From: Streptomyces sp. NBC_01498
GTDB lineage: Bacteria; Actinomycetota; Actinomycetes; Streptomycetales; Streptomycetaceae
Assembly (NCBI RefSeq): GCF_036327775.1
Contig: NZ_CP109598.1
Coordinates: forward strand, 5,468,001-5,532,000
Direction: 5' to 3'
Length of the DNA stretch: 64,000 bases
Both the position numbers and the translations under genes were made by a program. Positions 1 through 64,000 of the stretch are shown one piece after another (position 1 is the stretch's first letter; every line of letters starts with the position of its first letter). The notes beneath the pieces are model-generated. The model was given only the letters and a program-made list of their open reading frames with translations. It was not told where the DNA came from and made no database searches.

Positions 1-607
1 CGTGGTCGTGCAGGGCGATGAAGCTCCAGTACTGGCGCCCGTCGCCCAGCCGGCCGCCCAGCCCCGCGCGGAACAGCGGGAACAGCCGCCCCCAGGCGCC
101 GCCCTCGCGGGCCACGACGAGGCCCGTGCGGGCGAACACCGTCCGTACGCCCGCGTCCTTCGCGGGGGCCGCAGCGGCCTCCCACGCGACGCACACGGAG
201 GGCAGGAAACCCTCGCCGGGCGGAGCCGTCTCGTCCACCGCGCGGTCGCCCGTGTCTCCGTAGAAGCCGATCGCCGACCCGCACACCAGGACTCTCGGCG
301 GGGCGTCCAGGGAGGCGACGGCCTCGGCGATCGCCGTCGTACCGAGGACGCGGCTGTCCCGGATCTCCTTCTTGTACGCGGCCGTCCACCGGTGGTCCGC
401 GACGCCCGCGCCCGCGAGGTGGACGACCGCCTCGCAGCCGTACAGCCCGCCCGCGTCCACATACCGCCGGGAGGGGTCCCACTCGACCTCGTCGCCCGTC
501 CGCGCGGGGTGCCGGACCAGCCGGACCACCTCGTGGCCGTCCGTCCGCAGGGAGCGCGTGAGCGCCGAACCGATGAGTCCGTGGGAGCCGGTGATCGCGA
601 TCCTCAT
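1..607 (-). CDS. TIGR01777/SDR39U1-family NAD(P)-binding epimerase, 3' end cut by window
   Basis: The minus-strand reading frame begins with ATG at 607 and opens with the Rossmann motif MRIAITGSHGLIGSAL. The glycine-rich GxxGxxG nucleotide loop of extended short-chain dehydrogenases is clear. Further on come a VVHLAGAGV-type strand and a GSAIGFYGDTGD segment, both characteristic of the TIGR01777 (YfcH/SDR39U1) group. About 200 residues are present of a usual 295 to 310, so the C-terminus lies outside the window. The family binds NAD(P), but its substrate is unknown. The next gene (653) is divergent, leaving a 45-base shared promoter region. The family call is solid; the biological role is not known. 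Confidence 0.85.
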   Translation of the reverse strand, partial: MRIAITGSHGLIGSALTRSLRTDGHEVVRLVRHPARTGDEVEWDPSRRYVDAGGLYGCEAVVHLAGAGVADHRWTAAYKKEIRDSRVLGTTAIAEAVASLDAPPRVLVCGSAIGFYGDTGDRAVDETAPPGEGFLPSVCVAWEAAAAPAKDAGVRTVFARTGLVVAREGGAWGRLFPLFRAGLGGRLGDGRQYWSFIALHDH

Positions 608-652
608 GGGACCCATCCTGATGCCACCCGCCCGCATGGGACAGTTGGCGCC

Positions 653-1153
653 ATGCGTGAACCCGCCGTACCGGTCATACGCGTCGCCCTTCCTGCGGAC
701 GACGAGGCTCTCGGGCAGCTCGACCACGACACCTGGTCGACGCTGCACGCGGTGACGCCCCGGCCCGGTCCGGCCGCGACCTTCTTCGACGAGCGGCACC
801 GGCCGCGCGACTACGTCGTCGCCGAGGTCGACGGCCGGATCGCCGGCTATCTGCGCCTCGCGCCGCCCAGCTCGCTCGCCGCCCACGCGCACGTCCGGGA
901 GATCCAGGGCCTCGCGGTGCACGCGTGGGCGCGGCGGCGCGGCGTGGCACGGCTGCTGCTGCGCGCCGCGGTGGACCGGGCGCGGGCGGAGGGCGCGCTG
1001 CGGATCACGCTGCGGGTGCTCGGGTACAACGGGCCGGCCCGCGCGCTCTACGAGGCGGAGGGCTTCGCGGTGGAGGGCGTGCGGCCGGGGGAGCTGTTCC
1101 TGGACGGGCAGTACGTGGACGACGTGTTCATGGGGCGCTCGCTGGACCTCTGA
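653..1153 (+). CDS. GNAT-family N-acetyltransferase
   Basis: A 166-residue protein starting at ATG 653 (MREPAVPVIRVA). It shows the GNAT fold in order: an N-terminal beta-alpha region, a VAEVDGRIAGYLRL strand, then a IQGLAVHAWARRRGVARLLL segment in which the R/Q-x-x-G-x-A-like acetyl-CoA pyrophosphate loop is visible (RRRGVA, about residue 105). It ends with LGYNGPARALYEAEGF, the usual C-terminal motif carrying the Asn and Tyr. Acceptor substrates of such stand-alone GNATs cannot be read from sequence. The frame stays open upstream to base 2, but that part is antisense to the epimerase and is not coding. It is transcribed divergently from the epimerase. Confidence 0.85.
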   Translation: MREPAVPVIRVALPADDEALGQLDHDTWSTLHAVTPRPGPAATFFDERHRPRDYVVAEVDGRIAGYLRLAPPSSLAAHAHVREIQGLAVHAWARRRGVARLLLRAAVDRARAEGALRITLRVLGYNGPARALYEAEGFAVEGVRPGELFLDGQYVDDVFMGRSLDL

Positions 1154-1329
1154 GGGCGTGGGGGAGCGGCCGGTCGCCCGAGGACGCCGGGGGAGCGGCC
1201 GGGGGCGCCGAGGCGGCGTGCGGTGACGTGCCGGGGCCGTACGCGCGGCCGGGTGCCGAGCCGGCAGCCCGTTGCGGGGCTCGGGGCGCGCGGTGCGGGG
1301 GTGGACGGCGTGCGGTGGGCGGTGGGCGC

Positions 1330-1854
1330 TCAGTCGACGCCGAACCGCTCCCAGAGGCGCGGGAGCCGGTCGGCGAGCGCCTGGCTGTCCTCGAAGTCGA
1401 CCGGGGTGCCCTCCGGCTCCGCGGCCTGCGGGGAGACCCCCAGATCGGGTGCGACGGCGCCGGTGAGCTGCTCGTACGCCTCGTCCGCCGCGTACCCCAG
1501 CTCCTCGCCGTCCCCGTCGACCTCGTCGTCGAACTCGCCGATCAGCTCCGCGAGGCTGTCCGGGTCGTGCACGCCGTCCTCGAAGACCTCCCGGCCCTGG
1601 CCGATGAGCCAGCAGCGGAAGTAGTCGAACGCGTCGTCGCCGGCCCCGCCGAGCAGGATCGCGGCGGCGGCCCACAGGTCCCAGCGGTACGCGCGGTTGT
1701 AGCGGGTCTCGAAATGCCGGGCGAAGTCCAGGACCGAGTCCGGGTCCAGTTGGAGCAGTCTCTCCACGACCAGATCGGCGTGCTCGTCCGGGTCACCGCC
1801 CGCGGCCTCGCGCGTGGCGTCGATGATCTCCCAGAACTCCGTCTCGTCGGTCAC
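1330..1854 (-). CDS. DUF4240 domain protein
   Basis: A 174-residue acidic protein. I place the start at GTG 1854 (VTDETEFWEIID), because the DUF4240 domain begins immediately with the signature FWEIIDATR. The domain continues with a YRWDLWAAAAILLGG helix and FDYFRCWLIGQGREVFEDGVHDPDSL, the most conserved block of the family. The C-terminal 50 residues are acidic and variable. DUF4240 proteins are soluble and lack an assigned function; they often neighbour WGR or regulatory proteins in actinomycetes. The gene converges on the GNAT gene and is divergent from the SDR at 2020. The family is certain and the function unknown. Confidence 0.75.
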   Translation of the reverse strand: MTDETEFWEIIDATREAAGGDPDEHADLVVERLLQLDPDSVLDFARHFETRYNRAYRWDLWAAAAILLGGAGDDAFDYFRCWLIGQGREVFEDGVHDPDSLAELIGEFDDEVDGDGEELGYAADEAYEQLTGAVAPDLGVSPQAAEPEGTPVDFEDSQALADRLPRLWERFGVD

Positions 1855-2019
1855 GGGTACAGCATCGTGGGTGGCGGGGGGCGGCGCACGCGGAGTAGGG
1901 AAAGCGGGGGAGATCAGTTCCGGCGCAACCAGGACATTCGCCGCGCGCCAAACGGACAGAGGATGTCTCCTTTCTGTGGAACGGTCGTGGCGACCGTCCG
2001 ACAGAGAGGGAACCGGCTG

Positions 2020-2943
2020 ATGACCGACAAGCCGTTGGCAGGGAAGATCGCGCTGGTGGCCGGGGCCACCCGGGGAGCGGGACGGGCCATCGCCGTGGAG
2101 CTGGGGGCCCTGGGCGCGACGGTGTACGCGACCGGGCGCACCACGCGGGCGAAGGCCAGTGAGGTGGGCCGGCCCTCGGAGACCATCGAGGAGACGGCCG
2201 AACTGGTCACCGGCGCGGGCGGCGAGGGCATCGCCGTACCGACCGACCATCTGGAGATCGAGCAGGTACGCGCCCTGGTGGAGCGGATCGACCGGGAGCA
2301 GGGCCGGCTGGACGTGCTGGTCAACGACGTGTGGGGCGGGAACAAGTTCCTCGACTTCGACACGCCCGTGTGGGAGGTCGACCTGGAACGCGGGCTGCGG
2401 ATGCTGGACCTGGGGGTACGGACCCACCTGATCACCACCGGTCTCGCGCTGCCCCTGCTCGTACGGCGGCCGGGCGGTCTGGTCGTCGAGGTCACGGACG
2501 GCACGAAGGAGACCAACAAGGCACCGCGCGACAACTTCTACTTCGACCTCGCGAAGAACGCCCCGATCCGTATGGCCTTCGTGCTGGCCGGGGAGCTGAA
2601 GCGGGTGGGCGGCACGGCGGTCTCGGTCACCCCCGGGTTCCTTCGTTCGGAGGAGATGCTCGACGGCTTCGGCATCACCGAGGAGAACTGGCGGGAGGGC
2701 GTCAAGATCCACCGGCACTTCGCGCTGTCGGAGACGCCGGTGTATCTGGGCCGGGGAATCGCGGCTCTCGCGGCTGACCCGGAGCGCGACAGGTGGGCCG
2801 GGAAGTCGTTGTCCAGCGGGGAGTTGGCGAAGGAGTACGGGATCACGGACGCGGACGGCAGCAGGCCCGACGTATGGGCCTACATGGCCGCCGAGGCGGC
2901 GGCTCCGGCCGGGACGGAGCTTTCGATGGACGGCTATCGGTAG
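2020..2943 (+). CDS. Short-chain dehydrogenase/reductase (SDR) with altered active-site motif
   Basis: A 307-residue protein starting at ATG 2020, preceded by an AGAGAGGG ribosome-binding stretch. The cofactor loop GATRGAGRA (residues 15-23) and a following TGRTTR suggest NADP(H). The usual NNAG motif is replaced by VNDVWGG (101-107). The catalytic YxxxK is altered. Lys179 is present in FYFDLAK, but the residue four before it is Phe175, and the only tyrosine is Tyr174, one position early. Close relatives that I remember have FYDLAK, with Tyr in register. The catalytic Ser region reads VVEVTDGT. It may still work with a shifted Tyr, or have lost redox chemistry. It is divergent from the DUF4240 gene; substrate unknown. 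Confidence 0.8.
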   Translation: MTDKPLAGKIALVAGATRGAGRAIAVELGALGATVYATGRTTRAKASEVGRPSETIEETAELVTGAGGEGIAVPTDHLEIEQVRALVERIDREQGRLDVLVNDVWGGNKFLDFDTPVWEVDLERGLRMLDLGVRTHLITTGLALPLLVRRPGGLVVEVTDGTKETNKAPRDNFYFDLAKNAPIRMAFVLAGELKRVGGTAVSVTPGFLRSEEMLDGFGITEENWREGVKIHRHFALSETPVYLGRGIAALAADPERDRWAGKSLSSGELAKEYGITDADGSRPDVWAYMAAEAAAPAGTELSMDGYR

Positions 2944-3096
2944 GAGGACCCGAGGGACGGGAGGGACGGGACGACGCCGCTCCGGGCCGGACGGGGCCCG
3001 GGGCTGTGTCTTCGACGGTCCGCCCGGGGCGCGTTGCCCGGCGCGCGCGTGGTGTGACTGGCGTCGCGTGGCGGGAGGCGTCACGGCGCGGAGGCG

Positions 3097-4080
3097 TTAC
3101 GGCGCGGAGGTGCCGGGGCGGTAGAGGCGGGCCGTGCGGGCGGCTGAGTCGGCGAAGCGGGAACGCAGCTCCGCCGGTTCCAGCACCTCCAACTCCGCTC
3201 CCATGGCGAACAGTTGGGTGAACGCCACGTCCGGTGACTCGACCGGCAGCGTGAGGGTCGTCCAGCCGCCCTCGTCCGGCGGGCCCGCAGCTTCCACGGC
3301 TTCCCGCACGGAGGCCCGGTCGGCCACGTACGGCAGCCGGGACAGGCCCTCCGGTGAGAGCCGGAGCACCACCTCCGTACGGAGGATCGACCGCGCGAAC
3401 TGCGCCGCCCGCTCCTCCCAGAACGCGGGCAGATCGAAGGAGATGTCGCGGGCGAAACGCTCCTCCGAGAGCGTGACCTCCGTGAAGCGGTCGATCCGGT
3501 AGACCCGTAAGGACGTGTCGGCGCGCGCGCAGAGGTACCAGACGCCCGCCTTGAGGACGAGCCCGTACGGCGCCAGCTCCCGCTTCACCTCGGCGTCCTG
3601 GCGCTTGTAGCGGGCGACGACGACCCGGTCGTCCCACACCGCCTCGGCGACGGCCGCCAGCCACTCGGGCGTCTCCGGTTCCTGATACCAGCCGGGCGCG
3701 TCCAGATGGAAGCGCTGCGCCGCCGAGTCCGGCGCGCCCCGCAGCGACGGCAGCAGCGCCGCCGACACCTTCAGCCGGGCGGCGGACGCGGCGTCCTCCA
3801 GGCCCATCTCGCGGAGCGCGTTCGGCAGCCCGGAGAGGAACAGGGCCTCCGCCTCGCCCCGTGCCAGCCCCGTGAGGCGCGTGCGGTAGCCGCCGACGAG
3901 CCGGTAGCCGCCGGACCGCCCCCGGTCCGCGTAGACGGGCACCCCGGCCTCGGAGAGGGCGAGCGCGTCGCGGGTCACGGTGCGCTCGGACACCTCCAGC
4001 TCGCGCGCCAGCTCCGCGCCGGTCATGGAGGGCCGTGCCTGGAGAAGAAGCACCATCTTGATCAGCCGGGCAGCGCGCAT
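3097..4080 (-). CDS. HTH/WYL-domain transcriptional regulator (YafY family)
   Basis: A 327-residue protein from ATG 4080 (MRAARLIKMVLLLQ). Residues 1 to about 60 form a DeoR/HTH_11-type winged helix (ARPSMTGAELARELEVSERTVTRD in two parts), followed by GVPVYADRGRSGGYRL, the hallmark wing of YafY proteins. Residues of about 140 to 215 are the WYL domain, with a VWYLCARAD strand and a YRIDRF segment, and a WCX-type C-terminal extension follows. WYL domains sense ligands such as nucleotides or single-stranded DNA in several studied bacterial regulators. The gene converges on the SDR; the two genes need not be related functionally. The family assignment is firm, its targets unknown. Confidence 0.85.
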   Translation of the reverse strand: MRAARLIKMVLLLQARPSMTGAELARELEVSERTVTRDALALSEAGVPVYADRGRSGGYRLVGGYRTRLTGLARGEAEALFLSGLPNALREMGLEDAASAARLKVSAALLPSLRGAPDSAAQRFHLDAPGWYQEPETPEWLAAVAEAVWDDRVVVARYKRQDAEVKRELAPYGLVLKAGVWYLCARADTSLRVYRIDRFTEVTLSEERFARDISFDLPAFWEERAAQFARSILRTEVVLRLSPEGLSRLPYVADRASVREAVEAAGPPDEGGWTTLTLPVESPDVAFTQLFAMGAELEVLEPAELRSRFADSAARTARLYRPGTSAP

Positions 4081-4187
4081 GAACCCATTCTCCCCCGCCC
4101 ACGTGTACCCGACGGCCTTGACCGTCGCGGCAGTTGGGACGGGCGCGACCGCCGTCCCGCCGGCCGGCCCGAGAGCCGACCTCATGA

Positions 4188-4318
4188 GGAAGCGGCCTCC
4201 GCCCCGATCACCGGGAACCTGATCGCACCGGGACACCCGATCACCAGGAGCCGATCACCGGGTGCCCTGGTTGCCGGGAGCCCCGGCCACCATCGGCCGG
4301 GCGACGGAGGCCGCTTCC
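4188..4318. repeat. 14-bp inverted repeat enclosing GATCACC-type repeats downstream of aceE
   Basis: GGAAGCGGCCTCCG at 4188-4201 and its exact complement CGGAGGCCGCTTCC at 4305-4318 bracket 103 bases. The enclosed stretch contains four related copies of GATCACCGGG or GATCGCACCGGG (about 4207, 4221, 4238, 4253). It lies between the stop of aceE and the start of the WYL regulator, both on the minus strand. It could be a large RNA structure in the aceE 3' region, or a cluster of operator sites for the WYL gene. Neither is proven. Confidence 0.6.
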
Positions 4319-4323
4319 TTACG

Positions 4324-4340
4324 GAGGGCGTACCGCCCTC
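4324..4340 (-). terminator. Short hairpin at the aceE stop codon
   Basis: GAGGGCG at 4324-4330 pairs with CGCCCTC at 4334-4340 across a TAC loop. The stem overlaps the aceE stop codon (4339-4341). It may act as a weak terminator or mRNA end stabiliser, together with the larger inverted repeat just downstream. Confidence 0.45.
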
Positions 4341-7011
4341 AGAGGCCGTAGCGCTCGCGCGCCTCCTTGACCGCCGACGCGGGCACCTCGCCGCGCCGCG
4401 CGAGCTGCGCCAGCGCCGCGACCGCGATCGACCGCGCGTCGACACCGAAGTGCCGCCGGGCCGCGTCACGCGTGTCGGAGATCCCGAAGCCGTCCGTACC
4501 GAGCGAGGACCAGTCCTGCTCCACCCATTGGCTGATCTGGTCCGGCACCTGCCGCATCCAGTCGCTGACGGCCAGCACCGGCCCCGGCGCCCCCTCCAGG
4601 GCACGCGTCACGTACGGCACGCGCGACTCGCCGCGCAGCAGCGCCTCGTCGCACTCCAGCGCGTCCCTGCGCAGCTCGCCCCAGGACGTCGCGGACCAGA
4701 CGTCGGCCGTGACCCCCCACTCGGCGGCGAGCAGTTCCTGGGCCTCCAGGACCCAGTGGATGGCCGTGCCGGAGGCGAGCAGCTGGAGCCTCGGCGCGTC
4801 GGCCCTCGCGGGCACGCCCTCCTTGAAGCGGTACAGGCCCTTGACGATGCCCTCCTCCACGCCCTCGGGCATGGCGGGCTGGGGCTTCGGCTCGTTGTAG
4901 ACGGTGAGGTAGTAGAAGACGTCCTCCGCGTCGGGGCCGTACATCCGCCGCAGACCGTCCTTGACGATCACCGCCAGCTCGTACGCGAACGCCGGGTCGT
5001 AGTTCAGCGACGCCGGGTTGGTCGACGCGAGCAGATGCGAATGGCCGTCCGCGTGCTGGAGGCCCTCACCCGTCAGGGTCGTCCGGCCGGCCGTCGCGCC
5101 GACGATGAAGCCCTTGCCGAGCTGGTCGGCGAGCTGCCACATCTGGTCGCCCGTGCGCTGCCAGCCGAACATCGAGTAGAAGATGTAGAACGGGATCATC
5201 GTCTCGCCGTGCGTCGCGTACGACGTCGCGGCGGCGATGAAGTCGGCCATCGAACCGGCCTCGGTGATCCCCTCGTTGAGGATCTGACCGTCCTTGGCCT
5301 CCTTGTAGTACATGATCTGGTCGCGGTCGACCGGGTCGTACGTCTGCCCCAGCGGCGAGTAGATGCCGGCCGACGGGAACAGCGCCTCCATACCGAAGGT
5401 GCGCGCCTCGTCGGGGACGATCGGGACCCAGCGCCTGCCGGTCTCCTTGTCCCGCATCAGGTCCTTGACCAGCCGCACGAACGCCATGGTCGTGGCGACC
5501 GGCTGTTTCCCGGAGCCCTTGTAGACGGTCTGGAACGTCTTCTCCGACGGCTCCGGCAGGGCCACGGCGTGCACCCGGCGGGCCGGTGCGGGCCCGCCCA
5601 GCTCCGCGCGCCTCTCCTGGAGGTAGCGGACCTCGGGGGAGTCGGCGCCGGGGTGCCAGTACGGGACCAGGTCCTCGGTCAGCTTCGCGTCCGGGATGGG
5701 CAGTTCGAGCAGGTCGCGCATGGTGCGGAACTGCTCGCCGGAGAGCTTCTTCATCTGGTGGTTGGCGTTGCGCGACTCGAAGCCGGTGCCGAGCGTGTAG
5801 CCCTTCACCGTCTGCGCGAGGACCACGGTCGGCGCGCCCTTGTGGGCGAGGGCGGCGCGGTAGGCCGCGTACACCTTGCGGGCCTCGTGACCGCCGCGCG
5901 AGGAGTGGAAGCACTCGTCGATCTTCGCGTCGCTCAGCAGCTTCGACAGCTCGACCAGCGCGGGCTCCGCGCCGAAGAAGTGCTCACGGATGTACGCGAC
6001 ATCGCGGGTGGCGTACGTCTGGAACTGCGCGTCCGGTACCGCGCGCAGCCTCCTTACGAGGGCGCCCGTGGTGTCGAGCGCGAACAGCTCGTCCCACGCC
6101 GAGCCCCACAGCGACTTGACGACGTTCCAGCCCGCGCCCCGGAACTGGGACTCCAGCTCCTGCACGATCTTGAAGTTGGCGCGCACGGGGCCGTCGAGGC
6201 GCTGGAGGTTGCAGTTGATGACGAAGGTGAGGTTGTCCAGCCCCTCGCGGGCCGCGAGGGCGAGTGCCGCCGTCGACTCGGGCTCGTCCATCTCGCCGTC
6301 GCCGAGGAACGCCCAGACGTGGGAGCCGGAGGTGTCCTTGATCCCGCGGTTCGCCAGATAGCGGTTGAAGCGCGCCTGGTAGATCGCGGAGAGCGGGCCG
6401 AGGCCCATGGAGACGGTGGGGAACTCCCACAGCCACGGCAGCCGCCTCGGGTGCGGGTACGAGGGAAGGCCCTTGCCGCCCGCCTCCTGACGGAAGTTGT
6501 CGAGGTGCTCCTCGGTGAGCCGGCCGTCGAGGAACGCGCGGGCGTAGATGCCGGGCGAGGCGTGGCCCTGGATGTAGAGCTGGTCGCCGGAGCCGTCGGG
6601 CCCCTCCTTGCCGCGGAAGAAGTGGTTGAAGCCGGTCTCGTAGAGCCAGGCCGCCGAGGCGAAGGTGGCGATGTGGCCACCGACACCGTGGCGCGCGCCA
6701 CGGGTCACCATGGCGGCGGCGTTCCACCGGTTCCAGCCGGCGATCCGCTGCTCCATCGCCTCGTCGCCGTCGAAGGCGGGCTCGGCGGCGGTCGGGATCG
6801 TGTTGACGTAGTCCGTCTCCAGCAGGGCGGGCACCGGGACCCCGGCGCTCGCGGCGTGCTGGAGGGTGCGCCGCATCAGATACGCCGCACGGTGCGGGCC
6901 CGCGTGCTCGGCGACGGCGTCGAGAGAGGCCGCCCATTCGGCGGTTTCCTCGGCGTCGCGGTCCGGGAGCTGATCGAGCTCGCTCGGAAGCTTGCCTACG
7001 GGGTCGGGCAT
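4339..7011 (-). CDS. aceE: Pyruvate dehydrogenase E1 component, homodimeric type
   Basis: An 890-residue thiamine-diphosphate enzyme that decarboxylates pyruvate and passes the acetyl group to lipoyl-E2. The start is ATG 7011 ([17 protein letters not shown]), with GGAAGG eight bases upstream. The ThDP motif [10 protein letters not shown] lies near residue 236 and ends with the [11 protein letters not shown] segment. Also visible are HMMK-like [12 protein letters not shown] and the transketolase-type pyrimidine-binding domain ([28 protein letters not shown]). Length matches the roughly 900-residue single-chain AceE of actinobacteria and enterobacteria. Partner genes sucB (E2) and lpdA (E3) lie on the same strand, separated by the hydrolase/caspase/CHAT operon. 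A GntR regulator precedes it, and a perfect palindrome sits in its promoter region. Confidence 0.97.
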
Positions 7012-7262
7012 GGTCGCCGCCTTCCGGTCACACAGGAGGGGGTGGAGATGAGGGGTGAGGGGGTGGAGAGGGGTGGAGAGAAGCCGTGTCTGGCAGGACA
7101 GGGCGGCGGGCCGGGTGAGGCCCGCTGTCGACTGTAAAGCTCTGATCGATGATCGATCAAAGAGTTGAACGGCAAAATTTCATGATCTGAAGAAATTGGC
7201 ATTCAGTGCCGGTGGGCAGGGCACGCGGTGACGTCGCAAAACGGTACGAAGGCGACGTCCGA
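7012..7262 (-). promoter_or_regulatory. aceE promoter and leader region
   Basis: These 251 bases separate gntR from aceE. The distal half (7130-7205) is unusually AT-rich for this genome, as expected of a promoter. The half next to aceE is a pyrimidine-rich leader in the mRNA sense, built of repeated CTCTCCACCCC units. The 17-base palindrome listed separately lies about 130 bases upstream of the aceE start. Confidence 0.6.
7143..7159. promoter_or_regulatory. 17-bp perfect palindrome, candidate GntR operator
   Basis: TGATCGAT-G-ATCGATCA is perfectly symmetrical around its central G at 7151. Odd-length palindromes of this kind are typical targets of FadR-subfamily GntR dimers, and a FadR-type regulator gene ends 104 bases away. 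The position within the AT-rich aceE promoter suggests that it represses or activates aceE. Binding has not been shown. Confidence 0.6.
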
Positions 7263-7910
7263 TCAGGCGCGTGGCGCACATCCGAGCACGTGATCCTTCA
7301 CCAGAGCGCCGATGGCGGGGTCGCGGCGGCGGAACGCCTCGACCAGATCCTGGTGCTCCTCCGCGTACGACTTCTGGACCGTACCGAGCCACCGGATCGA
7401 CAGCGCGGTGAACACCTCGATGCCGAGCCCCTCCCAGGTGTGCAGCAGCACCCCGTTCCCGGCCGCGCGCACCAGCTCCCGGTGGAAGTCCACGGTGTGC
7501 CGCACCTGCGCCGTCCCGTCGGCCCGCCGGTCCGCCTCGTACAGCGCCGTCACGTGCGGCTCCAGGGCGGAGGTGTCGGCCGCCAGCCGCTCGGCGGCCA
7601 GCTCGGCGGCGATCTGCTCCAGACCGGCCCGCACGGGATAACTCTCCTCCAGATCGGCGGCGGTCAGATTCCGTACCCGGACGCCCTTGTTGGGCGCGGA
7701 CTCGATCAGCCGCAGCGACTCCAGCTCGCGCAGCGCCTCCCGCACGGGTGTCTGGCTCACGGCCAGCTCGGTCGCGATCCGCCGCTCGACGATCCGCTCA
7801 CCCGGCTTCCAGCGTCCGCTGACGATGCCCTCCACGATGTGCTCGCGGATCTGCTCACGGAGGGAGTGGATGACGGGCGGGGGCGGGGTCATGGGTGGGG
7901 GCGGGGTCAT
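7263..7910 (-). CDS. GntR/FadR-family (FCD) regulator, likely controlling aceE
   Basis: A 215-residue regulator. A winged helix at about residues 15-80 shows LREQIREHIVEGIVSGRWKPGE and VSQTPVREALRELESLRLI, the GntR signature. It is followed by an FCD effector domain (about 90-210) with the conserved Asp/Arg/His pattern (HTVDFHRELVRAAGN). The gene is directly upstream of aceE in the same direction, the position of PdhR in other bacteria, so pyruvate or a related metabolite is a plausible ligand. The N-terminus repeats itself (MTPPPPMTPPPP), giving two possible ATG starts 18 bases apart. A GAAGGAG site fits the first (7910). Only 32 bases separate it from the CHAT gene, so read-through from that operon is possible. 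Confidence 0.85.
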   Translation of the reverse strand: MTPPPPMTPPPPVIHSLREQIREHIVEGIVSGRWKPGERIVERRIATELAVSQTPVREALRELESLRLIESAPNKGVRVRNLTAADLEESYPVRAGLEQIAAELAAERLAADTSALEPHVTALYEADRRADGTAQVRHTVDFHRELVRAAGNGVLLHTWEGLGIEVFTALSIRWLGTVQKSYAEEHQDLVEAFRRRDPAIGALVKDHVLGCAPRA

Positions 7911-7942
7911 GACGGAGCTCCTTCGGGCGACCGAGGCCGAGA

Positions 7943-8683
7943 TTACCCCTCCTGGGGTGGGTCCCAGGCGGGCGATGACTGACGGAGGAGGGTGGTTTTG
8001 CGCAACCGTCCCAGGAAGGTGCCCCCCGCGGGCTTGACGGGGGCGCGCGGCGACGGGTCGCGGAACTCCGGCCGGACGACGTGGACCGCGTCGGCGTTCA
8101 CGCCGGGGGCGGTGCGGAGTTCGGGGAGACAGGAGGGATTGGCGCCGTAGAACTCGACGGCGGCGACGGCGAACATGTGCGCCGCGTGGACGGAACGGCC
8201 GTGGGCGAGAGCGCGGTACAGCTCGCCGGCGTACTGGAGACAGTTCAGGTCGTGGATCTCGCCCTCGGTGCCGATGACGCAGGGGACGGCCTCGGTGAGG
8301 AGAACGGCCAGCTCCTCGGACCAGCAGGCGTTGAGCACGACGAGTTGCAGACCGTCGGGTGCGAACCCCACGAGCAGCTTGCGCAGCCCCTCGTGGGAGA
8401 CGGGAGCGTCCCCGCCGTCGTCGGTGAGGAACCGCAGGCCGCCGCCGGGGGTGCCGCGCCCGGAGAAGTGGAGTACCGCCGGGACGTGCGTGAGGAGTTG
8501 CCGGGGCAGGTCACTGGCCTGGGCGGACGGGAGGGAGTCGAACGCGAGGGCATGACCGTACGGCGCGCCGGTGACGCCCCGCTTCATCTCCCTGAACTCC
8601 GCGCCCGCGTCGGGCGACCCGGGGATGCGTACGGACGCGGCCTGGACGACCAGGACGCGGCTGGGCGGCGGGGAACCGGTCAT
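7943..8683 (-). CDS. Stand-alone CHAT-domain protein with degenerate active site
   Basis: A 246-residue protein whose core is a CHAT (caspase HetF associated with TPRs) protease fold. The catalytic-Cys strand LVVLNACWSEE is intact (Cys120), followed by AVPCVIGTEGEI and a YRALAHGRSVHAAH helix as in typical CHAT domains. The His loop reads VLHFSGRGTPGGG. The family consensus there is HFSGHG, so the catalytic His is replaced by Arg76 (codon CGC; one base from CAC). It has no signal peptide or membrane segment. Its ATG overlaps the stop of the caspase/STAND gene (ATGA), so the two are translationally coupled. It may be a pseudo-protease adaptor or a substrate-binding partner. A sequencing error at one base is the simplest alternative. 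Confidence 0.8.
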   Translation of the reverse strand: MTGSPPPSRVLVVQAASVRIPGSPDAGAEFREMKRGVTGAPYGHALAFDSLPSAQASDLPRQLLTHVPAVLHFSGRGTPGGGLRFLTDDGGDAPVSHEGLRKLLVGFAPDGLQLVVLNACWSEELAVLLTEAVPCVIGTEGEIHDLNCLQYAGELYRALAHGRSVHAAHMFAVAAVEFYGANPSCLPELRTAPGVNADAVHVVRPEFRDPSPRAPVKPAGGTFLGRLRKTTLLRQSSPAWDPPQEG

Positions 8684-11600
8684 GCGGCCGGGGTGGTTGC
8701 CAGGACGGCCCGCAGGAGCGTGCTGAGGTGTTCGGCGTGCTCCGGCTGCCGCCCGATGAGGGCGGCGATCTGGGAGACCGCTCGGTCGCGGTCCTCGGCG
8801 GTGGGCGGGTCCGCCGGTACGGGTACCGGGGTGCCGCCGCCGCTCAGGACGTCGGCGACGGCGCGGTGGACGTGGGCGGCGAACTCGTCCAGGAAGACAG
8901 CCTGTTCGAGCGCGGCGCAGTGGCGGAGAGTGTCCGGGGAGGGCGTCGTCAGCGCGGTGCCGACGCGGTCGTGGAGCGCGGTACGGCTCGTGGCGCAGGC
9001 ATACGCGGCGGGGATGCCGTCCGCGCGGGCGAGATGGATCAGCGCGGCGTGGCCGAGGGCGGTGGGGTCGTTCTCGGCGCCGGCGAGCGCCTGTTCGGCG
9101 TCGTCCTGGAGCAGGACGGCGGCGTGAGTGGTGAGGCGGGTCCGGGACTCGTCCCACGAGGGGGCGGAGAGCCAGACGTCGAGCACCTCGTCGAGGAGGT
9201 AGGGGCGGAAAGCGGCGTCGGGGCCCGCGGCCACCGCGTGGAGCAGGAGACGGAGATGGGGTTCGGCGGCCTCGGTGACCAGTGCGAGCTCTTGGAGGGC
9301 CAGCGCGGCCTCCGGCGTGTCGAGCGCGTCCGCGTGGGCGGTCCAGAACGCGCGGGACGCCGTCCAGGTGGGGCAGTCGATCCAATCCCCCACGAGGTCC
9401 AGGACATCGGCGGAGAGGGTGAGCCACGCCGGGGGCCCGGTTCCGGTGGCGCGGTTCCAGACGGTGGCGACGCGGCGCTCCTCGTCGGGGCCGGTGGCCG
9501 CGTGGAGGCGGAGCCGGTGGCGGGCTGCGAAGGCGAGGTCGTTCTCGCCCGGCGGCGCGGCGGCGAGAGCTGTCAGCTCCTCGACCCCGGTCTCCGCGTC
9601 GGCGTACCCGATCCGGAACGACGCCCGCGCGAAGGCGATGTGGCGGGCCGCCCCGGGGTGGCCCGCCAGCGCCTGTTCGGTCTCCGTGTAGGCGGCCTCC
9701 GCCAGGTCGTGCCGCCCGTCCTCGGCGAGATGGATCGCGAGGTTGTTGAGGGAGGTGGCCAGGTCGAGGAGGTGGGCGGGCGGATTTCTGGCGGCGAGTT
9801 CGCGGCGGAGGGCGACGGCTTCCCTGGCGGCGTCGAGTGCCGCCGGCCGCTCTCCGGCCTCGGCGAGACGGACGGCCAGGTTGCTCACCGACATGGCGAG
9901 ACCGGGAACGAAGGCGGCGGCGTTCTCCCCGGCCAGCGTGCGGTACGTCCCGACGGCTTCGTGTGCCGCTTCGAGTGCCGCCTGCCCGTCCCCGCCCTTG
10001 GCGAGGTGGTCACCGAGGTTGTTGAGGGACATCGCCAGGTCGGGGAGGTGGGCGGGCGGATTTCTGGCGGCGAGTTCGCGGCGGAGGGCGACGGCTTCCC
10101 TGGCGGCGTCGAGTGCCGCCGGCCGCTCTCCGGCCCCGGCGAGATGGTTGGCGAGGTTGGTGAGGGACATCGCCAGGTCGGGGAGGTGGGCGCCCGGATT
10201 GTCCTGGGCCAGGGCGCGGTACATGGCGGTTGCCTCCTGCGCCGATGCGAGGGCGTTCCGCCGGTCCCCGCCGTCGGCGAGATGGTTGGCGAGGTTGTTG
10301 AGGGAGTTGGCCAGGTCGGGGAGGTGGGCGCCCGGATTGTCCTGGGCCAGGGCGTGGTACATGGCGGTTGCCTCCTGCGCCGGTACGAGGGCGCTCCGCC
10401 GGTCCCCGTTGCCGGCGAGGAGCATGGCGAGGTTGTTGAGGGTCGCTGCCAGCCGGGGCAGGTGGGCCGCGGGGTTCTGCTGGGCCAGCGCCTGGTACAT
10501 GCTGACGGCTTCGTGCGCGGGGCCGAGAGATCCCTCACGGTCTCCGGCGTTCGCCATCGACGTGGCGAGGTTGCCGAGGGACATGGCCAGGTCGGGAAGA
10601 TGGACGGCGGGGTCCCGGTGGGCCAGGGTCCGGTACAGCCCGGTCGCTTCGCGCGCGCACGCGAGCGCGCTCTGCCGGTCTCCGCCGTCGGCCAGGTGAT
10701 TGGCGAGGTTGTTGAGGGACATGGCCAGGTCGGGCAGGCAGGCCGGATCCTGCTGGACCAGGGAGCGGCGGATGGCGATGGCCTCGTGCGCGGGGCCGAG
10801 CGAACCCTGATGGTCCCCGCCGTCCGCCAGCCGGTTGGCGAGGTTGCTGAGCGCCCCCGCCAGCCGGCGGCGGTGGGCGGCCGGGTTCTCGTCGGCCAGC
10901 GCACGGAAGCGGTCCGCCGCCTCCCGCGCGTGCGCGTGTGCTCCCCGCCAGTCTCCCGTGGCGGCCAGATGGACGGAGAGGTTGCTGACACCGGTGGCGA
11001 GGTCGGGCAGGAAGGCCGTGGGGTTGGCGGCGGCCAGGGAACGCCGGAGGGTGACGGCCTCCCGCGCGGACACGACGGCACGGCGCGAGTCCCCGGCGTC
11101 GGCCTGGTAGTTGGCGAGATTGCCGAGTGCGGTGGCGAGGTCGGGGAGGTGGGCGGCGGGATTCTCCCGCTCCACGGAGCGGTACATGTCCACGGCTTCC
11201 TGAGCGGACTCCAGCGCCGCGCTCCGGTCTCCGGAGTCGCCGAGATGGCGTGCGAGATTGCCGAGGGCACTCGCGAGATAGGGACGGTATGCGGTGGGAT
11301 TCCTGGCGGTCAGCTCCCGGCGGACGGCGACGGCTTCCCGGGCGTGTTCCAGCCCTCCCTCACGGTCCCCGGTCAGGGCGAGCAGACGGGCAAGGTTGCC
11401 GAGGGCGACGGCGAGCGCCGGTTGATGGATGCCGGGGCGTTCCTCGGCCAGGGCGTGGTACAGCACGACCGCCTCCCGTGAGGGCGCCAGAGCCTCCTCG
11501 GGGTTCCCCGACTCCGGAACGCGAACCCCCAGAGCGAGCAGGGCCGCGGCGAGGTCGGGGAGGAAGCGCTCCCCGTTCAGCTCCACCAGGGTCCGCAGCA

Positions 11601-13689
11601 GCTCGACGCCCGGTCCTCCGGCAGCCACCGCATGTGCCGTCAACTCCCTCGACAGATAGGGGTTGGCCTTCTCCGGCGACGCCGTGTCGTCGGTCTCACG
11701 CCGCAGCAGCGTCACCAGCGCCTCGGCGATGCCGAGCGCGGGATCGGCGGCCCCGTCCGTCTCCCGCCGCCGTGAGACCCGGCGCAGATGGTCCACGAAC
11801 TCCCGGTGGTAGAGCCGGTACACCGCCTGCGTACCGTCCGTGTCCTCCACCACGTACCTGCCGTACGCGCCGAGTACCCAGTCCACGTCGTCCGGTCCGT
11901 ACTCCGTTCCCGCCGCGCTGACGGCGGACGCGGCGATCTCCCAGATCCCCCGGGCCGGCATCCCCGGTCCGCTGCTCCAGGCCAGGGCTGTGAGCAAGTC
12001 GTCGGCGCCGAGGGGGATTCGCCGCCCGTCCCGTTCCAACGTCGGCCCGCTCGCCAGGTCGTCGGCGAGGGCTTCCGCGATCGAGCTCGGCAGCCGGTGC
12101 GTCCAGTCACCCTCGCCGTCCTGCCTGAACCGCCGGAGTAGTGACCCCGTGACGAGACGGGCGAACAGGAAGCCTCCGGCACCACCCGTGGCGCGCTCCG
12201 TCAGCCCGTTCGCCGTCCCGGCGCTGCGCTCGCCCGACACACCCCCTGCCCGCAGCCGCCGTTCCACATACGCCCGGACATCGGCCCCGGTGCCCAACTC
12301 CCCGTCCAGGTCGGCGATATGCACGGCCGCTCCCAGTAACCTCCTCAGCGTCTCGTCCAACGGCTCCCTGGGCTCGGCGAGCGGTCGGAACGGGCGGTCC
12401 CGGGACCCCAGCAACACCGTGGCGATCCGGCTCAGCGGCACCAGCAGTTGTTCCACGATCGCCGTGGCCTGCTCGGGGGCGGCCTCGTCCAGGCCGTCCA
12501 GCAGCAGTGCCGCCGGGTGCTCCGCGCCCCGTCCCTCGATCTCCGCGATCAGCGCGGACGGTGTCTTCGGTACGGGCAGTCCGAGGCGCTGAGCCAGCAC
12601 CTCGGCCAGCCGCTGCGCGTCCAGCCCGCGCAGATGAACCGACGCGTCCACGGAACTCTCGCCCGGGTCCGGGTCGCCCTCCTCCAGCGCGCCGTGCCGC
12701 TTCGCCTCCTTCCGTTGCTCCTTGTCCGACAGCGTCGCGATACGGCCCAGCACTGCCGACTTCCCGCTCCCCGCGCTGCCCGTCACCAGGAACAGGCCAG
12801 GCTTCCGCTCACCCAGCCACGAGACGATCTCGGTGAGTACGTCCCGGCGGCCCGTGAAGAACCAGCCCTCCTCCGTGGGATCGGCCCCACGCGCCGCCAA
12901 CACCAGATGCTCGACCAGTTGTTCGGGTGCGTCCCTGCGCCAGCGTGGGTTGTGGAACATGGGCAGTGAGCGTCCGGAGTTGACCTGCAACGGCAGTTGT
13001 CCGCCCGCCGGCATCTGGGCCAGCACGGCCCCGATCACCGTCTCCCCGGTCACGCCCCGGTTGTGGACGCTCCACAGGTGCTTGTAGTGGTCCGTACGGG
13101 GTCCTTCCCGCAGCACGTCGGCGACGGTGTCGAGCAGGGTGCCGCGCCCCTCTGCCAGCTCGTCCGGCTGACAACTCGCGATGACCCCCAGCCAGGCGGC
13201 CCGGCCCCCCGGGAGCGACTGCTCGGCCCAGGCGGACAGCGCTTCCTCGACCGAGGGCAGCACCCCGGCCCCCGAGTAGCAGGTGTCGACAATCAGCAGG
13301 ATCTGGTCGGCGCCGCTGCGCAGCGCGGCTTCCGCCAGGAGTTCCACGCGGTACGTGTGCTCGGAATCGGCCCAGTCCTTGGTCTCACGGGTGATCAGAC
13401 GCAGCTGATTCCGGTGCTTCTTTCCATGCCCCGACCAGACGACGATCGCCGGACCGTTCCCGCCCTTCTCGCGCCAGGTCCGCTGCCAGTCACCTACGGC
13501 ATCCCGTACCTCGTCCCGTACCGGATCACGCACCACCTCGGGCTCGTAGCCGAAACCCGACAGCAGGTTCGCGATGTCGTCCAACTGATCCCGCGCACCA
13601 ACCAGTGGGGGAAATACCGCCTGTTCGTAGTTCTCCACCACGATCCCCAGCACCGTGCCCTTGACCGCGAACTCCGCCTGCTCAGTCAT
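8680..13689 (-). CDS. Caspase-like protease / STAND NTPase / TPR-repeat protein
   Basis: A 1669-residue multidomain protein resembling an NLR. Residues 1 to about 240 are a caspase (peptidase C14) domain with both catalytic residues: His88 in WSGHGKK and Cys137 in IVDTCYSG. An NTPase follows, with Walker A GSAGSGKS (304-311) and Walker B LLLDGLDEA (395-403), then GSRDRPF as a sensor-like arginine motif and a helical/winged region to about 690. About fourteen 46-residue TPR-like repeats (LPDLAxSLNNLAxHLA...) fill 709 to 1345. A 320-residue helical C-terminus ends the protein. No membrane segments are seen. Gene order and overlaps (8 bp with the hydrolase upstream, 4 bp with CHAT downstream) show an operon. 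Signal perception by TPRs, NTP-driven oligomerisation and caspase activation is the expected mechanism by family analogy. Confidence 0.85.
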   Translation of the reverse strand: MTEQAEFAVKGTVLGIVVENYEQAVFPPLVGARDQLDDIANLLSGFGYEPEVVRDPVRDEVRDAVGDWQRTWREKGGNGPAIVVWSGHGKKHRNQLRLITRETKDWADSEHTYRVELLAEAALRSGADQILLIVDTCYSGAGVLPSVEEALSAWAEQSLPGGRAAWLGVIASCQPDELAEGRGTLLDTVADVLREGPRTDHYKHLWSVHNRGVTGETVIGAVLAQMPAGGQLPLQVNSGRSLPMFHNPRWRRDAPEQLVEHLVLAARGADPTEEGWFFTGRRDVLTEIVSWLGERKPGLFLVTGSAGSGKSAVLGRIATLSDKEQRKEAKRHGALEEGDPDPGESSVDASVHLRGLDAQRLAEVLAQRLGLPVPKTPSALIAEIEGRGAEHPAALLLDGLDEAAPEQATAIVEQLLVPLSRIATVLLGSRDRPFRPLAEPREPLDETLRRLLGAAVHIADLDGELGTGADVRAYVERRLRAGGVSGERSAGTANGLTERATGGAGGFLFARLVTGSLLRRFRQDGEGDWTHRLPSSIAEALADDLASGPTLERDGRRIPLGADDLLTALAWSSGPGMPARGIWEIAASAVSAAGTEYGPDDVDWVLGAYGRYVVEDTDGTQAVYRLYHREFVDHLRRVSRRRETDGAADPALGIAEALVTLLRRETDDTASPEKANPYLSRELTAHAVAAGGPGVELLRTLVELNGERFLPDLAAALLALGVRVPESGNPEEALAPSREAVVLYHALAEERPGIHQPALAVALGNLARLLALTGDREGGLEHAREAVAVRRELTARNPTAYRPYLASALGNLARHLGDSGDRSAALESAQEAVDMYRSVERENPAAHLPDLATALGNLANYQADAGDSRRAVVSAREAVTLRRSLAAANPTAFLPDLATGVSNLSVHLAATGDWRGAHAHAREAADRFRALADENPAAHRRRLAGALSNLANRLADGGDHQGSLGPAHEAIAIRRSLVQQDPACLPDLAMSLNNLANHLADGGDRQSALACAREATGLYRTLAHRDPAVHLPDLAMSLGNLATSMANAGDREGSLGPAHEAVSMYQALAQQNPAAHLPRLAATLNNLAMLLAGNGDRRSALVPAQEATAMYHALAQDNPGAHLPDLANSLNNLANHLADGGDRRNALASAQEATAMYRALAQDNPGAHLPDLAMSLTNLANHLAGAGERPAALDAAREAVALRRELAARNPPAHLPDLAMSLNNLGDHLAKGGDGQAALEAAHEAVGTYRTLAGENAAAFVPGLAMSVSNLAVRLAEAGERPAALDAAREAVALRRELAARNPPAHLLDLATSLNNLAIHLAEDGRHDLAEAAYTETEQALAGHPGAARHIAFARASFRIGYADAETGVEELTALAAAPPGENDLAFAARHRLRLHAATGPDEERRVATVWNRATGTGPPAWLTLSADVLDLVGDWIDCPTWTASRAFWTAHADALDTPEAALALQELALVTEAAEPHLRLLLHAVAAGPDAAFRPYLLDEVLDVWLSAPSWDESRTRLTTHAAVLLQDDAEQALAGAENDPTALGHAALIHLARADGIPAAYACATSRTALHDRVGTALTTPSPDTLRHCAALEQAVFLDEFAAHVHRAVADVLSGGGTPVPVPADPPTAEDRDRAVSQIAALIGRQPEHAEHLSTLLRAVLATTPAA
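9768..10407. repeat. Near-identical duplicated TPR-encoding DNA
   Basis: A 92-base stretch at 9768-9859 recurs essentially unchanged at 10044-10135, exactly 276 bases (two 46-codon repeats) away. Another pair with few differences lies at about 10189-10270 and 10327-10407, one repeat (138 bases) apart. Other repeats in the array are more diverged at DNA level. The pattern indicates recent in-frame gain or gene conversion of TPR units. Confidence 0.85.
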
Positions 13690-15118
13690 CGCTCTCGCCC
13701 CGCTCCTCGTCGCCCGCCAGCAACAGCGCCGTCACCGTCGAGTCCGGCCGTCCCGCCGCCCCGATCGTCACCCGGTACGGGCCGGGGACGAGCGGATCGG
13801 TGAGGGTGGTTCCGTACGCGCCCCCGCCCAGGTTGGTCAGCGTGCGCTCGATCACCTGGCCCGCTCCCACCGGGCGGAGGACCGCCCGGATACGCAGTTC
13901 GTCGCCGCGCGGGGTGCCGGGCGGGACCGTCACCGCGATCTCGTACGGTTCGCCGTTCGCCACCCAGTCGGGCGCCAGCACCCCCAGCGGCACCGGCCCG
14001 TGTTCCGGGCCCCGGTGGTAAGCGGGTTCGGGGGCCAGCAGGTTCCAGAGGGCGTCTCGGACGCCGCTGTTGTTCTGGAGGCTGCCGTGCAGTTCGTTCG
14101 GGGTGTGGCCCGATGTCGCGCCCGGCGGGTGGGCCGACAGGCGGGGGACCCTGCCGTCGCCGCCCTCGGACGTGCCGTCGACGGTCAGCAGGGTGGTGAT
14201 CCGCTCGCCGTCCTCGGAGAACGTGCCGGTCGTCGCCGTAGGCTGCCCCACCCCCACGAACGGTGCGAAACCGTCGTCAGGCGTCGCCGCATCCCTGATC
14301 TCCTGGTGGAAGCGGCCCGCGTCCCGCAGCAACTCCCCGTCCACCCCGGGCAAGTTGTGCGGCAGCTCGCGCGTGTACAGCAGGCCCTCGCCCGTGGCGA
14401 GGCAGGCGTAGTCCGGGGTCAGCTGGTGGAGCGACGGCAGGCTTCGCGCGAACGAGGTCATCGGAGCCACGGCCAGGCGGAGCCGGCCCAGACCCAGGCC
14501 GTAGCCGTTGACCAGCGTCTCCAGCGCGTCGATGGAGCCCCGGTGCGGCGTGCCGATGGTGATGAGGCGGCGGGTGATCTCGTGGCCGCCCAGGCACTTC
14601 ACGTAGTACCGGGCGACCAGGCCGCCCATCGAGTGGCAGATGAAGGTGACCCGCGCGTCCCGCCGGGCGGGGGCGGAGGCGCGCCAGCGGCCCAGCTCCT
14701 CGTCGACACGGTCCCGGAGCAGGCGCGCGTTGTAGCGGCAGGAGAGCCGCCAGTCGTAGCCGAACTCCAGCAGGTTGGCCGACGTACCGGTGGGATCGCC
14801 GGGGTGCCGGCGGCGGACGGTGAAGTGCTGCTCCAGCCAGTCCAGCAGAGCGCTGTAGCCGTCAACGCCCTTCCAGAGGCCGGGAATCCCGTGCACATCG
14901 CGTACGGCACCCAGCACCTGTACACCGTCCCCCGGATGGTCGTCGCCCAGGTCGGCGGGCAGCGTCAGACGGCCGACCGACCGGCCGAACGTACGGATGC
15001 CCTGCCACAGCGCCGCCCCCGACGCGCCCCACACCTCGTGGCCCTCGGCGTCGGCGAGACGGCTGCCCAGGATGCCGGGCAGGACGACGACCAGATCATT
15101 CACGGGCTGACGAAGCAT
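13682..15118 (-). CDS. LCAT-like alpha/beta hydrolase (cytoplasmic phospholipase/acyltransferase type)
   Basis: A 478-residue protein of the lecithin:cholesterol acyltransferase family (PF02450-like). It begins directly with VNDLVVVLPGILGSRL, the family's first strand and oxyanion-hole loop. The catalytic triad is visible: Ser163 in ICHSMGGLVARYY, Asp321 in GGDGRVP and His344 in NELHGSL. A beta-rich C-terminal extension of about 100 residues (YEIAVTVPPGT, then YRVTIGAAGRPDS) looks Ig-like. There is no signal peptide, so the enzyme should be cytoplasmic, unlike secreted lipases. I chose ATG 15118. An upstream in-frame start at 15166 would lie almost on top of a TTGACA box (15171-15176). It overlaps the caspase gene by 8 bases. 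It is a plausible membrane-lipid-attacking effector. Confidence 0.8.
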   Translation of the reverse strand: MLRQPVNDLVVVLPGILGSRLADAEGHEVWGASGAALWQGIRTFGRSVGRLTLPADLGDDHPGDGVQVLGAVRDVHGIPGLWKGVDGYSALLDWLEQHFTVRRRHPGDPTGTSANLLEFGYDWRLSCRYNARLLRDRVDEELGRWRASAPARRDARVTFICHSMGGLVARYYVKCLGGHEITRRLITIGTPHRGSIDALETLVNGYGLGLGRLRLAVAPMTSFARSLPSLHQLTPDYACLATGEGLLYTRELPHNLPGVDGELLRDAGRFHQEIRDAATPDDGFAPFVGVGQPTATTGTFSEDGERITTLLTVDGTSEGGDGRVPRLSAHPPGATSGHTPNELHGSLQNNSGVRDALWNLLAPEPAYHRGPEHGPVPLGVLAPDWVANGEPYEIAVTVPPGTPRGDELRIRAVLRPVGAGQVIERTLTNLGGGAYGTTLTDPLVPGPYRVTIGAAGRPDSTVTALLLAGDEERGESDD

Positions 15119-15170
15119 GTGCGGTATTCCCCCTGTGGTGTCCCCTGTGCGTCCGCGGTACGTCACGCGG

Positions 15171-15176
15171 TGTCAA
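15171..15176 (-). promoter_or_regulatory. Candidate -35 box of the hydrolase/caspase/CHAT operon
   Basis: On the minus strand the sequence reads GGTGTTGACACC, holding a consensus TTGACA about 53 bases before the hydrolase start and itself nearly palindromic (GGTGTxxACACC). No convincing -10 box is seen 17 bases on, so an operator-dependent promoter is possible. Confidence 0.4.
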
Positions 15177-15260
15177 CACCGTATCCACGCCTGGGAGATG
15201 GGGAGCGGGGTTCATCAACACAGATGGGGCGAATGCGCATACAGGTGGATGCGCGTACGA

Positions 15261-15296
15261 CGGCGCCCCGCCCGGATCTCTCCGGACGGGGCGCCG
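15261..15296 (-). terminator. sucB transcription terminator
   Basis: A 16-bp stem (15261-15276 with 15281-15296, one G-U type mismatch) closes on a TCTC loop, 22 bases after the sucB stop. It separates the dehydrogenase transcript from the hydrolase/caspase/CHAT operon. Confidence 0.8.
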
Positions 15297-15317
15297 ACCA
15301 CAGCACGTACGCGAGGA

Positions 15318-17186
15318 CTACAGGCCGAGTTCGACCTCGAACTCGCCCGCCTCCAGGATCGACTTGACCGCCGACAGGTAGCGGGCGGCGTCCGCGCCGT
15401 CCACCAGGCGGTGGTCGTAGGAGAGCACGACGTGGACCATGTCGCGCACCGCGATGGTCTCGCCGAGGTCCGGGTGGTTGATGACCACGGGACGGCGGAC
15501 CGTCGCGCCGATGCCCAGGATGGCGACCTGGTTCGGGGGCACGATGATCGTGTCGAACAGGGCGCCGCGCGAGCCCGTGTTGCTGATGGTGAAGGTCGCA
15601 CCGGACAGCTCGTCCGGCGTGATCTTGCTGCCGCGGACCTTGCCCGCCAGTTCGGCGGTCTTCTTGGCGATGCCGGCGAGGTTCAGGTCGCCCGCGCCCT
15701 TGATGACCGGCGTCATCAGACCCTTCTCGGAGTCCACGGCGATGCCGATGTTCTCCGAGTCGAAGTACGTGATGGTGCCCTCGTCCTCGTTGATGCGGGC
15801 GTTGACGACCGGGTACGCCTTGAGCGCCTGGGCCGCCGCCTTCACGAAGAACGGCATCGGGGACAGCTTCACGCCCTCGCGGGCGGCGAAGGTGTCCTTG
15901 GCCTGCGCGCGCAGCCGCATCAGCTTCGTGATGTCGACCTCGACGACCGAGGTCAGCTGGGCCTGGCCGTGCAGCGCCTTCATCATGTTCTCGCCGATGA
16001 CCTTGCGCATGCGAGGCATCTTGATCGTCTGGCCACGCAGCGGGGAGACCTCCAGGGCGGGGGCCTTCGACGCGGCGGGGGCCGACGGGGCGGCGGCGGG
16101 CGCCGATGCCTTCGCGGCGGCGGCCTTGGCGGCCTCCGCGGCGGCGACGACGTCCTGCTTGCGGATACGGCCACCGACGCCGGTGCCCTTGACCGACGCC
16201 AGGTCGACGCCGTTCTCGGCGGCGAGCTTGCGCACGAGCGGCGTCACGTACGCGCCGTCGTCACCGGGAGCGGCGGCGGGGGCGGCAGCGGGGGCCGACG
16301 GGGCGGCGGCAGGAGCGGCGGGTGCCGGTGCGGGCGCCTCCTGCTTCGGAGCCGGGGCGGGCGCGGGCGCCGGGGCCTCCTGCTTGGGAGCCGGAGCCGG
16401 AGCTTCCTGCTTGGGAGCCGGCGCGGGGGCCGGGGCAGGCGCGGGAGCCTCCTGCTTCGGGGCCTCCTGCTTGGGGGCCTCCTGCTTGGGGGCCTCCTCC
16501 TTCGGCGCGGCCGGAGCCGGGGCCGGGGCGGACGCCGGAGCGGCACCCTCGGCGCCGATCACGGCCAGTCTCGCGCCGACCTCGGCGGTCTCGTCCTCGC
16601 CGACCACGATCTCCAGCAGCACACCGGCGACCGGCGCGGGGATCTCGGTGTCGACCTTGTCCGTCGAGACCTCCAGCAGCGGCTCGTCGGCCTCGACCGA
16701 GTCGCCGACCTCCTTCAGCCAGCGGGTGACGGTGCCCTCGGTGACGCTCTCACCGAGCGCCGGAAGCGTGACGTCCGTGCCCTCGGCGGAGCTGCCGCCC
16801 TCCGACGCCTCGGCCGTCGGCGCGGGCGCCGGGGCCTCCGCCTCGGTCGACGGCGCCTCCGGTGCCTCCTGAGCGGGGGCGGGCTCCGGCTCCGGCTCCG
16901 GTGCGGCCTCGGCCTGCTGCGGCGCCTCGGCCGCGGCCTCGCCGCCCGTACCGTCGTCGATCACGGCCAGCTCCGCGCCGACCTCGACCGTCTCGTCCTC
17001 GGCGACCTTGATCGACGCCAGGATCCCGGCGGCGGGCGCCGGGATCTCGGTGTCGACCTTGTCGGTGGAGACCTCCAGCAGCGGCTCGTCGGCCTCGACG
17101 CGCTCGCCCTCGGCCTTCAGCCAGCGCGTGACAGTGCCCTCGGTGACGCTCTCGCCGAGCGCCGGCAGGGTTACGGAAACCGCCAT
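15318..17186 (-). CDS. sucB: 2-oxoacid dehydrogenase E2 (dihydrolipoamide acyltransferase), actinobacterial SucB type
   Basis: A 622-residue E2 carrying two lipoyl domains (about 1-78 and 140-216), each with the lipoylated lysine in [15 protein letters not shown] long Ala/Pro linker (about 217-305) is rich in repeated KQEAP units. The E3/E1-binding domain follows ([15 protein letters not shown]...GTGVGGRI), then the catalytic domain ending with [16 protein letters not shown], which contains the active-site His and Asp. In actinobacteria one E2 core serves both pyruvate and 2-oxoglutarate dehydrogenase activities, so the sucB name follows convention and the real acyl preference may be acetyl. 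lpdA lies just upstream (96 bases) and is probably co-transcribed. Confidence 0.93.
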
Positions 17187-17282
17187 GGTTTCAGTTGCTC
17201 CTAACGGTGGGATCTCCCCAGCCGGCGCCGGGCGCCGGGCCTGGGGAAGTGCGGTAGTGGTCGTCGCGCCCGGACTGAGGTA

Positions 17283-18671
17283 TCAGTCGTGGGAGTGGAG
17301 GGGCTTGCCGGCCAGCGCCAGGTGCGCCTCGCCGAGGGCTTCGTTCTGCGTCGGGTGCGCGTGGATGAGCTGCGCGACCTCGGCCGGCAGAGCCTCCCAG
17401 TTGTAGATCAGCTGCGCTTCGCCGACCTGCTCGCCCATACGGTCACCGACCATGTGGACGCCGACCACAGCGCCGTCCTTGACCTGGACGAGCTTGATCT
17501 CGCCCGCGGTCTTCAGGATCTTGCTCTTGCCGTTGCCCGCCAGGTTGTACTTCAGAGCGACGACCTTGTCCGCACCGTAGATCTCCTTGGCCTTGGCCTC
17601 GGTGATACCGACGGAGGCGACCTCGGGGTGGCAGTACGTCACCCGGGGCACGCCGTCGTAGTCGACGGGGACCGTCTTCAGCCCGGCCAGCCGCTCCGCC
17701 ACGAGGATGCCCTCGGCGAAGCCGACGTGTGCGAGCTGGAGCGTCGGGACGAGGTCACCGACGGCCGAGATCGTCTCGACGTTCGTCCGCATGTACTCGT
17801 CGACGAGCACGAAGCCGCGGTCCATCGCGACGCCCTGCTCCTCGTAGCCGAGGCCCTGCGACACGGGGCCGCGGCCGATCGCGACCAGCAGCACCTCCGC
17901 CTCGAAGGTCTTGCCGTCGGCCAGCGTGACGCGCACACCGTCCTGCGTGTACTCGGCCTTGTCGAAGAAGGTGCCGAGGTTGAACTTGATACCGCGCTTG
18001 CGGAAGGCCCGCTCCAGGAGCTTGGAGCTGTTCTCGTCCTCGACCGGGACGAGGTGCTTGAGGCCCTCGATCACGGTGACGTCCGTGCCGAAGGACTTCC
18101 ACGCCGACGCGAACTCGACGCCGATGACGCCGCCGCCCAGCACGATCGCGGTCTTCGGGACCCGGTCCAGCTTGAGCGCGTGGTCCGAGGAGATGATCCG
18201 CTCACCGTCGATGTCCAGGCCGGGGAGCGACTTCGGTACGGAGCCGGTGGCGAGCAGGACATGGCGGCCCTGGACGCGGCGGCCGTCGACGTCGACGGAG
18301 GTGGGGGAGGAGAGACGGCCCTCACCCTCGATGTAGGTCACCTTGCGGGAGGCGACCAGACCCTGAAGGCCCTTGTAGAGGCCCGAGATGACCTCGTCCT
18401 TGTACTTGTGGACCCCCGCGATGTCGATGCCCTCGAAAGTGGCCTTGACACCGAACTGCCCGGCCTCGCGCGCCTGGTCGGCGATCTCGCCGGCGTGCAG
18501 CAGGGCCTTCGTGGGAATGCAGCCGTTGTGCAGGCAGGTGCCGCCGAGCTTGTTCTTCTCGATCAGGGCGACGTCCAGGCCCAGCTGCGCTCCGCGCAGC
18601 GCCGCGGCGTAACCGCCGCTACCGCCGCCGAGGATCACTAGGTCGAAAACGGTGCTGGCGTCGTTCGCCAC
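17283..18671 (-). CDS. lpdA: Dihydrolipoamide dehydrogenase (E3)
   Basis: A 462-residue flavoprotein that reoxidises lipoyl-E2 with NAD. The start is GTG 18671 (VANDASTVFDLVILGGG), preceded by GGAGG at a 7-base spacing. The N-terminal FAD loop GGGSGG (residues 15-20) and the redox-active disulfide GGTCLHNGC (Cys46, Cys51) are present. So are the NAD-binding VLGGGVIGVEFA and the C-terminal interface motif HAHPTQNEALGE with the catalytic His-Glu pair. Length is standard. It forms an operon with sucB. A 670-base non-coding region precedes it. Confidence 0.95.
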   Translation of the reverse strand: MANDASTVFDLVILGGGSGGYAAALRGAQLGLDVALIEKNKLGGTCLHNGCIPTKALLHAGEIADQAREAGQFGVKATFEGIDIAGVHKYKDEVISGLYKGLQGLVASRKVTYIEGEGRLSSPTSVDVDGRRVQGRHVLLATGSVPKSLPGLDIDGERIISSDHALKLDRVPKTAIVLGGGVIGVEFASAWKSFGTDVTVIEGLKHLVPVEDENSSKLLERAFRKRGIKFNLGTFFDKAEYTQDGVRVTLADGKTFEAEVLLVAIGRGPVSQGLGYEEQGVAMDRGFVLVDEYMRTNVETISAVGDLVPTLQLAHVGFAEGILVAERLAGLKTVPVDYDGVPRVTYCHPEVASVGITEAKAKEIYGADKVVALKYNLAGNGKSKILKTAGEIKLVQVKDGAVVGVHMVGDRMGEQVGEAQLIYNWEALPAEVAQLIHAHPTQNEALGEAHLALAGKPLHSHD

Positions 18672-19341
18672 GTCACGTCCTCCATGCATGTGTGCCGGGC
18701 GCGGTCGAAGACCGGGCGGCGGCTGGTGTTCGGCCGCTGTTTCGTCGGCCCTGTAGTGGGGCCCTGTCCTGCCGGAGACCCATCTTCGCACTTGTCGGAG
18801 GGCGGCGGGACGCGGGGCCGGGGTTCCGGGACGGCCGGTGGGCGCTGATCAGGGGTTACCGGCTCGTACGGTTGCTCGTGCGTACGCCCGTACACCCGGC
18901 GTACGGGCGTTGTACACGCGTCATGTACGCCTGAGGCGCGTGAGGTTCACGGTTCGTGTGAGCCGCGCGCCTTACCGGTACCCCCTCACGGCGGCCCGAT
19001 CGCGCGGTCCCGTTCGCCGGGGGCGAAACGGCCCGCCCCACGGGCTCCGGTCACTCAACCGGAACCCGCCGGACGGGCCGAACATTCCCCGGCCGAACAT
19101 TCCCGGGCCGGTCACGCGAGGGCCGGTCGCGTGAGGGGCCCGGACGATCCGCCGGGCCGGGCCGGGCCGGGCCGGACCGCACGACAGTCGCACGGCCGGA
19201 CGGCCGGACAGCCTGAGGGCGGCCCTCCGGCCGCTCCCGGGGGCGCCGTGCCCCGGCGCCCCCGCATCAGACCGTACCGGCTCACATCGGAACGGATCGG
19301 AACAGATCAGAGCGGAACAGATCAGGGCGGATCGAAACGAA
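18672..19341. other. 670-base intergenic region between lpdA and pepA
   Basis: No credible gene is visible; open frames here lack Streptomyces codon bias or are shadows. The lpdA-proximal part has a perfect 10-bp inverted repeat, ACGCCCGTAC (18884-18893) and GTACGGGCGT (18901-18910), followed by TTGTACACGCG, which could be an operator for lpdA. Around 19078-19107 two copies of CCGAACATTCCC occur side by side. At 19112-19132 CACGCGA and TCGCGTG form a 7-bp inverted repeat. The pepA-proximal part holds the terminator given separately and two copies of CGGAACAGATCAG (about 19300 and 19313). Confidence 0.6.
19239..19263 (-). terminator. pepA terminator hairpin
   Basis: GGGGGCGCCG (19239-19248) pairs perfectly with CGGCGCCCCC (19254-19263) over a 5-base loop, about 80 bases beyond the pepA stop. 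There is no U-tract, as is usual for Streptomyces terminators. Confidence 0.65.
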
Positions 19342-20895
19342 TCAGCCCAGGTCGCCCGCGGCCGTCCGCTCCGCGAGCCGTACCAGCGTGCGGACCGAGG
19401 CGCCCGTGCCGCCCTTGGGCGTGTAGCCGTACGGCGCGCCCTCGTGGAAGGCCGGTCCCGCGATGTCGAGGTGCGCCCAGGTGATGCCCTCGCCCACGAA
19501 CTCCTTGAGGAACAGACCGGCGACCAGGCCGCCGCCCATCCGCTCGCCCATGTTCGCGATGTCGGCGGTGGGGGAGTCCATGCCCTTGCGCAGCTCGGTC
19601 GGCAGCGGCATCGGCCAGGACGCCTCGCCGACCTCCTCGGCGATCTCGTGCACGGACGTACGGAACGCCTCGTCGTTCGACATGATGCCGAAGGTCCGGT
19701 TGCCCAGCGCCACGACCATGGCACCGGTCAGCGTCGCGACGTCCACGATCGCGTCGGGCTTCTCCTCGGAGGCGCGGGTGATCGCGTCCGCCAGGACGAG
19801 CCGGCCCTCGGCGTCGGTGTTCAGGACCTCCACCGTCTTGCCGCTGTACATGCGCAGAACGTCACCGGGCCGCGTCGCGGTGCCCGACGGCATGTTCTCG
19901 GCGAGCGCCAGCCAGCCGGTCACATTGACCTGGAGGCCGAGACGGGCCGCCGACACGACGGCGGCGAGGACGGCGGCGGCGCCGCTCATGTCGCACTTCA
20001 TCGTCTCGTTGTGGCCCGGCGGCTTGAGCGAGATGCCGCCCGAGTCGTAGGTGATGCCCTTGCCGACCAGGGCGATCGTCTTCTTCGCCTTGGCGTGCGT
20101 GTACTCCAGGCGGACGAGGCGCGGGCCGTGCTCCGAGCCCTTGCCGACGCCGAGGAGACCGCCGTAGCCGCCCTTGGTGAGCGCCTTCTCGTCGGTGATC
20201 TGGACCTTGACGCCGTGCTCCTTGCCGACCGCCGTGGCGATGGCGGCGAAGGTCTCCGGGTAGAGGTCGTTCGGCGGGGTGTTGACCAGGTCGCGGGCGC
20301 GGTTGATCTCGTCCGTCAGGGCGATCGCGCGCTCGGCGGCGGCCTTGTGGGCCTTGTCGCGCGGCTTCGTGCCGAGCAGGGTGACCTCGCCGAGCGGCTG
20401 CTTCACGCCGCCGTCGGCCCGGTCGGTCCTGTCGCCGGCGGACGCGGCGGTCTTCTCCGTGCCGCGGTAGGCGGTGAAGGCGTACGCGCCGAGCAGCGCG
20501 CCCTCCGCGACGGCCGCGATGTCCTCGGCCGCCTCGACGGGCAGCGCGAACGCGGCCTTCTTGGCACCGGAGAGGGTGCGGGCGGCGACACCGGCGGCGC
20601 GGCGGAGGGTCTCGGCGCCGTACGCCTCGTCCTTGTCCGGGACGGTGCCCAGACCGACCGCGATGACGATCGGGACCTTGAGACCGGACGGCGCGGGGAG
20701 CTTGGTCGCCTCGCCCTCGGCACCCGTGGCGCCGAGGGACTCCAGGACGGAGGCGAGCTTGCCGTCGTACGCCTTGTCCACGGCCTCGGCTCCCGGCGCG
20801 ACGGCCGGGCCCTTGGCTCCCTTCGCTACGCCGACGACGATCGCGTCGGCGCGCAGTGTCGCCGCGCCGGCTGTGCTGAGAGTGAGAGCAGTCAC
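19342..20895 (-). CDS. pepA: Leucyl aminopeptidase (peptidase M17)
   Basis: A 517-residue cytosolic zinc/manganese exopeptidase. The start is GTG 20895. The N-terminal 190 residues are the variable macro-like domain. The catalytic domain contains VGKGITYDSGGISLKPPG (Lys and Asp metal ligands), MKCDMSGAA, the family signature NTDAEGRLVLADA near residue 357, and a C-terminal DIANMGERMGGG. All M17 metal ligands appear to be present. Its role is peptide turnover. In streptomycetes this gene normally follows the lpdA/sucB cluster, so the placement is conserved rather than functional. Confidence 0.95.
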   Translation of the reverse strand: MTALTLSTAGAATLRADAIVVGVAKGAKGPAVAPGAEAVDKAYDGKLASVLESLGATGAEGEATKLPAPSGLKVPIVIAVGLGTVPDKDEAYGAETLRRAAGVAARTLSGAKKAAFALPVEAAEDIAAVAEGALLGAYAFTAYRGTEKTAASAGDRTDRADGGVKQPLGEVTLLGTKPRDKAHKAAAERAIALTDEINRARDLVNTPPNDLYPETFAAIATAVGKEHGVKVQITDEKALTKGGYGGLLGVGKGSEHGPRLVRLEYTHAKAKKTIALVGKGITYDSGGISLKPPGHNETMKCDMSGAAAVLAAVVSAARLGLQVNVTGWLALAENMPSGTATRPGDVLRMYSGKTVEVLNTDAEGRLVLADAITRASEEKPDAIVDVATLTGAMVVALGNRTFGIMSNDEAFRTSVHEIAEEVGEASWPMPLPTELRKGMDSPTADIANMGERMGGGLVAGLFLKEFVGEGITWAHLDIAGPAFHEGAPYGYTPKGGTGASVRTLVRLAERTAAGDLG

Positions 20896-21215
20896 GGTGG
20901 TGAAATCTCGCTTCCATAGAAGTTCTTCGGCGGAAGCCGGTCTTTCGCAGGGCCGGCCGTGCTCAGCGCATGGTAATTCGGCCCGCGGAGCACCGGTAAG
21001 GAGCCTACGCGCGGTACGCGGGTTTCCTCACGGCGGCGGTGGCCCCCGGCCGTCCGGCGGCGACCGCGGCCGCTCCGGCGGGGATCGTCCGGACCCCACC
21101 CTGGTCGGCGGTCCGTCGGCGGGCGGGTTATCGCCGCGCACCCGCCCCGGACCTCCGACACCGGCCCAACAGAGCCACACCGGGCGGCTTCTGACGGCAT
21201 GTCGGCTTTCCGGAC
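20896..21215. other. 320-base intergenic region between pepA and cobS
   Basis: Holds the pepA promoter region: the first 80 bases after 20895 are relatively AT-rich, including GTGGTGAAATC and TGGTAATTCGG. The remainder, toward cobS, is very GC-rich with no clear hairpin terminator and no credible gene. Confidence 0.4.
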
Positions 21216-22010
21216 TCACCCCAGTGTCAGGACGATCAGCGCGGCCGTCGCCGCCGTCTCGGCGAGGCCGCCGAAGACATCCCCGGTGACGCCGCCGAAG
21301 CGCCGTACGCAGTGCCGGAGCAGCAGATGCGCGGCGCCGAGCCCCGCCGCGAGCGCCAGGACGTGGCGCAGGGCGCCGTACGGTCCGAACAGGCCGCCGC
21401 ACACCGCCGCGACGACCGCCGTCATCAGCAGGACGGTGAGCAGCGCGGCCCGCGTCGGGACGGTGCCCGCGACGGCGGCGCCGAGCCCGTCCGGCCGCGC
21501 GGGCGGCACACCGGCACGCGCGGCCAGGGTCAGCGCGAGCCGGGCGGTGACGGCCGCGACGGTCGCGGCGGCGGCGCCGTGCGCCCAAGCCGCCGCGTAC
21601 AGCTCGCCCACCGCCGCCACCTGCGCCAGCAGCACGAGCAGCAGGGTGATCACACCGAACGGCCCGATGTCCGAGCGCTTCATGATCCGCAGCGCGTCCT
21701 CGGCGGGTTTCGCGCTGCCGAGGCCGTCGGCGGTGTCGGCCAGACCGTCCAGATGCAGCCCCCGGGTCAGTACGGCGGGGACGGCGGTGGTGGCCACGGC
21801 GGCGAGCAGCGGGCCCGCCCCGGCGAGGAGCAGCAGACCGCCCGCCGCGCCCGCGCACAGGCCGACGACGAGACCGGCGAGCGGCGCGGCGAGCATTCCG
21901 GCGCGGGCGGCCTCCCGGTCCCAGCGGGTCACCCGCACGGGGAGCACGGTGAGTGTGCCGAAGGCGAACCGTATGCCGTCGGCGGCGTCCGCTGTCCGTC
22001 GCGCGCTCAT
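21216..22010 (-). CDS. cobS: Adenosylcobinamide-GDP ribazoletransferase (cobalamin synthase)
   Basis: A 264-residue integral membrane enzyme that joins adenosylcobinamide-GDP to alpha-ribazole in the last steps of cobalamin synthesis. ATG 22010 (MSARRTADAADGIRFAFG) is chosen. The family signature is clear: RGLHLDGLADTADGLGS, then AEDALRIMKRSDIGPFGV, with the Mg-binding Asp residues. At least five hydrophobic helices follow, ending with RFGGVTGDVFGGLAE. Length fits the family (about 250 residues). cobT and the MBL-cobU fusion lie upstream on the same strand, separated by an oppositely oriented membrane-protein gene. Confidence 0.95.
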   Translation of the reverse strand: MSARRTADAADGIRFAFGTLTVLPVRVTRWDREAARAGMLAAPLAGLVVGLCAGAAGGLLLLAGAGPLLAAVATTAVPAVLTRGLHLDGLADTADGLGSAKPAEDALRIMKRSDIGPFGVITLLLVLLAQVAAVGELYAAAWAHGAAAATVAAVTARLALTLAARAGVPPARPDGLGAAVAGTVPTRAALLTVLLMTAVVAAVCGGLFGPYGALRHVLALAAGLGAAHLLLRHCVRRFGGVTGDVFGGLAETAATAALIVLTLG

Positions 22011-22135
22011 CGCGCGAAGAGTAGCGGGGCGGCCGGCGGGGGCCGGGTCCGCACCCGGCGGGCGCACGGCCGGTAGGTTGCCCATACCCGTACAAAAGCC
22101 CAGAGGGTGGCAGAGTCGGAGCGGAGGAGGGCGGG

Positions 22136-22915
22136 ATGGGTTCCTGGTTCCAGCAGAACTTCGTCGAGCCGGGCAAGGTCCCCATGCTGCTCGCGCTCGT
22201 CTCGTTCGTCCTGACCTTCGTGATCACCCGGACGATCACCCGGCTGATCCGCGCGGGCCGGGGGCCGTTCCGGAACATCGGCGGCTCGGGCGGGCTGCAC
22301 ATCCACCACGTGGTGCCGGGGGTGCTGCTCATGGTGATCGGCGGCTTCGGGGCGGTCGGCAGCGGCAGGCACGGGGTCGGGGCGGCGGTGTGGGCGGTCG
22401 TCTTCGGGGCGGGCGCGGGGCTGGTCCTGGACGAGTTCGCGCTGATCCTGCACCTGGACGACGTGTACTGGACCGAGGACGGCCGGCGGAGCGTGGAGGT
22501 CGTGGTCCTCGCCGCCGCGCTGGCGCTCCTCGTACTGAGCGGGTTCTCGCCGCTGGACGTCGACTCGCTGTCGCCGGAGGAACGGCAGGACCGGGCGTCG
22601 GTGCTGGTGAGCCTCGCGATCAGTTTCGGCTTCGTGCTGATCACGCTGCTCAAGGGGAAGCTGCCGATGGCGCTGGTGGGTGTGCTGGTGCCCCCGGTGG
22701 CGATCGTCGGCGCGCTGCGACTGGCCCGGCCGGGCTCGGTGTGGGCCCGCCGCTTCTACCGGCGCCGCCACCGGGCGCGCGCCCGTATGACGCTGCGCGC
22801 GTATCACCGCGACCGCCGCTGGTCGGCCCCGCGCCGCCGCGTCCAGGACTGGATCGGCGGCGCCCCGGACGACGAACGGGCGGAGCGGGCCGCGAAACAG
22901 GCACCGCCGCACTGA
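22136..22915 (+). CDS. Conserved integral membrane protein of unknown function
   Basis: A 259-residue protein from ATG 22136, preceded by GCGGAGGAGGGCGGG. It has an N-terminal membrane helix (MLLALVSFVLTFVITRTI), a GLHIHHVVPGVLLMVIGGF helix containing three closely spaced His residues, a GAGAGLVLDEFALILHL helix with Asp/Glu, and two or three more hydrophobic helices. A strongly basic cytoplasmic tail (RRFYRRRHRARAR) ends it. The His/Asp/Glu pattern inside the membrane could bind metal, but I recognise no characterised family. It sits in opposite orientation inside the cobalamin cluster. Confidence 0.75.
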   Translation: MGSWFQQNFVEPGKVPMLLALVSFVLTFVITRTITRLIRAGRGPFRNIGGSGGLHIHHVVPGVLLMVIGGFGAVGSGRHGVGAAVWAVVFGAGAGLVLDEFALILHLDDVYWTEDGRRSVEVVVLAAALALLVLSGFSPLDVDSLSPEERQDRASVLVSLAISFGFVLITLLKGKLPMALVGVLVPPVAIVGALRLARPGSVWARRFYRRRHRARARMTLRAYHRDRRWSAPRRRVQDWIGGAPDDERAERAAKQAPPH

Positions 22916-23268
22916 CTCCGACTCACGGCGTACGGGCGTTCAGGCGATACGGCTCCGAGACCGGGCCCGCACGCCACCGGGGGCCGCGCCGTCGTCGCCT
23001 GCGGGTGTGTGACAAGGGGGTGTGCCTGTCCGGCACGCGCACCCTCCCCGCAGGCCCCGAGAGGCACGCGAGGTGCGCCCTGCGTTGTCGGAGCCGGCCA
23101 CGTACGCCCGGTACGAGACATCCGCGCCTGGTGAGCCGCAGCCTCGCCCCTGCGGGCGGACGCCGCCACCCGGGGAAAGAGGAGGTCCCCGGTCTGCCGG
23201 AGCCGAGCCCCGCCCCTGCGGGCGGACGCCGTTCTCGTCGGACGCGGTCGGGCACGGTCGGGCACGAC
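22916..23268. other. 353-base intergenic region between membrane protein and cobT
   Basis: No gene is supported. The region lies downstream of both flanking genes (convergent). It contains two copies of GCCCCTGCGGGCGGACGCCG (about 23144 and 23212), 68 bases apart, each able to form a small GCCC/GGGC hairpin. They probably belong to a dispersed repeat or a double terminator. Confidence 0.5.
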
Positions 23269-24369
23269 CTAGGTGATGTCCCCCAGGCCCACGCCCGCCG
23301 TCTCCGCTTCCGACTCCGCCGCTTCCGGCCGTTCCGGCAGCTCCGCCGCCAGTGCTGCCGCCGCCTGGACGAGCGGCAGGGCCAGCAGCGCGCCCGTGCC
23401 CTCGCCCACGACAACCCCGTGGTCGAGCAGCGGCTCGATCGCCATCCGGTCCAGGGCCTTGCCCTGGGCCGGTTCGCCGCTCACCTGGCCCGCCAGCCAC
23501 CAGTCCGGCGCGCGGAACGCCGCCCGCTGGCCGACCAGCGCGCACGCCGCCGAGACCACACCGTCCAGGATCACCGGCATCCGCCGCACCGCGCTCTGGA
23601 GCAGGAAACCCGTCGTCGCCGCCAGATCGGCGCCGCCCACCGTCGCCAGCAGCTCCAGCTGGTCCCCCAGCACCGGGCGGGCCCGGCGCAGGGCGTCCCT
23701 GATCGCCGCGCACTTGCGCATCCACGCGATGTCGTCGATCCGCGCCCCGCCGCGCCCCGTGACCACCGACGCGTCCGTGCCGCACAGCGCCGCGATCAGG
23801 GTGGCGGCCGGGGTCGTACCGCCCACGCTCAGATCGCCGAGGACGATCAGGTCCGTGCCCGAGTCGGCCTCCTCGTCGGCGATCGCCATACCGAGCCGTA
23901 CCGCCTGCTCGGCCTCCTCGATCGTCAGCGCGTCCTCGACGTCGATCAGTCCGCTGCCGCGCCGTACCCGGTGGCGGACGACCTCCTCCGGGAGCAGCTC
24001 CGGGTCGCAGTCCAGACCGGCGTCCACGATCCGTACCGGCACCCCCGCCCGGCGGGCCAGCACCGCCACCGGGCTCCCGCCCTCCAGCACCGCGCGGACC
24101 AGCAGATGCGCGCTGCCCGCCGGGCGGGCCGAGACGCCTCGCGCGGCCACCCCGTGGTCACCGGCGAAGAGCACCACGCGCGGCTGCCCGACGGCCCTGA
24201 CCGGCACGGTCGACTGGGCGGCGGCCAGCCACTCGGCCAGGTCGTCGAGCCGGCCCAGCGCGCCGGGCGGGACGGCCAGCCGTTCGCGGCGTTCCTCGGC
24301 GTCACGTCGCAGACCGCCGTCGGGGCGCTCGATCAGATCGGAGAAGTCGTCGAGATTCAGCGAGCTCAT
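23269..24369 (-). CDS. cobT: Nicotinate-nucleotide--dimethylbenzimidazole phosphoribosyltransferase
   Basis: A 366-residue enzyme that makes alpha-ribazole 5'-phosphate, the lower-ligand precursor of cobalamin. The start is ATG 24369. Seen in order: LGRLDDLAEWLA, VVLFAGDHGVAARGVSA (nearly invariant in the family), DLIVLGDLSVGGTTPAATL, and near the C-terminus LDHGVVVGEGTGALLALPL, with the glutamate of the catalytic region. The segment usually written GEMGIGNTT is GDLSVGGTT here, a conservative Glu-to-Asp variant at a residue thought important in enterobacterial CobT. It is 48 bases downstream of cobU and probably in an operon with it. Confidence 0.93.
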   Translation of the reverse strand: MSSLNLDDFSDLIERPDGGLRRDAEERRERLAVPPGALGRLDDLAEWLAAAQSTVPVRAVGQPRVVLFAGDHGVAARGVSARPAGSAHLLVRAVLEGGSPVAVLARRAGVPVRIVDAGLDCDPELLPEEVVRHRVRRGSGLIDVEDALTIEEAEQAVRLGMAIADEEADSGTDLIVLGDLSVGGTTPAATLIAALCGTDASVVTGRGGARIDDIAWMRKCAAIRDALRRARPVLGDQLELLATVGGADLAATTGFLLQSAVRRMPVILDGVVSAACALVGQRAAFRAPDWWLAGQVSGEPAQGKALDRMAIEPLLDHGVVVGEGTGALLALPLVQAAAALAAELPERPEAAESEAETAGVGLGDIT

Positions 24370-24417
24370 TCGCCGAACAGTACCGGCAGCGGGCCCCCGC
24401 GCACGGGCCGCCCGCCG

Positions 24418-25656
24418 TCAGCCGCGCAGCGGCAGAGCCTGCCCGGCGACGACCAGCAGGACGTGCTCGCACTCGGCGGCCACCGCCGCGTTCAGCCGCC
24501 CCAGTTCGTCCCGGAACCGCCGCCCCGACGCCGTCGCCGGGACGACGCCCGAACCGGCCTCGTTGGTCACCAGCACCACCGTGCGCCGCGTCGCCCGTAC
24601 CGCGCCGGCCAGTGCGTCGGTCCGGGTGCGCAGCGCCTCCGCGCCGCCCGCCTCCCACGCGGCGTCGTCCCAGGCGTCCACCCGGTCCATGGCGTCCGTC
24701 AGCCACAGCGACAGGCAGTCGATCAGCAGCGGCGGGCCGTCGTCGGTCAGCAGCGGCACCAGGTCGCAGGTCTCGGCGGTGCGCCAGGACGGCGGCCGGC
24801 GGTCCCGGTGCGCCGTGACCCTGGCCCCCCACTCCGGATCGCCCTCCCGGGTGCCGCCCGTCGCGACGTACAGCACACCGGGGAAGGCGGCCAGCCGCCG
24901 TTCGGCCTCCACGGACTTGCCCGAGCGCGCGCCTCCCGTCACCAGCGTGCGGCGCGGGACGTCCGGCACGGCGTGGTAGGCGCCGACCGTCAGCGTCGTG
25001 CCGTCCGGCACGGCCCGCGCGCCCGCCGCCGCCAGCCTGCGGTCCAACTCCGGCCCCGGCGGGGCCTCGTGGCCGATGTGCACGGCGATCACGTCGGTGG
25101 CCGGGCCGACCGATCCGGCGGCGCGCAGCCGCGCCAGGGCGTCGGGGCGGCCGAGCACGTCGGCGAGGAGCATGTCGTACGGCGCGGGCCCGCCGTCCCG
25201 TACGGGACGGACGCCGCCCGCCGGGGCCCGCCCCGGCAGCCCGGCGGGGGCGCCGCCGGGCGGCAGGTACAGCAGCCGTTCGCCGTCGGGGGCCGTCACC
25301 TCGTACCCCGTACCGGGCGCGTCCATCGGCACCGCCCGCACCCGGTGTCCGCTGATCAGCGACAGCACCCGCCCGTCGGCGACCCGGCCGGCGGTCGGCA
25401 GCCCGGCGGGCAGTTCGACGGCCGGACCCTCGTGCGGGTGGGTGAGCAGCACCTGCCGTACGCCGTTCAGCGAGTGCCCGGCCCGTGCGGCGGCGAGCGC
25501 CGCCCCCGGGGTGAGGTCGAGCAGCACGGCCCCGTCCACCAGCAGTGCGGTCGCCGCCCGCGCGAGGGGGCCACGGGCGGCGGCGCACGCGGCGCAGGGG
25601 CAGTGGGGGCGGGGGAGACCGTCAGGGGCTCCGGTGCCGAGCAGAGTCAGTTCCAC
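24418..25656 (-). CDS. cobU: Fusion of degenerate MBL-fold domain with adenosylcobinamide kinase/guanylyltransferase
   Basis: A 412-residue two-domain protein. Residues 1 to about 225 resemble PhnP-like metallo-beta-lactamase-fold proteins (MELTLLGTGAPDGLPRPHC), but the metal site is degraded: THPHEGP (72-78) replaces THxHxDH. Residues 236-412 are a complete CobU, with P-loop GGARSGKS (241-248), VATGG, and the later NEAGSGVVPATASGRRFRDELGRLN region. CobU phosphorylates and guanylylates adenosylcobinamide ahead of CobS. Such fusions are known in actinomycetes. The start is GTG 25656. The MBL half may be purely structural or bind a cobamide precursor. Confidence 0.9.
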   Translation of the reverse strand: MELTLLGTGAPDGLPRPHCPCAACAAARGPLARAATALLVDGAVLLDLTPGAALAAARAGHSLNGVRQVLLTHPHEGPAVELPAGLPTAGRVADGRVLSLISGHRVRAVPMDAPGTGYEVTAPDGERLLYLPPGGAPAGLPGRAPAGGVRPVRDGGPAPYDMLLADVLGRPDALARLRAAGSVGPATDVIAVHIGHEAPPGPELDRRLAAAGARAVPDGTTLTVGAYHAVPDVPRRTLVTGGARSGKSVEAERRLAAFPGVLYVATGGTREGDPEWGARVTAHRDRRPPSWRTAETCDLVPLLTDDGPPLLIDCLSLWLTDAMDRVDAWDDAAWEAGGAEALRTRTDALAGAVRATRRTVVLVTNEAGSGVVPATASGRRFRDELGRLNAAVAAECEHVLLVVAGQALPLRG

Positions 25657-25750
25657 GCGGATGATCCTCCCGTGCCACCGCGCCGGGTGCGCGCCCGGCT
25701 ACGCTGCGGGCAGCAGACAGATCATTCTGGCCGGGCCCCTGGAGGCGGAC

Positions 25751-25978
25751 ATGGCGTGGACGTGGCGGTTCGAGAAGGCCGACGGGACGGAGGTCCAGCC
25801 GGCCGTGGAACCGGATGAGTTCACCACGCAGGGCGATGCCGAGTCCTGGATCGGCGAGGCGTGGAAGGAGCTGCTGGAGGGCGGCGCCGAACAGGCGACG
25901 CTGTTCGACGACGGCAGCAGGATCTACGGGCCGATGAGCCTCCGGACGGAGGAGGAGCCGGCGGCCGAGGAGAGCTGA
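25751..25978 (+). CDS. Small conserved acidic protein
   Basis: A 75-residue protein from ATG 25751 (MAWTWRFEKADGTEVQP), preceded by GGAGGCGGAC. It continues FTTQGDAESWIGEAWKELLEGG and a GSRIYGPMSL strand, and ends with an acidic tail. It has no cysteines, signal or membrane segment. I recognise it as a small protein conserved across Streptomyces, but no function is known to me. It is divergent from cobU, sharing a 94-base promoter region. Confidence 0.75.
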   Translation: MAWTWRFEKADGTEVQPAVEPDEFTTQGDAESWIGEAWKELLEGGAEQATLFDDGSRIYGPMSLRTEEEPAAEES

Positions 25979-26212
25979 GCACGACCCGTTCCGGGGAGGC
26001 ACCGGGCAGCTGTCCGCGCCCCCCGGAACGGCGTACCGCGGCGCCTCGGCCACGGTGCGTCCGTACAGCTCCGACCTGTCGGGGTCCCGCCCGGCGCGGG
26101 GGCCTGGAGCCGGAGGCGGCCCGTCCGTGAGCCTCGGCCCAGGCGGGTCCGTACGGCTCCGACCTGCCGATGGAGCCGCCCGGCGGGGCTCCCCCTCACC
26201 GGTCGGCCCGAC

Positions 26213-27010
26213 TTATCCGCGCACCCCGCACAGGTGCAGCAGCGCCGCGACCCTCCGGTACGGCTCCGTCCGCCCGGCCCGGTCCTCCGCCGCCAGCAGC
26301 AGCTCCAGCTCCCCGGCCGTGGGCACCGCCGCGTCGTCCGGCAGCGTGTCGGAGAAGACCCCCACCCCGTACCAGGTGTGCAGCGGCGCCGCGATGCCCG
26401 CGAGGGTCGCCGTCAGCGCCGACAGCCGGTCCGCCCGGACCTGCCGTCCGAGGCCGTCCGGACACGAGGGGGAGTCGAAGGCGTCCAGCGCCCCCGCCCA
26501 GTCCCCGGCGAGCCCCGGCCGCAGCGCGAGCGCGTCCGCGTTCCGTACGAGCAGCGACAGCAGCCCGCCCGGCGCCAGCATCCGGGCCAGCCCGGCGAGC
26601 ATGGCGTCCGGCTCCTCCACGTACATCAGCACGCCGTGGCACAGCACCACGTCGAAACCGCCCGGCAGGAAGTGCACCCCCGTCTGGAGCCCGTCGCCCT
26701 CGACCAGCCGGACGCGCTCCCGGATTCCCTCGGGCTCCCCTTCGAGCGAGGCCCGCGCCGAGGCCATCAGCTCCGGGTCGGACTCCAGCCCGGTCACGGT
26801 GTGTCCCGCCCGCGCCAGGCGCAGCGCCTCGGTGCCCCGGCCCATGCCGACGTCGAGGATGCGCAGCCGCTGTCCGACCGGGTAGCGCGAGGTCAGCTGT
26901 TCGTCGAGCTGCCGGGAGACCAGCTCCTGGCGGACGGCGTCCCGCAGCCCGCCCGGACCGGACGCCGGGTCCGCCGGGTCCTCGGCCGGGCCGGGTGCCC
27001 CAGTGCTCAG
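26213..27010 (-). CDS. Class I SAM-dependent methyltransferase, probable CTG start
   Basis: A 265-residue methyltransferase. Motif I LRILDVGMGRGTEALRLA and the acidic end of strand 2 (GLESDPELM) identify the AdoMet site; DVVLCHGVLMYVEEPD and LAPGGLLSLLVRN are motifs IV and post. Translation from the first ATG (26845) would remove half of motif I, so the gene must start earlier. No ATG or GTG lies in frame upstream. A CTG at 27010 overlaps the stop of the preceding gene as CTGA and follows GGGGAA at a 5-base spacing, so translational coupling from a CTG start is the best model. The substrate is unknown; it forms an operon with the DUF3043 gene. Confidence 0.75.
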   Translation of the reverse strand: MSTGAPGPAEDPADPASGPGGLRDAVRQELVSRQLDEQLTSRYPVGQRLRILDVGMGRGTEALRLARAGHTVTGLESDPELMASARASLEGEPEGIRERVRLVEGDGLQTGVHFLPGGFDVVLCHGVLMYVEEPDAMLAGLARMLAPGGLLSLLVRNADALALRPGLAGDWAGALDAFDSPSCPDGLGRQVRADRLSALTATLAGIAAPLHTWYGVGVFSDTLPDDAAVPTAGELELLLAAEDRAGRTEPYRRVAALLHLCGVRG

Positions 27011-27603
27011 GGGTGTTCCCCGCGCTTGACCTGCGGCTTGGGAAGACGGAGCCTGCGCATCTGGAGCGTGCGCATCAGGGCGTACGCGACCGCGCCGCGC
27101 TTGGGCTCGTTCGGGAAGCGCACGGCGAGCTGCTTCTTCAGCCGGAGCCAGATGCCGATGGAGTCCACGACGATCAGCACGATCACACCGAGCCAGAGCA
27201 GCAGGGCGATGTTCTGGAGCTGACCGACGCGGATCATGCTCAGGACGAGGATGACCACCGCGAGCGGCAGGAAGAATTCCGCCATGCAGAAGCGCGAGTC
27301 CACGTAGTCGCGGACGAAGCGGCGCACCGGCCCCTTGTCACGGGCGGGCAGATAACGCTCGTCGCCGCTGGCCAGCGCCTCGCGCTGCTTGGCCATGTCG
27401 ATACGGCGCGCCTCGCGCTGCCGCTTCATCGCGGCCTTGCGGTCGGCCGGCACCGTGGAGGCACGGCGACGCTGTGACTGCGCGTCACTGCGCTTCGGGG
27501 TCGGGCGGCCCTTCGGGGCCTGCGGGTCACGGGTCTGCGTGGAGAGGTCCGCCGTCACCTTGCCGGTGGGGGCCTTCTCTTCCTTGGAGCGGCTACGGAA
27601 CAC
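27007..27603 (-). CDS. DUF3043 membrane protein
   Basis: A 198-residue protein beginning at GTG 27603 (VFRSRSKEEKAPTGK). The first 110 residues are highly basic and charged (KRSDAQSQRRRASTVP, KAAMKRQREARRID). They are followed by KGPVRRFVRDYVDSRF, the DUF3043 signature, then two membrane helices (AEFFLPLAVVILVLSMI and ALLLWLGVIVLIVVD) and a basic tail. It is conserved in actinobacteria and often sits near pspA, as here. It probably resides in the cell membrane with its basic domain in the cytoplasm. Function unknown. Confidence 0.85.
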   Translation of the reverse strand: MFRSRSKEEKAPTGKVTADLSTQTRDPQAPKGRPTPKRSDAQSQRRRASTVPADRKAAMKRQREARRIDMAKQREALASGDERYLPARDKGPVRRFVRDYVDSRFCMAEFFLPLAVVILVLSMIRVGQLQNIALLLWLGVIVLIVVDSIGIWLRLKKQLAVRFPNEPKRGAVAYALMRTLQMRRLRLPKPQVKRGEHP

Positions 27604-27875
27604 AAAGCCCAAGGGTACGGGGTTCCCCTTCGGCGCCCCACCCCCGAGGGGAACGATCCGGCAACGGCAAGGGTCCGTACCGGTGCAGAGGGGATGTAAC
27701 GCCCGCCGCCCCCGAAGGTCACCTACTCCCTGCGCCGGAGCGCCACGCAGTGCGATCGTCCTTGGGGATGAGCCCATCCGTGCCCGAACAGTGCGGTAAT
27801 GGAGACAGGGCCCGTACTGTGGGTTCTGTTGGAGTGCTGGATCCGGAGTCCGTCAGAAGGGGGCGCGCGAAGCCC

Positions 27876-28685
27876 ATGAGCGGTGTGATGAAACGTATGG
27901 GAATGATCTTCCGCGCAAAGGCCAACAAGGCCCTGGACAGGGCTGAGGATCCGCGCGAGACGCTCGACTACTCGTACCAGAAGCAGCTGGAGCTGCTCCA
28001 GAAGGTACGGCGCGGGGTCGCCGACGTGGCCACCTCCCGCAAGCGGCTGGAGCTTCAGCTGAACCAGCTCCAGGGCCAGTCCACCAAGCTGGAGGACCAG
28101 GGCCGCAAGGCGCTGGCGCTCGGCCGCGAGGACCTGGCGCGCGAGGCGCTGTCCCGCCGCGCCGCGCTCCAGCAGCAGGTCAGCGATCTTGAGACGCAGC
28201 ACACCACCCTCCAGGGCGAGGAGGAGAAACTCACCCTGGCGGCGCAGCGTCTTCAGGCCAAGGTCGACGCCTTCCGTACGAAGAAGGAGACCATCAAGGC
28301 CACCTACACGGCCGCCCAGGCGCAGACCCGGATCGGGGAGGCCTTTTCGGGCATCTCCGAGGAGATGGGCGACGTCGGCATGGCCATCCAGCGTGCCGAG
28401 GACAAGACCGCGCAGCTCCAGGCGCGGGCCGGCGCGATCGACGAGCTGCTCGCCTCCGGCGCCCTGGACGACCACTCCGGGCTGGCGAAGGACGACATCG
28501 CCGCCGAGCTGGACCGGATCTCCGGTGGTACGGATGTGGAGCTGGAACTCCAGCGGATGAAGGCCGAGCTGGCGGGCGGTTCGCCGTCGCAGCAGGCCAT
28601 CGAGGGCGGCGAGGCCGACCGGCAGGACGGCACGCGGTCCTCGGGACAGTCCTCGGGGACTCCGAACAAATTCGACAAGAGCTAA
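27876..28685 (+). CDS. pspA: PspA/IM30-family membrane-stress protein
   Basis: A 269-residue coiled-coil protein (MSGVMKRMGMIFRAKANKALDRAEDP) with the amphipathic N-terminal helix and the EDPRETLDYSYQKQLELLQ segment of actinobacterial PspA. Heptad-rich helices run from about residue 25 to 220, as in IM30/ESCRT-III-like proteins. The tail is polar and disordered. It binds and stabilises the inner face of the cytoplasmic membrane under stress. ATG 27876 is used; ATG 27888 is a possible alternative. pspAA follows after 9 bases. Confidence 0.9.
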   Translation: MSGVMKRMGMIFRAKANKALDRAEDPRETLDYSYQKQLELLQKVRRGVADVATSRKRLELQLNQLQGQSTKLEDQGRKALALGREDLAREALSRRAALQQQVSDLETQHTTLQGEEEKLTLAAQRLQAKVDAFRTKKETIKATYTAAQAQTRIGEAFSGISEEMGDVGMAIQRAEDKTAQLQARAGAIDELLASGALDDHSGLAKDDIAAELDRISGGTDVELELQRMKAELAGGSPSQQAIEGGEADRQDGTRSSGQSSGTPNKFDKS

Positions 28686-28694
28686 GGGCGCGTC

Positions 28695-28976
28695 ATGATC
28701 GTACGGATCATGGGGGAGGGCCAGGCCCGGCTGGACGACAGCCACCTGGCCGAACTGGACAAGCTCGACGACGAACTGCTCGCCGAGATCGACACGGGCG
28801 ACGAGGACGGCTTCCGCCGGACCCTCCACGCGCTCCTCGACAAGGTGCGCGAGCTGGGCGAACCGGTGCCGGACGACTCCCTGGAGCCGTCCGGGCTGAT
28901 TCTGCCCGCCCCGGGCGCCACGCTCGAAGAGGTGCGCGCGCTGCTCAGCGACGACGGTCTGATCCCCTCTCCCTGA
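28695..28976 (+). CDS. pspAA: PspA-associated protein PspAA
   Basis: A 93-residue protein (MIVRIMGEGQARLDD) matching the actinobacterial PspAA family. It has an N-terminal beta strand binding region, a charged helical middle (LDKLDDELLAEIDTGDEDGF) and a C-terminal LILPAPGATLEEVRALLSDDGLIP. The gene follows pspA by 9 bases in the conserved pspA-pspAA operon and is thought to act with PspA at the membrane. The molecular mechanism is not established. Confidence 0.85.
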   Translation: MIVRIMGEGQARLDDSHLAELDKLDDELLAEIDTGDEDGFRRTLHALLDKVRELGEPVPDDSLEPSGLILPAPGATLEEVRALLSDDGLIPSP

Positions 28977-29100
28977 TCCCTCCGGTCCCCGCCGCCCCCG
29001 GCTCCCGCACCACTCTCCGGCACCCCTCGATGCCCCGTGCCCCGTCGCACGGGGCATCGTGCCGTGCCGGGCCACCCGGCGACGGGCGTACCTTTCCGGT

Positions 29101-30327
29101 GTGACCTCACTCGGAACCCGCTTCGACCGCACACGGAGCCGGCTGCGGGCCCACCCCCTCGCGTTCGACGCCGGGCTGGCCGTGGCCGTACTCGTCTGCA
29201 TGCTGGCCGGCGCGTTCGCCGACCCGCGCCCCCGCCACGGCGGATTCCCCGAGTTCGGCCAGGAGACCCCCGGCGCGGGCAGTGTGGTCCTGATGGTCCT
29301 CGGGGCGGGCGCCCTGGTCCTGCGCCGCCGCCACCCGCTGCCCGTCCTCGCCCTCACCGCCGCGGCCAGCGTGACCGAGCTGCTGGCGGGCGACGCGGTC
29401 TCGCCGGTCGCGGTGAGCACCGTCGTCGCCCTCTACACCGTCGCCTCGCGCACCGACCGCCCCACCACCTGGCGCGTCGGCCTCGCCACCATGGCCACGC
29501 TCACGGTCGCCGCGATGCTCTCCGGCCCCACCCCCTGGTTCACCCAGGAGAACCTCGGCATCTTCGCCTGGACCGGCATGGCGAGCGCCGCCGGTGACGC
29601 CGTCCGCAGCCGCCGCGCCTTCATCGACGCGATACGCGAGCGCGCCGAGCGCGCGGAACGCACCCGCGAGGAGGAGGCGCGGCGCCGGGTCGCCGAGGAG
29701 CGCCTGCGCATCGCCCGCGACCTGCACGACGTCGTCGCCCACCACATCGCCCTGGTCAACGTCCAGGCGGGCGTCGCCTCGCACGTCATGGACAAACGCC
29801 CCGACCAGGCCAAGGAGGCGCTGGCGCACGTACGCGAGGCCAGCCGCTCCGCGCTCAGCGAGCTGCGTGCCACGGTCGGTCTGCTCCGCCAGTCCGGCGA
29901 CCCGGCCGCCCCCACCGAACCGGCCCCCGGCCTCGCCCTCCTGGACGAACTCGTCGGCACCTTCCGCTACGCGGGCCTCCCCGTGGAGGTGGCCCTCGGC
30001 GACGGGGACCCCCGGCTGCCCGCCGCCGTCGACCTCGCGGCCTACCGCATCATCCAGGAGGCCCTGACCAACGTCCGCAAGCACGCCGGGCCCGGCGCGA
30101 AGGCCGAGGTGAGCGTCGTACGGGTCGGCCCGACCGTCGAGGTCACCGTCCTCGACAACGGAACCGGCACCGGCGAACCCGCCGACGGCAGCGGCCACGG
30201 CCTGCTCGGCATGCGCGAGCGCGTCACCGCCCTCGGCGGCTCCCTCGCCGCGGGCCCCCGCTACGGGGGCGGATTCCGTACGCACGCGATACTGCCGGTC
30301 AAGGCCCGTACCGGGGAGGACGCATGA
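29101..30327 (+). CDS. Two-component sensor histidine kinase (NarL-partner, HisKA_3 type)
   Basis: A 408-residue membrane kinase starting at GTG 29101. Four to five hydrophobic helices fill the first 165 residues (AGLAVAVLVCMLAGAF, VVLMVLGAGALVL), with no large extracellular domain. A linker coiled coil leads to the HisKA_3 phosphoacceptor RIARDLHDVVAHHIA, with His209. The HATPase segment shows the N-box (QEALTNVRKHA) and the G-boxes (DNGTGTG, GHGLLGMRERV). It overlaps its response regulator by ATGA. The signal is unknown; proximity to psp genes hints at envelope stress, but this is only inference. Confidence 0.92.
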   Translation: MTSLGTRFDRTRSRLRAHPLAFDAGLAVAVLVCMLAGAFADPRPRHGGFPEFGQETPGAGSVVLMVLGAGALVLRRRHPLPVLALTAAASVTELLAGDAVSPVAVSTVVALYTVASRTDRPTTWRVGLATMATLTVAAMLSGPTPWFTQENLGIFAWTGMASAAGDAVRSRRAFIDAIRERAERAERTREEEARRRVAEERLRIARDLHDVVAHHIALVNVQAGVASHVMDKRPDQAKEALAHVREASRSALSELRATVGLLRQSGDPAAPTEPAPGLALLDELVGTFRYAGLPVEVALGDGDPRLPAAVDLAAYRIIQEALTNVRKHAGPGAKAEVSVVRVGPTVEVTVLDNGTGTGEPADGSGHGLLGMRERVTALGGSLAAGPRYGGGFRTHAILPVKARTGEDA

Positions 30328-31013
30328 CCATCCGAGTGCTGCTCGCCGACGACCAGGCCCTGCTGCGCAGCGCGTTCCGGGTGCTGGTCGACTCCGAGCC
30401 CGACATGGAGGTCGTGGGCGAGGCCGCCGACGGGGCCCAGGCGGTGGCGCTGGCCCGCTCCGAGAAGGCCGACGTCGTGCTGATGGACATCCGGATGCCC
30501 GGCACCGACGGCCTGGCCGCCACCCGCGCCATCAGCGCCGACCCGGAACTGGGCGGGGTGCGGGTGGTGATGCTGACGACCTTCGAGGTGGACGAGTACG
30601 TGGTGCGGTCGCTGCGCGCCGGCGCCTCCGGCTTCCTCGGCAAGGGCGCCGAGCCCGAGGAACTGCTCAACGCCATCCGGATCGCCGCCGCCGGTGACGC
30701 CCTGCTGTCGCCCGCCGCGACCAAGGGGCTCATCGCCACCTTCCTGGCGCAGGGCGGCGGCGCCGACGGGACCGGGCCCGACGCGGCGGCGTACTCCGCG
30801 CGGCTGGCCGCGCTGACCGTGCGCGAGCGCGAGGTCCTGGTCCTGGTGGCCGGCGGCCACAGCAACGACGAGATCGCCGAGCGCCTGGTCGTCAGCCCGC
30901 TCACCGTCAAGACCCATGTCAACCGGGCGATGGCCAAGCTGAGCGCCCGGGACCGGGCCCAATTGGTGGTAATCGCGTACGAATCGGGACTGGTACGTCC
31001 ACGGGTGGAGTAG
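30324..31013 (+). CDS. NarL/LuxR-family response regulator
   Basis: A 229-residue regulator. Its receiver domain has the acidic pair DD (9-10), phospho-acceptor Asp55 in VVLMDIRMPG, Thr in MLTTFE and Lys in LGKGAEPEEL. The C-terminal LuxR HTH reads LTVREREVLVLVAGGHSNDEIAERL followed by VKTHVNRAMAKL. The cognate kinase gene overlaps it by four bases. Targets are unknown; the RND transporter gene 145 bases downstream is in the same direction and could be one. Confidence 0.93.
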   Translation: MTIRVLLADDQALLRSAFRVLVDSEPDMEVVGEAADGAQAVALARSEKADVVLMDIRMPGTDGLAATRAISADPELGGVRVVMLTTFEVDEYVVRSLRAGASGFLGKGAEPEELLNAIRIAAAGDALLSPAATKGLIATFLAQGGGADGTGPDAAAYSARLAALTVREREVLVLVAGGHSNDEIAERLVVSPLTVKTHVNRAMAKLSARDRAQLVVIAYESGLVRPRVE

Positions 31014-31158
31014 CCGCCCACCGTCGCGTACTCCAGGCGCGGTACGCGGCGCGCGAGGAAATCGACCTGGGGTCGACCGATCCGGCCCGGCTGATGGCGG
31101 ATCGTGTAGAGGGGCCCCTGCGCCCTTCTGCACGCGTACACCACAGAAGAGAGACCCC

Positions 31159-34100
31159 ATGTCCTGGCTGTCCAGATTCAGCCTCGCGCAACGGGCCCTG
31201 ATCGGGCTGATATCCCTGATCGCGCTCCTCTTCGGAGCGATCGCGATCCCCCAGCTGAAGCAGCAACTGCTGCCCTCCATCGAACTTCCGATGGTCTCGG
31301 TTCTCGCCCCCTACCAGGGCGCCTCGCCCGACGTGGTCGAGAAGCAGGTCGTCGAGCCGATCGAGGCGGCCATCGAGGCCGTCGACGGCATCACCGGTGT
31401 GACCTCCACGGCGAGCGAGGGCAACGCCGTGATCATGGCCAGTTTCGATTTCGGCGGTGACGGCTCGAAGCAACTGGTCGCCGACATCCAGCAGGCCGTG
31501 AACCGGGCCCGCGCCCAACTGCCCGACGACGTCGACCCGCAGGTCGTGGCCGGTTCCACGGACGACATCCCGACCGTCGTCCTCGCCGCGTCCGGCGGCG
31601 ACGACCAGCAGGCGCTCGCCGACCGGCTGGAGCGTACTGTCGTCCCCGCACTGGAGGACATCGACGGCGTCGGCCAGGTCTCGGTCGACGGCGTCAGGGA
31701 CCTCCAGGTCTCCGTCACCCCCGACGACAAGAAGCTCGCCGCCGCGGGTCTCTCACCGATGGCCCTCTCGGAGGCCCTGAAGGCGGGCGGCGCGACCGTC
31801 CCCGCCGGGTCGTTCTCCGAGGACGGCAAGAGCCGCACCGTACAGGTCGGCGGCGGCTACACCTCGATCGAGCAGATCGAGGACCTGCGCGTCGGCGGCC
31901 CCCAGCCGGGCGCGCCCCAGGGCGGCGCCGGACAGGGCGGTGGTCCCGTACGGCTCGCCGACATCGCCACCGTCGAGCAGCGGCCCGCCCAGGCGACCTC
32001 GCTGACCCGTACGAACGGTGAGCCCAGCCTCGCCGTGATGGCCACCATGGACAAGGACGGCAGCGCCGTCGCCATCTCCGACGCCGTCAAGGACAAGCTG
32101 CCCGCCCTGCGCGCGGACCTCGGCGACGGCGCCGACCTGACCGTGGTCAGCGACCAGGGCCCGGCCGTCTCCAAGTCGATCTCCGGCCTGACGACCGAGG
32201 GTGCGCTCGGTCTGGTCTTCGCGGTTCTGGTCATCCTGGTCTTCCTGGCCTCGATCCGCTCCACCCTGGTCACGGCGGTCTCCATCCCGCTCTCCGTGGT
32301 CCTCGCGCTGATCGTGCTGTGGACCCGCGACCTGTCGCTCAACATGCTCACCCTCGGCGCGCTGACCATCGCCATCGGCCGGGTCGTCGACGACTCGATC
32401 GTGGTGCTGGAGAACATCAAGCGCCACCTCGGCTACGGCGAGGAGCGCGAGGCCGCGATCACCTCGGCGGTCAAGGAGGTCGCGGGCGCGGTCACCGCCT
32501 CCACGCTCACCACGGTCGCGGTGTTCCTGCCGATCGGCCTCGTGGGCGGCATGGTGGGCGAGCTGTTCGGCTCGTTCTCGCTGACGATCACCGCCGCCCT
32601 GCTGGCGTCGCTGCTGGTCTCGCTCACCGTCGTACCGGTGCTGTCGTACTGGTTCCTGCGCGCCCCGAAGGCCGTACGCGGGATGGACCCCGCCGAGGCC
32701 CGCCGGATCGCGGAGGAGAAGGAGTCCGCCAGCCGGATGCAGCTGGTGTACGTGAAGGTGCTGCGCTTCGCGACCCGGCGGCGGATCACCAGCGTCGTCC
32801 TCGCGTTCGTGATCCTGCTCGGCACGTTCGCCATGGCGCCGCTGCTCAAGACCAACTTCTTCGACCAGGGCGAGCAGGAGGTCCTCACCGTCAAGCAGGA
32901 GCTGGCGCCGGGCACCAGCCTGGAGACGGCCGACGCGGCGGCCAAGAAGGTCGAGAAGACCCTCGCCGGCTTCGACGAGATCAAGGAGTACCAGGTCACC
33001 GTCGGTTCGTCCGGCTTCATGGCGGCGTTCGGCGGCGGTACGGGCGCCAACCAGGCGTCCTACCAGGTCACCCTGAAGGACTCGGCGACGTACGAGAAGA
33101 CCAGCGAGGCCATCGACAAGGCCCTCGGCGAACTGGACGGCGTCGGCGAGACGACCATCGCGGCCGGCGACGGCTTCGGCAGCCAGGACCTGAGCGTCGT
33201 CGTCAAGGCGTCCGACGCCAAGACCCTCGGGGACGCCGCCGAGCAGGTCCGCGAGGAGGTCGCCGGGATCGACGACGTCACCGACGTGCAGAGCGACCTG
33301 GCGCAGAGCATCCCGCGTATCTCGGTCAGGGCCAACGAGAAGGCCGCCGGCGCCGGGTTCAACGACGCCACGCTCGGCATGGCCGTCGCCCAGGCCGTAC
33401 GCGGTACGCCGTCCGGCAAGGCGGTCCTCGGGGACACCGAGCGCGACGTGGTCGTCACCTCCGCCGAGCCCGCGAAGACGATCGCCGAACTGAAGGCCCT
33501 GCCGCTCGGCGGGGTGAAGCTCGGTCAGATCGCCGAGGTGAAGCTGGCGCCGGGCCCGCTGTCGATGACCCGTATCGACGGCTCCCGCGCGGCGACGATC
33601 ACCGCGAAGCCGGTCGGCGACAACACCGGCGCGGTCAGCACCACCCTCCAGTCGAAGATCAGCGCGCTCGACCTGCCCGAGGGGGCGACCGCCTCCATCG
33701 GCGGCGTGTCCGAGGACCAGGACGAGGCGTTCCTCCAGCTGGGGCTCGCCATGCTGGCGGCCGTCGCGATCGTGTTCATGCTGCTCGTCGGCACGTTCCG
33801 GTCGCTGGTGCAGCCGCTGATCCTGCTGGTCTCCATCCCGTTCGCGGCGACCGGCGCGCTCGGTCTGCTGCTCGTCACCGGGACCCCGCTGGGTGTGCCG
33901 GCGATGATCGGCATGCTGATGCTCATCGGCATCGTGGTGACCAACGCGATCGTGCTGATCGACCTCATCAACCAGTACCGGGCGCAGGGCCTCGGGGTGG
34001 TCGAGGCGGTCGTCGAGGGCGGCAGGCACCGGCTGCGGCCGATCCTGATGACCGCGCTGGCCACGATCTTCGCGCTGCTGCCGATGGCGATGGGGATCAC

Positions 34101-34368
34101 CGGCGAGGGCGGCTTCATCGGCCAGCCGCTGGCCGTGGTGGTGATCGGCGGTCTGCTGACGTCGACGCTGCTGACGCTGCTGCTGGTGCCGACGCTGTAC
34201 TCGATGGTCGAGCTCCGCAAGGAGCGCCGCCGGGACAAGAAGGCCGCGAAGCGGGCGGCGGCCCCGGACGGCGGGGACAGCGGCAGCGGGGGCGGTGGGA
34301 CGGGTGACGGCGGTACGCCGCCGCGCTCCGACGCGCCGTCGCCGGCACCGGAGCCGGTCAACGCCTGA
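31159..34368 (+). CDS. RND (HAE1/AcrB-like) efflux transporter
   Basis: A 1069-residue proton-driven transporter with RND topology. There is one N-terminal helix, a large extracytoplasmic loop (about 35-330), five to six helices, a second loop (about 560-860), and six more helices. The proton-relay aspartates of helix 4 are present (GRVVDDSIVVLEN, Asp411-Asp412). HAE1 hallmarks such as APYQGASPDVVEKQVVEPIE and NTDAIV-like NAIVLIDLINQYR are clear. The C-terminal tail is Ser/Gly-rich. A membrane-fusion protein and outer-membrane channel are absent, as expected in a monoderm. Some actinobacteria keep such stand-alone pumps. The start is ATG 31159, after AGAAGAGAG. Substrate unknown. Confidence 0.93.
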   Translation: MSWLSRFSLAQRALIGLISLIALLFGAIAIPQLKQQLLPSIELPMVSVLAPYQGASPDVVEKQVVEPIEAAIEAVDGITGVTSTASEGNAVIMASFDFGGDGSKQLVADIQQAVNRARAQLPDDVDPQVVAGSTDDIPTVVLAASGGDDQQALADRLERTVVPALEDIDGVGQVSVDGVRDLQVSVTPDDKKLAAAGLSPMALSEALKAGGATVPAGSFSEDGKSRTVQVGGGYTSIEQIEDLRVGGPQPGAPQGGAGQGGGPVRLADIATVEQRPAQATSLTRTNGEPSLAVMATMDKDGSAVAISDAVKDKLPALRADLGDGADLTVVSDQGPAVSKSISGLTTEGALGLVFAVLVILVFLASIRSTLVTAVSIPLSVVLALIVLWTRDLSLNMLTLGALTIAIGRVVDDSIVVLENIKRHLGYGEEREAAITSAVKEVAGAVTASTLTTVAVFLPIGLVGGMVGELFGSFSLTITAALLASLLVSLTVVPVLSYWFLRAPKAVRGMDPAEARRIAEEKESASRMQLVYVKVLRFATRRRITSVVLAFVILLGTFAMAPLLKTNFFDQGEQEVLTVKQELAPGTSLETADAAAKKVEKTLAGFDEIKEYQVTVGSSGFMAAFGGGTGANQASYQVTLKDSATYEKTSEAIDKALGELDGVGETTIAAGDGFGSQDLSVVVKASDAKTLGDAAEQVREEVAGIDDVTDVQSDLAQSIPRISVRANEKAAGAGFNDATLGMAVAQAVRGTPSGKAVLGDTERDVVVTSAEPAKTIAELKALPLGGVKLGQIAEVKLAPGPLSMTRIDGSRAATITAKPVGDNTGAVSTTLQSKISALDLPEGATASIGGVSEDQDEAFLQLGLAMLAAVAIVFMLLVGTFRSLVQPLILLVSIPFAATGALGLLLVTGTPLGVPAMIGMLMLIGIVVTNAIVLIDLINQYRAQGLGVVEAVVEGGRHRLRPILMTALATIFALLPMAMGITGEGGFIGQPLAVVVIGGLLTSTLLTLLLVPTLYSMVELRKERRRDKKAAKRAAAPDGGDSGSGGGGTGDGGTPPRSDAPSPAPEPVNA

Positions 34369-34402
34369 CCGGGTCCGGGGCTGGGTCCGCGGGGGTCCGG
34401 GT

Positions 34403-34427
34403 CACGGGCCGCGCAGCGCGGTCCGTG
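34403..34427 (+). terminator. Hairpin downstream of the RND gene
   Basis: CACGGGCCGC (34403-34412) pairs with GCGGTCCGTG (34418-34427), with one G-U pair and a 5-base loop, 35 bases after the transporter stop. A likely rho-independent-type terminator without a U-tract. Confidence 0.55.
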
Positions 34428-34473
34428 AGCGATCCACGAGTGACTTACGAGTGATCCGTACGCTCACGAATGA

Positions 34474-34504
34474 GAGGGGCGCCCGCCGTCGGCGGGCGCC
34501 CCTC
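34474..34504. terminator. Bidirectional terminator between RND gene and nadA
   Basis: A perfect 14-bp stem, GAGGGGCGCCCGCC with GGCGGGCGCCCCTC, closes on a three-base GTC loop. It lies between two convergent genes and should stop transcription from both sides. Its main client is nadA, whose stop is about 45 bases away. Confidence 0.8.
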
Positions 34505-34547
34505 ACCGTTGTGCCCGGTGCCCGGTGCCCGGTGCCCGGCGCGCGGG

Positions 34548-35735
34548 TTACGGCAGCGCCAGCATCCGCTCCAGCGCGAGCTGGGCGAAGTCCGCCGTCC
34601 GCTTCTCGACCTCGATCCGGTTGATCTCCTTGCCGTCGGCGAGCGATTCGAGCGCCCACACCAGATGCGGCAGGTCGATGCGGTTCATCGTGGAGCAGAA
34701 GCAGACCGTCCGGTCGAGGAAGACGATCTTCTTGTCCTCGGCGGCGAATCGATTCGCCAGCCGCCGTACCAGATTCAGCTCGGTGCCGATCGCCCACGTC
34801 GAACCGGCCGGCGCCTCCTCCAGCATCGTGATGATGTGCTCCGTCGAGCCCACGTGGTCGGCGGCGGCGACCACCTCGTGCCGGCACTCCGGGTGAACCA
34901 GCACGTTCACGCCGGGAATCCGCGCGCGCACCTCGTTCACCGAGTCCAGCGAGAAGCGGCCGTGCACCGAGCAGTGCCCGCGCCACAGGATCATCTTCGC
35001 GTTCCGCAGCTCCTCGGCGGTCAGCCCGCCGTTCGGCTTGTGCGGGTTGTAGAGGACACAGTCCTCCAGGGACAGCCCGAGGTCCCGAACGGCCGTGTTG
35101 CGGCCCAGATGCTGGTCCGGCAGGAAGAGGACCTGTTCACCCCGCTCGAACGCCCAGGTGAGGGCGCGCTCGGCGTTGGACGAGGTGCATATGGTGCCGC
35201 CGTGCTCCCCGGTGAACGCCTTGATGTCGGCGGAGGAGTTCATGTACGAGACGGGGACGACCCGGTCGGCGATGCCCGCCTCGGTCAGTACGTCCCAGCA
35301 CTCGGCGACCTGCTCGGCCGTCGCCATGTCCGCCATGGAACAGCCCGCCGCCAGGTCGGGCAGGACGACCTTCTGGTCGTCGGACGTGAGGATGTCCGCC
35401 GACTCGGCCATGAAGTGGACACCGCAGAAGACGATGTACTCGGCGCCGGGGCGGGCGGCGGCCTCCCTGGCGAGCTTGAACGAGTCACCGGTCACGTCGG
35501 CGAACTGGATGACCTCGTCGCGCTGATAGTGGTGGCCGAGGATGAAGACCTTCTCCCCGAGCTTCGCCTTCGCCGCGCGCGCACGTTCGACCAGATCCGG
35601 GTCGGACGGGGACGGCAGGTCTCCGGGGCACTCCACGCCGCGCTCGCTCCGGGTGTCGGCCTCCCGGCCGAGCAGGAGCAGTGCGAGGGGCGACGGCTGG
35701 ACGTCGAGTTCCGGACGGGCTTGGGCCGTGGTCAC
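34548..35735 (-). CDS. nadA: Quinolinate synthase
   Basis: A 395-residue [4Fe-4S] enzyme that condenses iminoaspartate with dihydroxyacetone phosphate in de novo NAD synthesis. Visible are VFILGHHYQRDEVIQFAD, IVFCGVHFMAESADIL (first cluster Cys), LYNPHKPNGG, MILWRGHCSVHGRF (second Cys), VLVHPECRHEV and DRTVCFCSTMNR (third Cys). I place the start at GTG 35735 (VTTAQARPELDV), where AAAGGG lies 8 bases upstream; an in-frame GTG at 35744 has too short a spacing. No nadB or nadC is visible nearby. The gene is divergent from erpA, the Fe-S carrier, a sensible neighbour for an Fe-S enzyme. Confidence 0.95.
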   Translation of the reverse strand: MTTAQARPELDVQPSPLALLLLGREADTRSERGVECPGDLPSPSDPDLVERARAAKAKLGEKVFILGHHYQRDEVIQFADVTGDSFKLAREAAARPGAEYIVFCGVHFMAESADILTSDDQKVVLPDLAAGCSMADMATAEQVAECWDVLTEAGIADRVVPVSYMNSSADIKAFTGEHGGTICTSSNAERALTWAFERGEQVLFLPDQHLGRNTAVRDLGLSLEDCVLYNPHKPNGGLTAEELRNAKMILWRGHCSVHGRFSLDSVNEVRARIPGVNVLVHPECRHEVVAAADHVGSTEHIITMLEEAPAGSTWAIGTELNLVRRLANRFAAEDKKIVFLDRTVCFCSTMNRIDLPHLVWALESLADGKEINRIEVEKRTADFAQLALERMLALP

Positions 35736-35780
35736 GTCACGCACCCTTTCTTCTCTGCGGAGGAGCCTTTTCGTCTAATT

Positions 35781-35832
35781 GACGCTATCTATCATAACCG
35801 CTTCATGTCACTTTGACGATGCCGATAGCGTC
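35781..35832. promoter_or_regulatory. AT-rich nadA promoter with 9-bp inverted repeat
   Basis: GACGCTATC (35781-35789) and GATAGCGTC (35824-35832) form a perfect 9-bp inverted repeat with a 34-base spacer. Within it the minus strand contains TATGAT, a good -10 hexamer for nadA. The two arms are about three helical turns plus apart, which fits looping or paired operator half-sites for an NAD- or Fe-S-responsive regulator. No regulator can be named. Confidence 0.5.
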
Positions 35833-35928
35833 GATGTGACGCATTCCCGGCAACGTGACCCGTGCCCCTCATGAGGCGGGTGTGCGAGCATGAGAGAGAG
35901 CGTCGGAACGCGGGGGACGCCCGACCGG

Positions 35929-35999
35929 CGCCGGAAGACGACAGTCCGTCGACGGAATGTCGCCGGAAGACGAGAGAATGTCGTCGGAAGACGACAGAA
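35929..35999. repeat. Triplicated CGGAAGACGA direct repeat upstream of erpA
   Basis: The core CGGAAGACGA recurs at about 35932, 35963 and 35986, each followed by C/G-AG and two of them preceded by AATGTCG. The repeat occupies the 390-base gap between nadA and erpA. It could be a regulator-binding array for erpA or simple repeat slippage. The rest of this gap holds no supported gene. Confidence 0.55.
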
Positions 36000-36125
36000 G
36001 AACGGCAGACGAGGCGAGCGTGCGGGGCCCGGAATGAATCCGCGGCCGTGACGGTTGTCGCTGTCGGCAAAGAGTCCGCACTCCCCCTGCCTCGGCGGGG
36101 AGGCCCCACCCCGGGAGAGAAGCAG

Positions 36126-36482
36126 ATGTCCGTATCGGACGAGACCACCACCGTGAGCGACGGCATCCTCCTGTCCGAAGCCGCCTCGGCCAAGGTCAAG
36201 GCCCTGCTCGACCAGGAAGGCAGGGAAGACCTGGCGCTGCGCGTCGCGGTCCAGCCCGGCGGCTGTTCCGGTCTCCGCTACCAGCTGTTCTTCGACGAGC
36301 GCTCGCTGGACGGCGACGTCGTGAAGGACTTCGGCGGCGTCAAGGTCGTCACCGACCGGATGAGCGCCCCGTATCTCGGCGGCGCCTCCATCGACTTCGT
36401 CGACACGATCGAGAAGCAGGGCTTCACGATCGACAACCCCAACGCCTCCGGTTCCTGCGCCTGCGGCGACTCGTTCAACTGA
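36126..36482 (+). CDS. erpA: Iron-sulfur cluster insertion protein (HesB/ErpA type)
   Basis: A 118-residue A-type carrier that delivers Fe-S clusters to apo-enzymes. ATG 36126 (MSVSDETTTVSDGIL) follows GGGAGAGAAGCAG. The three cluster-binding cysteines are all present: Cys47 in QPGGCSGLRYQ, and Cys111 and Cys113 in SGSCACGDSF. Length is typical. Upstream in-frame codons exist but lie in the repeat-rich non-coding gap. It is a strong neighbour for nadA, whose product needs a [4Fe-4S] cluster. A terminator follows at 36503. Confidence 0.95.
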   Translation: MSVSDETTTVSDGILLSEAASAKVKALLDQEGREDLALRVAVQPGGCSGLRYQLFFDERSLDGDVVKDFGGVKVVTDRMSAPYLGGASIDFVDTIEKQGFTIDNPNASGSCACGDSFN

Positions 36483-36502
36483 CCGCACCCGTCAGGAACG
36501 GT

Positions 36503-36544
36503 GAAAGGGCGGCGGCCCCCCGACCGGGGGCCCGCCGCCCTTTC
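36503..36544 (+). terminator. erpA terminator
   Basis: GAAAGGGCGGCGG (36503-36515) pairs with CCGCCGCCCTTTC (36532-36544), and the inner CCCCC/GGGGG bases extend the stem to about 18 bp. It lies 20 bases after the erpA stop and ends in TTTCC. Confidence 0.8.
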
Positions 36545-36935
36545 CGTGCTCGCGCCGCGTCCGTGGGCGCGCCGCCTGCGTGTCCGCGCTGCGTCTGTAC
36601 GCGCGCCGCGTCGGTGCTCGCGCCGCCTCCTTACCCGGGCCGCATCCGTACGTGCGCCGCGTCTGTGCTCGCCGGGGTGGTCAGCCGCGCCGTGTCTGTA
36701 CGCGCGCCGCGTCCGTAGGCGCGCAGCCTGTGTGCCCGCGCCGCGCCCGTACGCGCCGGGGTGTCAGCCGCGTCGCGCTGTGCTCGCGCCGCGTCTGTGG
36801 GCGCGCCGTCTCTGTACCCGCGCCGCGTCCGAACTCGCCCCTCCGTACCCCCACCCCGTCCGAACCCACCCCGTCCGAACCCGCTCCGGCTCGAACCCGC
36901 TCCGGCTCGAACCCGCTCCGGCTCGTACCCGCCAG
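36545..36935. repeat. Degenerate 15- to 16-bp minisatellite between erpA and the membrane-protein gene
   Basis: About 390 bases consist of imperfect tandem copies. The left part (36550-36830) repeats units like GCGCCGCGTCTGTGC at a 15-base period. The right part (about 36870-36930) repeats GAACCCGCTCCGGCTC three times at a 16-base period. Both flanking genes end into it (convergent), so it is non-coding downstream DNA. Several frames stay open because the period is a multiple of three; this is an artefact. Confidence 0.8.
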
Positions 36936-36939
36936 GGTG

Positions 36940-38445
36940 TCAGCCGCGCCGTGCCACCGGGTCGCCCGTGGCCTTGTCCAGGACCTTCCGGTCGCCGAGC
37001 GGGAGCTTCAGCGTCACCTTCTCGGTGAAGCTCTTGGCCATCGCCACGCACAGCGTCCCGCTCGGCGCGGAGTCCACCACCTCCACCGTCACGGCCGACC
37101 CGGTCTCCTCCGCCCGCAGCGTGTACTCGCCGCACACACCGCCCGTGAAGCGCACGCTCAACGTGCGGCCGTCGGCGCTGTACGCCTCGACAGGCGCGCC
37201 CTCGCCCGCCTCCGGGCCCGGCTTTCCGGGAGCCGGCGCGCCCTCGCCCGGCGACAGATGGTCGGGGGCCACCGCCGTACGGACCACGCTCGACGCCGGT
37301 CCGTCGCCGGCGCCCGGCACCTCGAACCACCACGACGGTACGAGCCCCGTCACCCCGTCCAACTGCCGCGCGGCGAGCCCGAAGACCGCCTTGCCGACCG
37401 CCACCGTCTCCGGCTGCGCCGGCTTCCCGCCCGGCTCGCACGGCGCCGCGGGCCCGTCCGGCTTCGCGGGCTCCCGCCCGTCCTCGTGCGGCACCGCCGT
37501 CGCGCAGCCCCCGATCCCGCCGGGCCCGGGAACCGCCGACGCCTCGTTGAGCAGCTTCAGCGCCTCGGCCGCGCCCACCACCGGGTACTCCGGGCCCTTC
37601 GCGGGCTCCTTCAGCTTCCCGCTCGCGGCGACCACCTGGCCGTCCGCGCCGATCTGGATACCGGTCGACCAGCCGTACGTGGGCAGCCCGCCGATCACCG
37701 GCGCCGCGTTCACCACGCGTACGGCGCCCATCAACTGGCCCGCGTCCAGGGCCGCGTCCCGCTGGCCCAGCGCCTTCAGCACGGGCGCGGCGGCCTTCTT
37801 CGCGGCCTCCTCGCTCACCGGGCCGGCCCCGCTCTCCGGCACCACCGGGTTGACGTCGCCGCCGATGCTCCCGCCGCCGCCCGGACACTCCTTGCCTTTC
37901 AGGCAGTTGTCCCCGCCCGGTGCCGAACCGTAGCGCCCGAACGTCCAGTTGCCGGGCGCCTGCCGGTCGACACTGAGCAGCGGACCCGAACCGTCGTTCC
38001 GCGAACCGACCTTCCACGCCGCGCCGGACAACTCCGGTGCGCCCGGCACCCCCAGCGCCGCGGCGAGCCGCGCCACCTCTGCCGCGCCCACGGACCCCTC
38101 GGGCCGGTGGACGGCCGCCGTGTCCGGCCCTTCGGGGAGTTCCCCGGCCGCGCGGTACCGCACTCCGTTCGGGCTCGGCTCGCCCGGCGCGATGCCGAGA
38201 CCCGGCCCGCCGCCCGGCTCGTCGCCGAGCGCCAGGGGCGGCGGAGCCGGGTCCCCGCTCCGCGCGGCCTTCTTGAGCGTGACGTCGTCGCCGTCCGAGG
38301 AGGCCGTGGCGAAGTAGGCGCCACCGCCTCCGGCGAGCAGGACGGCCGCCGCCACGGACACGATCGCGAGCGGGGAGCGCCCCGGTCCGATGCGCCTCCG
38401 GGCGCGGTCGCCGTCACTGTCCTGAGTTCGTTCCGTACGGGTCAC
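36940..38445 (-). CDS. Large single-span membrane protein of unknown function
   Basis: A 501-residue protein starting at GTG 38445 (VTRTERTQDSDG), with AAGGAG six bases upstream. A basic N-terminus (RARRRIGPGRSP) precedes one membrane helix (PLAIVSVAAAVLLAGGGGAYFATA, about 20-43). The rest should be extracytoplasmic. It is Pro/Gly-rich, with a WKVGSRNDGSGPLLSVDR segment, a MGAVRVVNAAPVIGGLPTYGW segment and a C-terminal YSADGRTLSVRFTGGVCGEY domain. Four cysteines in the ectodomain could form disulfides. The layout suggests a cell-surface protein, but I recognise no characterised family. It converges on erpA across the minisatellite. Confidence 0.75.
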   Translation of the reverse strand: MTRTERTQDSDGDRARRRIGPGRSPLAIVSVAAAVLLAGGGGAYFATASSDGDDVTLKKAARSGDPAPPPLALGDEPGGGPGLGIAPGEPSPNGVRYRAAGELPEGPDTAAVHRPEGSVGAAEVARLAAALGVPGAPELSGAAWKVGSRNDGSGPLLSVDRQAPGNWTFGRYGSAPGGDNCLKGKECPGGGGSIGGDVNPVVPESGAGPVSEEAAKKAAAPVLKALGQRDAALDAGQLMGAVRVVNAAPVIGGLPTYGWSTGIQIGADGQVVAASGKLKEPAKGPEYPVVGAAEALKLLNEASAVPGPGGIGGCATAVPHEDGREPAKPDGPAAPCEPGGKPAQPETVAVGKAVFGLAARQLDGVTGLVPSWWFEVPGAGDGPASSVVRTAVAPDHLSPGEGAPAPGKPGPEAGEGAPVEAYSADGRTLSVRFTGGVCGEYTLRAEETGSAVTVEVVDSAPSGTLCVAMAKSFTEKVTLKLPLGDRKVLDKATGDPVARRG

Positions 38446-38545
38446 CGTCTGCTCCTTCGTCCTGATCGCCCCGCTGGGGGCCGGGACACCGGTCGGACGG
38501 GTGAGGGGAGGAAACGGTTCCCCGTGCCTGCCGTGCGCCCTGCCC

Positions 38546-38755
38546 TCAGTCGCCGTACTCGGACATGCCGTCGAGCAGCCGGGCGGAGGCCGCCGGGACC
38601 GTGACACCATGGATCAGCGACGGGGGGACGGGGACGGACTCGGCGGCGGGCCGCACCCAGTGCGGCGCGATCCGGGCGGAGTCACCGCGCAGTTCGGCCA
38701 GACTGGTGTCTGATTCACGGACGGCGCGCTCGCGGGGGACAGTGTGGTTCCTCAT
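38546..38755 (-). CDS. Small conserved hypothetical protein
   Basis: A 69-residue protein from ATG 38755 (MRNHTVPRERAVRESD). It continues TSLAELRGDSARIAPHWVRP and ends with LLDGMSEYGD. There are no cysteines, membrane segments or signal. It is too short for firm homology, but it uses good Streptomyces codons and sits in the same direction 100 bases upstream of the membrane protein gene, with which it could be co-transcribed. Function unknown. Confidence 0.55.
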   Translation of the reverse strand: MRNHTVPRERAVRESDTSLAELRGDSARIAPHWVRPAAESVPVPPSLIHGVTVPAASARLLDGMSEYGD

Positions 38756-38933
38756 ACACGCACCGTAAGCAGGGACCGGGCGGGAGAAAAGCCCTACTAT
38801 CGGGTAGTTCTGCCGTATGGGGGCTCCCGGTGCCGACCCGATAGCGTGGGGTGTCCAACCTCCCACCCGTCGCCCACCGCCCCGTCGCGGAGCGCTGGAG
38901 CGCACACCCCCAATTCCACAGGAGCAGTCAGCC

Positions 38934-39908
38934 GTGAGAATCGCAGTCACCGGCTCCATCGCCACTGACCACCTCATGACCTTCCCCGGTCGCTTCGCCG
39001 ACCAGTTGGTCGGGGACCAGCTGCACACGGTCTCGCTTTCCTTTCTCGTCGACAACCTCGACGTTCGCCGGGGCGGCGTCGGAGCCAACATCTGCTTCGG
39101 CATGGGCCAGCTCGGCACCGCGCCGGTCCTGGTCGGCGCCGTCGGCTCCGACTTCGACGAGTACCGCGCCTGGCTCGACCGGCACGGCGTCGACACCGCG
39201 TCCGTCCGGGTCTCCGAAGTGCTGCACACGGCGCGTTTCGTCTGCACGACCGACGCCGACCACAACCAGATCGGCTCCTTCTACGCCGGCGCCATGAGCG
39301 AGGCCCGGCAGATCGAGCTGAAGTCGGTCGCCGACCGCGTCGGCGCCCTCGACCTGGTCCTGATCGGTGCCGACGACCCGGAGGCGATGCTCCGCCACAC
39401 CGAGGAGTGCCGCGCCCGGTCCATCCCGTTCGCCGCGGACTTCTCGCAGCAGATCGCGCGGATGGACGGCGACGAGATCCGGCTGCTGCTCGACGGCGCG
39501 ACGTACCTGTTCTCCAACGAGTACGAGAAGGGGCTCATCGAGTCCAAGACCGGCTGGACCGACGCCGAGATCCTGGAACGGGTCGGCCACCGGGTCACCA
39601 CCCTCGGCGCGCGCGGCGTACGGATCGAACGCGTCGGCACCGACCCGATCGAGGTCGGCTGCGCGGAGGAGACGGCGAAGCTCGACCCGACCGGTGTCGG
39701 CGACGCCTTCCGGGCCGGCTTCCTGTCCGGACTCGCGTGGGGCGTGAGCCTGGAGCGTGCCGCGCAGGTCGGCTGCATGGTGGCGACCCTGGTCATCGAG
39801 ACGGTCGGCACCCAGGAGTACACCCTGCGCCGGAACAACTTCATGGACCGCTTCACCAAGGCGTACGGCGACGAGGCGGCGAACGAGGTCCGCGGCCACC
39901 TCGGTTGA
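38934..39908 (+). CDS. Adenosine kinase (PfkB/ribokinase family, mycobacterial AdoK type)
   Basis: A 324-residue kinase starting at GTG 38934 (VRIAVTGSIATDHLM) after AGGAG. It closely resembles mycobacterial adenosine kinase (AdoK, also called CbhK): FPGRFADQLV, LSFLVDNLDVRRGGVGANI (the conserved GG sugar-contact motif), and SFYAGAMSEAR. The PfkB signature LDPTGVGDAFRAGFLSG carries the catalytic base Asp257 and the anion hole. The enzyme phosphorylates adenosine to AMP in purine salvage. The ribokinase fold could also serve other nucleosides, but overall similarity favours adenosine. It is monocistronic, divergent from the small protein gene. Confidence 0.88.
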   Translation: MRIAVTGSIATDHLMTFPGRFADQLVGDQLHTVSLSFLVDNLDVRRGGVGANICFGMGQLGTAPVLVGAVGSDFDEYRAWLDRHGVDTASVRVSEVLHTARFVCTTDADHNQIGSFYAGAMSEARQIELKSVADRVGALDLVLIGADDPEAMLRHTEECRARSIPFAADFSQQIARMDGDEIRLLLDGATYLFSNEYEKGLIESKTGWTDAEILERVGHRVTTLGARGVRIERVGTDPIEVGCAEETAKLDPTGVGDAFRAGFLSGLAWGVSLERAAQVGCMVATLVIETVGTQEYTLRRNNFMDRFTKAYGDEAANEVRGHLG

Positions 39909-39945
39909 CCGCCGTCCGGCCGAGGCACGTGTACGGCCGGTGAGG

Positions 39946-41382
39946 TCAGGCGCGGCGCCGCACCGCGAACGCGGTGCCGCGCCGCCCGCCGTACTCGTGC
40001 CCCGTCATCCGGCACCACGCCGGGATGTCCAGCCGGGCGGCCTCGTCGTCGGACAGCACGGTCACCGTGCCGCCGACCGGTACGTTCCCGATCACCTTCG
40101 CCAGCTCGATCACCGGGACCGGGCAGAGCGCGCCGAGGGCGTCCACGACGAGCGCGCCGGCCGGGTCCCCCTGTCCCGCCCCGGCGGCCTCTCCGGCACC
40201 GTCCCCGGGTCCTTCGCGGTCCGCGCCCCGCTCGCCCTCGCCGCCGGGCGTGAGCCCCGCGGGCGCGCCCAGCCGGTCCCGTACGGCCGCCACCACCCCC
40301 GGCAGCACCTCCAGGAACCGGTCCACCTCCGCGCCGGACGTCCCGGCCGGCAGTGACACCCGGACGTTGCCCTCCGAGAGCACGCCCATCGCCTTGAGCA
40401 CATGGCTCGGCGTCAGCGTGCCGCTCGTGCACGAGGAGCCCGACGACACGGAGAACTCCGCCCGGTCCAGCTCGTGCAGCAGGGTCTCCCCGTCGACGTA
40501 GAGACAGGAGAAGGTGACGAGGTGCGGCAGCCTGCGTGCCGGATCGCCCACCACCTCCACGTCGGGCACCAGCTCCGCCACCCGCGCCCTGATCCGGTCC
40601 ACCAGCAGCCGCAGCCGGGCCGCCTCGCCGTCCGCCTCGGCCCGTACCGCCCGCAGCGACGCGGCGGCGGCCACGACCGCCGGCAGATTCCCGAAACCGG
40701 GCACCCGCCCCGACTCCCGCTCGTCCACGGGCCCCTGGGGGGCGAACCGCACCCCCTTGCGCACGGCGAGCAGCCCCACCCCGGCGGGCCCGCCCCATTT
40801 GTGCGCGCTCGCCGTCAGCAGCGACCACGCCCCGTCCACCGGCCCCCAGCCCAGCGACTGCGCCGCGTCCACCAGCAGCGGCACCCCGGCAGCCCGGCAC
40901 GCCTCGGCGACGGCCTCGACGGGCTGCACGGTGCCGACCTCGTGGTTGGCCGACTGGAGGCAGGCGAGCGCGGTGTCGCCGCGCAGGGCCGCCGCGTACG
41001 CGTCCGGGGAGACCGCCCCCGTACGGTCCACCGGCACCTCCGTCACGGCCGCCCCGTCCCGGCGGTGCGCGGCGTGCAGCACCGACGAGTGCTCGACCGC
41101 CGAGACCACCAGATGGTCACCGACACGCCGGCGGCCCGCGAGTGATCCCGCGATCCCCGTGTGCACCGCGTACGTCCCCGAAGGGGTGAAGAACAGCTCG
41201 TCGGGACGGCAGCCCACCGCCTCCGCCGCCGTCTCCCGGGCGGCGTCCAGCAGCAGCGCGGCCCGCCGGCCCTCCCGGTACAGCCGGGCCGGGTCGGCCC
41301 AGCCCTCGTCCAGGGCGGCTCGCAGCGCCTCACGGGCGACGGGATGCAGGGGCGCGGAGGACGCGGAGTCGAAGTAGGCCAC
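39946..41382 (-). CDS. Cysteine desulfurase-TusA fusion protein
   Basis: A 478-residue fusion starting at GTG 41382. Residues 1 to about 375 are a NifS/IscS-type PLP enzyme, with EHSSVLHAA, NHEVGTVQP, VDAAQS, the PLP lysine Lys195 in ASAHKWGGPAG and the persulfide cysteine Cys318 in SSGSSCTSG. After a Gly/Glu-rich linker (380-407), residues 410-478 are a TusA/SirA sulfur-carrier domain, VVDALGALCPVPVIELAK, with Cys420 in the CPxP motif. The fusion would pass sulfur directly from Cys318 to Cys420, feeding tRNA thiolation, cofactor or other sulfur transfer. It is monocistronic, divergent from ctaC. Confidence 0.92.
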   Translation of the reverse strand: MAYFDSASSAPLHPVAREALRAALDEGWADPARLYREGRRAALLLDAARETAAEAVGCRPDELFFTPSGTYAVHTGIAGSLAGRRRVGDHLVVSAVEHSSVLHAAHRRDGAAVTEVPVDRTGAVSPDAYAAALRGDTALACLQSANHEVGTVQPVEAVAEACRAAGVPLLVDAAQSLGWGPVDGAWSLLTASAHKWGGPAGVGLLAVRKGVRFAPQGPVDERESGRVPGFGNLPAVVAAAASLRAVRAEADGEAARLRLLVDRIRARVAELVPDVEVVGDPARRLPHLVTFSCLYVDGETLLHELDRAEFSVSSGSSCTSGTLTPSHVLKAMGVLSEGNVRVSLPAGTSGAEVDRFLEVLPGVVAAVRDRLGAPAGLTPGGEGERGADREGPGDGAGEAAGAGQGDPAGALVVDALGALCPVPVIELAKVIGNVPVGGTVTVLSDDEAARLDIPAWCRMTGHEYGGRRGTAFAVRRRA

Positions 41383-41722
41383 GCCGCCACGCTAATCCTT
41401 GCCCCCGGCGCGGGCCCCGCCGCGGGTCGCCGCGACCGGTCGCGCCACGGCTCCGCCCCGCCTCCCGCCCCGCTCCACCCCGCCCCCGGTCCGCCGGGGC
41501 GGAAACCGTGTCTGGAGGGGCGTCAGAAAGACCCCGGAGCTGGGCATTCCACCCCTTCGAGATGCCGGACGGCGCGTTGGGCACCCTCCATGCGCGACCC
41601 CGAATTGCGTCCAGTAGGGTTTGGTCCGCATAAACATCCAAACCCCTGCCCGCGTCAGGGCCGGCGACCGACCGAGACGGCCGCAGCCGGCCGCGCGGGC
41701 GAGACTCTCGGGAAGGCGCTAC

Positions 41723-42685
41723 GTGAGTCCCAACGGCTCCGACCGCTCGTCGCGGCGCCCGATGCGGCGGAAGCTGCCGCAGGTGCTGACTGCGGGCCTG
41801 ATCCTCGCGACCGCCACCGGTTGCACCTACAAGGATTTCCCCCGCCTTGGAATGCCCACACCGGTGACCGAGGAGGCCCCCAGAATCCTCTCCCTCTGGC
41901 AGGGCTCGTGGGCGGCAGCGCTCATCACGGGCATCCTGGTGTGGGGCCTGATCCTGTGGAGCGTCGTCTTCCACCGGCGTGGCCGCACCAAGGTGGAGGT
42001 ACCTCCACAGACCCGCTACAACATGCCCATCGAGGCTCTGTACACGGTCGTTCCGCTCATCATCGTCTCGGTGCTCTTCTACTTCACCGCGCGTGACGAG
42101 TCGAAGCTCCTCTCCCTGGCGGACAAGCCCACCCACACCGTGAACGTGGTCGGCTACCAGTGGAGCTGGGGCTTCAACTACGTCGAGGACGTGGACGGCG
42201 AAGCCTCCACCGGCACCGAGGTGCCCAAGGAACTCGCCGACATCCCCCAGAAGCTCCAGGACGACTTCCCGGCCGGTGCCGAAGGCGTCTACGACGCCGG
42301 AATCCCCGGTACGCGGAACCCCCAGAACGGCAACCCCGGCCCGACGCTGTGGCTGCCGAAGGGGGAGAAGGTCCGGTTCGTCCTCACGTCCCGTGACGTC
42401 ATCCACTCCTTCTGGGTCGTGCCGTTCCTGATGAAGCAGGACGTCATCCCCGGCCACACCAACGCCTTCGAGGTCACTCCCAACCGGGAGGGCACCTTCA
42501 TGGGCAAGTGCGCCGAACTGTGCGGTGTGGACCACTCCCGGATGCTCTTCAACGTCAAGGTGGTCTCCCCGGAGCGCTACCAGCAGCACTTGAAGGAGCT
42601 GGCCGAGAAGGGGCAGACCGGCTACATCCCGTCGGGCATCGAGCTGACGGACCCGGCCAGGAATGCGGAGAAGAAACAACTGTGA
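41723..42685 (+). CDS. ctaC: Cytochrome c oxidase subunit II (aa3 type, lipoprotein)
   Basis: A 320-residue subunit that carries the CuA electron entry site of the aa3 oxidase. I choose GTG 41723 ([17 protein letters not shown]), with GGGAAGG just upstream; in-frame codons further upstream lie in non-coding DNA. A lipoprotein signal ends at ATATGC with Cys34. Two membrane helices follow ([17 protein letters not shown] and [15 protein letters not shown]), then the cupredoxin domain with [11 protein letters not shown] and the CuA loop [13 protein letters not shown] (both Cys, His and Met ligands present). The stop overlaps the ctaD GTG. Confidence 0.96.
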
Positions 42686-44421
42686 GCATCCTCAACGAAC
42701 CCAAGGGTGCCGCCGCAGCAGCTGACGACTCGTACGAGAACGAGCTGCCGGTACGGCGCAAGCAGCCCGGCGCTGTGGTCATCAAGTGGCTCACCACCAC
42801 CGACCACAAGACGATCGGCACGCTCTATCTGGTCACGTCGTTCGTCTTCTTCTGCATCGGTGGTGTGCTCGCGCTCTTCATGCGCGCCGAGCTGGCCCGT
42901 CCCGGCACGCAGATCATGTCGAACGAGCAGTTCAACCAGGCGTTCACGATGCACGGCACGATCATGCTGCTGATGTTCGCGACGCCGCTGTTCGCCGGAT
43001 TCGCGAACTGGATCATGCCGCTCCAGATCGGCGCGCCCGACGTGGCGTTCCCGCGGCTGAACATGTTCGCCTACTGGCTCTACCTGTTCGGCTCGATCAT
43101 CGCGGTCGCCGGCTTCATCACCCCGCAGGGTGCCGCGGACTTCGGCTGGTTCGCGTACTCCCCGCTGTCGGACGCCGTCCGGTCGCCCGGTATCGGCGCG
43201 GACCTGTGGATCATGGGTCTGGCGTTCTCCGGCTTCGGCACGATCCTCGGCTCGGTCAACTTCATCACCACGATCATCTGCATGCGCGCGCCCGGCATGA
43301 CGATGTTCCGGATGCCGATCTTCTGCTGGAACGTGCTGCTCACCGGTGTGCTGGTGCTGCTCGCCTTCCCGGTGCTGGCCGCCGCGCTGTTCGCCCTGGA
43401 GGCCGACCGGAAGTTCGGTGCCCACATCTTCGACGCCTCCAACGGCGGCGCGTTGCTGTGGCAGCACCTCTTCTGGTTCTTCGGGCATCCGGAGGTCTAC
43501 ATCATCGCCCTGCCGTTCTTCGGCATCGTCTCCGAGATCATCCCGGTGTTCAGCCGCAAGCCGATGTTCGGCTACATCGGTCTGGTCGCCGCGACGATCG
43601 CCATCGCCGGCCTCTCGGTGACGGTGTGGGCGCACCACATGTACGTGACGGGCGGCGTGCTGTTGCCGTTCTTCTCCTTCATGACGTTCCTGATCGCGGT
43701 GCCGACCGGGGTGAAGTTCTTCAACTGGATCGGCACGATGTGGAAAGGCTCGCTGTCCTTCGAGACACCGATGCTCTGGACCATCGGCTTCCTGGTCACC
43801 TTCACCTTCGGCGGTCTGACCGGAGTCATCCTGGCCTCGCCGCCGATGGACTTCCACGTCTCGGACTCGTACTTCGTCGTCGCGCACTTCCACTACGTCG
43901 TGTTCGGCACGGTGGTGTTCGCGATGTTCGCCGGATTCCATTTCTGGTGGCCGAAGATGACCGGCAAGATGCTGGACGAACAGCTCGGGAAGATCACCTT
44001 CTGGACGCTGTTCATCGGTTTCCACGGCACGTTCCTCGTCCAGCACTGGCTGGGCGCGGAGGGAATGCCGCGCCGTTACGCGGACTACCTGGCCGCCGAC
44101 GGATTCACCGCGCTCAACACCATCTCCACGATCAGCTCGTTCGTCCTCGGCCTCTCGGTCCTGCCGTTCCTCTACAACGTCTGGAAGACGGCCAAGTACG
44201 GAAAGAAGGTCGAGGTGGACGACCCGTGGGGCTACGGGCGCTCACTCGAATGGGCGACGTCCTGCCCGCCGCCCCGGCACAACTTCCTCACCCTGCCCCG
44301 GATCCGCTCCGAGTCCCCGGCGTTCGACCTGCACCACCCGGAGATCGCCGCCCTCGAACACCTTGAGAACGACGGGCAGAAGGACACCGCGCTGTTCGGT
44401 GGCAAGGAGGTCGGCAAGTGA
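42682..44421 (+). CDS. ctaD: Cytochrome c oxidase subunit I
   Basis: A 579-residue catalytic subunit that reduces oxygen at the heme a3/CuB centre and pumps protons. The start is GTG 42682, overlapping the ctaC stop (GTGA). Twelve membrane helices are visible. Heme and copper ligands are present: FTMHGTIML (heme a His), [10 protein letters not shown] (CuB His and the cross-linked Tyr), [10 protein letters not shown] (two CuB His) and HFHYVVFG (heme a3 and heme a His). The K- and D-channel motifs fit aa3 type A. It overlaps ctaF by four bases. Confidence 0.98.
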
Positions 44422-44816
44422 AGGTCCAAGGATGGATGTTCCTCTGGCTGAGCGTCTTCATCCTCGTCGTCGCGGGGGTGTACGGCTGGTGGTCCAAGGA
44501 GCCCGTCGGCACCACCGCGCTCTTCCTGGCGTTCGCCCTGAGCCTCATGATCGGCTTCTACCTGGCCTTCACGGCCCGGCGGGTCGACGCGATGGCGCAG
44601 GACAACAAGGAGGCCGACGTCGCGGACGAGGCCGGCGAGGTGGGGTTCTTCTCCCCGCACAGCTGGCAGCCGCTCGCGCTGGCCGTCGGCGGCGCGCTCG
44701 CGTTCCTCTCCATCGCCATCGGCTGGTGGCTGCTGTTCTTCTCCTTCCCGGTGCTCCTGATCGGCCTGTGGGGCTGGGTCTTCGAGTACTACACGGGTGA
44801 GAACCAGAACCAGTAA
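44418..44816 (+). CDS. ctaF: Cytochrome c oxidase subunit IV (CtaF)
   Basis: A 132-residue actinobacterial accessory subunit of the aa3 oxidase. GTG 44418 overlaps the ctaD stop. It has four membrane helices: [57 protein letters not shown] and [20 protein letters not shown] short charged loop ([15 protein letters not shown]) lies between helices 2 and 3. CtaF is a fixed component of the bc1-aa3 supercomplex in this phylum. A strong terminator follows 30 bases after the stop. Confidence 0.93.
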
Positions 44817-44846
44817 CGGCGGCGCGCAAAGCCGTACGGGAGACAA

Positions 44847-44886
44847 GGGCCCGGATCCTCCTCACCCCTGAGGAGGATCCGGGCCC
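44847..44886 (+). terminator. ctaC-ctaD-ctaF operon terminator
   Basis: A perfect 18-bp stem (44847-44864 with 44869-44886) closes on a CCCC loop and is followed by CTCGTTTG. It is the strongest terminator in the window and separates the oxidase operon from the L,D-transpeptidase gene. Confidence 0.92.
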
Positions 44887-44941
44887 CTCGTTTGCAGTCA
44901 CACAGCGCGCCGTAACCACACATTCTTCTTAACGTGTGCTT

Positions 44942-46204
44942 ATGAACCACACGCCGCGCTTTCGCACCGTTGTCGGCCGTACCGTGCTGGTCCTGTCCCT
45001 CGGGGCGGTGGCGACCGGCTGCGGTGGTCCGGACGGACATCCGCTGTCCGGCAAGCCGTACGACGCAGCCGACCAGGTCTCCCTCAACACACCCAAGGGC
45101 GACACCAAGGCCAACCCCGACAAGCCTCTGGAAGTCGTCGCCAAGGGCGGCGAGGGGCGGATAACCGATGTGAGCGTCACGGACGCCGCCGGCCACCACC
45201 TGGCGGGCGAGCTGGCCGCCGACGGGGCCCGCTGGCGCTCCACGGTGCCCATGGCCGCAGGCGCCCGCTACACGGTCAAGGTCGCCACCGAGGACGAGGA
45301 CGGCGCCCCCGGCAGCCGTACGCTCACCTTCGGGACGACCCCGGTGAAGCAGCGGAACCTGACCGTCGCGTTCGGCCCCAAGGCGGGCAGATACGGCGTC
45401 GGCCAGCCCGTCACTGCCGAGCTGAGCGCCCCCGTCAAGGACAAGGACGCGCGGGCCGTCGTGGAACGCGGCCTCAAGGTCCGCTCCAGCCCCGCCGTGG
45501 AGGGCTCCTGGTACTGGGTCGACGACAAGAAGCTGCACTTCCGCCCCAGGGACTACTGGCCCAACGACGCGACCGTCAACGTCACCAGCACCCTCGACGG
45601 GATAAGGGTCGGCGACAAGCTGTACGGCGGCCCCTCCAAGGCGCTCAAGATCACCACGGGGGACCGGATAGAGGCCGTCGCCGACGCCGGCACCCACCAC
45701 ATGACGGTGACGCGCAACGGCAAGGCGGTCAAGACCGTCCCGGTGACCACCGGCAAGCCCGGCTTCTCCACCCGCAACGGCATCAAGGTCGTGCTGGCCA
45801 AGGAACGCTTCGTACGGATGACCGGCACCAGCGTCGGTATCGCCGCAGGCAGCAGCGAGTCGTACGACCTGCCGGTCCACTTCGCGACCCGGGTCACCTG
45901 GAGCGGCGAGTACGTGCACGCCGCGCCCTGGTCCGTGGGCTCGCAGGGGTCGGCGAACGTCAGCCACGGCTGCGTGGGCATGTCCACGGAGAACGCCGAG
46001 TGGTTCTTCGACACCGTCCGCGAGGGCGACATCGTCAAGGTCGTCAACAGCGAGGGCGACGACATGGACCCGTTCGGCAACGGTTTCGGCGACTGGAACC
46101 TGGACTGGAACAAGTGGCGCCAGGGCAGCGCCCTCATCGGCGGCGCCGGCATCCGGGAGGGCACCGGCCCCGTGGAGGCCGCCCGGCTGCGCCCGCAGGT
46201 CTGA
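44942..46204 (+). CDS. L,D-transpeptidase lipoprotein (YkuD domain with Ig-like domains)
   Basis: A 420-residue surface enzyme that forms 3-3 peptidoglycan cross-links. ATG 44942 (MNHTPRFRTVVGRTV) gives a signal peptide with lipobox VATGC and Cys27. Two Ig-like domains of the actinobacterial LDT type follow (about 50-270: RYTVKVATEDEDG, YWVDDKKLHFRP). The YkuD domain (about 275-400) contains the catalytic motif SHGCVGMS, with His342 and Cys344, and an upstream VHFATRVTWSGEYVHAAPW carrying the other conserved His. A C-terminal tail ends the protein, as in mycobacterial LdtMt2 relatives. It lies between two halves of the respiratory cluster. Confidence 0.93.
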   Translation: MNHTPRFRTVVGRTVLVLSLGAVATGCGGPDGHPLSGKPYDAADQVSLNTPKGDTKANPDKPLEVVAKGGEGRITDVSVTDAAGHHLAGELAADGARWRSTVPMAAGARYTVKVATEDEDGAPGSRTLTFGTTPVKQRNLTVAFGPKAGRYGVGQPVTAELSAPVKDKDARAVVERGLKVRSSPAVEGSWYWVDDKKLHFRPRDYWPNDATVNVTSTLDGIRVGDKLYGGPSKALKITTGDRIEAVADAGTHHMTVTRNGKAVKTVPVTTGKPGFSTRNGIKVVLAKERFVRMTGTSVGIAAGSSESYDLPVHFATRVTWSGEYVHAAPWSVGSQGSANVSHGCVGMSTENAEWFFDTVREGDIVKVVNSEGDDMDPFGNGFGDWNLDWNKWRQGSALIGGAGIREGTGPVEAARLRPQV

Positions 46205-46215
46205 CCCCCGCGGAG

Positions 46216-46237
46216 GGCCGGGGCGCCCGCCCCGGCC
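46216..46237. terminator. Hairpin between convergent LDT and receiver-like genes
   Basis: GGCCGGGGCG (46216-46225) and CGCCCCGGCC (46228-46237) are perfectly complementary, with the central bases forming the loop. It serves both convergent genes. Confidence 0.65.
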
Positions 46238-46271
46238 CCGGTACGGCCCCGCCCCGCCCCGGCAGGGCCGG

Positions 46272-46673
46272 TCAGGCCTCCACGGCGAGCCTGGCGCGCA
46301 GCAGCGTGGCCAGGGCCTGCGGGAAGTCGACCGGGTCCACCGGCAGCGTCACGGCCGCCTCGGCACGGCTCCACGTGGCCAGCCACGCGTCCTGCGGGCG
46401 GCCCATCAGCAGCAGCACCGGCGGCGAGTTGAAGATCTCGTCCTTGATCTGCCGGCACAGACCCATGCCCCCGACCGGGGCGGCCTCACCGTCGAAGACA
46501 CAGGCGTCGACACCGCCCTTGTCGAGGATCGTGAGCACGGCGGGCATCGTCGCGCACTCCACGTACTCGACCGGCGGCAGATCCGCGGCCGGCCTGCGGC
46601 CCGCGGCCGTCCGCACCTGCTCGCGGGTGATCGCGTTGTCGCTGTAGACCAGGACCGTGGCGGTCGGCTGCAT
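46272..46673 (-). CDS. Receiver-like (CheY-fold) single-domain protein
   Basis: A 133-residue protein from ATG 46673 (MQPTATVLVYSDNAITREQ). The fold follows a response-regulator receiver: beta1 TVLVYSDN, beta3 DACVFDGEAAP with Asp61 at the phospho-acceptor position, and beta4 PPVLLLMGRP. The usual acidic pair after beta1 is SDN rather than DD, and the conserved Lys of beta5 is missing (VTLPVDPVDF). Phosphorylation chemistry is therefore doubtful. No output domain is present. It is conserved next to ctaE in streptomycetes as far as I recall, and divergent from it. It may be a pseudo-receiver adaptor. Confidence 0.75.
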   Translation of the reverse strand: MQPTATVLVYSDNAITREQVRTAAGRRPAADLPPVEYVECATMPAVLTILDKGGVDACVFDGEAAPVGGMGLCRQIKDEIFNSPPVLLLMGRPQDAWLATWSRAEAAVTLPVDPVDFPQALATLLRARLAVEA

Positions 46674-46919
46674 TGTTCCTCCGTGACATCCGTGGTGACA
46701 TCCGCGTCTGCGAGGGCTTCCGGGCTTCAGGGCCTGTCGTTGGGATCAGAGCCTGGCGCCGGGACCCGCTGCGCCGGATGCTACTCCGTCGGGCACCATG
46801 TCAGCACGGGTCCCGGCCCCCCGCGAGGGGCCGTTCGGTCCTGGCCCGCGCCCTCTCCGGAGGGGCTGACACTCCGAAGGGCACCCCCCGGAGTGAGGGC
46901 GGGATAAGCGACCGACATA

Positions 46920-47540
46920 ATGTCGGGCGTGGCGACAGCAACGACAGTAGAAACCGGGCACGCGCACCCGACGGTCAATCGGCCGAACCTCACCAGTGTC
47001 GGAACCATCATCTGGTTGAGTTCCGAGCTGATGTTCTTCGCGGCCCTCTTCGCGATGTACTTCACCCTGCGGTCGGTGACAGGGGCGGCGTTCTGGTCGG
47101 AGAAGGCCGATTCGCTGAACATCCCGTTCTCCGCGGTGAACACCACGATCCTGGTGCTCTCCTCACTCACCTGTCAGCTCGGCGTCTTCGCCGCCGAGCG
47201 CGGCGACGTGAAGAAGCTCCGCTCGTGGTTCGTGATCACCTTCGTGATGGGTGCGATCTTCATCGGCGGTCAGATCTTCGAGTACACGGAGCTCGTGAAG
47301 CACGAGGGCATCTCGCTCTCCTCCGACCCCTACGGCTCCGCGTTCTATCTGACCACCGGCTTCCATGGTCTGCACGTGACGGGCGGTCTCATCGCCTTCC
47401 TGCTGGTTCTCGGCAGAACGTACGCGGCCAAGAGGTTCACCCACGAGCAGGCAACCGCCGCCATCGTCGTGTCCTATTACTGGCACTTCGTCGATGTCGT
47501 CTGGATCGGCCTCTTCGCCACGATCTACCTGATCAAGTAG
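46920..47540 (+). CDS. ctaE: Cytochrome c oxidase subunit III
   Basis: A 206-residue heme-copper oxidase subunit III. It has five membrane helices: [77 protein letters not shown] and [19 protein letters not shown]. The conserved ES(E)L-FF and HGxHV motifs are visible. ATG 46920 is taken as the start; GTG 46929 ([11 protein letters not shown]) is a reasonable alternative. It is followed after 81 bases by qcrC, and the four genes ctaE-qcrC-qcrA-qcrB form the standard actinobacterial operon. Confidence 0.96.
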
Positions 47541-47621
47541 CGGGCCACAGCGCCCGACGCGCTTGCCCACACCGTCCAGAAGCACGCACCGACGCAGAAG
47601 ATCCTGACACCGGGGTAATCC

Positions 47622-48431
47622 GTGAAAAAGCTCTCCGCACGACGACGCCATCCGTTGGCGGCGGTCGTCGTCCTACTCCTCGCGCTGGCGGCCACCGGGG
47701 GGCTGTACACCGCGTTCGCGCCCGCGGGCAAGGCACAGGCAGACGACACCGCCCAGTCCCTCGCCATCGACGAGGGCAAGAAGCTGTACGCCGTGGGCTG
47801 CGCGAGCTGCCACGGCGTCGGCGGTCAGGGCACCACCGACGGCCCGTCGCTGACCGGCGTCGGCGCCGCCGCCGTGGACTTCCAGGTCGGCACCGGCCGG
47901 ATGCCCGCGCAGCAGCCCGGCCCGCAGGTACCCAAGAAGAAGGTCATCTACGACCAGAAGGAGATCGACCAGCTCGCGGCGTACGTCGCCTCGCTCGGCC
48001 CCGGTCCCTCGGTCCCGAGCGCCGAGCAGGTCGACCCGCGGGGAGCGAACGCCGCCGAGGGCGGCGAGCTGTTCCGCTCCAACTGCGCCCAGTGCCACAA
48101 CTTCGGTGGTGAGGGCGGCGCCCTGACGAACGGCAAGTACGCCCCGGGGCTTGAGGATGTCACTCCCAAGCACATGTACGAGGCCATGCTGACCGGTCCG
48201 CAGAACATGCCCGCGTTCCCCGACTCGACGATGCCCGAGGAGCAGAAGAAGGACATCATCAAGTACGTCGAGTCCGTGAACAGCTCCACGTCGTCCAACC
48301 CCGGCGGTTTCAAGCTCGGTGGTATCGGACCCGTCAGCGAGGGTCTGTTCTCCTGGTTCATCGGTCTGGGCGCGCTGATCGCAGTCGCCGTCTGGACCGC
48401 GGCGCACACCGCTAAGGCCAAGAGGTCATGA
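47622..48431 (+). CDS. qcrC: Diheme cytochrome c subunit of the bc1 complex
   Basis: A 269-residue protein anchored by an N-terminal helix (PLAAVVVLLLALAATGG) and a C-terminal helix (FSWFIGLGALIAVAVWTA). It has two heme-c sites on the outer face: CASCH (Cys60, Cys63, His64) and CAQCH (Cys155, Cys158, His159), with axial Met candidates in GRMPAQQ and NMPAFPDSTM. In actinobacteria this diheme protein replaces a soluble cytochrome c and passes electrons directly to CuA of CtaC. Its stop overlaps the qcrA ATG. Confidence 0.97.
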   Translation: MKKLSARRRHPLAAVVVLLLALAATGGLYTAFAPAGKAQADDTAQSLAIDEGKKLYAVGCASCHGVGGQGTTDGPSLTGVGAAAVDFQVGTGRMPAQQPGPQVPKKKVIYDQKEIDQLAAYVASLGPGPSVPSAEQVDPRGANAAEGGELFRSNCAQCHNFGGEGGALTNGKYAPGLEDVTPKHMYEAMLTGPQNMPAFPDSTMPEEQKKDIIKYVESVNSSTSSNPGGFKLGGIGPVSEGLFSWFIGLGALIAVAVWTAAHTAKAKRS

Positions 48432-49480
48432 GTAACAACCGGATTTCAGACGAGAACCTGCCGGTCCGGCAGGAACCCGCGCACACCGAGGTCGAGCGCG
48501 CGGACGACCCCTTCGCCAACCCCGGGATGCCGGCCCACCGGCCGCGTATCCAGGACATCGACGAGCGGGCGGCCAAGCGCTCCGAGCGCGCGGTCGCGGC
48601 CCTGTTCACCCTGTCGATGCTGGCCACGGTCGGCTTCATCGCCTCGTACGTCGCCTTCCCCGTCGGCAAGATCGTGTACGTCTGGCCGTTCGGCCACGTC
48701 AGCGCGCTCAACTTCTCGCTGGGACTGACGCTCGGGGTCGCCCTCTTCGCGCTCGGCGCGGGCGCGGTCCACTGGGCCCGCACCCTGATGAGCGACGAGG
48801 AGATCGTCCAGGAACGCCACCCGATCGCGGCCACCCCCGAGGTGGCGGCGCAGGCGAAGCGCGACTTCCTGGTCGGCGCGGCCGAGTCCGGCTTCGGCCG
48901 CCGCAAGCTGATCCGCAACACGATGTTCGGCGCGCTGGCCCTGGTGCCGCTCTCCGGTGTGGTCCTGCTGCGCGACCTCGGGCCGCTGCCCGAGGACAAG
49001 CTCCGCAAGACGCTCTGGAAGAAGGGCCTGCTGCTCATCAACCAGAACACCAACGAGCCGCTGCGTCCCGAGGACGTCACGGTGGGGTCGCTGACGTTCG
49101 CCCAGCCCGAGGGGCTGGACGAGCACAACGAGAACTTCAACAACGAGATCGCCAAAGCGGCCCTGATGATCGTCCGGATTCAGCCGGCGGACATCAAGGA
49201 CAAGCGCGAACTCGAGTGGTCGCACGAGGGCATCGTGGCGTACTCGAAGATCTGCACCCATGTCGGCTGTCCCATCAGCCTGTACGAGCAGCAGACGCAC
49301 CATGTGCTCTGCCCCTGCCACCAGTCCACCTTCGACCTCTCCGACGGCGCCCGCGTCATCTTCGGCCCGGCCGGCCACGCCCTTCCGCAGCTGCGGATCG
49401 GTGTGAACGGTGAGGGCTACCTTGAGGCTCTCGGCGATTTCGACGAGCCCGTCGGTCCTTCCTTCTGGGAGCGCGGATGA
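48428..49480 (+). CDS. qcrA: Rieske iron-sulfur subunit of the bc1 complex
   Basis: A 350-residue actinobacterial Rieske protein with a long N-terminal region and three membrane helices (about 62-80, 95-120 and 160-180). The [2Fe-2S] domain contains CTHVGC (Cys276, His278, Cys281) and CPCH (Cys295, Cys297, His298), giving two Cys and two His ligands plus the structural disulfide. The ATG overlaps the qcrC stop, and its own stop overlaps the qcrB ATG, so the three bc1 genes are translationally coupled. Confidence 0.97.
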   Translation: MSNNRISDENLPVRQEPAHTEVERADDPFANPGMPAHRPRIQDIDERAAKRSERAVAALFTLSMLATVGFIASYVAFPVGKIVYVWPFGHVSALNFSLGLTLGVALFALGAGAVHWARTLMSDEEIVQERHPIAATPEVAAQAKRDFLVGAAESGFGRRKLIRNTMFGALALVPLSGVVLLRDLGPLPEDKLRKTLWKKGLLLINQNTNEPLRPEDVTVGSLTFAQPEGLDEHNENFNNEIAKAALMIVRIQPADIKDKRELEWSHEGIVAYSKICTHVGCPISLYEQQTHHVLCPCHQSTFDLSDGARVIFGPAGHALPQLRIGVNGEGYLEALGDFDEPVGPSFWERG

Positions 49481-51105
49481 GTACTGCGTCTGACGAAAAG
49501 AAGCGCCAGGCGCCCGCGGGGGAGCGGGTCGCCGACTGGGCGGACGGCCGCCTCGGGATCTACGGCGCCGCCAAGGGCATGCTCCGGAAGGTCTTCCCGG
49601 ACCACTGGTCCTTCATGCTCGGCGAGATCGCCCTGTGGAGCTTCGTCGTCATCATCCTCACGGGTGTGTATCTGACGCTGTTCTTCCACCCGAGCATGAA
49701 CGAGGTCGTGTACGAGGGCAGTTACGTACCGATGCAGGGTGTCCGGATGACCGAGGCGTACGCCTCGACCCTGGACATCAGCTTCGACGTCCGCGGCGGT
49801 CTGCTGATCCGGCAGATCCACCACTGGGGCGCGCTGGTCTTCGTGGCCGCGATGTTCGTGCACATGATGCGCGTCTTCTTCACGGGCGCCTTCCGCAAGC
49901 CGCGCGAGATCAACTGGATCTTCGGCTTCCTGCTGTTCGTGCTGGCGCTGTTCACCGGTCTCACCGGTTACTCGCTCCCGGACGACCTGCTGTCGGGCAC
50001 CGGTGTCCGGTTCGCCCAGGGCGCCATCCTGTCCACGCCGATCGTCGGCACGTACATCTCGATGTTCCTGTTCGGCGGGGAGTTCCCGGGCCACGACATC
50101 GTGGCGCGGTTCTACTCGATCCACATCCTGCTGCTGCCGGGCATCATGCTCGGGCTCGTGGTGGCCCACCTGATCCTGGTCTTCTACCACAAGCACACGC
50201 AGTTCGCCGGTCCGGGCAAGACGAACAACAACGTCGTCGGCACCCCGTTCCTGCCGATCTACATGGCCAAGGCGGGCGGCTTCTTCTTCCTCGTCTTCGG
50301 CATCATCGCGATCATCTCGGCCATCGCCACGATCAACCCGGTGTGGGCCATCGGCCCCTACCGGCCGGACCAGGTTTCCACCGGCGCCCAGCCGGACTGG
50401 TACCTGGGCTTCTCCGAGGGTCTGATCCGCATCATGCCGGGCTGGGAACTCAACTTCTGGGGCCACACCCTCATCCTGGGCGTGTTCATCCCGCTGATCG
50501 TCTTCCCGCTGGTCCTGGTGATTCTCGCGGTCTACCCGTTCGTCGAGTCCTGGATCACCGGCGACAAGCGCGAGCACCACATCCTGGACCGGCCGCGCAA
50601 CGTGCCGACCCGGACCGCGTTCGGTGTGGCGTGGCTGACCCTGTACGTGCTCCTGCTCATCGGCGGCGGCAACGACATCTGGGCCACCCACTTCCACCTG
50701 TCGATCAACGTGATCACCTGGGCCATCCGGATCGGCATCTTCGTCGGACCCGTCGCCGCGTTCGTCGTCACCAAGCGGATCTGTCTGGGACTCCAGCGCC
50801 GCGACGCCGAGAAGGTGCTGCACGGACGCGAGTCCGGCATCATCAAGCGGCTGCCGCACGGTGAGTTCGTGGAGGTCCACGAGCCGCTCGGCCCGGCCGC
50901 GCTGCACACGCTCACCGCGCACGAGCAGTACCGGCCGGCCGAACTCGGCCCGACGGTCGACGAGAACGGTGTCGAGCGCAAGACCTCTCCGGTGGAGAAG
51001 CTGCGGGTCAAGCTCAGCAAGGGCTACTACGGTGAGGGAAGCCAGATCCCCAAGCCGACGGCCGAGGAGTACCGCGAGGTCACGAGCGGCCACGGCCACC
51101 ACTGA
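49477..51105 (+). CDS. qcrB: Cytochrome b subunit of the bc1 complex
   Basis: A 542-residue membrane subunit carrying hemes bL and bH and the quinol oxidation site. The helix pairs contain the four heme His residues: IHHWGALVFVAAMFVHMMRVFF for the first helix, and HDIVARFYSIHILLLPGIML with VVAHLILVFYHKH for the second. The quinol-site motif PDWYLGF takes the place of PEWY, as in other actinobacteria. A C-terminal extension of about 120 residues is typical of this group and is a supercomplex contact. It is the last gene of the operon; a 22-bp stem terminator follows 15 bases later. Confidence 0.97.
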   Translation: MSTASDEKKRQAPAGERVADWADGRLGIYGAAKGMLRKVFPDHWSFMLGEIALWSFVVIILTGVYLTLFFHPSMNEVVYEGSYVPMQGVRMTEAYASTLDISFDVRGGLLIRQIHHWGALVFVAAMFVHMMRVFFTGAFRKPREINWIFGFLLFVLALFTGLTGYSLPDDLLSGTGVRFAQGAILSTPIVGTYISMFLFGGEFPGHDIVARFYSIHILLLPGIMLGLVVAHLILVFYHKHTQFAGPGKTNNNVVGTPFLPIYMAKAGGFFFLVFGIIAIISAIATINPVWAIGPYRPDQVSTGAQPDWYLGFSEGLIRIMPGWELNFWGHTLILGVFIPLIVFPLVLVILAVYPFVESWITGDKREHHILDRPRNVPTRTAFGVAWLTLYVLLLIGGGNDIWATHFHLSINVITWAIRIGIFVGPVAAFVVTKRICLGLQRRDAEKVLHGRESGIIKRLPHGEFVEVHEPLGPAALHTLTAHEQYRPAELGPTVDENGVERKTSPVEKLRVKLSKGYYGEGSQIPKPTAEEYREVTSGHGHH

Positions 51106-51120
51106 CCGACCGGCGTACGC

Positions 51121-51168
51121 CACGGGCCCCGGTCCGGCTCCCCTCGGGGAACCGGACCGGGGCCCGTG
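51121..51168 (+). terminator. qcrCAB operon terminator
   Basis: Bases 51122-51143 pair with 51146-51167 in a 22-bp stem with one mismatch, extended by a flanking C-G pair. It stops the ctaE-qcrCAB transcript before trpD. Confidence 0.88.
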
Positions 51169-51314
51169 TACGTGTTCCCCCCGTACGGCCCCGGCGGGCG
51201 GCCCGTCCGCACTGCGGGCAGCGGGTCTTGAATCGCGGTCGGCGCCGATAGGCTGGCGCCCGGCAGCACGGTCCGCACGTCCGTGCACCCGTCCAGCGAC
51301 CCACAGGAGCGAGC

Positions 51315-52382
51315 ATGAGCAGCGCTGTTACCCCGGCCGGAGGCGACACCCTGGCGGCGCGTTCCTGGCCGGGTGTACTGAACTCGCTGCTGCGCGGCCG
51401 GGATCTGGACGCCGGTGACACCGCCTGGGCCATGGACCGCATCATGAGCGGCGAGGCCACCGACGCGCAGATCGCGGGCTTCGCGGTCGCGCTGCGCGCC
51501 AAGGGCGAGACGGTGGACGAGGTCACGGGCCTCGTCGACGCCATGTACGAGCACGCCAAGACCATCGAGGTGCCCGGGGCCACGGTCGACGTCGTCGGCA
51601 CCGGCGGGGACCTCGCCAAGACCGTCAACATCTCCACCATGGCCGCGATCGTGGTGGCCGGGGCGGGCGGCAAGGTCGTCAAGCACGGCAGCCGGTCGGC
51701 CTCGTCCGCGAGCGGCGCCTCCGACGTGCTGGAGAAGCTCGGCGTCAATCTGGAACTGACCCCGCGCCGGGTCGAGGAGGTCGCCGAGGAGGCGGGCATC
51801 ACCTTCTGCTTCGCGGTGAAGTTCCACCCGGCGCTGCGGTACGCGGCCAAGGCCCGCAAGGAACTGGGCGCGCAGACCACGTTCAACATCCTGGGGCCGC
51901 TCACCAACCCGGCGCGGGTCAGGTCCCAGGCGGTCGGTGTGGCGGACCTCCGGATGGCGCCCATCGTGGCCGGCGTGCTCGCCGAGCGGGGCAACTCGTC
52001 CCTCGTCTTCCGGGGCGACGACGGTCTGGACGAGCTGACCACGACCGCCACGTCACACGTCTGGGTGGTTCGCGACGGCCGGGTCACCGAGCACACCTTC
52101 GACCCCCGCGACATCGGCCTGGACCTCGTCCCGGTCGAGGCCCTGCGCGGCGCGGACGCCTCGTACAACGCGGACGTCGCCCGCCGCCTCCTGGCCGGCG
52201 AGACGGGCCCGGTCCGGGACGCGGTCCTGCTGAACGCGGCGGCGGCCCTGGTGGCCCTGGAGCCGGGCGACGCCCCACTGGACGACCAACTCGCGGCGGG
52301 CCTCGCCCGCGCGGCGACGGCGGTCGACTCGGGCGCGGCGAAGCAGTCACTGGAACGCTGGGTGACGGCGAGCAACGCGTAG
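51315..52382 (+). CDS. trpD: Anthranilate phosphoribosyltransferase
   Basis: A 355-residue enzyme of tryptophan synthesis joining anthranilate to PRPP. The start is ATG 51315 after CAGGAGCGAGC. Visible are [19 protein letters not shown] (PRPP-binding loop, near residue 97), [21 protein letters not shown], the [26 protein letters not shown] helix and [10 protein letters not shown]. All known active-site motifs are present. It stands alone, separate from other trp genes, and is preceded by the terminator of the respiratory operon. Confidence 0.96.
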
Positions 52383-52713
52383 CCCCGGCCGGGGCTTTCC
52401 GGGTGTACGGCTCCGGGGGCCGACCCGGTCGCCACCGGGGGAAGCGCCGTCGTGCGGCTCGGGAGCCGTTCGCGGTGTGTCAGGCGGGGCGTGCGATCAG
52501 CAGTCGCGGCCCCACCCGGCTCCCGGCACCAGGCTCGGCAGTTCCAGCCCCGCCGCCGTTCGAGGAGCGGGCACCTTCAGCCCCTCCGGCGCTTGAGGAG
52601 AGGCACTTCCCGGCCCCGCCCCTGCCGCCCCGCCCCGTCGGACCCCCGCCCCCACGTCCCGCATCGCGGACCCCGTCTGGGCCGTCGCCCTGTGGTGGGG
52701 TAACCTCGCCCCA
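52383..52713. other. 330-base intergenic region after trpD
   Basis: No supported gene. The sequence is GC-rich with purine/pyrimidine-skewed tracts (CCCCGCC blocks) and leads into the riboswitch. The promoter for the riboswitch transcript should lie near 52680-52705, but no clear hexamers are visible. Confidence 0.4.
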
Positions 52714-52800
52714 GGTCATGAGTGACAGCGACTACGGCCCCGGCCCGCTGTCCGGCAACCCTCCGTCCGTGGCGGGGTGCCCCGGGTGAAGACCAGGCCG
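52714..52800 (+). ncRNA. SAM-IV riboswitch
   Basis: The core reads GGTCATGAGTGACAGCG, then CCGCTGTCCGGCAACCCTCC, GGCGGGGTGCCCCGGG and TGAAGACC. These are the conserved blocks of the actinobacterial SAM-IV class: a P1 stem from GGTC pairing with GACC, the CGGCAACCCTCC internal element and the GGGTGCC loop that binds S-adenosylmethionine. It precedes the class V aminotransferase at 53084 by about 280 bases. Ligand-bound RNA would be expected to lower expression of the downstream gene. Confidence 0.88.
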
Positions 52801-52826
52801 TGGGCAGCGAGGCCCGCGGCAAGCGC

Positions 52827-52868
52827 GGACCCCTGGACATCGTTCGGATGTCGTCATCCCTGGGGTCC
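52827..52868 (+). promoter_or_regulatory. Hairpin downstream of the SAM-IV core (expression platform candidate)
   Basis: GGACCCC (52827-52833) pairs with GGGGTCC (52862-52868), enclosing a second small stem GACATC/GATGTC. It directly follows the riboswitch and ends eight bases before a ribosome-binding sequence, so it could be an intrinsic terminator or act on translation of the small frame at 52891. Confidence 0.55.
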
Positions 52869-52890
52869 TGGTCCTCAAGGGAGCAGTCTC

Positions 52891-52911
52891 GTGAGCAAGC
52901 GAATGCGATAG
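52891..52911 (+). CDS. Possible six-codon leader peptide (VSKRMR)
   Basis: AAGGGAG at 52877-52883 sits seven bases before a GTG, followed by AGC AAG CGA ATG CGA and TAG. The spacing and Shine-Dalgarno quality equal those of real genes here. It lies between the SAM-IV riboswitch hairpin and the aminotransferase. Whether it is translated, and whether it takes part in regulation, is unknown. Confidence 0.35.
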   Translation: MSKRMR

Positions 52912-53083
52912 GGCCTCCGGCCCGTCTCCGGCCTGTGTTGATCCGGCCGGACAGGGCCCGCCCTCCTCAGTGAGCGCCACCCCCGTGGACCTCCGCGCCG
53001 TCCCGGCATCCGCCGGCGGGACGACGTGTCCGTCCGCCGGGTCCTGATGCCGTTTCCGCCTCGTCCTGCCGGGAGATACCGCC

Positions 53084-54451
53084 ATGTCCGCACCCCTCGA
53101 CGCCCTCACCCGAACCCGTACCGAGCAGCCGCTGCCCGTCCTCGGACGTGATGTCACGGTCCCCCTCGTCACCGGCGGCGAGGTCACCTACGCCGCCCTC
53201 GACTACGCCGCGAGTGCCCCCGCCCTCCAGCGTGTCTGGGACGACGTGGCCGCCTACGCCCCGTACTACGGCAGCGTCCACCGGGGTGCCGGGTATCTCT
53301 CGCAGCTGTCCACCGACCTGTTCGAGAACAGCCGCCGTACCGTCGCGGAGTTCCTCGGCTGCCGCGAGGACGACCAGGTCGTCTTCACCCGGTCGACCAC
53401 CGACTCGCTCAACCTGCTGGCCGCCGTACTGCCCGCCGGCTGCGAGGTGTTCGTCTTCGAGACCGAGCACCACGCGTCGCTGCTGCCCTGGCGCGACGCC
53501 CGGGTCTGCTATCTGGACGCGCCCCGTACCCCCGCCGAGGCCGTCGCCACCCTGGAGCGCGCGCTGGCCGGGCGTGACCCCCGGGAGCCCGCGCTGGTCT
53601 GTGTCACCGGCGCCTCCAACGTCACCGGCGAGCTGTGGCCGGTGCGCGAACTGGCCGCCGTCGCGCACGCCCACGGCGCGCGGGTCGTCCTCGACGCCGC
53701 GCAGCTCGCCCCCCACCACCCGGTGGACGTCGTGGACCTGGATGTGGACTGGGTGGCCTTCTCCGGGCACAAGCTGTACGCGCCGTTCGGTTCCGGTGTG
53801 CTCGCGGGCCGCGCCGACTGGCTGCGGGAGGCGGAGCCGTATCTCGCGGGCGGTGGCGCCAGCCGTACCGTCGGGCGCCGCGCCGACGGCGGGGTGGATG
53901 TCGAGTGGCACACCACCGCGGCCCGGCACGAGGCCGGTTCGCCGAACGTCATCGGCGTGTACGCGATCGCCTCGGCCTGCAAGGCGCTCACCGACGCGGG
54001 CTTCGACCGGCTGGTGGAGCGGGAACGGCAACTGATCGAGCGGGTGCGCGAGGGCCTCGCGGACGTCCCGGAGGTCCGGGTGCTCTCGCTCTTCGGCGAC
54101 GACGCGCCCCGGGTGGGCGTTCTCTCGTTCGTGGTGGAGGGCTGGAACAGCTCCCACTTCGCCGCCGCGCTCTCGGCCGAGTACGGCATCGGCGTACGGG
54201 ACGGACTCTTCTGCGCCCACCCGCTGGTGCGGACCCTGCTGGGCGGCGACGCCGGGGACCCCGGGGAGTGCGGCGCGCCGGACGCGGCCCCCGGCGAGAA
54301 GTCGCTGAACGCGATCCGGGTCAGCTTCGGGGCGGGCACGCCGGACGAGCACGTGGAGCGGTTCGTCGGCGCCGTACGGGAACTCGTACGGGACGGCGCG
54401 CGCTGGAACTACCGCACCGAGGACGGCCGTTGCGTCCCGGACCGCGGCTGA
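53084..54451 (+). CDS. Class V aminotransferase (PLP enzyme, cysteine-desulfurase-like) under SAM riboswitch
   Basis: A 455-residue protein from ATG 53084 (MSAPLDALTRTRTEQPL) following GGGAGAT. The aminotransferase class V fold is clear: YAASAPALQRVWDDVAAY, TRSTTDSLNLLAAVL, ETEHHASLLPWRD, VLDAAQLAPHHPVDV, and the PLP lysine in FSGHKLYAPFGSG. The persulfide cysteine loop of true desulfurases is not obvious near the C-terminus, although a Cys is present in GLFCAHPL. The SAM-IV riboswitch upstream ties the gene to methionine or sulfur metabolism. The reaction could be cysteine desulfuration, a selenocysteine-lyase-like step or a transamination. Confidence 0.82.
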   Translation: MSAPLDALTRTRTEQPLPVLGRDVTVPLVTGGEVTYAALDYAASAPALQRVWDDVAAYAPYYGSVHRGAGYLSQLSTDLFENSRRTVAEFLGCREDDQVVFTRSTTDSLNLLAAVLPAGCEVFVFETEHHASLLPWRDARVCYLDAPRTPAEAVATLERALAGRDPREPALVCVTGASNVTGELWPVRELAAVAHAHGARVVLDAAQLAPHHPVDVVDLDVDWVAFSGHKLYAPFGSGVLAGRADWLREAEPYLAGGGASRTVGRRADGGVDVEWHTTAARHEAGSPNVIGVYAIASACKALTDAGFDRLVERERQLIERVREGLADVPEVRVLSLFGDDAPRVGVLSFVVEGWNSSHFAAALSAEYGIGVRDGLFCAHPLVRTLLGGDAGDPGECGAPDAAPGEKSLNAIRVSFGAGTPDEHVERFVGAVRELVRDGARWNYRTEDGRCVPDRG

Positions 54452-54486
54452 CCGGACCGGTCGCGCGGGACACCGCCGGACAGGGC

Positions 54487-54768
54487 CTAGGCGTCGAGGC
54501 CGATCGCGAACGCCGCTTCCAGGTCGTGCTGGGAGTACGTACGGAACGCCACATGCGTGTCCGTCGCCTCGACGCCCGGGATCTTGCTGATGCTGCCGGG
54601 GATGACGTCCGCCAGATCGTCGTGCCGGGCGACCCGGACCATGGCGATCAGGTCGTAGGTGCCGGTGACGGAGAAGACCTCGCTGACGCTCTCCAGCGCC
54701 GCGATCGACTCCGCGATCTCGGGGATCCGGTCGACGCTGGTCTTGATGAGCACGATCGCGGTGATCAC
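54487..54768 (-). CDS. Stand-alone Lrp/AsnC ligand-binding (RAM) domain protein
   Basis: A 93-residue protein from GTG 54768 (VITAIVLIKTSVDRIPE). It is a complete RAM domain of the Lrp/AsnC family: beta-alpha-beta SEVFSVTGTYDLIAMVRV, then HDDLADVIPGSISKIPGVEATDTHVAF. The DNA-binding helix-turn-helix of full Lrp proteins is absent. Such SiaC-like small proteins bind amino acids and may modulate partner regulators. The start overlaps the rhomboid stop as GTGA. Confidence 0.88.
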   Translation of the reverse strand: MITAIVLIKTSVDRIPEIAESIAALESVSEVFSVTGTYDLIAMVRVARHDDLADVIPGSISKIPGVEATDTHVAFRTYSQHDLEAAFAIGLDA

Positions 54769-55475
54769 GGTTGACGTTCTCCCTCGGTGGCCGCGGCAGG
54801 GGGCTTCACTCTAGCCGTACGCCGGAAGAGCCCCCAGGCACCGGCGAAGCCGAGGGCGAAGCCCACCAGGTGCGCCAGATACGCGACGCCGGGACCCGGT
54901 TCGGCGTCGCGGGCAGCGAGCCACTGGAGGACGAACCAGAAGATCAGGACGATCCAGGCCGGGAAGCGCAGCGGCAGGAAGAAGAGGAAGGGAAAGAGGC
55001 TGGTGACGCGCGCGTGGGGAAGAAGACAGAGAAAGGCCCCGAGCACCCCGGAGATCGCGCCCGACGCCCCCACCAGGGTCTGGTCGGAGTCCGCGTTCGC
55101 CGCCGCGAAGGCCAGCAGGGCGAGGTAGCCGCAGACGAGATAGAAGAGGGTGAACCTCACCCGTCCCATCCGCTCCTCGGCCATCGCGCCGAAGACGTAG
55201 AGGAAGAGCAGGTTGCCGAGCAGATGGAGCCAGCTTCCGTGGACGAACAGCGCGGTGAGAGGGGTGAGGAGCGCGTGCGGCTCGCCGCTCGTGAGCTGGA
55301 CGGGGATCACCCCCCAGCGTTCGACGTACGCGCTCTGCGCGGCGAGCAGCGTGTCGCCGGTCCCGTACGAGGGGTTGAACCCGGACAGCGGGCCGGTCAG
55401 GAAGGCCAGAGCGCACAGACCGATCAGACCGTAGGTCACCACCGGCGCTCCGGCCGCCGCGCGCCAATTGATCAT
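54765..55475 (-). CDS. Rhomboid-family intramembrane serine protease
   Basis: A 236-residue protein (ATG 55475, MINWRAAAGAPVVTYGL) with six membrane helices. Catalytic motifs are intact: HLLGNLLFLYVF with Asn88, GASGAISGVLGA with the nucleophile Ser138, and YLAHLVGFALGF with His202. The L1 loop, with WGVIPVQLTSGEPHALLTPLTALFVHG, is typical of bacterial rhomboids. It cleaves membrane-spanning substrates within the bilayer; none can be named here. Its stop overlaps the start of the RAM-domain gene, so the two are co-translated. Confidence 0.92.
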   Translation of the reverse strand: MINWRAAAGAPVVTYGLIGLCALAFLTGPLSGFNPSYGTGDTLLAAQSAYVERWGVIPVQLTSGEPHALLTPLTALFVHGSWLHLLGNLLFLYVFGAMAEERMGRVRFTLFYLVCGYLALLAFAAANADSDQTLVGASGAISGVLGAFLCLLPHARVTSLFPFLFFLPLRFPAWIVLIFWFVLQWLAARDAEPGPGVAYLAHLVGFALGFAGAWGLFRRTARVKPPAAATEGERQP

Positions 55476-55659
55476 CCCCGGATCATCCCGCACCCGGGCG
55501 GGGTGGACCGGTCCGCCTCGCCGCGACACGGGATACGCGGGAGGCCGTAGGGTTACGGGCGCGTGCTCACCCGGTGCCGGTAACGCACGGGGCGGGCGGC
55601 GCGGCGGGTTCGGCACGACATCAGGCGCTCAGGACATCTCCAGACGTGAGGACGGCACG

Positions 55660-55902
55660 ATGACGACGGTTCCCTTGCCGACCGACGCGACCCGGTGGCG
55701 CTGCACCCTGTGCGGCAATCTCACCCGGTTCGACGTGACGCGCTCGTCCAAGGTGGTGGAGTACGTCCATCTGGACCTGGCCGGAGAGTCGAAGGTCGAG
55801 GAGCGCGACGTGGTCAGTGAGACCATCGAGTCCGTCCGCTGCCGCTGGTGCGACGCGGTGGATCAGATCGAACTGGTTGACAGGCCGGGCGCCGGTTCCT
55901 GA
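55660..55902 (+). CDS. Small zinc-ribbon-like protein
   Basis: An 80-residue protein from ATG 55660 (MTTVPLPTDATRWRC). Two CxxC knuckles, CTLC (Cys15, Cys18) and CRWC (Cys61, Cys64), flank an acidic central segment (LDLAGESKVEERDVVSE) and should bind one zinc. The layout suits a nucleic-acid- or protein-binding ribbon. It is 36 bases upstream of the NYN gene in the same direction and probably co-transcribed with it. Function not established. Confidence 0.75.
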   Translation: MTTVPLPTDATRWRCTLCGNLTRFDVTRSSKVVEYVHLDLAGESKVEERDVVSETIESVRCRWCDAVDQIELVDRPGAGS

Positions 55903-55937
55903 GGGAGCCGCCCGAAAGGGTAGTGGGGTGACGGATC

Positions 55938-57299
55938 GTGGAGCAGCCCGCAGATGGCGCTGAGCCGGCCGATGCGGCCGGCGGTGACGCCGAGGCGCTC
56001 GACAGGCCGCTGCCCGACGGCGTACGGCGCCGGGTCGTGGCGCTGGTGTCGGACGCCTTCGGCCGGCTGACCGTCACCGAACTCCCGACCCAGCTGCGGC
56101 AGTACGCGCGCTTCACGCCCAGCAGACGGGCCAAGTTCGCGGGCAACGCGATGGCGGCCGCCCTGGAGAGCGACCCGGTGTTCCGCCGCCGGATCAGCGA
56201 GGGGTTCGCCGAGGCGGACCCCGAACTGGCCGCCGCCGTGCGGGCGGGCTCACCGCCGCCGGCCGCCGACCCCGTCGAGGTGGCCGCCGCCGCGTACGTC
56301 CTGCGTCCCGTCGGGTGGGCGAAGCTGGTGGCCGCCGCGGGCGAGGAGGTGCAGCGCGCCGACGCCGAGCGGGTGGACGAGGAGAACCGGCGCGAGCTGG
56401 AGCGGCTGCGCGAGGAACTGGTCCAGGCACGGGCCGCGACCCGGACCGACACCGAGCGGCTGCGTACGGAGCTGGACGCCGCCCGCAGGGAGGGCGAGTC
56501 GACGCAGCGCAGACTGCGCAGCGCCCTGAGCGACGTCAAGCGCGGCGAGGCCGCCCTGCGCCGTACGGCCGCCGAGATCGAGGCGGTCCGCGCGGAGGCG
56601 GCGGCCCAGGTGTCGGCGGCGGAGAGCGAGACCCGGCGGCTCAAGGCGCGGCTGGCGGAGGCCGAGGCGGCGGTGGAGGCCGGGCGCCGGGCCGCGCGCG
56701 AGGGCCGGTCGGTGGAGGACATGCGGCTGCGGCTGCTGCTGGACACCGTCCTGGAGTCGGCGCAGGGGCTGCGGCGGGAGCTGGCGCTGCCGCCGGCCGC
56801 CGCGCATCCGGCGGATCTGGTGGACGCGGTGGAGCCGGGCCGGATGTCACCGAAGGACGTCGCGGCCCGCGCGCTGTCCGACATGGACCCGGCGCTGCTG
56901 GACCAGTTGCTGGCGCTGCCGCAGGCGCACCTGGTGGTGGACGGCTACAACGTCACCAAGACCGGCTATCCGACGATGCCGCTGGAGAAGCAGCGGCTGC
57001 GGCTGCTCGGCGGTCTCGCGATGCTCGCGGCGCAGACGGGCGCGGAGATGACCTGTGTCTTCGACGGGGCCGAACTGGCCGCCCCCGTCCTCCTCGCGCC
57101 GCCGCGCGGGGTGCGGGTGCTGTTCTCCAAACCGGGGGTGACGGCGGACGAACTGATCCGTCAGCTGGTGCGGGCGGAGCCGCCGGGGCGGCCGGTGGTG
57201 GTGGTCTCCACCGACCGTGAGGTCGCCGACGGAGTGGCCCGCGCCGGGGCGAGACCCGTTGCGTCCGCCTTGTTGCTGAAGCGGCTTTCGCGCGTCTGA
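55938..57299 (+). CDS. Coiled-coil NYN/PIN-like domain protein (putative RNase)
   Basis: A 453-residue protein starting at GTG 55938 (VEQPADGAEPADAAGGDAE). The N-terminal 130 residues are helical (LPTQLRQYARFTPSRRAKF). Residues of about 140-265 form a long charged coiled coil (EENRRELERLREELVQARA). The C-terminal 130 residues are a NYN (YacP-like) domain: HLVVDGYNVTKTGYPTM, with the metal-binding Asp near residue 335, then TCVFDGAEL and VVVVSTDREVADGV. NYN domains are metal-dependent ribonucleases. The pairing with the zinc-ribbon gene suggests RNA metabolism. Confidence 0.82.
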   Translation: MEQPADGAEPADAAGGDAEALDRPLPDGVRRRVVALVSDAFGRLTVTELPTQLRQYARFTPSRRAKFAGNAMAAALESDPVFRRRISEGFAEADPELAAAVRAGSPPPAADPVEVAAAAYVLRPVGWAKLVAAAGEEVQRADAERVDEENRRELERLREELVQARAATRTDTERLRTELDAARREGESTQRRLRSALSDVKRGEAALRRTAAEIEAVRAEAAAQVSAAESETRRLKARLAEAEAAVEAGRRAAREGRSVEDMRLRLLLDTVLESAQGLRRELALPPAAAHPADLVDAVEPGRMSPKDVAARALSDMDPALLDQLLALPQAHLVVDGYNVTKTGYPTMPLEKQRLRLLGGLAMLAAQTGAEMTCVFDGAELAAPVLLAPPRGVRVLFSKPGVTADELIRQLVRAEPPGRPVVVVSTDREVADGVARAGARPVASALLLKRLSRV

Positions 57300-57399
57300 A
57301 CAACTCCTGCGGCCAATGCGGCATTTGATCCCCCCATGTCACCTCACAGCGTCAATTGACCGTCACTGTCCGTGCGATGTATGTGAAGAAACCACTCCG
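57300..57399. promoter_or_regulatory. AT-rich promoter region of the NlpC/P60 gene
   Basis: This stretch holds relatively AT-rich sequence (CATTTGATCCC, GTCAATTGACCGTC and GAAATTTTTTCCC around 57405), which stands out from its surroundings and should carry the promoter for the structured leader and nlpC-type gene. No single hexamer pair is decisive. Confidence 0.4.
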
Positions 57400-57454
57400 A
57401 GCCGAAATTTTTTCCCTTCAGGATTTGAACTGATCACGAGAAGGTCACTAGGGT

Positions 57455-57636
57455 CAGTGCTCGAACCTTCGCGCGGTTGATCACCCATCCGGGGTGGCGG
57501 CGAAGGAACCGTCGAATTCGCGTAGTTCAGTCCGGTCCGTACCGGATTCCCGGCCCCGCCGGGAAAGCTGACTCACGGAGCCGAGGCCCGCTCCCCAGGA
57601 CCCGGTAGGCGGTCGAGGAAGAAGGAGCTCGCCTTC
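57455..57636 (+). ncRNA. Structured 5' leader of the first NlpC/P60 gene, possible cis-regulatory RNA
   Basis: The leader is rich in hairpins: CACCCATCCGGGGTG (57482-57496), CCGGTCCGTACCGG (57533-57546), and CCCGGCCCCGCCGGG. It then has AAAGCTGACTCACGGAGCC and ends in GAAGAAGGAG, the ribosome-binding site. Blocks GGCGAAGGAACCG and AGCTGACTCACG recall parts of the c-di-AMP (ydaO) riboswitch, a known control of Streptomyces wall hydrolases. The full conserved core cannot be traced, so the class is left open. Confidence 0.4.
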
Positions 57637-58662
57637 GTGGCGTCCCACCGTCGTCCCAAGCAGCCGAGCCGCGCCCGCGTGACCGTGCTCTCCGCGACCG
57701 CAGCCGCAGCTGTCGCCCTGACGTCCCAGGCCGCGCAGGCCGATCCGAAGCCGTCCAAGGACGACGTCAAGGAGAAGGTCGACAAGCTCTACCACGAGGC
57801 TGAGGCCGCCACCGAGCGGCACAGCGGCGCGGAGGAGAAGGAAAAGAAGCTCGAGAAGCAGGTCGAGGCGATCCAGGACAAGGTCGCCCGTGGCCAGGAG
57901 GAGCTCAACGAGCTGCGCACCGGCCTCGGTTCGATGGCCAGCGCCCAGTACCGCTCCGGCGGCATCGACCCCTCGCTCCAGCTCTTCCTCTCCTCGGACC
58001 CGGACGACTACCTCGACAAGGCGTCCGTCCTCGACCAGATGGGCGGCAAGCAGGTCGCCGCGCTGGAGAAGATCCAGGGCAAGCAGCGGGGCCTCGCGCA
58101 GCAGCGTCAGGAAGCCTCCCTCAAGCTGGCCGACCTGGAGGACACCCGGGTCGAGCTCGCGAAGAAGAAGAAGGAAGTCCAGACCAAGCTCAACGCGGCG
58201 CAGAAGCTCCTCAACACGCTGACCGCCGACGAGCGCCGGCAGATATCGCAGGAGGACGCCGACCGCGCCGCCCGCGGCAACGAGCGGGTCAACCTCGGCA
58301 ACGAGTCGGCCTCCTCGGGCCGTGCCGCCGCCGCGCTCTCCGCCGCCGCGACCCAGATCGGCAAGCCGTACATCTCCGGCGCCGAGGGCCCCAACTCCTA
58401 CGACTGCTCCGGGCTGACCCAGTGGGCCTACGCGCAGGCGGGCGTCGCCCTCACCCGGACCACGTACACCCAGGTCAACGACGGTGTGAAGATCGGCCGC
58501 AGCCAACTCGCCCCCGGCGACCTGGTCTTCTTCAGCGGTCTGAGCCATGTCGGGCTGTACGCGGGCAACGGGCAGGTACTGCACGCCCCCAAGCCGGGCA
58601 CCGTGGTGCGCTACGAGGCCATGGAGTGGGCCGGAAGCTTCCAGTTCGGCGTCCGCGTCTGA
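57637..58662 (+). CDS. NlpC/P60 peptidoglycan endopeptidase
   Basis: A 341-residue secreted enzyme from GTG 57637 (VASHRRPKQPSRARVTV), with a signal peptide ending near AQADP (about residue 34). Residues of about 40-205 are a coiled-coil region of the RipA-like type (VDKLYHEAEAATERH, DKVARGQEELNELRTGL). The NlpC/P60 domain (about 235-341) shows the catalytic Cys in YDCSGLTQWAYAQAG, the His in LSHVGLYAGNGQVLHAP, and a third polar residue. It cleaves peptide bonds in the cell wall. A near-paralogue follows 286 bases downstream. Confidence 0.93.
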   Translation: MASHRRPKQPSRARVTVLSATAAAAVALTSQAAQADPKPSKDDVKEKVDKLYHEAEAATERHSGAEEKEKKLEKQVEAIQDKVARGQEELNELRTGLGSMASAQYRSGGIDPSLQLFLSSDPDDYLDKASVLDQMGGKQVAALEKIQGKQRGLAQQRQEASLKLADLEDTRVELAKKKKEVQTKLNAAQKLLNTLTADERRQISQEDADRAARGNERVNLGNESASSGRAAAALSAAATQIGKPYISGAEGPNSYDCSGLTQWAYAQAGVALTRTTYTQVNDGVKIGRSQLAPGDLVFFSGLSHVGLYAGNGQVLHAPKPGTVVRYEAMEWAGSFQFGVRV

Positions 58663-58948
58663 CGCACGGACCCGTCCGCACGGGCGCGGACTCCCCACGG
58701 AGTCCGCGCGCACGGACCGACCGCGAGCGCTCGTTCGGGCGAACTCCGGTTACTCCCGCTGACGCATCGCCCCGCCGGTGACCTGTGGTCTCCGGCGGGG
58801 CATCACTGTGTGTGCCCGGCGCGCTCCTTGGTCGCTCCGTGTCCGCACGGTTACTGTCTGCTGCGCCGCAGCTCCCGGTCATGTCTCCGCCCGTCGGGCG
58901 GCAGGGGCTGCGCAGTTGCCTCAGCGGAAGGAAGTGCGGCGTCCTGTG

Positions 58949-59971
58949 GTGACCCACCGTCGTTCCCCACAGCCCGGTCACAGCCGCGGTACCCGGGTCA
59001 CAGTCCTGTCCGCGGCGGCCGTCACGGCCGCCGCCGCCCTCGGGACCGCCCCGGCGGGCGCCGATCCCCGGGAGCGGGACACGACCGAGGCGACCCGGTC
59101 GGCCGTCGACCGGCTGTACGAGCAGGCCGAGAAGGCCACCGAGCGGTTCAACGCGGCGGGCGAACGGGCGGGCGTGCTGCGGGCCCGCGTGAACCGGCTC
59201 CAGGACAGCGTCGCCCGGGGCCAGGAGCGGGTCAACCGCATGCGGGGCGCGCTCGGTTCGATCGCCGGGGCCCAGTACCGCTCCGGCGGACTCGACCCGG
59301 CACTCGCGCTGCTGCTCTCCTCCGACCCGGACAGTTATCTCGGCCGGGCCGAGGCCCTCGACCGGCTCAGCGACCGCCAGGCCGTCGCCCTGCGCGACCT
59401 CGGGCAGGCCCAGCGCAAGCTCGGGGTCCAGCGGGACGAGGCGGCCGGCGACCTCGCCGAACTGGAGCGCAGCCGGGCCGCCGTCGCCCGCCACAAACGC
59501 ACCGTGGAGGCCAAGCTCGCCGAGGCCCGGCGGCTGCTCAACGCGCTGCCCGACGCCGGGAGGGACACCGACCGGGCCTCCCGTTCGGGCCGCGACGTGC
59601 CGCTGTCCGGCGAGGCCCCGGCGTCCGCGCGGGCCGCCACCGCCGCGCGTGCCGCCCGTGGTGCGGTCGGCCTGCCCTATGTGTGGGGCGCCAACGGACC
59701 CTCGGGGTTCGACTGTTCGGGCCTGACCCAGTGGGCGTACGCGCAGGCCGGGGTCTCGCTGCCGCGCACCTCGCAGGCGCAGCGGTACGCGGGCGTACAG
59801 GTCCCGCTCTCCGAGGCGAGACCCGGCGACCTGGTCACCTACCGCGACGACGCCAGCCACATCGGCATGTACATGGGCAACGGCCAGGTGGTGCACGCCC
59901 CCTACCCCGGCGCGGCGGTGCGCTACGACCCGGTCGGCATGATGCCGATCTCGTCGGTCACACGCGTGTAG
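58949..59971 (+). CDS. NlpC/P60 peptidoglycan endopeptidase, tandem paralogue
   Basis: A 340-residue paralogue of the preceding gene with the same order: signal peptide (ending near GADPR), coiled-coil region (AVDRLYEQAEKATERF, DSVARGQERVNRMRGALGS) and NlpC/P60 domain with FDCSGLTQWAYAQAG and the His in ASHIGMYMGNGQVVHAP. GTG 58949 is chosen, though GTG 58946 is adjacent. Its coiled coil is more Arg/Ala-rich than the first copy, and the two probably diverged in substrate or timing. The last 40 bases of the gene are duplicated downstream. Confidence 0.9.
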   Translation: MTHRRSPQPGHSRGTRVTVLSAAAVTAAAALGTAPAGADPRERDTTEATRSAVDRLYEQAEKATERFNAAGERAGVLRARVNRLQDSVARGQERVNRMRGALGSIAGAQYRSGGLDPALALLLSSDPDSYLGRAEALDRLSDRQAVALRDLGQAQRKLGVQRDEAAGDLAELERSRAAVARHKRTVEAKLAEARRLLNALPDAGRDTDRASRSGRDVPLSGEAPASARAATAARAARGAVGLPYVWGANGPSGFDCSGLTQWAYAQAGVSLPRTSQAQRYAGVQVPLSEARPGDLVTYRDDASHIGMYMGNGQVVHAPYPGAAVRYDPVGMMPISSVTRV

Positions 59972-60311
59972 GGCGAGCCGCGGCCTCCGCCCGTCGTGGT
60001 GCGGCCTCCGGCCGGACGTGCACCGCCGGACCCGGCCCAGGTCCGGCCCCGCCTCGGCCCGGTCGGCATGATGCCGATCTCGTAAGGTCGCACGCGTGTA
60101 GGGCGAGCAGCGGCCTCCGCCCGTCGTGGTGCGGCCTCCGGCGGTGGGCGCGCGCCCGCGAGGCGGCGGATCGTGGTGGTGCGTGGTCGGGCCGCGCGTG
60201 GCCGCGCCCGGCCGTGCGTGCCGGGTGTCGCGGCCGGACGCCGGACGCGCACTGCCGGACCCGGTCCGGTCCGGCCGGACGGGGGCCGGTGGCGGCCCCG
60301 CCTCGGCCCGG
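59929..60311. repeat. Tandem duplication of the 3' end of the second NlpC/P60 gene
   Basis: An approximately 83-base block covering the last gene codons and 40 bases beyond (59929-60012) recurs at 60058-60141 with one base inserted. A further shared block (GCCGGACCCGG ... GCCCCGCCTCGGCCCGG) appears at 60010-60062 and again, with an insertion, at about 60233-60311. The 366-base gap up to the metalloprotease gene is made mainly of these copies and contains no gene. Confidence 0.75.
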
Positions 60312-60337
60312 GTGACACGCCCCGTACGATCGGCGGG

Positions 60338-61606
60338 GTGGCAGGTCAGGGACGGACGACTCCGGGACGTGCGGCGGATCGCGGAGCGACGCCCCGTCGC
60401 GACGCGGCACGCCGCCGCGCGGTGAGCCTGCTGCTCGGCTGCCTCCTGGTCGCCCCCGGCTGCTCCGCGCCCTCGGCGGACGACCCCGGCACGGGCGCCA
60501 TCCAGCGGGTCCTCGATCGCCGGGCGGACGCCCTGCTGGACCGTGACGAGCGCGGCTATCTCGCCGCCGTCGACCCGGCGGCCCGCGAGCTGCTCGCCGC
60601 CGAGCGGCGCACGTACCGCAATCTCGGCGACGTACCCGTGCGGTCCTGGGAGTACCGGCTGCGGGACGTCGAGCGCGACGGGCCCCGCGCGACGGCCCAC
60701 GCCGAACTGCGCTACCGGATGGCGGGCTACGACCGGTCGCCCGTCACCTCCGCCCGCACCCTGGAACTGGCCGAACGTGACGGGCGCTGGTACGTGACGG
60801 CCGACCGGCCCGGTGCGGCGGGCGTCCAGCAGCTCTGGCAGCAGGGCGCCGTCGACGTCGTCCACGGCCGGCGGAGCCTGGTCCTCGGCGTCGGCCAGGA
60901 CAACGCCCGGCTGCGTGAGATCGCCGCCGTCGCCGACCGGGCGGTGCCCGCCGTGGACGACGCCTGGCCGGGCGACTGGGCCGGGCGCGTCGTGGTGCTG
61001 GTGCCCGGGTCGGAGGCGTCGATGGCCGGTCTGCTGGGCGCCTCGGCCGGGAGCTACCGGGGCATCGCGGCCGTCACCACGGGGGAGATCCGGCGGCGGG
61101 GCGCCGCACCGGCGGACCGGGTGATCGTCAACCCCGACGCGTACCGCACCCTGGGCGACTTCGGGCGCCGGGTGGTCCTCACCCACGAGACCACCCATGT
61201 GGCGACGCGGGCGGACACTTCGGACGCCACCCCGATGTGGCTGTCGGAGGGGTTCTCCGACTGGCTCGCCTACCGGGACGCGGGCCCCGCGCACGGCCCG
61301 GCCGCGCCGGAGCTGGAACGGTCCCTGCACCGGGGCGAGTTGCCCGCCGCGCTGCCGCAGGACGGCGACTTCGCCTTCGACGCCGGGGCGGCCGGACTGG
61401 CCCGCGCCTACGAGGGCGGGCGCCTCGCCTGCGAGCTGATCGCGCGCCGCTGGGGCGAGCGGGAACTGACGGACTTCTACCGGGCCGTGGGGGCGCACGA
61501 CGAGCGGGAGGGCGCCGTGGAGGACGCGATGAACGACGTGCTGTCGGTGACGCCGGACGCGTTCGACGCGCTGTGGCGGGAGTACGTGCGCGAGCGCCTG
61601 CGCTGA
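60338..61606 (+). CDS. HEXXH metalloprotease-like lipoprotein
   Basis: A 422-residue protein from GTG 60338 (VAGQGRTTPGRAADRG). A basic N-terminus leads to a lipoprotein signal VSLLLGCLLVAPGCS (lipobox APGC). After a cystatin/NTF2-like middle domain (ELRYRMAGYDRSP, LELAERDGRWYV) comes a gluzincin-type site: LTHETTHVATR, with His283, Glu284 and His287, and a downstream Glu304 in WLSEGFSDWLAY. It is therefore likely a membrane-anchored extracellular zinc peptidase. Its substrate is unknown; its position after two wall hydrolases suggests an envelope role. Confidence 0.82.
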   Translation: MAGQGRTTPGRAADRGATPRRDAARRRAVSLLLGCLLVAPGCSAPSADDPGTGAIQRVLDRRADALLDRDERGYLAAVDPAARELLAAERRTYRNLGDVPVRSWEYRLRDVERDGPRATAHAELRYRMAGYDRSPVTSARTLELAERDGRWYVTADRPGAAGVQQLWQQGAVDVVHGRRSLVLGVGQDNARLREIAAVADRAVPAVDDAWPGDWAGRVVVLVPGSEASMAGLLGASAGSYRGIAAVTTGEIRRRGAAPADRVIVNPDAYRTLGDFGRRVVLTHETTHVATRADTSDATPMWLSEGFSDWLAYRDAGPAHGPAAPELERSLHRGELPAALPQDGDFAFDAGAAGLARAYEGGRLACELIARRWGERELTDFYRAVGAHDEREGAVEDAMNDVLSVTPDAFDALWREYVRERLR

Positions 61607-61712
61607 CGGGGCGGGACGGCGCGGGGCCGTGGGCGCCGGTGCCGGCCCGGGTAGCTCCTCGGGACGGCCGTACGGGGCGTGCGCGGGCCTCGTACGGGCC
61701 TGTGCGGGCCTC

Positions 61713-63029
61713 TCAGGGGCCGGCGGGCGCCTTCCGGTCCACCGGTTCCGCCGTGTCCCCCCGCGCGGGTGTACGAGGGTCCGGCACCGTCGCGCGCCAG
61801 AGCCGGCGGCACGCGCTCAGCGTCGCGGCGACCAGCAGCCCGTTGCGTACGGCGAGCAGCGTCACGCCCAGCCAGTCGCTGGCCGTCACATGCGAGAAGA
61901 ACAGCGGGAATTCGAGCACCGTGACCGCCGACGCGGCCACCACGAGCACGGCGGGCCGGGTCATCGTGGCCGACCGGCGCAGCAGACAGACGGCGGCCAG
62001 GCCCACCAGCCAGATCATGTACTGCGGGCTGATCACCCGGCTCGTGACGGTGAACAACAGGACGGCGGTGAACGCCGCGTCGCCCAGGTCGGCGCCCCGG
62101 AGCGTGGCCGCCTTCAGCCGCCAGACCAGCAGCCAGCCGAAGGCGACCGCGCTGAGCAGCAGGGCGAGCGCGCTGACCAGGGGAACGTACGGCCCCCGGA
62201 ACTCCACCGAGCCGTAGCTGAACATCACCACCCCGTCCCAGCCCAGATGCCGGGCCACATGGAAGACCAGCGCGCCCAGCGACTCCACCTCCGTGCCCCG
62301 GTCGCGCTGCGCGGTGAGGAAGTCCAGCGCGCCCGGCAGGACGGCGGACAGGGCGGCGAGCAGGGCGAGCGCGGTCGCGGCGGCGGCGGACCAGGCGAGC
62401 CGGGTGGCCCGGCCGCGCTCCGTACCGATCAGCAGCAGCACCGGCCACACCTTCAGCAGCGCCCCGAACCCGGCCAGCGCGCCGAGCAGTTGGGGTCTGC
62501 GCAGGCCGGCGAGGAGGGCGCAGACGGCGACGGCGGTCACCATCACGTCGTACCGCGCGTACCCGGTCGGGCCGAGCACCGCCACTCCCGCCACCCACAC
62601 CCAGGCACCGCGCGCGGAGTGCCCCGGCCGGCGTCCCGCGCGCAGCAGGAGCGCCAGGACCAGCGCGTCGCAGAGCAGACAGAGCGTGAAGAACGCCGGG
62701 GCGTAGCCGAGGAACGGCAGCAGGGCGGGGGAGAGGATCGCGAACGCGGCGGCGGGCGGGTACTGCCAGGTGACGTCGGAGCGCGGGAAGGTCCCGGAGC
62801 GCAGGACGTCGTACCAGCCCTGGTAGGTCACCGACACGTCCGGGGTGACGTCGGGGCCCGGTGCGACGAGGACACCGAGGACGACGAGCAGCAGGACCGT
62901 CCTGGTGACCAGCCATACCGCGAGCGGCGCCGCGCCCGTGCCGAGCCGGTGGCCGCCCGCGTCCTCCCGGATCTCCCCGGCCTCCGTGACCGCCCCGGCG
63001 GGGGAGCGTGTCGTGTTCTCGATCGCCAT
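61713..63029 (-). CDS. GT87-family (DUF2029) polyprenyl-phosphate-mannose mannosyltransferase-like protein
   Basis: A 438-residue polytopic protein from ATG 63029 (MAIENTTRSPAGAVTEAG). It has about ten membrane helices (LAVWLVTRTVLLLVVLGVLVA ... VAFGWLLVWRL). The family's VTYQGWYDVLRSGTFPRSDVTWQYPPAA loop, with the conserved Asp and the YPP motif, is present, as is RVISPQYMIWLVGL near the C-terminus. GT87 enzymes use polyprenyl-phosphate-mannose to extend lipomannan or glycolipids. The divergent pimB-like gene fits mannolipid synthesis. Confidence 0.85.
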   Translation of the reverse strand: MAIENTTRSPAGAVTEAGEIREDAGGHRLGTGAAPLAVWLVTRTVLLLVVLGVLVAPGPDVTPDVSVTYQGWYDVLRSGTFPRSDVTWQYPPAAAFAILSPALLPFLGYAPAFFTLCLLCDALVLALLLRAGRRPGHSARGAWVWVAGVAVLGPTGYARYDVMVTAVAVCALLAGLRRPQLLGALAGFGALLKVWPVLLLIGTERGRATRLAWSAAAATALALLAALSAVLPGALDFLTAQRDRGTEVESLGALVFHVARHLGWDGVVMFSYGSVEFRGPYVPLVSALALLLSAVAFGWLLVWRLKAATLRGADLGDAAFTAVLLFTVTSRVISPQYMIWLVGLAAVCLLRRSATMTRPAVLVVAASAVTVLEFPLFFSHVTASDWLGVTLLAVRNGLLVAATLSACRRLWRATVPDPRTPARGDTAEPVDRKAPAGP

Positions 63030-63139
63030 GACTACCTGCCCGTTATGACCGGAATGTACGTACGCGTTGGCGGGGTCATCATGCGGCGGGACGGGCGCGG
63101 GAACGATGAGGCGGGGCCGTTCGGTACTGTCGGCGGCGA

Positions 63140-64000
63140 TGCACAAGACCCTGATCGTGACCAACGACTTTCCGCCCCGGCCCGGCGGCATCCAGGCGTT
63201 CCTGCACAACATGGCGCTGCGGCTGGACCCCGACCGGGTCGTCGTCTACGCCTCCACCTGGAAGCGCGGCACCGAGGGCGCGGAGGCGACGGCCGCCTTC
63301 GACGCCGAGCAGCCCTTCACGGTCGTGCGCGACCGCACGACCATGCTGCTGCCGACCCCGCGCGTCACCCGACGCGCGGTGGGACTGCTGCGCGAACACG
63401 GCTGCGAATCCGTCTGGTTCGGCGCCGCCGCGCCGCTCGGACTGATGGGCCCCGCGCTGCGCCGGGCCGGTGCCCGCCGGATCGTCGCGACCTCGCACGG
63501 CCACGAGGCGGGATGGGCACAACTGCCCGCCGCCCGGCAGCTGTTGCGCCGGATCGGCGAGGGCACCGACACGATCACCCACCTCGGCGAATACACCCGC
63601 TCCCGCATCGCCGCCGCGCTCACCCCGGAGGCGGCCGGCCGGATGGTCCAACTGCCGCCCGGCGTGGACGAGAAGACGTTCCACCCGGAGTCCGGGGGCG
63701 ACGCGGTACGCGAACGGCTCGGGCTCGCCGGACGGCCCGTCGTCGTCTGTGTCTCCCGGCTGGTGCCGCGCAAGGGACAGGACACCCTGATCCGCGCCCT
63801 GCCCGCGATCCTGGCCGAGGTGCCGGACGCGGTGCTCCTGATCGTCGGCGGCGGACCCTACGCCGGGGACCTGCGGAAACTGGCCGCCGAGACGGGCGTC
63901 GCCGACTCCGTACGCTTCACCGGCCCCGTGCCCTGGTCCGAACTGCCCGCCCACTACGGCGCGGGCGACGTCTTCGCGATGCCGTGCCGCACCCGGCGCG
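63140..64000 (+). CDS. pimB: GT4-family mannosyltransferase, PimB-like (3' end outside window)
   Basis: The first 287 residues of a GT-B glycosyltransferase from ATG 63140 (MHKTLIVTNDFPPRPGG). The N-terminal domain shows NDFPPRPGGIQAFLHNM, the acceptor-side loop of the PimB' group. The C-terminal domain begins with VVVCVSRLVPRKGQDTLIRALP, contacting the GDP-mannose phosphates, and runs to VLLIVGGGPY and FTGPVPWSELPAHY. It probably adds the second mannose to phosphatidylinositol monomannoside. Cut by the window end, so the EX7E motif is only approached. Confidence 0.88.

Follow-up and report, generated by a model that had tools for sequence, protein, structure and literature searches.

Background

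In the VMAP ternary systems, according to the accessible part of the description by Kaur et al. 2020 (PMC7159879), every caspase has an alpha/beta-hydrolase gene next to it, the caspase is rarely replaced by a transglutaminase-like peptidase, and the authors take caspase and hydrolase to work together. Protease-gated pro-nucleases, some gated by trypsin and one activated by a caspase, have been shown in a second study (PMC12799240), the accessible part of which describes the pairs with trypsin that occur in AVAST and Hachiman and likewise in Lamassu and DRT, as well as the caspase-nuclease Canu, and suggests that other enzyme classes may be protease-gated effectors as well.

Here, we analysed a gene cassette of Streptomyces sp. 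NBC_01498 within a stretch of 64,000 nucleotides (positions 5,468,001 to 5,532,000 of contig NZ_CP109598.1), referred to as the window. A predicted lipase gene is followed in this cassette by the gene of a caspase with an NLR-like architecture and by a third gene with a caspase-like fold. Loci used for comparison carry L numbers.

Results

The cassette and its insertion site

The cassette and its borders comprise the following features (window positions).

7263..7910, minus strand: GntR/FCD regulator, one insertion border, with aceE next to it
7943..8683, minus strand: gene 3, predicted pseudoprotease of 246 aa with a CHAT fold, overlapping gene 2 by 4 bases
8680..13689, minus strand: gene 2, protein of 1669 aa with caspase, STAND NTPase, and TPRs, overlapping gene 1 by 8 bases
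13682..15118, minus strand: gene 1, LCAT-type alpha/beta-hydrolase, 478 aa (Pfam LCAT; AF2 model)
15318..17186, minus strand: sucB, the other insertion border (TIGR02927)

The three genes overlap on the minus strand in the order LCAT lipase, caspase-STAND-TPR, CHAT-fold, as an earlier sequence-only reading had described; the overlaps of 8 and 4 bases, from which it had deduced stoichiometric coupling, likely indicate translational coupling instead. The cassette sits between sucB and GntR-aceE and is inserted there: the GntR gene was found in 13 of 25 relatives searched, and in all 13 the end of sucB lies about 0.1–1 kb away with no cassette between.

The same sucB/GntR site holds cassettes in L034, L038, L042, and L074, and in L043 and L044 an LCAT without partners in which the catalytic Ser is replaced by Gly. 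In L034, the cassette is separated from the GntR gene by a TnpB-family gene (L034:13052-14203). A related cassette in L037 is located between nadA and an RND permease, and the cassettes of L035, L036, L040, and L041 have a 398-aa neighbour equal in length to that beside the L037 cassette (nadA). In the window itself, the gap (34369-34547) that separates an RND-type transporter gene (31159-34368) from nadA (34548-35744) is empty. The two insertion sites of the cassette family are about 20 kb apart.

The window neighbours tested were sucB, lipoamide dehydrogenase, an M17 aminopeptidase, GntR, aceE, a WYL regulator, and cobalamin genes, and no other defence gene was found among them. A phage-borne module was considered and rejected, since a search of 50,697 phage records gave no match to gene 1 at 1e-8.

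Gene 1, a predicted LCAT-type lipase

Gene 1 scores 35.4 bits against PF02450 (curated cut-off 21) and carries the triad S163/D321/H344 of an LCAT-type alpha/beta-hydrolase, and is predicted to be a lipase or phospholipase. The alpha/beta domain (residues ~1-362) is followed by a C-terminal Ig-like beta-sandwich (~378-468), and the AF2 model (pLDDT 91) has human LCAT (5txf) and Tle4 (4r1d) as its top PDB matches. The positions of interest are listed below.

14630..14632, minus strand: predicted catalytic Ser163 (HSMGG), present in 36/43 aligned LCATs (3 Gly, 3 Ala, 1 gap)
14156..14158, minus strand: predicted catalytic Asp321 (GDG.V), present in 42/43 aligned LCATs (one gap)
14087..14089, minus strand: predicted catalytic His344, present in 39/43 aligned LCATs (3 Asn, 1 gap)
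14012..14014, minus strand: Arg369 in the hydrolase/Ig-like linker, candidate P1 site for a basic-specific caspase, present in 73/75 close relatives

Prokaryotic caspase homologs cut after positively charged residues, as stated in the accessible part of PMC6426788, and Arg369 may be such a P1 site, which we treat as a lead rather than as proof. The residue is a feature limited to close relatives of gene 1. Among 133 LCAT sequences, Ser163 is replaced by Gly in seven, all of which lack Arg369, and this joint loss probably reflects one event in one clade; in three of the 133, Arg369 is missing although Ser163 is present. Conversely, Arg369 is kept in the LCAT of Kitasatospora L075, where the operon has no caspase. 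A long disordered gating loop was sought in the AF2 model and none was seen; the model has only short dips in confidence, in the blocks 31-50, 201-220, and 361-380 and in the tail 471-478.

The LCATs of L064, L065, and L067 adjoin a caspase-STAND gene yet lack Ser163 and His344, and therefore the LCAT fold can persist without activity. Beside the caspase-STAND and catalytically dead LCAT of L064, the third gene (L064:7379-9322) encodes pentapeptide repeats (647 aa), and a gene of similar size occupies this position in L065 and L067.

Gene 2, a caspase fused to a STAND NTPase and TPRs

The features of gene 2 are as follows; residue counts refer to 29 aligned caspase-STANDs, i.e., the window's own and sequences from 27 of 28 loci.

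13009..13644, minus strand: caspase (Peptidase_C14) domain, residues 16-227 (Pfam)
13426..13428, minus strand: predicted catalytic His88, present in 29/29 caspase-STAND sequences
13279..13281, minus strand: predicted catalytic Cys137 (DTCYS), Cys in 29/29 and Asp135 in 26/29
12442..12858, minus strand: STAND P-loop NTPase core, residues 278-416 (AAA_16 below threshold; GKS and DGLD motifs)
9655..11457, minus strand: TPR array, approximate bounds (TPR_10 and TPR_12 stretches)

With 30.7 bits against PF00656 (curated cut-off 21.4) and an H88/C137 dyad, the N-terminal part is predicted to be a caspase. Asp135, two residues before Cys137, presumably fits a preference for cleavage after basic residues, as in metacaspases. 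The order caspase-NTPase-TPR together with Walker A (residues 304-311) and Walker B (~394-402) marks the protein as STAND/NLR-like, with all Pfam NTPase matches remaining below their curated cut-offs (NACHT, 14.8 bits against 26.7). The Walker A Lys is kept in 29/29 sequences, like the caspase His and Cys. Assignments to the EACC1-type caspases (NF047832, 46.9 against a curated 140) and to the FxSxx TPR proteins (NF040586, 90.6 against 300, over the TPR part) were rejected. Elsewhere in the genome, Peptidase_C14 has a single match (L001:1468-3621), which is fused to a solute-binding-protein-like domain.

Gene 3, a probable pseudoprotease

Two positions of gene 3 were compared in 90 proteins obtained from a search with gene 3 as query.

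8456..8458, minus strand: Arg76, replacing the CHAT catalytic His and aligned with the HG His of SAVED-CHAT 8tl0
8324..8326, minus strand: Cys120, corresponding to the catalytic Cys of CHATs and kept in 90/90 proteins

Gene 3 has the CHAT (caspase-like) fold, and caspase-fold proteins prevail among the PDB matches listed for its model, but the His-Cys pair of active CHATs is incomplete. The His position holds Arg in 19/19 sequences (gene 3 and 18 close relatives), whereas 69 of the 71 others have His (one Tyr, one Phe). Because the catalytic His is Arg across its whole close clade, gene 3 is predicted to be a pseudoprotease, probably a dead CHAT; the reading of it as a second active protease was rejected on this ground. 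The gene 3 copies of L034, L042, L073, and L074 repeat proteins already in the set of 90 or are at least 97% identical to them, and the additional copies of L039 (42%) and L075 (51%) also have Arg at the His position, while a more distant relative in L072 keeps His. A dead CHAT fold beside a caspase is comparable in principle to c-FLIP beside caspase-8.

The three genes do not always occur together: gene 3 is present in only 3/8 of the closest complete caspase-STAND-TPR operons (L034, L035, L037-L042). To judge from equal lengths of the longest contig, at least 9/18 close gene 3 relatives apparently share a genome with one of the 120 LCAT matches listed (e.g., locus tags BN159_6249/6247). The CHAT gene is thus optional, which rules out the three-gene operon as the unit; the core unit is the first two genes, LCAT and caspase-STAND.

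Recurrence of the lipase-protease pairing

Among 246 Streptomyces genomes searched with the gene 1 LCAT, 226 gave matches at 1e-3, many of them short and round the catalytic Ser, and wide regions were read round 40 of the best 43 matches outside the own genome. A caspase-STAND gene adjoins the LCAT at 28/40 loci, a transglutaminase-like-STAND gene at 3/40 (L062, L069, and L072, of which L062 has no canonical Walker A), and a CHAT protease at another 3/40 (L048, L049, and L050). At the remaining 6/40, no protease partner was seen (L033, where the LCAT is broken; L043; L044; L054, at a contig edge; L056; and L060). The LCAT is placed first, second, or divergent relative to the caspase-STAND gene, and this is therefore not one inherited operon. 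The sensor repeats after the NTPase vary as well, being TPR in the window, L034-L042, and L047 and WD40 in L046, L051, L066, and L068.

The pairing recurred in a class-wide sample of 246 genomes searched with caspase-STAND and LCAT profiles, which gave 26 matches in 21 genomes and 12 matches in 9 genomes, respectively. Eight of the 12 LCAT matches lie at most 3 kb from a caspase-STAND match, seven of them within 240 bases, where 0.02 pairs within 5 kb would be expected by chance; once the three matches used in building the profiles are removed, the proportion is 5/9. The remaining four LCATs comprise one beside a transglutaminase-like-STAND (L098), one fusion (L099), and two fragments on separate contigs of one genome. 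The fusion (L099:2391-7700) joins a STAND NTPase to a C-terminal LCAT domain in one frame of 1769 aa and has no caspase match.

Eighteen class-wide caspase-STAND matches have no LCAT. The upstream gene was tested for seven of these, and in 6/7 it encodes another alpha/beta-hydrolase, all by Pfam matches below threshold (the L083-L088 hydrolases). A trio of a small alpha/beta-hydrolase, a caspase-STAND of ~1050 aa, and a second P-loop protein of ~1600–1700 aa recurs in L085, L086, and L088.

The operon of Kitasatospora cheerisanensis L075 contains LCAT, STAND-TPR, and pseudo-CHAT genes and no caspase; this arrangement was matched in 1/70 Kitasatospora genomes, itself identical to L075. The distances of LCATs and caspase-STANDs correlate (Mantel r 0.91, 32 pairs, 0/5000 permutations; r 0.63 among divergent pairs), a result given little weight because the distances carry no species-tree control.

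Exchange of the protease type

Beyond Actinomycetota, LCAT relatives occur on plasmids typed as conjugative, directly before a protease gene, which encodes a transglutaminase-like-STAND in Rhizobium johnstonii (L103) and in the cyanobacterium Sphaerospermopsis (L105, with HEAT repeats) and a CHAT with His and Cys in Bradyrhizobium (L104) and Rhizobium acidisoli (L106). The transglutaminase-like N-termini of L062, L069, L072, L098, L103, and L105 are homologous, every pair matching with E 7e-4 or better, and Cys and His motifs are present in 6/6. Pfam names the domain only in L072 (below cut-off) and L098 (DUF553, 20.5 bits, cut-off 20.5) and gives no transglutaminase-like match in L062, L103, and L105; in L062, L069, L103, and L105 the name is drawn from the similarity among the N-termini and from their Cys and His motifs. 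All five LCAT-linked CHATs (L048, L049, L050, L104, and L106) keep His and Cys, the L048 CHAT being named by its 71–75% identity to those of L049 and L050. One lipase family is therefore combined with cysteine proteases of three kinds, namely caspase, transglutaminase-like, and CHAT.

Link to Mokosh

Mokosh protects against phage. MkoA and MkoB come after the LCAT and caspase-STAND genes in one gene row in L066, L094, L095, and L097 (PADLOC scores of 830–847 bits for MkoA and 415–461 bits for MkoB in the four genomes). These four appear to be a Mokosh subtype with a lipase-protease add-on and a long MkoB. MkoB was found in 7/246 class-wide genomes, with three long frames (at least 1104 aa), all beside LCAT and caspase-STAND, and four short frames (476–594 aa), none of which is beside this pair. 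No MkoB was found at 1e-20 in the genome that contains the window, and genes 1-3 match neither MkoA nor MkoB. The tie between an NLR-like caspase module and a lipase that the sequence-only reading had seen in this one genome thus recurs well beyond it, and reaches a Mokosh gene row in four genomes.

Discussion

Since the lipase-protease pairing is recurrent and lies beside antiviral genes in four relatives, it may be a self-destruct switch in defence. Our preferred reading, to which we assign a probability of about 0.6, is that the cassette serves defence or cell suicide as an accessory, NLR-like module whose STAND-caspase, once activated, unleashes a membrane lipase. A cue of infection or stress would be sensed through the TPRs of gene 2, upon which the STAND NTPase, judging from the behaviour of its family, would oligomerise and bring the caspase domains together. 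The activated caspase would then act on the LCAT-type lipase. In the simplest case it would cut the lipase, and the cut, for which the linker at Arg369 is one candidate site, would free the alpha/beta-hydrolase from an inhibited state. The freed lipase may hydrolyse the membrane phospholipids of its own cell and so stop the spread of the phage, with gene 3 probably serving the caspase as a partner for docking or regulation.

The recurrent pairing, the Mokosh gene rows, the invariant caspase dyad and Walker A Lys, the exchange of protease type, and the L099 fusion count toward this proposal, as do the Ser163-to-Gly change in the solo LCATs of L043 and L044, the hydrolases upstream of 6/7 caspase-STANDs, and the precedent of gated pro-nucleases (accessible part of PMC12799240). 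Against it count the caspase-less L075 (a single case), the dead LCATs of L064, L065, and L067, the restriction of Arg369 to close relatives together with its presence in L075 and its absence from three LCATs that keep Ser163, the lack of a long gating loop, the lack of another defence gene among the window neighbours tested, and the 6/40 LCAT loci without a protease partner.

It is also possible, though we consider it rather unlikely, that the STAND protein activates the lipase directly, through recruitment or oligomerisation and without cleavage, while the caspase cuts itself or another target. Such activation would suit both the caspase-less Kitasatospora operon and the natural STAND-LCAT fusion of L099, but it leaves unaccounted for a caspase dyad kept in 29/29 sequences and the frequent replacement of an absent caspase by another type of cysteine protease.

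We regard as unlikely that the module is a developmental or starvation switch for cell death in multicellular actinomycetes rather than an anti-phage device. Many relatives do fall within Streptomyces, for which programmed cell death is on record (PMC7760128, accessible part), but the patchy accessory distribution, the inserted state of the cassette, the Mokosh linkage, and the relatives on conjugative plasmids of rhizobia and cyanobacteria argue against such a role.

That the lipase is not the executioner and is instead a substrate inactivated by the caspase, or the source of a lipid ligand for the sensor, seems improbable: the dead LCATs that persist beside caspase-STANDs point in this direction, yet Ser163 is kept in 36/43 LCATs, and the catalytic loss in the solo LCATs fits a lipase that is harmful, or merely useless, when unregulated. 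Finally, an unremarkable housekeeping esterase operon tied to the flanking 2-oxo-acid dehydrogenase genes, as its position between sucB and GntR-aceE might suggest, is extremely improbable: the site is empty in relatives (in 13/13 that possess the GntR gene, sucB lies at most ~1 kb away and the cassette is missing), and related cassettes are found elsewhere, e.g., by nadA.

Beyond the preferred reading of a lipase unleashed by the STAND-caspase, a broader one is offered tentatively, in the knowledge that it may well prove too wide. LCAT lipases could be a general protease-gated, membrane-killing immune effector, the lipid counterpart of the gated nucleases, passed among caspase-STAND, transglutaminase-like-STAND, CHAT, and Mokosh settings in Actinomycetota, Pseudomonadota, and Cyanobacteriota, with the caspase of the window's clade controlled by a c-FLIP-like pseudo-CHAT. 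If the module works as proposed, proteolytic activation in bacterial immunity would be widened from nucleases to a membrane lipase, bacteria would possess, in two or three genes, a counterpart to the inflammasome pathway that leads from NLR through caspase to membrane rupture, and a bacterial caspase would have a natural pseudoprotease partner. The Mokosh link makes the proposal testable in laboratory strains.

Comparison with known systems

The fold and triad of gene 1 are common to Tle4 (4r1d) and LCAT lipases (5txf), from which it differs by the extra Ig-like C-terminal domain and by its tie to a protease-sensor gene. Compared with the SAVED-CHAT of type III CRISPR (8tl0), gene 3, at 246 aa, has no room for a SAVED domain and has lost the His to Arg, and no CRISPR gene was found among the window neighbours tested. 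Mokosh (PADLOC MkoA and MkoB) is joined to LCAT and caspase-STAND in four relatives, whereas the window cassette has no Mokosh gene.

The sequence-only reading had called the system undescribed, which is true in part. A caspase with a neighbouring alpha/beta-hydrolase is already known from VMAP systems (accessible part of PMC7159879), and protease-gated effectors are proven for nucleases (accessible part of PMC12799240). As in the former, the cassette has a caspase on the core protein of a conflict system and a neighbouring alpha/beta-hydrolase. The VMAP core as there described consists of MoxR, vWA, and VMAP, while that of the cassette family is a STAND NTPase with TPR or WD40 repeats, and no MoxR/vWA gene was found among the cassette neighbours tested; the cassette differs further by its LCAT-type hydrolase (the accessible part of the VMAP account gives no family for its hydrolase) and by its CHAT-fold third gene. 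Among the matches listed in a search of open-access titles and abstract openings, no description of an LCAT, caspase, and STAND operon or of its link to Mokosh was found.

With the pro-nuclease pairs, as far as the accessible part of their description goes, the cassette shares an effector gene combined with a protease that is fused to or next to the sensor, and a pair that is moved between defence systems. The effector in Canu-, AVAST-, and Hachiman-type pairs is an MBL nuclease, and no MBL domain was found among the Pfam matches of genes 1-3; that of the cassette has a lipase fold, and its activation by the protease is what we infer. What is apparently new here is the STAND (NLR-like) setting, the LCAT lipase, the exchange of protease type, the pseudo-CHAT, and the Mokosh-linked rows in four genomes.
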